NCBI GenBank assembly: GCA_021780935.1
Contig: JAJXXT010000038.1
Coordinates: forward strand, 1 to 17,739
Origin: Pseudomonadota bacterium
Lineage (GTDB): Bacteria; Pseudomonadota; Alphaproteobacteria; Acetobacterales; Acetobacteraceae
Direction: 5' to 3'
Length of the DNA: 17,739 nucleotides
The position numbers and the translations under genes were made by a program. Of this stretch, positions 1-17,739 are shown one piece after another. The notes under the pieces are model-generated. The model worked only from the letters and a program-made list of their open reading frames with translations, did no database searches and was not told the origin of the DNA. Each line of letters opens with the position of its first letter. Positions within the stretch are counted from its first letter, which is position 1.

Positions 1-537
1 GACGATGATCTTGTCGCCCGGCGCGTCGGCAAGGCGGCGCAGCCGGGCCGCGAGGTCGTCGGGATCGTTGTGGCGGAAGCGTGTCACCTCGGCATAGCCG
101 AGGCGCGCGCCGTCGTAGATGCTGGCGTGGCAGTCGGCGTCGAGCAGCAGGTGGTCGTGCTTGCCGGCCAGTGCCGAGAGGATGCCGAGATTGGCCTGGT
201 AGCCGGTGGAGAACACCATCGCGTGGCGGCGGCCGTAGAAACCGGCCAGCGCGCGTTCCAGATGCCGGTGGCCCGCGTAGCTGCCATTGGCGATACGCGA
301 GCCGGTGGTGCCGCTGCCCGACGCCTGCAGCGCCTCGACCGCGCTCGCGACCACCGCCGGATCGTAGGTGAGGCCGAGGTAATTATTGGTGCCGAGCAGC
401 AGGATCTCGCGGTTGCCGATCAGCCCCTCGGTGGGCGAGAGCACGCGGTCGAAGACCACGTTGAAGGGGTTGCTGCCGGCCTTTTCGAGCTTGTCGTAGG
501 CGGCCCGCAGTGGCGCAAACTTGTCGAAAAGCGCCAT
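1..537 (-). CDS. spt: Serine palmitoyltransferase (N-terminal 179 residues, cut by window edge)
   Basis: This PLP-dependent alpha-oxoamine synthase would condense L-serine with an acyl thioester to give 3-ketosphinganine, the first committed step of sphingolipid synthesis in the cytoplasm. Reading leftward from the ATG at 537-535, the frame is open to the window edge (179 codons). It contains NPFNVVFDRVLSPTEGLIGN, then LLLGTNNYLGL, GTTGSRIANGSY and FSTGYQANLGILSAL, the N-terminal half of the family fold. The PLP lysine lies beyond the window. The start is two bases after the stop of the acyl carrier protein gene, so the two are surely co-transcribed. 8-Amino-7-oxononanoate synthase and 2-amino-3-ketobutyrate ligase share the fold. 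The dedicated carrier protein and the long N-terminal block resemble bacterial serine palmitoyltransferases, so I favour that call. The C-terminal half was not available to confirm it. Confidence 0.85.
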   Translation of the reverse strand, partial: MALFDKFAPLRAAYDKLEKAGSNPFNVVFDRVLSPTEGLIGNREILLLGTNNYLGLTYDPAVVASAVEALQASGSGTTGSRIANGSYAGHRHLERALAGFYGRRHAMVFSTGYQANLGILSALAGKHDHLLLDADCHASIYDGARLGYAEVTRFRHNDPDDLAARLRRLADAPGDKIIV

Positions 538-539
538 GC

Positions 540-791
540 TCAGGCGGCGACCTTGAGGCCGCTCAGGATCCCGATCAGGTCGCCGAGCGACTCGATCTCG
601 GCGATCTTGTCGAGCGGCACGGTGATATCCAGCCGGCTCTCGATCTCCATCACGAAATCCATCACCGCGACCGAATCGAGCCCGAGATCGGTGACGATGT
701 TGGTGGCGTCAGACAGCGCCGACGGCGGGTTGGGCGAGGCGCGCAGGACCTCGAAGACGACCTCGCGGATATGTTCGACCGATGAGTCCAT
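540..791 (-). CDS. Dedicated acyl carrier protein of the sphingolipid locus
   Basis: This is an 83-residue acyl carrier protein. The phosphopantetheine attachment motif is DLGLDS, with Ser40 as the modified residue, and the chain is the usual four-helix ACP length. Start choice: the same frame extends upstream, but the ATG at 791-789 is preceded by an AGGG Shine-Dalgarno at good spacing and gives a full-length ACP without an extension. It lies immediately upstream of the serine palmitoyltransferase gene with a two-base gap. In alphaproteobacteria such as Caulobacter, a specialised ACP is encoded next to Spt and supplies the acyl thioester. That role here is inferred from the position. It is probably not the housekeeping fatty-acid ACP, which normally sits beside fabF/fabD. 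Confidence 0.88.
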   Translation of the reverse strand: MDSSVEHIREVVFEVLRASPNPPSALSDATNIVTDLGLDSVAVMDFVMEIESRLDITVPLDKIAEIESLGDLIGILSGLKVAA

Positions 792-1089
792 GTGCCCTGC
801 CGCCGGTCCGAAAGACGCAACCAGGCTCGCGCGGAGCCCTTTCGCCCATGTCCGCCGTATTCTCCGCCGTCTCCGGGCTGGCGGCGATTCCTGCGGAATC
901 GCAGGCGGGCATGTCGATCTTTGATGACGTGGCGATGACACGGCGTCAAGACAGCCGGCGCCGGCGGGCCGGGGCGGTGGAGGGACGGCGGAGGGATGGC
1001 TTGCCTTGCTCGGCACGCCCCCGCATACAGCCGGGTCATCAATTGGGACATCGGGGCGTGCGACCAGCGGCCCGAGGCAGGTGAACGGC
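792..1089. promoter_or_regulatory. Divergent intergenic region between sphingolipid and inositol arms
   Basis: This 298-bp gap has no convincing gene. It must hold the promoters of both lipid arms. Visible structures are two overlapping inverted repeats: GATTCC-TGC-GGAATC at 886-900 and CCTGCG-GAAT-CGCAGG at 890-905. They could be an operator or a hairpin. A weak sigma70-like pair for the rightward arm is TTGCCT (1001-1006) and CATACA (1024-1029) with a 17-bp spacer. A GAGGCAG Shine-Dalgarno-like stretch precedes the ATG at 1090. All site assignments are pattern-based only. Confidence 0.4.
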
Positions 1090-2217
1090 ATGGCCAGAAG
1101 CGGCGGTATCCGTATCGCGATCGCGGGGATCGGCAATTGCGCCAGCGCGCTGATCCAGGGAATTCATTACTACACTCCGGAGCGCTGCCGCGACGGCGTC
1201 GTCGGGCTGATGCACCGCGAGATCGGCGGCTACCTGCCCAGCGACATCAGCGTGGTCGCCGCCTTTGACATCGACGCGCGCAAGGTCGGCCAGGATGTCG
1301 CCCGGGCGATCTTCGCCAAGCCCAACTGCACCAAGGTGTTCCAGCCGGACATCCCCGAGAGCGGCGTGATCGTGCGGATGGGTCAGGTTCTCGATGGCAT
1401 CTCCGAGCACATGGAGGAATATGCCGCGGACCGCACCTTCGTGCGCGCCGACGTGCCGGAGCTGTCGCGCGCCGAGATCGTCGCCCTGCTGCGGCGCAGC
1501 GGCGCGGAGATCCTGCTCAACTACATGCCCGTGGGCTCCGAGCAGGCGGCGCGCTTCTATGCCGAGTGCGCGCTCGAGGCGGGCTGCGCCTTCGTCAACA
1601 ACATGCCGGTGTTCATCGCCAGCGACCCGGCCTTCGCCGCGCGCTTCAAGGCGCGCGGACTGCCGATCGTGGGCGATGACATCAAGTCGCAGGTCGGCGC
1701 CACCATCACCCACCGGGTGCTGACCGACCTGTTCGCCAAGCGCGGGGTCAAGCTGCTGCGCACCTACCAGCTCAACACCGGTGGCAACACCGACTTCCTC
1801 AACATGAAGAACCAGCGCCGCCTGGCCTCGAAGAAGACCTCGAAGACCGAGGCGGTGCAGGCGGTTGCGAAGAAGCGCCTCGAGGACGACAACATTCATG
1901 TCGGCCCGAGCGACTACGTGCCGTGGCAGAACGACAACAAGGTCTGCTTCATCCGCATGGAAGGGCTGCTGTTCGGCGATGTACCGATGGACCTCGAGCT
2001 GCGCCTCTCGGTCGAGGATTCGCCCAACTCCGCGGGCGTCGTCATCGACATGATCCGCTGCTGCAAGCTCGCGCTCGAGAACGGCATCGGCGGCGTGCTC
2101 GAAGGGCCGGCCGCGTATTTCTGCAAGCATCCGCCGGTGCAGCATACCGACGACGTCGCCTATCAGATGACCGAAGGCTTCATCCGCGCCAGCAGCATCA
2201 AGCTCGCGGTGCGATGA
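1090..2217 (+). CDS. ino1: myo-Inositol-1(3)-phosphate synthase
   Basis: This cytoplasmic NAD-dependent enzyme isomerises D-glucose 6-phosphate to inositol phosphate, the entry into inositol lipids and solutes. The protein has 375 residues, matching the short class found in actinobacteria and other prokaryotes. The dinucleotide-binding loop GIGNCAS is at residues 13-19. Further family blocks are NYMPVGSEQA, FVNNMPVFIA, GDDIKSQVGAT (conserved active-site lysine), YQLNTGGNTDFLNM, SKKTSKTEAV and VGPSDYVPWQND. Start choice: the frame extends 84 bases upstream, but the ATG at 1090 has a GAGGCAG motif before it and places the Rossmann strand near the N terminus as the family requires. It overlaps the next gene by 4 bp (ATGA), so the pair is probably translationally coupled. 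Confidence 0.95.
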   Translation: MARSGGIRIAIAGIGNCASALIQGIHYYTPERCRDGVVGLMHREIGGYLPSDISVVAAFDIDARKVGQDVARAIFAKPNCTKVFQPDIPESGVIVRMGQVLDGISEHMEEYAADRTFVRADVPELSRAEIVALLRRSGAEILLNYMPVGSEQAARFYAECALEAGCAFVNNMPVFIASDPAFAARFKARGLPIVGDDIKSQVGATITHRVLTDLFAKRGVKLLRTYQLNTGGNTDFLNMKNQRRLASKKTSKTEAVQAVAKKRLEDDNIHVGPSDYVPWQNDNKVCFIRMEGLLFGDVPMDLELRLSVEDSPNSAGVVIDMIRCCKLALENGIGGVLEGPAAYFCKHPPVQHTDDVAYQMTEGFIRASSIKLAVR

Positions 2218-2930
2218 AGTGCCTGATCGTCGCCGCCGGCCAGGGCACGCGGCTGCGTGAGAAGGGCGAGCTCAAGCCGCTGATTCCGATCAAGGGGGCG
2301 CCGCTCATCGAGCATGTGATGACGCGCGTGCTCGCATGCGGGATCGAGGAGTTCGTCGTCGTCAGCGGCTGGCGCGGCCCTGAACTGCGCGCCGCCCTCG
2401 ACGCGCTGGCCGCGCGCGAGAAGATCCGCCTCACGCACGTCGTCAACGACGAATGGACGCGCGCCAACGGTGTTTCCGTCCACAAGGCCCGGGCGGCGCT
2501 GGACGGGCCGTTCCTGCTGACCATGTGCGACCACCTCGTCGATCCCGCCATCTTCGCCGCCCTGCTTGCCGCGCCGCATGCGCCGGACACGGTGACCCTC
2601 GCGGTGGACTTCAAGACCGGCAGCGACCTGCACGACCCCGAGGATGTCACGCGCGTCAGATGCGCCGATGGGCGGATCCTGCACATCGGCAAGGTGATCC
2701 GCGACTTCAACGCCTTCGATACCGGCGTCTTTCACTGCACGCCGGCGATGTTCGAGGCCCTCGAACGCAGCCAGGCGGAGGGCGACGACAGCATCTCCGG
2801 GGCAATGAACGTGCTGGCGCGCGAGGGCCGGGCGCGCGCCTTGGACATCGGCGAGCGACTGTGGATCGACGTCGACGACCCGGCGGCCTACGCCCGCGCC
2901 GAGCGGCTGCTGCACGCGGGGCGGCTCTGA
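2214..2930 (+). CDS. Sugar-phosphate-type nucleotidyltransferase, probable CTP:inositol-phosphate cytidylyltransferase
   Basis: This 238-residue protein is a single GT-A-fold nucleotidyltransferase domain. Visible motifs are the nucleotide-binding loop AAGQGTRL (7-14), K21-P22-L23, a metal-binding Asp in MCDH (104-107), DTGVF (169-173) and WIDVDDP (217-223). The segment NDEWTRANGVSVHKA resembles the substrate region of phospho-alcohol cytidylyltransferases (IPCT, LicC types). Proposed reaction: CTP plus inositol 1-phosphate to CDP-inositol plus pyrophosphate. The fold is certain. The substrate is inferred from the 4-bp overlap with ino1 upstream and a CDP-alcohol phosphotransferase 14 bp downstream. 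In several archaea and thermophiles the equivalent domain is fused to the phosphotransferase; here it is a separate chain. Choline- or glycerol-phosphate cytidylyltransferase activity is the main alternative. Confidence 0.78.
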   Translation: MKCLIVAAGQGTRLREKGELKPLIPIKGAPLIEHVMTRVLACGIEEFVVVSGWRGPELRAALDALAAREKIRLTHVVNDEWTRANGVSVHKARAALDGPFLLTMCDHLVDPAIFAALLAAPHAPDTVTLAVDFKTGSDLHDPEDVTRVRCADGRILHIGKVIRDFNAFDTGVFHCTPAMFEALERSQAEGDDSISGAMNVLAREGRARALDIGERLWIDVDDPAAYARAERLLHAGRL

Positions 2931-2944
2931 CGCCGGGCGCAGCG

Positions 2945-3811
2945 ATGGCGCAGGGTGAGCCGGTGCGCCGCGCCCTCGAGATCGAGGAAGTCTCGAACCG
3001 CTGGATCATCCACCCGGCCGCGGCCTGGCTCACGCCGCGCCTCGCCCGCGCCGGCATCCATCCGAACGCGGTGTCGCTCGCGGGAATGGGCTGTGGCGTG
3101 CTCGCGGGCCTGGCCTATCACGGCTATGCCAGTCGCTGGCGCGTGCTGCTGGGCTTCGTGCTGATGCTCGCCTGGCATGTGCTCGATGGCGCCGACGGGC
3201 AGCTGGCGCGGCTCACCGGCAAGCAATCGCCCTCGGGCAAGGTGCTCGATGGCATCTGCGATTATGTCACCTTCATCGCCGTCTACGCGGGCCTGGCCTC
3301 GGCGCTGCAGCGCACGCTCGGCCTGTGGGCCTGGCCGCTCGCCGTCGTCGCCGGGATCTGCCACGCCGTGCAGTCGGCCGCCTACGAGGTGCAGCGGCAG
3401 GAATACGGCTTCTGGGGGCTCGGCCGCGCCTCCGCCGCGTTCGGCCGGCCGGGTGCGACCGGGCGCGGCGTCCTGGCGGGCCTCTATGGCGCCTATCTGC
3501 GGCTGCAATACGCGGCCTCCGGCACGGGCCCGGCCTTCCATGCGCGCCTCTCGGAGGTGCTCGCCGGCGGCGCCGACGGCGGCGCGGCGCGGCGCCAGTG
3601 CTACCGGGCGCTCTTCGCCCCCGCGGTGCGGCGCTGGGCGGTGCTGTCGGCGAACTACCGCACGCTCGGCATCTTCCTGTTCGCCTGGGCCGGCGTGCCG
3701 CAATACTACTTCTGGTTCGACATCGTCGGGTTCAGCGCCATCCTGCTGGTGCTGCTGCGCGGCCGGCGCCGGCGCTATGCCCGTTTCTTCGCCGCGCCGG
3801 ACCGGCCCTGA
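2945..3811 (+). CDS. CDP-alcohol phosphotransferase, membrane-bound; candidate CDP-inositol:lipid phosphoinositol transferase
   Basis: This 288-residue integral membrane protein carries the full CDP-alcohol phosphotransferase signature: D81, D84, G85, A88, R89, G98, D102 and D106, with the family's exact spacing. The four aspartates bind metal and the CDP-alcohol. Hydrophobic stretches lie near residues 44-80, 106-137 and 248-275. The ATG at 2945 is 14 bp after the cytidylyltransferase gene; the Shine-Dalgarno is weak (GGGCGCAG). Proposed role: transfer of phospho-inositol from CDP-inositol onto a hydroxyl acceptor at the inner membrane. The acceptor cannot be read from sequence. Diacylglycerol (as in the CDP-inositol route described in Rhodothermus), ceramide (suggested by the divergent Spt-ACP pair) and inositol phosphate (as in DIPP synthase) are all possible. 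A classic phosphatidylinositol-phosphate synthase using CDP-diacylglycerol would not need the cytidylyltransferase next door. Confidence 0.85.
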   Translation: MAQGEPVRRALEIEEVSNRWIIHPAAAWLTPRLARAGIHPNAVSLAGMGCGVLAGLAYHGYASRWRVLLGFVLMLAWHVLDGADGQLARLTGKQSPSGKVLDGICDYVTFIAVYAGLASALQRTLGLWAWPLAVVAGICHAVQSAAYEVQRQEYGFWGLGRASAAFGRPGATGRGVLAGLYGAYLRLQYAASGTGPAFHARLSEVLAGGADGGAARRQCYRALFAPAVRRWAVLSANYRTLGIFLFAWAGVPQYYFWFDIVGFSAILLVLLRGRRRRYARFFAAPDRP

Positions 3812-3842
3812 GCCCGAGCCCGGCAGGGACAGCCAGAGCGCC

Positions 3843-3883
3843 CTCCGGTCTGCCTGAGCCTGTCCGGTGCGGGTAGACCGGAG
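3843..3883 (+). terminator. Hairpin after the inositol-lipid operon
   Basis: CTCCGGTCT (3843-3851) is perfectly complementary to AGACCGGAG (3875-3883). The stem can extend inward by about five more pairs including wobbles. It begins 32 bp after the stop of the CDP-alcohol phosphotransferase gene. No T-run follows, so it is not a textbook intrinsic terminator. It may stabilise the 3' end or act with the palindromic element just downstream. Confidence 0.5.
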
Positions 3884-3909
3884 ATAAGCTGCTCTGGATT
3901 CCAAGTTTC

Positions 3910-3961
3910 CTGGAGCAAGAAATCCGACCAGATGATTCTATCTGGTCGGCTATTGCTCTAG
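3910..3961. repeat. 52-bp palindromic intergenic repeat, copy 1
   Basis: The element runs from CTGGAGCAA to TTGCTCTAG. It folds as an inner 10-bp perfect stem (CCGACCAGAT 3924-3933 with ATCTGGTCGG 3940-3949, six-base loop) and an outer stem (CTGGAGCAA with TTGCTCTAG, one G-T pair), separated by a small asymmetric internal loop. It matches copy 2 at 12112-12163 at 45 of 52 positions, with the ends conserved. It sits between the lipid operon and the next gene and is much more AT-rich than its surroundings. Confidence 0.85.
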
Positions 3962-3993
3962 GCTCGCGGGGCCCACTTTCCCGGGAGCCGCCC

Positions 3994-4920
3994 ATGCCGC
4001 TTCACCTCCCGCCGCTGCGCACCGGCAAGCCGCGCCGCGAGCACGGCCTGATCAGCCCGGTCGAGGGCGCGCGCATCCCCTTCGCGGTGATCGAGGGCGA
4101 GGCGCCGGGTCCCTGCCTGGTCGTCACCGCCGGCGTCCATGGCTCGGAATATACCTCGATCGAGGCGGCGCTGCGGCTGGCGCGGCGGCCGGCGCGCGGG
4201 CTGCGCGGCTGCATCCTGATCCTGCCCGTCCTCAACATGAGCGCGTTGCGCAAGCGGGCGATCTACGTGGCGCCGGAGGACGGGCGCAATCTCAACCGCA
4301 TGTTTCCCGGCCGGCCCGACGGCAGCTTCACCGAGCGCCTGGCGCATTGGCTGGTGAGCGAGATCTACCCCCAGGCCGACGCCTGTCTTGACCTGCACGG
4401 CGGCGATCTCAGCGAGGCGCTGGCGCCGTTCTCGCTGTTTCCGCGCGACAGCGAGGCATCGCGCGAGCTTGCCACCGTCTTCGGCCTGCCGATCGCCGTC
4501 GCTGCCGGCGGCGAAGGCTACACGATCGACGCCGCCGGCCGCCTCGGCAAGCCGAGCCTGCTGGCCGAGGTCGGCGGCAACGGCGTCTGGACCGAAGATG
4601 GGGTCGGGCAGCTCCTTGCCGGCATCGAGCGCGTGCTCGCCCATCTCGGCATGGTCCATGCGCGGCCGGCGCCGGCCGGCCCGGTGCGGGTGGTGACCAT
4701 GTGGGCCCCGGCGGCCGACGAGGATGGGCTCTGGTATCCCGCCAAGCGCCTCGGCGAGGCGGTGCAGGCGGGCGAGACGATCGGCGAGATCCGCACGCTC
4801 TTTGGTGACGTGATCGCAACGATCGCCGCACGCGACGCGGGCAGCGTGCTCTACACGCTGAGCAGCCTCTGGGTGAACAAGGGCGAGGCGCTGCTCGGCA
4901 TCGGCACGCCGGTCGCGTAA
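3994..4920 (+). CDS. Succinylglutamate desuccinylase/aspartoacylase-family zinc amidohydrolase
   Basis: This 308-residue protein belongs to the M14-like AstE/AspA family, zinc enzymes that hydrolyse N-acyl amino acids or related amides in the cytoplasm. Zinc ligands are visible as H49 and E52 in AGVHGSEY and H135 in DLHGG. The catalytic glutamate is probably E192 in LAEVGGNG. DGRNLNRMFPG (96-106) is the substrate-binding loop typical of the family. A C-terminal beta-rich part (about 225-308) follows the catalytic domain, as in other members. The ATG at 3994 has a GGGAGCC motif before it. It stands alone on its strand after the palindromic repeat, and its 3' end faces the convergent dehydrogenase gene 7 bp away. 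The substrate is unknown; no arginine-catabolic ast genes or ectoine genes are nearby. Confidence 0.85.
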   Translation: MPLHLPPLRTGKPRREHGLISPVEGARIPFAVIEGEAPGPCLVVTAGVHGSEYTSIEAALRLARRPARGLRGCILILPVLNMSALRKRAIYVAPEDGRNLNRMFPGRPDGSFTERLAHWLVSEIYPQADACLDLHGGDLSEALAPFSLFPRDSEASRELATVFGLPIAVAAGGEGYTIDAAGRLGKPSLLAEVGGNGVWTEDGVGQLLAGIERVLAHLGMVHARPAPAGPVRVVTMWAPAADEDGLWYPAKRLGEAVQAGETIGEIRTLFGDVIATIAARDAGSVLYTLSSLWVNKGEALLGIGTPVA

Positions 4921-4927
4921 CGGCGCC

Positions 4928-6001
4928 TCAGTTCGCGCCGCGCAGCGCCTCGACCACCGCGCGCGTCACGTCCGTGGTCGTTGCCTTGCCGCCGAGATCG
5001 GGCGTCAGCACGCCGTCGGCGCAGACCCGCTCCACCGCCACCATCAGCCGTGCCGCCGCCCGCTCCTCGCCCAGATGCTCGAGCATCAGCGCGGCGGTCC
5101 AGAAGCTCGCGACGGGATTGGCGATGCCCTTGCCGGTGATGTCAAAGGCAGAGCCATGAATCGGCTCGAACATCGAGGGCCGGCGGCGCGAGGGATCGAC
5201 GTTGGCAGTCGGCGCGATGCCGAGGCTGCCGGCCAGCGCGGCCGCAAGATCGGAGAGGATGTCGGCGTGCAGGTTGGTCGCCACCACCGTGTCGATGCTC
5301 GCCGGCCGCTTGACCATGCGCATCGTCATCGCATCCACCAGTTCCTTGTCCCAGGTGACCTGCGGGAACTGGGCGGCGGTCGCGGCGGCGATCTCGTCCC
5401 ACATCACCATGCCGTGGCGCTGGGCGTTGGACTTGGTCACCACGGTCAGGTGCCGCCGCCGGCGCCGCGCCGCCTGCTCGAAGGCGAAGCGCATGATCCG
5501 CTCGACCCCGGCGCGGGTGAACACCGCGACCTCCATGCCCACTTCTTCCGGGAGGCCGCGATGCGCCCGCCCGCCGACACCGGCGTACTCGCCTTCGCTG
5601 TTCTCGCGGACGATCAGCCAGTCGAGGTCGCCCGGCCGCGCATGGCGCAGCGGACTCTCGATCCCCGGCAGGATGCGTGTCGGACGGACATTGGCGAACT
5701 GGTCGAAGCCCTGGCAGATCGCGAGCCGCAGCCCCCACAGCGTAATGTCATCCGGCAGATCGGGCGCGCCCACGGCACCGAAATAGATCGCGTCCATCGC
5801 CTCGATCCGGGCCAGCCCGTCCGCGGGCATCATCCGGCCGTGCTTCCTGTAATAGGCACTGCCCCAGTCGAACGGCGTCACCTCGAGGCGAAAGCCGCCG
5901 TCGCGCGCCGCGACCGCGTCCAGCACCTCGAGCCCCGCCGCGATGACCTCGGGGCCGATCCCGTCCGCCGGGATCGCCGCGATCCGATGCACCCGAACCA
6001 T
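4928..6001 (-). CDS. Tartrate / D-malate dehydrogenase-type beta-decarboxylating dehydrogenase
   Basis: This 357-residue enzyme belongs to the isocitrate/isopropylmalate dehydrogenase family and uses NAD to oxidise, and often decarboxylate, a 2-hydroxy acid. The block IVRENSEGEYAGVGG, with Y139, is of the tartrate/D-malate dehydrogenase type. Other catalytic positions are K190 in VVTKSNAQ and metal-binding D223, D247 and D251 (DILSDLAAAL). FEPIHGSAFDITGKGIANP is the cofactor-binding region. Start choice: the frame runs further upstream. The ATG at 6001-5999 has a strong GGAGG six bases ahead and gives the family length; another ATG at 6013 lies upstream of that Shine-Dalgarno and is less likely. 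The gene diverges from the CoA-transferase gene across 82 bp. Leucine biosynthesis (leuB) is unlikely because the substrate motifs differ and no leu genes are nearby. Confidence 0.88.
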   Translation of the reverse strand: MVRVHRIAAIPADGIGPEVIAAGLEVLDAVAARDGGFRLEVTPFDWGSAYYRKHGRMMPADGLARIEAMDAIYFGAVGAPDLPDDITLWGLRLAICQGFDQFANVRPTRILPGIESPLRHARPGDLDWLIVRENSEGEYAGVGGRAHRGLPEEVGMEVAVFTRAGVERIMRFAFEQAARRRRRHLTVVTKSNAQRHGMVMWDEIAAATAAQFPQVTWDKELVDAMTMRMVKRPASIDTVVATNLHADILSDLAAALAGSLGIAPTANVDPSRRRPSMFEPIHGSAFDITGKGIANPVASFWTAALMLEHLGEERAAARLMVAVERVCADGVLTPDLGGKATTTDVTRAVVEALRGAN

Positions 6002-6083
6002 CGTCGCCTCCATCTCGCTGTCTGAAACCCGGCATACTTGCGCCATCCCCGCTCGGGGCCGACACTGCTGCCCGGAGGATACC
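6002..6083. promoter_or_regulatory. Short divergent promoter region
   Basis: These 82 bp separate two divergent genes and must carry both start regions. Each gene has a GGAGG Shine-Dalgarno here: TGGAGGCGACG before the leftward ATG and CGGAGGATACC before the rightward GTG. A weak rightward promoter candidate is TTGCGC (6038-6043) with GACACT (6061-6066) at 17-bp spacing; its spacer contains the hairpin CCCC-GCTC-GGGG. No operator could be identified. Confidence 0.3.
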
Positions 6084-7292
6084 GTGCCAGATACCAATCC
6101 CAGCGCCGCCACCGCAACCACCCTGCCGCTTGCGAATGTCACCGTGCTCGACCTCACGCTCGCCCGCGCCGGGCCGACCTGCGTGCGCCATCTCGCGGAT
6201 TGGGGCGCGAACGTGATCCGCATCGAGCCCCCGGGCAGCGGCGGCGAGGAGATCTCCGGCGACCGTCACGGCTTCGACTTCCAGAACCTGCATCGCAACA
6301 AGCGCGCGATCATGCTCGACCTGAAGTCGCCGGAGGGGCATGCGCTGTTCATGCGGCTGACGGCGACGGCCGATGTCGTCGTCGAGAACATGCGCGCCAA
6401 CGTGAAGCACCGCCTCAAGATCGCGTGGGAGGACGTGCACGCGGTCAATCCCCGCCTGGTCTACGGCAGCATCAGCGGCTTCGGCCAGGACGGGCCCTAT
6501 GCCGCGCGCGCCGGCGTCGATCAGATTGCCCAGGGCATGGGCGGGCTGATGTCGATCACCGGCGAGCCCGGCCGCGGGCCGATGCGTGTCGGCATCCCGA
6601 TCGACGATCTCGTCGCCGGCAGCCTGCTCGCCTTCGGCATCGTGACCGCGCTCTACGAGCGCGAGCGCACCGGAGTCGGCCGCTGGGTCCATACCTCGCT
6701 GCTCGAGACGCAGGTCTTCATGCTGGATTTCCAGGCCACGCGCTGGCTGATGGCCGGCGAAGTCGCGGGCCAGGCCGGCAACGACCATCCGACCGGCATC
6801 CCGACCGGCGTGTTCCCGACGGCCGACGGCCACATCAACATCGCCGCCAGCGGGCCGCGCCTGTTCGCCCGTTTCGCCGAGACCATCGGCAAGCCGGAAT
6901 GGTTGCAAATTCCCGAGTGGCAGAGCGGCAAGGGCCGCAGCGAACATCGCCGCGAGATCAACGCCGCGATCGCCGAGATCACCCGGACACAGCCCTCGGC
7001 CCACTGGATCGAGCTGTTCGAGGCGGCCGGCATTCCCTGCGGCCCGATCAACACCATCGACAAGGTCTTCGCCGATCCGCAGGTGCAACATCTGGGCCTG
7101 GCGACGCCCATGCAGCACCCCACGCTCGGCACCGAGATGGTCGTCGCCTCGGCCCTCAACATGAGCGGGGTGGCGAAGTCGGTCCGCTCGCATACGCCGG
7201 ACCCGGGCGAGCACACCGACGCGATCCTGCGATCCCTGGGGCTTGATGCCACCGAGATAGCGGCACTGCGCGCCAAGGGGGCGGTGAAGTGA
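6084..7292 (+). CDS. Class III (CaiB/BaiF) CoA-transferase
   Basis: This 402-residue cytoplasmic enzyme would move CoA between acyl groups through an aspartyl-CoA intermediate. The N-terminal Rossmann part includes LADWGANVIRIEPP, then VVVENMRANV, YGSISGFGQDGPYA and the likely catalytic Asp175 in IPIDDLVAG. The C-terminal part has PTGVFPTADGHINIA and GIPCGPINTIDKVFADPQV, which are family hallmarks. Start choice: the frame is open upstream, but the GTG at 6084 follows a GGAGG motif at ideal spacing and yields the normal family length. Its stop overlaps the start of the crotonase-fold gene by four bases (GTGA), so the two are coupled and probably act on the same acyl-CoA. The substrate is unknown. 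The family includes formyl-, carnitinyl-, succinyl- and mesaconyl-CoA transferases. Confidence 0.9.
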   Translation: MPDTNPSAATATTLPLANVTVLDLTLARAGPTCVRHLADWGANVIRIEPPGSGGEEISGDRHGFDFQNLHRNKRAIMLDLKSPEGHALFMRLTATADVVVENMRANVKHRLKIAWEDVHAVNPRLVYGSISGFGQDGPYAARAGVDQIAQGMGGLMSITGEPGRGPMRVGIPIDDLVAGSLLAFGIVTALYERERTGVGRWVHTSLLETQVFMLDFQATRWLMAGEVAGQAGNDHPTGIPTGVFPTADGHINIAASGPRLFARFAETIGKPEWLQIPEWQSGKGRSEHRREINAAIAEITRTQPSAHWIELFEAAGIPCGPINTIDKVFADPQVQHLGLATPMQHPTLGTEMVVASALNMSGVAKSVRSHTPDPGEHTDAILRSLGLDATEIAALRAKGAVK

Positions 7293-8116
7293 ACGACACC
7301 AGCCACGGCGGCATTTCGGGCAGGAGCTTCGCCGACGGCAAGATGCTCGCCGCGGTCGAGGGCGGCGTCGGCCTGGTCACCTTCAACCAGCCGGAAAAGC
7401 GCAATGCGATGTCGGTGGGGATGTGGCAGGGCCTGGGCGAGATCCTCGAGGCGTTTGCGGCCGATGACGGCGTGCGCGTCGTCATCCTCACCGGCGCCGG
7501 ACACAAGGCGTTCGTTTCGGGTGCGGATATCAGCCAGTTCGAGCAGGTGCGCAGCAACGCCGACGCGCAGCGCGAATACGACCGGCTCACCAGCGTCGGG
7601 CGCGACAAGCTGGCCAATTTCCCCAAGCCCATGATCGCGCGGATCCGCGGCTTCTGCCTCGGTGGCGGGCTCGGCATCGCGATGATGGCGGATCTGCGCA
7701 TCGCGGCGCATGACAGCGCCTTCGGCATTCCGGCCGCGCGCCTGGGCATCGCGTACGGTCCGGAGCCGACGCGCCGCCTGGTCGAACTCGTCGGCCCCGC
7801 CCATGCCCGGATGCTGCTCTATAGCGGGGCGCGCATCGACGCGGAGGAGGCGCAGCGCATCGGCCTCGTCAACCGCACCGTGCGCGACGACGAGCTGTCG
7901 GACGTGGTGCTGGAGCTCGCAGGCACGCTGGCCGAGAACGCGCCGCTGTCGCTGCGCGCGGCCAAGGTGATGGTCGAGCAGGTGACACGCGACGAGAGCC
8001 GGCGCGACCGCATCGCCATGGATGGCGTCATGCAGGCGTGCTTCGACAGCGAGGACTACCGCGAGGGCCGCACCGCCTTCATGGAAAAGCGCCGGCCGAT
8101 CTTCAGGGGACGCTGA
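7289..8116 (+). CDS. Crotonase-superfamily protein lacking both hydratase glutamates
   Basis: This 275-residue protein has the crotonase fold: CoA-binding EKRNAMS (36-42), first oxyanion-hole segment VSGADISQF (76-84), second segment GFCLGGGLGIAMMAD (121-135) and a C-terminal FMEKRRPIF tail. It aligns without gaps to rat enoyl-CoA hydratase here. The two catalytic glutamates of that enzyme (E144 in GGGCE and E164 in QPE) correspond to Gly129 and Ala149. Ordinary hydration of enoyl-CoA is therefore unlikely. Isomerase, thioesterase, decarboxylase or another crotonase chemistry is more plausible, perhaps using E159 (GPEPTRRL) or another residue. The start is GTG at 7289, overlapping the CoA-transferase stop by 4 bp. 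An 'enoyl-CoA hydratase' label from homology alone could mislead. Confidence 0.88.
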   Translation: MNDTSHGGISGRSFADGKMLAAVEGGVGLVTFNQPEKRNAMSVGMWQGLGEILEAFAADDGVRVVILTGAGHKAFVSGADISQFEQVRSNADAQREYDRLTSVGRDKLANFPKPMIARIRGFCLGGGLGIAMMADLRIAAHDSAFGIPAARLGIAYGPEPTRRLVELVGPAHARMLLYSGARIDAEEAQRIGLVNRTVRDDELSDVVLELAGTLAENAPLSLRAAKVMVEQVTRDESRRDRIAMDGVMQACFDSEDYREGRTAFMEKRRPIFRGR

Positions 8117-8134
8117 GCGGCCGGCGGGGCGCGC

Positions 8135-8851
8135 ATGCTCGTCTGGTGTGCGGGCGCCTATGCCAGCGGCTCGACCTGGGCTTTCAATGTCGCCCGCCGC
8201 CTCGCCGAATGTTCCGGCCCCGTCGCCACCCGCTTCATCAACGGGTGCGAGGATGCGCAAGGGTTGGGTTCCGGTCGCCACGTGGTCAAGACGCACGACG
8301 TGGCACCCGAGGTCGCGGATTTTCTTGCCACGCGCGCGACCGCCATCCTGGTGACCCTGCGCGATCCCCGCGACGGCGTGACCTCGCTGATGCGCTACCA
8401 GAACTTCCGGTTCGAGATCGCATTGGACTGGGTCCGTCGCTCCGCCCGTTTCGTCGCCGGGCTGGCGCATCGGCCCGGCGTGCTGTCGTTGCGTTATGAG
8501 GATGGGTTCGTCGACCTGCCAGTGACCGTCGGGCGCCTTGCCGCCCACCTCGGCGTGGATGCCGACGCCGCGGCGCGGGCGGCGATTTTTGCCGCGCTGC
8601 GCCGCCCGGCGGTGGAGGCGCAGATCGCCCGGTTCCCCGTGCGCCCCGAGCTGCAGAGCGACCCGCGTTCCGGCGACATCACGGACCCGGTGACGCAATG
8701 GCACCGCCACCATGCCGGCCGCGACGGCGCCATCGGCCGCTGGCGCCGCACGCTGACCCGGGCGCAGGCGGAACAGGTGCGCCAGGCGCTGGCCGATCTG
8801 CCGGCGCTGTTTCACCCGCGCCCCCTTTCGCCCGGCCGCCTGGGGCGCTAG
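8135..8851 (+). CDS. Small sulfotransferase-family protein
   Basis: This 238-residue protein resembles PAPS-dependent sulfotransferases. The N-terminal CAGAYASGSTWAFN (5-18) corresponds to the 5'-phosphosulfate-binding loop. VVKTHD (50-55) matches the K-x-H segment in the active site, and LRDPRDGVTSLMRY (75-88) is the 3'-phosphate-binding motif. LSLRYEDGFVD is the usual mid-domain strand. The family transfers sulfate to hydroxyl or amine acceptors, but many bacterial members are uncharacterised. The ATG lies 18 bp after the crotonase-fold gene and probably shares its transcript. The gene ends just before the cobalamin riboswitch. The acceptor is unknown; a lipid or sugar is possible but nothing in the sequence decides it. 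Confidence 0.75.
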   Translation: MLVWCAGAYASGSTWAFNVARRLAECSGPVATRFINGCEDAQGLGSGRHVVKTHDVAPEVADFLATRATAILVTLRDPRDGVTSLMRYQNFRFEIALDWVRRSARFVAGLAHRPGVLSLRYEDGFVDLPVTVGRLAAHLGVDADAAARAAIFAALRRPAVEAQIARFPVRPELQSDPRSGDITDPVTQWHRHHAGRDGAIGRWRRTLTRAQAEQVRQALADLPALFHPRPLSPGRLGR

Positions 8852-8862
8852 GGTCCCGCCCA

Positions 8863-9051
8863 GACTCCGGTGGCCCGCGAGGGCTGAAACGGGAACGCGG
8901 AACGCCAGCCTTCGGGTTGGCGCAGGCCGCGGCTGCCCCCGCAACTGTGAGCGGCGCGTCCGGCGCCACACGCCATTGCCCGACCAGGGCGAGAAGGCGG
9001 TGCCGGACGGGGGAAATCCCGGCGCCGCGAGCCAGGAGACCGGCCGGAGTC
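8863..9051 (+). ncRNA. Cobalamin (adenosylcobalamin) riboswitch
   Basis: The 5' leader of the btuB gene carries the class hallmarks in order: GGCTGAAACGGGAA (8882-8895), CCCGCAACTGTGAGCGG (8938-8954) and the B12 box AGCCAGGAGACCGGCC (9030-9045). The closing helix P1 is GACTCCGG (8863-8870) with CCGGAGTC (9044-9051), an exact complement, which sets the edges. Binding of cobalamin is expected to shut down expression of the downstream receptor. Confidence 0.95.
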
Positions 9052-9160
9052 GAGAGCGCACGCGCGCACCGGGCGGGGAGCCCCGGCGCAACGGGCAAAC
9101 CCCGCATGCTTGCATCGCCCTGACAACCGCGGGGGCATCCCCGTTGCTGGAGTGCGAGAC
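9052..9160 (+). promoter_or_regulatory. Expression platform and ribosome binding site of btuB
   Basis: This is the stretch between the riboswitch aptamer and the btuB ATG. A short hairpin CGGGG-GCAT-CCCCG (9130-9143) lies just ahead of the Shine-Dalgarno GGAG (9149-9152, 8 bases from the ATG). A second small hairpin, CCGGG/CCCGG, is at 9069-9086. There is no T-run, so control of translation initiation is more likely than intrinsic termination. This is inference from layout. Confidence 0.5.
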
Positions 9161-11143
9161 ATGACGCCTTGCCGTTTCGCTATCGTTACATCCCTGTGCG
9201 CCGCCGCAGCGACGCTGCCGGCCGCGGCGCAGACCGCGCCCGAGCTGCAACTGCCCGAGACGGTCGTCACCGCGACGCGCGTGCCGACGCTGATCGAGCA
9301 GATCCCCGCCGGCGTGACCGTCATCACCCGCCGGCAACTCGAACAGGCGGGGGCGACGACGCTCGCCGACGCGCTGGCTCTGGTCCCCGGGCTGGTGCCG
9401 GTCGCCTCGGGCGGGCCTGGCGGCAACACCAGCGTCTTCATCCGCGGCACCAATTCGGATCACGTGCTGGTGCTGCGCGACGGGGTTCCGCTCAACGACC
9501 CGTCCGATCCCGGAGCGGCCTTCAATTTCGGCGTCGACACCCTGGCCAGCGTGGACCGCATCGAGATCGTCCGTGGCCCGATGTCCTCGCTCTATGGCTC
9601 GGGCGCGATCGGCGGCGTCATCAACATCATCACCAGGCGCGGCAGCGGTCCGGCGCACGGCACGGTCACGCTGGGTGCCGGGCTGCCGGCCACCGGCGAG
9701 GCCGCGGCGACGCTGGCCGGTGGCAGCGGCCTCTGGGACTACCGCCTCGGCGCCCAGGCGCTGGACACCACCTACGGCGATACGATTCCGAAACGGGAGA
9801 CGGTCTATGCCGGCCATCGCGAGTTCTATCGCGGCGATGCCGGCTCGCTCGAACTCGGCTACACGCCACGCCCCGGCACGCGCCTGTTCCTCGGCCTCGA
9901 CGGCCGCACCTCGGCCTTCTCGCTGAAGGAGCACGGTTTCCCGACTTACGACTCCCAGGCCTATCGCGGCTACGACAATGCCTGGAACGGCCGTCTCGGA
10001 GCGACGACGACACTGTTCGGCTACTGGGACAGCGCGCTCACGCTCGCGCATCTGCAGACCGACCGCCACTATGTGCAGCCGCTCGAAGCGCTCGATCCGA
10101 ACGCCGCGTCCGGCGACAGCCGCTATCACGGCGCGCGCGACATGCTGTCCTGGAACAACACGCTGCACGTCGCCGCCAGCAGTGCGCTCAGCGATGCGGC
10201 GGTGCTGTTCGGCTACGAGCATCGGCTCGATAGCTCCAACTCCCGCCTCGACCTCGTCACCGGCGGGTTCCCCTATGTCAGCGCCGTGCGCGCCTCGGCG
10301 ACCTCGGACGCGGGGCATGCGGGACTGCAGGGGACGCTCTGGCACCGTCTTTCGCTGACCGCCGACATCCGTGGCGAGCACGCGCGTTATGGTGGCGGGG
10401 CGGTGACGTGGCGGCTCGGCGCGGTGCTGGCGGTGCCGGAAATCCGCTCGCACCTTCACGCCGCCTACGGCACCGCCTTTCGCGCTCCCTCGCTCTACGA
10501 CCTCTTCGGCCAGGACAATTACGGCTATGTCGGCAATCCGGCACTGAAACCGGAACGAAGCCAGGGCTACGAGATCGGCTGGACCACCGACCTGCCGCTC
10601 GCCGGCCGGCCCAAGGGGCTCTCGCTCGATGTCACTTATTTCGAAAACGACATCAACGACCTGATCCAGACGGAGTTCAACGCGAGCTTTACCGCCTCGA
10701 CGCAGCAGAACGTCGCCAGGGCCCGCTCGCGCGGCGTGGAAGTGACACTCACGGCGCGTCCCGCCGTCTGGCTCACGGCCGATCTCACCTACACCTACAC
10801 GGATGCGCGCGACCTCAGCGCGCATACGCCGCTGCTGCGCCGGCCCAAGAACCGTGGCACGGTCGATGCGCGCATCGAACCCATTCCGGGCCTGGTGGTC
10901 GAACCCCAGCTCGTGCTCACCAGCGCCTTCGACGATTACATCGAAAACAATTTCGGCTACCCGGTCGGTCCCGGCCTGTCGCCGGGTGGCGCCTATGCCA
11001 ACCTCGCCGTGAGCTATCGTCTGCGGCCGCGGCTGACGCTGTTCGCGGACGCGCGCAACCTCTTCAACTCCCGCTTCGAGGCGGCCAGCGGCTTCGCGAT
11101 GCCGGGCGCCTCGCTGCTGCTGGGTCTGCGCGGCGGATTCTGA
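9161..11143 (+). CDS. btuB: TonB-dependent outer-membrane cobalamin receptor
   Basis: This 660-residue precursor has a signal peptide (hydrophobic to about residue 19, cleavage near AAA-Q around 23-24), then a TonB box LPETVVTATR (31-40). The plug domain includes ADALALVPGLVPV, FIRGTNSDHVLVLRDGVPL and MSSLYGSGAIGGVINIITRR. A beta-barrel follows, with FRAPSLYDLFG, NPALKPERSQGYEIGW and a C-terminal GLRGGF ending in the phenylalanine used by the BAM machinery. It would bind corrinoid at the cell surface and pull it into the periplasm using TonB energy. The upstream cobalamin riboswitch and the neighbouring btuFCD genes make cobalamin the likely ligand. Start choice: the ATG at 9161 has a GGAG motif and begins a proper signal peptide, whereas the in-frame ATG at 9110 would place extra residues before it. 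Confidence 0.93.
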   Translation: MTPCRFAIVTSLCAAAATLPAAAQTAPELQLPETVVTATRVPTLIEQIPAGVTVITRRQLEQAGATTLADALALVPGLVPVASGGPGGNTSVFIRGTNSDHVLVLRDGVPLNDPSDPGAAFNFGVDTLASVDRIEIVRGPMSSLYGSGAIGGVINIITRRGSGPAHGTVTLGAGLPATGEAAATLAGGSGLWDYRLGAQALDTTYGDTIPKRETVYAGHREFYRGDAGSLELGYTPRPGTRLFLGLDGRTSAFSLKEHGFPTYDSQAYRGYDNAWNGRLGATTTLFGYWDSALTLAHLQTDRHYVQPLEALDPNAASGDSRYHGARDMLSWNNTLHVAASSALSDAAVLFGYEHRLDSSNSRLDLVTGGFPYVSAVRASATSDAGHAGLQGTLWHRLSLTADIRGEHARYGGGAVTWRLGAVLAVPEIRSHLHAAYGTAFRAPSLYDLFGQDNYGYVGNPALKPERSQGYEIGWTTDLPLAGRPKGLSLDVTYFENDINDLIQTEFNASFTASTQQNVARARSRGVEVTLTARPAVWLTADLTYTYTDARDLSAHTPLLRRPKNRGTVDARIEPIPGLVVEPQLVLTSAFDDYIENNFGYPVGPGLSPGGAYANLAVSYRLRPRLTLFADARNLFNSRFEAASGFAMPGASLLLGLRGGF

Positions 11144-11150
11144 GATAGCC

Positions 11151-11200
11151 GTGCGGCGGCTGCGGCGCTAGCCTGCGGGTCGTAGCCGAAGCCGTCGCAC
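11151..11200 (+). terminator. Possible hairpin between btuB and the hydrolase gene
   Basis: GTGCGGCGGCT (11151-11161) pairs with AGCCGTCGCAC (11190-11200), with one G-T wobble and a 28-base loop that can fold further. It starts 7 bp after the btuB stop. No T-run follows. It could attenuate read-through into the hydrolase gene. Confidence 0.35.
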
Positions 11201-11239
11201 GTTCCGGGGTGAATGCGTCATGATGCGGAGGATAGCGGA

Positions 11240-12109
11240 ATGATCCGGCACCGTAGCGTCCCCGTCCGCGGCGCTGCTTTCCACGTGGCCGAGGCAGGGG
11301 AGGGGGAACCGATCCTGCTGCTGCATGGCTGGCCGGAATTCTGGCGTACGTGGGAGCCGGTGATGCACCGCCTCGCTGGCCGGTTCCGTCTTATCGCGCC
11401 CGATCTGCGCGGCTTCGGCGCATCGGACAAACCGGCGGGCGATCCGCCGGTCTGGGGGGCGACGGATCACGGGCAGGACCTCCTGGCGCTGCTCGATGCG
11501 TTCGGCCTCGCGCGTTGCGGCCTCGTTGGGCACGATGTCGGCGGAGCGGTGATCCTCGACCTCGCCCGCCGCGATCCCGCGCGGTGGTCCGGTCTTTTCC
11601 TGTTCGATTTCGTCTATCCCGGCATCGGCGCGCGCATGGGTGCCCCTGACCGGCTGCAGGAAATCTGGTACCAGTCGTTCCACCAGATGGCGATCGCGCC
11701 GGCCCTGGTCGGCGCCAGCCGGGATGCCTGCCGCGCCTATATCGGCCATTTCCTCAGGCACTGGTCGCACGTGAGGCATGCTTTCGACGACGTGCTCGAG
11801 GATTGGGTCGACAATTTCCTCCTGCCCGGCAACCTCGAGGGCGGCTTCGCCTGGTACCGCGCCGCCCATGCGGGCCGCATCGCGATGATGCAGGGCATGG
11901 CGCCGACGCTGCCGCCGATCGCAGTCCCGACCTGCATCCGCTGGGCGGCGCACGACCCGATCTTTCCCGCCGCCTGGACCGACCGTCTCGGTGAGACGTT
12001 CGGCGACCTCGACCTCGCCATCATGGAAGGCGTCGGTCATTTTCCGCATCGCGAGGCACCGGATCGCGCAGCCGAGGCGATTGCCGGGTTCTTCGCCACC
12101 CGTACCTGA
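11240..12109 (+). CDS. Alpha/beta hydrolase, epoxide hydrolase / haloacid dehalogenase-like
   Basis: This 289-residue alpha/beta hydrolase has an aspartate nucleophile. HGWPEFW (29-35) carries the oxyanion-hole HGxP motif. GHDVGG (97-102) places Asp99 at the nucleophile elbow, Asp239 in HDPIFP is the acid and His267 in GVGHFPHREAP is the base. An Asp nucleophile with HGWP is typical of epoxide hydrolases and fluoroacetate dehalogenases, not of esterases, which use Ser. The cap region spans about 125-215. Start choice: the frame also has an ATG at 11213, but the ATG at 11240 has GGAGG at 11227-11231 with eight-base spacing, so I use it. It sits 96 bp downstream of btuB in the same direction and ends at the palindromic repeat. 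A link to B12 metabolism is not evident; the substrate is unknown. Confidence 0.82.
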   Translation: MIRHRSVPVRGAAFHVAEAGEGEPILLLHGWPEFWRTWEPVMHRLAGRFRLIAPDLRGFGASDKPAGDPPVWGATDHGQDLLALLDAFGLARCGLVGHDVGGAVILDLARRDPARWSGLFLFDFVYPGIGARMGAPDRLQEIWYQSFHQMAIAPALVGASRDACRAYIGHFLRHWSHVRHAFDDVLEDWVDNFLLPGNLEGGFAWYRAAHAGRIAMMQGMAPTLPPIAVPTCIRWAAHDPIFPAAWTDRLGETFGDLDLAIMEGVGHFPHREAPDRAAEAIAGFFATRT

Positions 12110-12111
12110 AT

Positions 12112-12163
12112 CTGGAGCAATAAATCCGACCAGATAATTCGATCTGGTTCGATATCGCTCTAG
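12112..12163. repeat. 52-bp palindromic intergenic repeat, copy 2
   Basis: This is the second copy of the element at 3910-3961, in the same orientation on this strand, with 45 of 52 identical positions. The inner stem is GACCAGAT/ATCTGGTT around the loop AATTCG; the outer stem is GAGCAATA/TATCGCTC with one mismatch. It begins 2 bp after the hydrolase stop and contains the TAG stop codon (12162-12160) of the convergent adenosyltransferase gene. It is well placed to act as a bidirectional terminator, but it has no T-run. Confidence 0.85.
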
Positions 12164-12717
12164 CGGTTCGCTCCCGGCACCCACAGCACGTCGCCGGCCG
12201 CCCGCTCGTTGAGCAGACGGGACAGCACGAAGAGATGGTCCGAGGCGCGATTCAGCAGCCGCAGGACCGCCGGGTTCACGCCATCGGCCCGCAGCGCGGC
12301 GATGCGCCGTTCGGCCCGGCGCAACAGCGTGCGCGCGACATGCGCCTGCGCCGCCGCCGGTGTTCCGCCTGGCAGCACGAAGCTCGCAAGCGGCGCAAGC
12401 CCGCTCGCCATTGCCGCGATCTCCGCCTCGAGCCGCACGACGGGCGCGTCCGTCACCCGCAGCCGTTTGCCCGCGTCGCCCGGGACCGCGAGATCGGCGC
12501 CGACATCGAAAAGATCGTTCTGAAGCCGTGACAGTGCCGCGTCGGTCGCCGGGTCGCCGGCAACCAGGCAGCGCAACACGCCGAGCGCGGCGTTCGCCTC
12601 GTCGACGGCGCCGATCGCCTCGATCCGCGCCGTTTCCTTGCCAACTCGCGCGCCATCGCCGAGCGAAGTCTCGCCCGCATCGCCGCCACGCGTCACCACC
12701 CGGTCGATCCTGACCAT
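12160..12717 (-). CDS. pduO: PduO-type ATP:cob(I)alamin adenosyltransferase
   Basis: This 185-residue cytoplasmic enzyme adds the 5'-deoxyadenosyl group of ATP to cob(I)alamin, giving coenzyme B12. The N-terminal TRGGDAGETSLGDGARVGK (9-27) is the ATP-binding segment of the PduO family. FVLPGGTPAAAQAHVARTLLRRAERR and LNRASDHLFVLSRLLN contain the conserved helical bundle and active-site residues. The length is typical of the stand-alone enzyme. It is the last gene of the leftward B12 cluster; its Shine-Dalgarno AGGAG overlaps the TAG stop of the tonB gene, 8 bp away. Its presence completes an import-and-activation pathway. Its stop codon lies inside palindromic repeat copy 2. Confidence 0.93.
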   Translation of the reverse strand: MVRIDRVVTRGGDAGETSLGDGARVGKETARIEAIGAVDEANAALGVLRCLVAGDPATDAALSRLQNDLFDVGADLAVPGDAGKRLRVTDAPVVRLEAEIAAMASGLAPLASFVLPGGTPAAAQAHVARTLLRRAERRIAALRADGVNPAVLRLLNRASDHLFVLSRLLNERAAGDVLWVPGANR

Positions 12718-12725
12718 TGCCTCTC

Positions 12726-13412
12726 CTAAGGGCCGAACGTCACGGCGATCTTGTAGATGCTGGAAACCGGCGCGCCGCCCTGCGTCGCCGGGGTGAAATG
12801 CCAGGTGCGCAGCCGCGCCACCGCTGCCTGATCCAGCAGCGGATAGCCGGAGCTTTTAATCACTTTCACGCGATCGACAAACCCATCCGCCGCGACATAG
12901 AGCCACAGCCCCACGGTTCCCATCTGGTGCCGCCGCGCGGCCGCGGGCGGATAGGCCGGCGCCAGGTTGCCCTTGTCGGGCTGCGTCGTGACGTTCACGC
13001 TCTTGTTGCGGTCATTGCGGACGGCGACCGAGGGCCCGCCGAGGCTGCCGAACTCCATCGGCAGGCTTTGTCGCGGCGGTGCCGCCGCCGCCTTCGGCCG
13101 CGGTGCCGGTGGCGCGTCGGTCTTCGGCTGTGGCGGTGTGGACCGCGGGACCGGGGGCCTCGCCGCCGCTTGCTGGCGCTTGGGCGGCGCCGGGGGGGCC
13201 GTCGGCCCGCCGCGCGCCCTTTGATCGCCCTGTCCCTTGGTGAGCAGGATCTGAACCGTCGCCTGGTTCAACGGCACGGGCGCCGCCGGCGCCGGTCGCG
13301 CCGGCTGCCACAGGATCGCGACCAGCGCCGCCATGTGCAGCAGCAGCGACAGTCCCGCAGCCCACGCCATCCGCCGTGTCCGCGCGTGCCGCCCGGTTGG
13401 TCGTTGCATCAT
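12726..13412 (-). CDS. tonB: TonB-family energy transducer
   Basis: This 228-residue protein has the TonB plan. A short cytoplasmic basic N terminus is followed by one transmembrane helix at about 16-36, containing the S22-xxx-H26 pair that matches the TonB Ser/His motif. Next comes a long Pro/Ala/Lys-rich periplasmic spacer (about 37-115) and a C-terminal domain (about 150-228) with AYPPAAARRHQMGTVGLWLY, VIKSSGYPLLDQAAV and LRTWHFTPA. It would pass proton-motive energy from ExbB/ExbD to outer-membrane receptors. Those partners are not in the window. The ATG overlaps the btuD stop by 4 bp (ATGA), so this TonB is made with the cobalamin importer and may be dedicated to BtuB. Confidence 0.9.
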   Translation of the reverse strand: MMQRPTGRHARTRRMAWAAGLSLLLHMAALVAILWQPARPAPAAPVPLNQATVQILLTKGQGDQRARGGPTAPPAPPKRQQAAARPPVPRSTPPQPKTDAPPAPRPKAAAAPPRQSLPMEFGSLGGPSVAVRNDRNKSVNVTTQPDKGNLAPAYPPAAARRHQMGTVGLWLYVAADGFVDRVKVIKSSGYPLLDQAAVARLRTWHFTPATQGGAPVSSIYKIAVTFGP

Positions 13413-14083
13413 GGCAATAGTCGCGGCGCGGTATCGCAGCCCACGCGCATTCCGAAGGCTGCCGCCGCGGCGGCCAGCACCTCCGCCGGCGCTCCGTCCG
13501 CGACGATCGCACCATCGCGCATCACGGCTACGCGGCTGGCATGGCGCATCGCCAGCTCCACCGCATGCAGCACGACGACGACGGCTACGCCCGCAGCCGC
13601 CTGGCGCCGCAGCAGGGCCATCAGCGCCTCGCTTGCCGCGGGGTCGAGATCGGCGGTCGGCTCGTCGAGCAGCAGCACCTTCGCCTCGGTTGCCAGTACC
13701 CGCGCGAGCATCGCCCGCCTTGCCTCGCCGCCAGAAAGCCGGTCGACCCGGGCCGATGCCAGCGACGCTATTCCCGCCGCCTGCAGAGCCCGCGCCACCG
13801 CGTCGGCGTTGCGCCCGCCATGCGGCAGGCGCCCCAGCGCCGCCACCTCGGCGACCGTCATTCCCCAGGCCGCCCGCGCACCCTGCTCCAGCCAGGCGAC
13901 CTGTCGCGGATCGCGCCTTGGCGTGCCGGCGAGCAGGCCTGCCAGCGCCAGCAGCAGCGTCGACTTACCCGCTCCGTTCGGCCCGACCACCGCGCAGAGT
14001 TCGCCAGGGCGCACCGCGAAGCTCACCTGGTCCAGGACAGTCTTCCCGGCGCGCGAGATCGTCACGTTATCGAGACAAATCAT
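13409..14083 (-). CDS. btuD: Cobalamin-type ABC importer ATPase
   Basis: This 224-residue ATPase has Walker A GPNGAGKST (34-42), signature LSGGE (116-120), Walker B VLLLD with E141, D-loop ADLD and the switch histidine H173. It energises the FecCD-type permease encoded just upstream. It is shorter than many FecE/BtuD homologues (about 250 residues). Its ATG overlaps the permease stop by 4 bp and its own stop overlaps the tonB start by 4 bp. The B12 assignment rests on the gene context; siderophore or heme importers use the same fold. Confidence 0.88.
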   Translation of the reverse strand: MICLDNVTISRAGKTVLDQVSFAVRPGELCAVVGPNGAGKSTLLLALAGLLAGTPRRDPRQVAWLEQGARAAWGMTVAEVAALGRLPHGGRNADAVARALQAAGIASLASARVDRLSGGEARRAMLARVLATEAKVLLLDEPTADLDPAASEALMALLRRQAAAGVAVVVVLHAVELAMRHASRVAVMRDGAIVADGAPAEVLAAAAAAFGMRVGCDTAPRLLP

Positions 14084-15009
14084 CGCCGGGCCAGCACCGC
14101 CAGGAACGGCGCGCCGAGCAGCGCCGTGAGCACCCCGAGGCGCGGTTGGGCGTGCAGCGGCAGCAGCATCGGCGCGAGCCGGGCCAGCAGGTCCGCGGCC
14201 ACCAGCAGGCAGGCGCCGCCGAGCAGCGAGGGCCAGAGCAGCGCTCCCGGTCGCTCCCCCACGGCGGGTCGTAGCAGATTCGGAACGACGAGGCCGACGA
14301 AGCCGATTCCCCCCACGACCGCCGCGCCGGCGCCGACCGCGAGCGCCACGCCAGCCGCCGCCCGGCGCCAGGTCGCAGCGGCATCGAAGCCGAGGCTTGC
14401 CGCCGTCGTCTCGCCCAACGCCAGCGCGTCGAGCCGCGAGCCGAGCCGCAGCAGCATCGCACAGCCCGCCGCGACCGGGACCGAGGCGAGCATCACCGCG
14501 GCTGGCGTCTTATCCGCGACGCTGCCCATCAGCCAGTCGCCGAGTTCGGCCAACGCGAACGGGTTCGGCGCCAACGCCATCACCAGCGCGAGCAGGGCGG
14601 AGGCGATCGAGGCCAACGCGATGCCGGCCAGGATGAAGGCAAGCCCGGTGCCGGCCCGCGCCGCGAAGCCGAACAGCGCCACGCCGCCGAACGTCGCGCC
14701 CAGCAACCCCGCGAGCGGCAGGGCGAGCGGCGAGGCGGCGGCCAATCCCCAGTAGAACGCAACCGCACCGCCCAGGCTCGCGCAGCCGCTGATGCCCAAC
14801 AGGCCAGGGTCCGCAAGCCGGTTGCCCATCGCGCCCTGCAGCACCGCGCCGGAAACCCCGAGACCGGCGCCGACCACCACCGCCAGCACGGTGCGCGGCA
14901 GGCGCAGCAGCAACAGGATCGTGGCCGGCGGAACGCCCAGCCCGGCGCCCCCCACCAGCAGGCTCGCCAGGCAAAGCAGCATCAGCAAAAGGGCCAGACG
15001 TATCGTCAT
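14080..15009 (-). CDS. btuC: Cobalamin-type ABC importer permease (FecCD family)
   Basis: This 309-residue, strongly hydrophobic protein has the approximately ten-helix pattern of BtuC/FecCD permeases. Family landmarks are LPRTVLAVVVGAGLGVSGA near residue 37, GNRLADPGLLGISG, LGDWLMGSV, ALALGETTAASLGFD (the cytoplasmic coupling region facing the ATPase) and GGIGFVGLVVPNLLRPAVG. Start choice: the frame is open far upstream, but the ATG at 15009 begins directly with a transmembrane helix and overlaps the btuF stop by 4 bp, so it is the likely start. It forms the inner-membrane channel of a BtuFCD-like importer. Confidence 0.9.
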   Translation of the reverse strand: MTIRLALLLMLLCLASLLVGGAGLGVPPATILLLLRLPRTVLAVVVGAGLGVSGAVLQGAMGNRLADPGLLGISGCASLGGAVAFYWGLAAASPLALPLAGLLGATFGGVALFGFAARAGTGLAFILAGIALASIASALLALVMALAPNPFALAELGDWLMGSVADKTPAAVMLASVPVAAGCAMLLRLGSRLDALALGETTAASLGFDAAATWRRAAAGVALAVGAGAAVVGGIGFVGLVVPNLLRPAVGERPGALLWPSLLGGACLLVAADLLARLAPMLLPLHAQPRLGVLTALLGAPFLAVLARR

Positions 15010-15749
15010 TGCAACAGATGCACCGCTCCGGCGGTCCACGGCCCGGGGCAGGCGACCAGCCGCATCGGCACCGTCGCGCGCGGAATTCCTGCGAGCGCCG
15101 GATGCGTCAGAACCGCGTCCGCAAGCGAGGGAAAGCGCGGCATCGCCGGCAGGACCAGCAGGCGCGGCGGATCGGCCACGAGTGCCTCGAGCCCGCCCGA
15201 CCGCGCCACCGGCACGTAGCCCGCATGGCGCAACACCGCTCCCTCGATGGTGTCCGCTCCCGCCGTCACCAGCCGTGGCTGCAACCATACGGCGGTGCCG
15301 CGCGGGGCGGATCGTGGCGCCAGCGCTGCGTCCATCGTCGCGATCGCCGCCGCGCCGCGCGCCGCGACGCCAAGCACACGCGCCAGTGCCTGCCATTGCG
15401 CCCTGATGCCGGCGAAGCTCCTTGGTTCGCCGAATACGACGACGCGCACGCCCGTATCGCGCAGCGCCGCCAGCACCGCCTGCGCGCCGTACCGTCCCGC
15501 CAGCACGAGCTTCGGGTGTAGTGCCAGCACGGCCTCCGCGTCGGCGCCGACGGCGGGCACATGGGCCGCCGCCGCCGCCACCACGGAGAGCGAGGGATCG
15601 CGCGCCAGGAAACTCACCGCCGCGGCCCGCTGCGGCGCCAGCGTGAGCAACGCCTCGTCGGTGCAAAGGTTCAACGAGACCACGTTGCGTGCCGCCGACG
15701 CGGCCACGGGCAGGCCGATCGCCACCAGCGCGAGCAGCAATGCCCTCAC
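15006..15749 (-). CDS. btuF: Periplasmic corrinoid-binding protein of the ABC importer
   Basis: This 247-residue precursor has a signal peptide (hydrophobic residues 3-18, cleavage after ASA at about 19). The mature part begins with VVSLNLCTDEALLTL, the first strand of BtuF/FhuD-type class III binding proteins. FLARDPSLSV, VGADAEAVLALHPKLVLAG and VVVFGEP follow in the expected order, then the C-terminal lobe. The start is a GTG (15749-15747) overlapping the stop of the cation exporter gene by four bases (GTGA). The stop overlaps the permease start. It would hand corrinoid from BtuB to the BtuCD channel. Ligand assignment is from the riboswitch-btuB gene and the adenosyltransferase nearby. Confidence 0.87.
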   Translation of the reverse strand: MRALLLALVAIGLPVAASAARNVVSLNLCTDEALLTLAPQRAAAVSFLARDPSLSVVAAAAAHVPAVGADAEAVLALHPKLVLAGRYGAQAVLAALRDTGVRVVVFGEPRSFAGIRAQWQALARVLGVAARGAAAIATMDAALAPRSAPRGTAVWLQPRLVTAGADTIEGAVLRHAGYVPVARSGGLEALVADPPRLLVLPAMPRFPSLADAVLTHPALAGIPRATVPMRLVACPGPWTAGAVHLLQ

Positions 15750-16660
15750 GAGACCGCCACGCCGGGGTGCTTGGCCTTTTCCTCCGGCTCGACGTGGATG
15801 GTCACGCGCAGCCCCGTCATCTCCTCCTTCAGCGCCGTTTCCATGCGGTCGCAGATCCGGTGGGCCTGCGCGACGCTCATCGCCCCCGGCACCACCAGGT
15901 GGAACTCCATGAAGGCGGAGCGTCCGGCCTGGCGCACGCGCAGATCGTGCACTTCGAACACGTCGGTACGCGCATAACCCGCTTCGTCGGCGAGGATCGC
16001 CGCCAGCACCGAGCTGATGCGCGTGCGGACCGCCTCGGCCGGCGCGGCATCCAGCAAGCCGCCGACACTATCGCCGATCAGGTGAAAGCCCGAGACCAGC
16101 ACCATCACCGCCGCCAGCGCGCCGACCAGCGGGTCGAGCCAGCCCAGTCCGGTCGTCACCACCAGCGCCACGCCCGCGAACACGCCGACCGAGGTCACGA
16201 CATCGGAGAGAATGTGCCGCCCGTCGGCGACCAGTGCGGGCGAGCTCAACCGGGTGCCGTTGCGGATCAGCAACCGTGCCCAGAGCGCGTTTGCGGCCGT
16301 CGCGCCGCCGGTCAGGAAGAGTCCGAGCCCCGGCCGTTCGAGCGGCGCCGGATGCCGCCAGACGGTCCAGGCATGGTCCAGGATGAGCAAGGCCGCGATC
16401 ACGATCAGCACGCCTTCGATCACGGCGGCAAAGAATTCCGCCTTGCCGTGACCGTAATTGTGGCTGGCATCCGCCGGGCGCGCCGCCCACAGCAGCGTCG
16501 CCACCGTCATCACCGCGGTCGCTACGTTGAGCGTGCTTTCCGCGGCGTCGGAAAACAACGCCGCCCCGCCGGTGACCCGCCATGCGCCGAGCTTCAGCGC
16601 CAGGACGGCGACTCCCACCGCGATGCTCCACCAGGCGAAGCTCTCCGCGCGTGCCGACAT
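15746..16660 (-). CDS. Cation diffusion facilitator (metal/proton antiporter)
   Basis: This 304-residue CDF-family protein has about six transmembrane helices (starting near 9, 33, 77, 111, 155 and 170) and a cytoplasmic ferredoxin-like C-terminal domain (about 210-300) with VHDLRVRQAGRSAFMEFHLV and HRICDRMETALKE. Metal-site residues are visible as D38 in FSDAAES (second helix) and H149/D153 in ADGRHILSDVV (fifth helix); HNYGHGKAE (67-75) is the family loop. The second-helix motif departs from the classic HxxxD or DxxxD pair, so the metal (zinc, iron, cobalt or manganese) cannot be assigned. It starts 4 bp after the protease gene and its stop overlaps the btuF start, which places metal export inside the B12 transport operon. 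Confidence 0.9.
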   Translation of the reverse strand: MSARAESFAWWSIAVGVAVLALKLGAWRVTGGAALFSDAAESTLNVATAVMTVATLLWAARPADASHNYGHGKAEFFAAVIEGVLIVIAALLILDHAWTVWRHPAPLERPGLGLFLTGGATAANALWARLLIRNGTRLSSPALVADGRHILSDVVTSVGVFAGVALVVTTGLGWLDPLVGALAAVMVLVSGFHLIGDSVGGLLDAAPAEAVRTRISSVLAAILADEAGYARTDVFEVHDLRVRQAGRSAFMEFHLVVPGAMSVAQAHRICDRMETALKEEMTGLRVTIHVEPEEKAKHPGVAVS

Positions 16661-16664
16661 CGCT

Positions 16665-17576
16665 TCAGCGCGAACCCGGGGCCACGAACAGCGCGCGCCG
16701 CTGCGCCGAGAACCAGACCCGGTGGCGGGCGAGGAAGGGCTGGCCGAGGACGATGTCCGGTGCGCCGGGGCGGCGTTCGGTCACCACGAACGGGACATCC
16801 TGCAGCGTCTCATGGCCGACCTCCAGCCGCGCGAACCTGGCCTCGAACGCATGCGTGGAGTTCGGTCCCACGCCATGCAGCAGCCCCCCCGGCAGACGGT
16901 GGCGCAGCGCGAACGCAATACCACGCGCATCGGTGAACAGCACATTCGATTGCGAACCACTGTCGACCATGGCCTGGTAGGGATGCGAGTCGAGCTTCAC
17001 CGGGATCACGAACACGCCGTTGAGCGAGTGGGCCTCGATTCGCTGCATCCCCGGCCATCGCGGTGGGCCGTTGGCACAAACGGGGCCAGCATAGAGAGTG
17101 GCGTGGCGTGCCGCCATATTGAGGTCGATATCGTAATGATTCAGGGCCGACATGCCGAGCAGGCCATCCACCCTGACGGCGCCGGCTTGCGGCAGTTCCT
17201 GGTTGACCACGGCCGCGCGGATGTCGCGCAGCTCGCCCGCGCCGAGCGACAGCGTACCGAGCGTCGTCCCAAGGGCCGTGACCGTGCCGCCGATGCCGGC
17301 GGCCTGCCCGCGCAAACCGGGGTCCTCGCGCAATCCCAGACGCCGCGCGCCGCTCGGCGTCAGGAAGACTTCCTGCGCGCCGGTGTCGAGCACCATCATC
17401 GCCGCCCGGCCGTCGATCCGCACCTGTGCCACGGCCACGGGTGAATCGGCGGCCAGTGGCAGCTGGGCTACTTTCCGCAGCGTGCAGGACCCGCCAGTGG
17501 CACAGGCGCCCAACGTCAGCAACCCCAGCGCCACCAGGGTCCGCGCGGCGCCCCGTCGCGTAGCCCGTATCGTCAT
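16665..17576 (-). CDS. Lipoprotein with two retropepsin-like aspartic protease domains
   Basis: This 303-residue protein has a lipoprotein signal: a hydrophobic run 13-24 and lipobox LGAC with Cys25 as the lipidated residue. The mature part carries two similar aspartic protease halves: VLDTGAQEVFLTP (Asp64) and MVDSGSQSNVLF (Asp205). Each is followed by a hydrophobic strand of the family (VDGLLGMSALNHYDIDL and DIVLGQPFLARHRVWF). Most bacterial retropepsin-like proteins have one such domain and would need to dimerise; here both aspartates are in one chain. The likely location is periplasmic, membrane-anchored. A GAAGGAG Shine-Dalgarno precedes the ATG at 17576. It is the first visible gene of the leftward cluster. 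Its substrate, and any role in B12 or metal handling, are unknown. Confidence 0.85.
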   Translation of the reverse strand: MTIRATRRGAARTLVALGLLTLGACATGGSCTLRKVAQLPLAADSPVAVAQVRIDGRAAMMVLDTGAQEVFLTPSGARRLGLREDPGLRGQAAGIGGTVTALGTTLGTLSLGAGELRDIRAAVVNQELPQAGAVRVDGLLGMSALNHYDIDLNMAARHATLYAGPVCANGPPRWPGMQRIEAHSLNGVFVIPVKLDSHPYQAMVDSGSQSNVLFTDARGIAFALRHRLPGGLLHGVGPNSTHAFEARFARLEVGHETLQDVPFVVTERRPGAPDIVLGQPFLARHRVWFSAQRRALFVAPGSR

Positions 17577-17603
17577 CCCTTGCTCCTTCGGCGAGGCCGG
17601 GCG

Positions 17604-17632
17604 AATCTAGCCACTCCGCGGCCGCCGGCCAA
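17604..17632 (-). promoter_or_regulatory. Candidate sigma70 promoter of the leftward B12/metal cluster
   Basis: On the minus strand, TTGGCC (17632-17627) and TAGATT (17609-17604) are separated by exactly 17 bp, and the -10 ends 27 bp before the ATG of the protease gene. The match to consensus is moderate (TTG in the -35; four of six in the -10). No cobalamin riboswitch signature is present in the 163 bp upstream of this gene, and I see no gene in 17577-17739. Confidence 0.35.
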
Positions 17633-17739
17633 TCGCCCGGGGCGTTGTCGGCGCTCAAGCGACGCGGCGTCGCCTCCGCGGCCAGCTTATATCGCGCCGA
17701 CCGCCGGCGCGCGCGGCCCCGCCGCCGGCGACGCGGCTC

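Follow-up and report, generated by a model that had tools for sequence, protein, structure and literature searches.

The window analysed here, a 17,739-nucleotide stretch of an Acetobacteraceae contig, carries at its left end two gene groups that face each other across 298 bp: spt and acp on one side, and ino1, an IPCT-like cytidylyltransferase gene and a CDP-alcohol phosphotransferase (CDP-AP) gene on the other (Table 1). Open reading frame coordinates and family models agreed on this divergent order, as a first-pass annotation had described it. The Spt fragment covered positions 1-179 of the 394 in model NF047599 with 294 bits (the cut-off of 500 applies to the full length), and full-length Spt of the same-genus genomes G494 and G593 scored 655 and 657 bits. 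ACP matched PP-binding (E 1.6e-11) and Ino1 matched Inos-1-P_synth (E 2.2e-35); against mycothiol_INO1, Ino1 scored 426.5 bits, under the cut-off of 638. Spt with its own ACP is established for the family as the start of ceramide synthesis, and Ino1 enzymes convert glucose-6-phosphate to inositol-1-phosphate.

Table 1. Genes and candidate regulatory features at the left end of the window.
Feature	Position	Strand	Remarks
spt, serine palmitoyltransferase gene, 5' part only (179 residues)	1..537	-	runs past the left window edge; NF047599
acp, acyl carrier protein gene, directly upstream of spt	540..791	-	DSV carrier-serine region; PP-binding
Divergent region separating the two operons, 298 bp	792..1089	.	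aligned with L009 and L010
Block TGATGACGTGGCGATGACACGGCGTCAAG, candidate operator	922..950	.	almost unchanged between the window, L009 and L010
Candidate ino1 promoter elements GCTTGCCTTGC ... CCGCATA	999..1027	+	kept in the window, L009 and L010
ino1, inositol-1-phosphate synthase	1090..2217	+	Inos-1-P_synth and mycothiol_INO1 models
IPCT, CTP:inositol-1-phosphate cytidylyltransferase-like gene	2214..2930	+	NCBIfam and solved relatives
Long-type CDP-AP, proposed CDP-inositol:ceramide inositolphosphotransferase	2945..3811	+	

The ino1-IPCT-CDP-AP run was found again in Acetobacteraceae, in Azospirillaceae and in other groups, where spt-acp either flanked it or lay within it, so that the adjacency noticed in the window extends beyond one genome. 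At least four arrangements were observed: divergent (the window, L009 and L010), colinear with LptFG in between (Acidocella and Nitrospirillum), with spt placed between IPCT and CDP-AP (L020 and L065), and convergent at 56-59 bp (G496, G552 and G595). A long CDP-AP was present at 53 of the 80 loci kept, and the 27 loci outside this long type include two (L024 and L032) at which CDP-AP was undetected and other cluster genes were present. The 53 long-type loci, many of which are cut by contig ends, including some without ino1, contained ino1 in 46 cases, ACP in 26, Spt in 25, PIG-L in 21 and LptF/G-like permeases in 41 and 40 (the query labelled LptF scores as LptG, and these labels are swapped). 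Wherever both acp and spt were seen in long-type relatives, they were adjacent. In the divergent region, the TGATGACGTGGCGATGACACGGCGTCAAG block matched once in the window and not at all in shuffled sequences, and the elements kept downstream of it read as a putative ino1 promoter.

The closest sequence relatives of the window cytidylyltransferase were known IPCTs. Among solved structures, A. fulgidus IPCT (2XME, 2e-17; 4MND, 6e-17) and the nucleotidyltransferase 4JD0 (2e-15), given as the T. maritima IPCT in the available part of PMC12275187, came first, and the next match stood at 2.5e-9. Residues R13, K21 and D106, together with the segments IGK (158-160) and DTGxF (169-173), were conserved to 97% or more across the 55 sequences whose length was suitable, namely the window and 54 of the 80 loci. 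Through alignments to the solved relatives, the three residues correspond to the active-site Arg, Lys and Asp described in that text (PMC12275187), and both segments are common to the window protein, 2XME and 4JD0. Moreover, there is a 4-nt overlap between the ATG of the window gene and the stop of ino1, and an overlap of 4 nt (36 loci) or 1 nt (12 loci) was found in 48 of the 48 long-type loci with both ends seen. At loci that are not of the long type, automatic ORF ends produced some artefactual ino1-IPCT gaps. Because of its IPCT relatives and the gene overlap with ino1, we infer that the enzyme makes CDP-inositol. It could instead use another phospho-alcohol, for example phosphoglycerate like Caulobacter CpgD, which is an IPCT-fold enzyme within a sphingolipid cluster in the accessible account (PMC12275187), ino1 then being a mere neighbour; however, the invariable overlap and the IGK and DTGxF segments, set against CpgD by its description rather than its sequence, make this improbable.

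The window CDP-AP matched CDP-OH_P_transf (E 5.8e-12) and combined the DxxDGxxAR...GxxxDxxxD motif with the PF01066 fold. Its nearest folds were AF2299 and then A. fulgidus IPCT-DIPPS, yet the fold search leaves donor and acceptor unsettled because CDP-AP enzymes of several specificities share this fold. The A. fulgidus enzyme (2XME, 4MND) resembles the window proteins in the sequence of its IPCT domain and in its CDP-AP fold, as would be expected if CDP-AP joined CDP-inositol to inositol phosphate to give the compatible solute di-myo-inositol phosphate phosphate, as happens in hyperthermophiles. In A. fulgidus, however, one bifunctional protein makes the osmolyte, whereas the window has two proteins in a lipid context. 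The best NCBIfam model for the window IPCT was the bifunctional IPCT/DIPPS (NF041135, E 2.8e-32), but with the two domains on separate proteins the scores were 112 and 26 bits, far below the single-protein cut-off of 580 bits, which neither protein could have reached alone. These scores disfavour an osmolyte, as does the fact that the genes are linked to, and co-occur with, Spt, LptFG and further lipid genes; we hold the osmolyte reading to be very improbable.

Among 249 genomes of the nearest family, CDP-AP was found in 22, IPCT in 21 and Spt in 82 (81 above the cut-off); 21 of the 22 CDP-AP genomes contained Spt, against the 82 of 249 overall (Fisher, 1.7e-10). At genus level, all 11 IPCT genera fell among the 37 Spt genera of 102 (Fisher, 4.8e-6), and inositol genes were missing from 61 of the 82 Spt genomes. 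The association held for the long type specifically: Spt above the cut-off occurred in 12 of 12 plus 11 of 14 long-type genomes versus 0 of 2 plus 1 of 12 without the long type (Fisher, 5.8e-7; L058 lies outside the genome set searched for the 11/14 and 1/12 counts), so that ino1-IPCT genomes without long CDP-AP had Spt in only 1 of 14. Genomes "without long type" have at most weak CDP-AP matches, about 200 residues long where measured, with L079 at 390. Four exceptions were seen: Spt is missing from G527, which has IPCT and a CDP-AP carrying an in-frame TAG, and from G653 (1.2 Mb of sequence); G261 has Spt only as two pieces on two contigs; and G662 has Spt although it is without the long type. 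CDP-AP is rare in the class, since a sample of 385 genomes drawn from it contained just 2 with this gene. In the nearest genome, G001, the window region was not found, and 37 of 41 matches fell on a repeat. Because the genomes are not independent, with duplicates recognized by identical Spt coordinates (G577/G644, G576/G654 and G610/G006), the locus-based and family-based counts overlap.

Physical distance was consistent with this association. Of the 20 family genomes in which spt and CDP-AP both occur, 10 had the two within 10 kb of each other, compared with 0.12 expected at random placement; the 10 belong to four genera only and are not 10 independent events, and the 20 omit two of the 22 CDP-AP genomes, G428 (weak CDP-AP match, Spt but no IPCT) and G527. 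In the other 10, spt was distant or on a separate contig, for example 2.2 Mb away in G610 by record coordinates, which are the same as those of G006 (G. diazotrophicus). Such separation is what a coincidental neighbourhood of genes from separate pathways would produce, but that explanation fails on the chance-distance test and on the recurrence of close placement in four genera and several arrangements, and we give it very little credence.

The acceptor deserves separate consideration, and diacylglycerol is the main rival to ceramide. CDP-inositol might be transferred to diacylglycerol to yield phosphatidylinositol, an inositol sphingolipid arising later or never: among solved structures CDP-AP is closest in sequence to cholinephosphotransferase 1, which uses diacylglycerol, ino1-IPCT runs with short or undetected CDP-AP sit in genomes mostly without Spt, and a proposal for Bacteroidetes, as far as the available text goes, passes through PI-DAG (PMC9246714). 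Against this, Spt is tracked by the long-type CDP-AP specifically, spt adjoins or interrupts the run in several arrangements, and no separate ceramide-transfer enzyme was recognised among the 20 neighbouring proteins scanned. We thus consider diacylglycerol unlikely, and the Spt co-occurrence favours ceramide as acceptor, short of proof.

In relatives the gene set is larger than in the window: a second LptF/LptG pair, a flippase and a GT4 glycosyltransferase were added, and in about half also a PIG-L deacetylase, while the window itself contains no LptFG, GT or PIG-L gene. PF03739 matches numbered 4 to 6 per genome in 11 of 11 genomes (G002-G012), LpxC occurred in 11 of 11, and the long-type genome G013 had only two LptF/G-family matches, both beside spt. 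In a tree of 48 rows (30 cluster, 11 other pair and 7 spt-linked), in which many expected comparison rows are missing, long branches are flagged and the other pair is assumed to be the LPS pair, the two cluster permeases each grouped in a single clade, separate from the other pair found in those genomes. PIG-L was found in 13 of the 249 family genomes, 11 of which were IPCT genomes (Fisher, 5.6e-12), and was absent from 10 of the 21 IPCT genomes; the two PIG-L genomes without IPCT were G549 and G001, which is 67% complete and carries the genes for PIG-L and GT on a contig of 6.8 kb. A radical SAM gene was also present at 13 of the 53 long-type loci.

All 21 aligned PIG-L relatives kept the motifs AHPDDE and HxxH, of which HPDD and HxxH are presumably the zinc site of PIG-L/MshB. 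Against PF02585 (cut-off 28.2 bits) the L021 protein scored 30.9 and the L009 protein 27.3, just under. The only convincing solved relative by sequence profile was MshB, the GlcNAc-inositol deacetylase, over only about 60 positions; it also headed the Foldseek list, with TM-scores of about 0.4. The glycosyltransferases beside PIG-L were nearest to 3C4Q/3C48, which we take to be MshA, or to the PimB'-type 3OKA. For those of L009 and L021, NCBIfam placed EpsE, stp2 and WcaL level with MshA or higher, all below cut-off, and the L021 enzyme was nearer to BshA-type chains than to MshA; GT4 enzymes are poor guides to substrate. A GT4 and PIG-L pair acts on GlcNAc-inositol in mycothiol synthesis (MshA/MshB) and likewise in eukaryotes (PIG-A/PIG-L). 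Since ino1, GT and PIG-L all resemble mycothiol enzymes, they might form a mycothiol-like thiol pathway to which CDP-AP is incidental; however, PIG-L and GT neighbour spt, flippase and CDP-AP genes, and the MshC ligase exceeded its cut-off in none of the 11 cluster genomes (best matches of 254 to 302 bits, read as CysS). Because MshC is missing there, this pathway was rejected and seems scarcely credible.

We regard the window, with a probability of about 0.7, as the head-group start of a CDP-inositol-dependent inositol-phosphoceramide pathway whose product is glucosaminylated where PIG-L occurs and exported to the outer membrane, the acceptor and all activities being deduced from the genes. 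Spt with its own ACP would begin ceramide synthesis, Ino1 would make inositol-1-phosphate from glucose-6-phosphate, and the cytidylyltransferase would turn this into CDP-inositol. The long-type CDP-AP, proposed from operon and Spt co-occurrence to be a CDP-inositol:ceramide inositolphosphotransferase, would then transfer phosphoinositol to ceramide or dihydroceramide with release of CMP, in the manner of choline/ethanolamine phosphotransferases. In relatives with the extra cassette, GT4 may place a sugar, probably GlcNAc, on the inositol, PIG-L may unmask the amine, and a MOP flippase followed by the dedicated LptF/LptG pair may deliver this lipid to the outer membrane. Inositol-phosphoceramide is the expected product, with glucosaminyl-inositol-phosphoceramide predicted for about half of the carriers (PIG-L in 11 of 21 IPCT family genomes); the latter would parallel, in bacteria, the glycosyl-inositol-phosphoceramides of plants and fungi and also the first two GPI steps. 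Because relatives add LptF/G-like, flippase, GT4 and MshB-like PIG-L genes, phosphoinositol-ceramide may be an intermediate rather than the end product in those species, and the separate LptF/LptG clades, taken with the PIG-L cassette, point to a glycolipid of the outer membrane that would run alongside LPS. For the complete glycosyl-inositol-phosphoceramide system, with a glucosamine cap set by a GPI-like pair for GlcNAc transfer and de-N-acetylation, flipping, and its own LptF/LptG beside the LPS route, we see the odds as evenly balanced. If it is real, Acetobacteraceae and Azospirillaceae would possess a zwitterionic lipid in their outer membrane that had converged on plant GIPCs and on the GPI-anchor start, and some bacteria would thus own a membrane lipid resembling that of plants and fungi. 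Fungi and plants make inositol-phosphoceramide from phosphatidylinositol, and the CDP-inositol route would be a chemically different solution. The suggestion in the first-pass annotation of CDP-inositol as donor and ceramide as acceptor has gained from recurrence and Spt co-occurrence, and diacylglycerol, which it had kept open, is still the chief competitor.

Jorge et al. in 2015 reportedly described a CDP-inositol phospholipid pathway in Rhodothermus, leading to phosphatidylinositol with ether glycerolipids; it shares the head-group donor and differs in its glycerolipid acceptor and lack of sphingolipid context. The inositol phosphoceramide pathway of Bacteroides thetaiotaomicron has reportedly been treated by Sartorio et al. 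in 2022 as well. According to the portion of PMC9246714 at hand, that species arrives at the same inositol-phosphate ceramide product via phosphatidylinositol-phosphate and PI, and not CDP-inositol. The same portion proposes, unconfirmed, a putative alternative cluster of Bacteroides vulgatus/Prevotella with MIPS, NTP transferase and CDP-alcohol phosphotransferase, in which CDP-inositol leads towards phosphoinositol dihydroceramide through PI-DAG and a HAD hydrolase, and it makes no mention of spt linkage (PMC9246714). The inositol cluster described here belongs to another phylum and is set apart by being linked directly to spt, LptFG and PIG-L. Pfam detected no HAD hydrolase beside the NTP transferase or CDP-AP among the 20 neighbouring proteins scanned. 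The annotation's view that the route is undescribed in proteobacteria is consistent with the open-access literature, where no proteobacterial CDP-inositol sphingolipid cluster appeared among the matches listed, but the CDP-inositol idea itself had been put forward for Bacteroidetes. The closest characterised analogue is the ceramide phosphoglycerate (CPG/CPG2) cluster of Caulobacter crescentus, CC_1168-CC_1152, which, in the sections available, likewise groups acp, spt and other ceramide genes with genes for an IPCT-fold cytidylyltransferase, a member of the CDP-alcohol phosphotransferase family and a potential flippase; it also has LptF and LptG in second copies, as relatives of the window do (PMC11324152, PMC12275187). 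Its head group, in those sections, is phosphoglycerate added via ceramide kinase, whereas ino1 and IPCT point to inositol in the window group, and the PIG-L deacetylase in about half of the inositol-cluster carriers is a further difference. The CDP-inositol route could bear on the inositol sphingolipids of bacteria without B. thetaiotaomicron-type genes, such as Novosphingobium acidiphilum, whose lipid is left unexplained in the available text of PMC9246714. Defined gene sets are now at hand in named strains, namely Acidocella aromatica, Gluconacetobacter diazotrophicus and Nitrospirillum.

The first-pass annotation had assigned a gene layout with coordinates to positions 1-3811, which the positions of the ORFs bore out, and the names of all five genes were backed by family scans and solved-structure searches. 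The cytidylyltransferase found its nearest solved structures among CTP:inositol-1-phosphate cytidylyltransferases (IPCTs; 2XME, 4MND, and 4JD0). The CDP-alcohol phosphotransferase (CDP-AP) carried the complete CDP-AP motif, and its top solved sequence relative was cholinephosphotransferase 1 (8.5e-7); its top two curated models, archaetidylinositol phosphate and phosphatidylinositol phosphate synthases, each scored under the cut-off. In addition, a 29-bp block of the divergent region was kept in the window and in two loci of the same genus, L009 and L010, making it a candidate operator common to both operons.

Features of the window
Feature	Position	Strand	Remark
spt (serine palmitoyltransferase, Spt)	1-537	minus	truncated by window edge
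acp	540-791	minus	
Gap between divergent genes	792-1089		298 bp
Conserved block	922-950		29 bp
ino1 (inositol-1-phosphate synthase)	1090-2217		
Cytidylyltransferase-like gene (IPCT)	2214-2930		
CDP-AP gene	2945-3811		
REP-like repeat	3828-3900; 12112-12163		
Cobalamin riboswitch	8864-9050		RF00174, 81.5 bits
ORF	9110-11143		by eye, TonB-dependent receptor
ORFs	12160-12717; 13409-15749	minus (13409-15749)	by eye, cobalamin adenosyltransferase and B12 ABC importer

In the nearest family 249 genomes were searched: 22 held the long-type CDP-AP seen in the window and 21, every one of them within these 22, held IPCT, while Spt was present in 82 (81 above the cut-off) and in 21 of the 22 CDP-AP genomes; spt lay within 10 kb of the CDP-AP gene in 10 of 20 family genomes. 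Genomes reached through the loci or the class sample gave Spt above the cut-off in 12 of 12 and 11 of 14 long-type genomes, against 0 of 2 and 1 of 12 genomes without the long type. The three long-type exceptions were G261, in which spt is split across two contigs, one being the CDP-AP contig; G653, with 1.2 Mb of sequence; and G527, with an in-frame TAG in the CDP-AP. The long CDP-AP, rare as it is class-wide (2 of 385 genomes sampled), thus goes with sphingolipids. The converse fails: 61 of the 82 Spt genomes of the family had no inositol genes, so that inositol would be one of several head-group choices.

Using IPCT as the query against genome contigs, we kept 80 of 123 relatives. Fifty-three of these loci, chiefly from Acetobacteraceae, Acidocella, and Azospirillaceae, held a long-type CDP-AP (approximately 260-313 residues where uncut). 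In all 48 long-type loci with both ends visible, the end of ino1 overlapped the start of IPCT; the overlap was 4 nt long in 36 of them and 1 nt long in the other 12 (Gluconacetobacter; Nguyenibacter L037 and L060). Spt was visible in 25 of the 53 and took several arrangements: divergent in the window, L009, and L010; colinear with LptF/LptG in between in Acidocella and Nitrospirillum; between IPCT and CDP-AP in L020 and L065; and convergent with a gap of 56-59 bp in G496, G552, and G595. Persistence of the linkage through these differing gene orders is strong evidence that the spt and inositol genes act jointly.

Most of the remaining 27 loci came from Desulfobacterota, Gammaproteobacteria, and other MAGs and gave a weak CDP-AP match in a frame of about 200 residues where measured; no CDP-AP was detected in a few of these 27. 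Most of the loci L062-L088 showed ino1-IPCT with such a short CDP-AP, resembling AF2299/DIPPS by eye, and their genomes were mostly without Spt where searched. The product of these runs may be an inositol phospholipid or di-inositol phosphate.

In the relatives the cluster was wider. The neighbours in Acidocella aromatica (L021) comprised a fatty-acid hydroxylase, a GNAT-like protein (a weak match, just under the cut-off), a fatty acyl-AMP ligase, a DXD glycosyltransferase (GT), two LptF/LptG-family permeases, acp, spt, a GT4 glycosyltransferase, a PIG-L deacetylase, an MOP flippase, and another GT4. By analogy with the Caulobacter pathway, the GNAT-like protein would be a ceramide synthase and the acyl-AMP ligase an acyl-ACP synthetase. 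The two permeases occurred in 41 and 40 of the 53 long-type loci, and PIG-L in 21, with Nitrospirillum, like Acidocella, among its carriers. Within the window's genus, LptF/LptG lies 3' of CDP-AP in L010 and L106 (both of genome G593), PIG-L and its GT adjoin spt in L009 (G494) and stand on a separate contig in G593 (L152), and G001, the nearest relative of the source examined, carries PIG-L and GT genes. We infer both parts for the source organism, since in the window the CDP-AP gene precedes a repeat and then unrelated genes.

LptF/LptG-family matches numbered 4 to 6 in each of the genomes G002-G012 and 2, 3, and 2, some of them fragments, in G013, G014, and G015; in long-type G013 no second pair was found, its only two family matches adjoining spt. 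The L021 permease nearest CDP-AP was LptG by family model search. For each permease the 15 cluster rows formed one clade (support 100/100 and 100/99), to which neither these genomes' other pair nor the spt-linked Gluconacetobacter pair belonged, in a tree with only 11 and 7 comparison rows, respectively, and with long branches flagged. This further pair, adjoining spt in four Gluconacetobacter genomes (L161, L166, L168, and L170 of G006, G010, G011, and G012), was distinct from both other pairs, and two exported sphingolipids may be indicated there. LpxC was found in 11 of 11 genomes, so these organisms should also make LPS.

Of the 249 family genomes, 13 had a PIG-L-like protein. Eleven of these also carried IPCT; the other two were G001 (67% complete, window's genus) and G549 (45% identity). 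The AHPDDE and HxxH motifs were kept in all 21 aligned copies. Convincing solved relatives of the profile were three sequences of the mycothiol enzyme MshB (E ~1e-4, ~60 positions), and with the predicted model (pLDDT 92) Foldseek ranked MshB first (TM ~0.4), followed by antibiotic deacetylases (TM ~0.5). The GT adjoining PIG-L best matched 3C4Q/3C48 (MshA) in L009 and the PimB'-type 3OKA in L018, and in L021 matched BshA-type chains first and then 3C4Q, whereas the cluster's other GT4 gave weak matches only. By NCBIfam, EpsE and other exopolysaccharide GTs stood level with or above MshA, all under the cut-off. MshC was not found in the cluster genomes searched, which makes a mycothiol-like thiol pathway unlikely. 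Taken together, the PIG-L and GT matches and the absence of MshC lend moderate weight to a product in which GlcNAc would be put on inositol and then de-N-acetylated, yielding glucosaminyl-inositol-phosphoceramide. Because 10 of the 21 IPCT genomes were without PIG-L, their end product should differ. A radical SAM gene was also seen in 13 of the 53 long-type loci, often adjoining PIG-L (L018:18180-19214 and relatives); the nearest solved structures of its core were tetraether synthase and MoaA-like chains, and possible roles of the protein are modification of the sugar and the joining of lipid chains.

The closest characterised architecture is the Caulobacter CPG2 cluster for ceramide phosphoglycerate lipids (PMC11324152, PMC12275187), whose region holds a second LptC, LptF, and LptG, suggested there as phosphosphingolipid carriers. 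Its CpgD is a phosphoglycerate cytidylyltransferase with T. maritima IPCT as top structural match (PMC12275187). For Bacteroidetes, Heaver et al. (PMC9246714) put forward an unconfirmed CDP-inositol route to phosphoinositol dihydroceramide (PI-DHC) that runs through PI-DAG and involves a HAD hydrolase. They also detected a lipid resembling PI-DHC in Novosphingobium acidiphilum, for which no genes were known, and used m/z 241 as an ion of the inositol-phosphate head group. Among the matches listed from the open-access literature there was no proteobacterial cluster of the CDP-inositol sphingolipid kind.

The repeat 3' of CDP-AP is short, dispersed, and REP-like with a palindrome; it accounted for 37 of the 41 matches of positions 1-3900 in G001, and its second window copy stood at 86%. 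Finally, the cobalamin riboswitch precedes the receptor-like ORF, and with the neighbouring ORFs it looks, by eye, like a B12 island.
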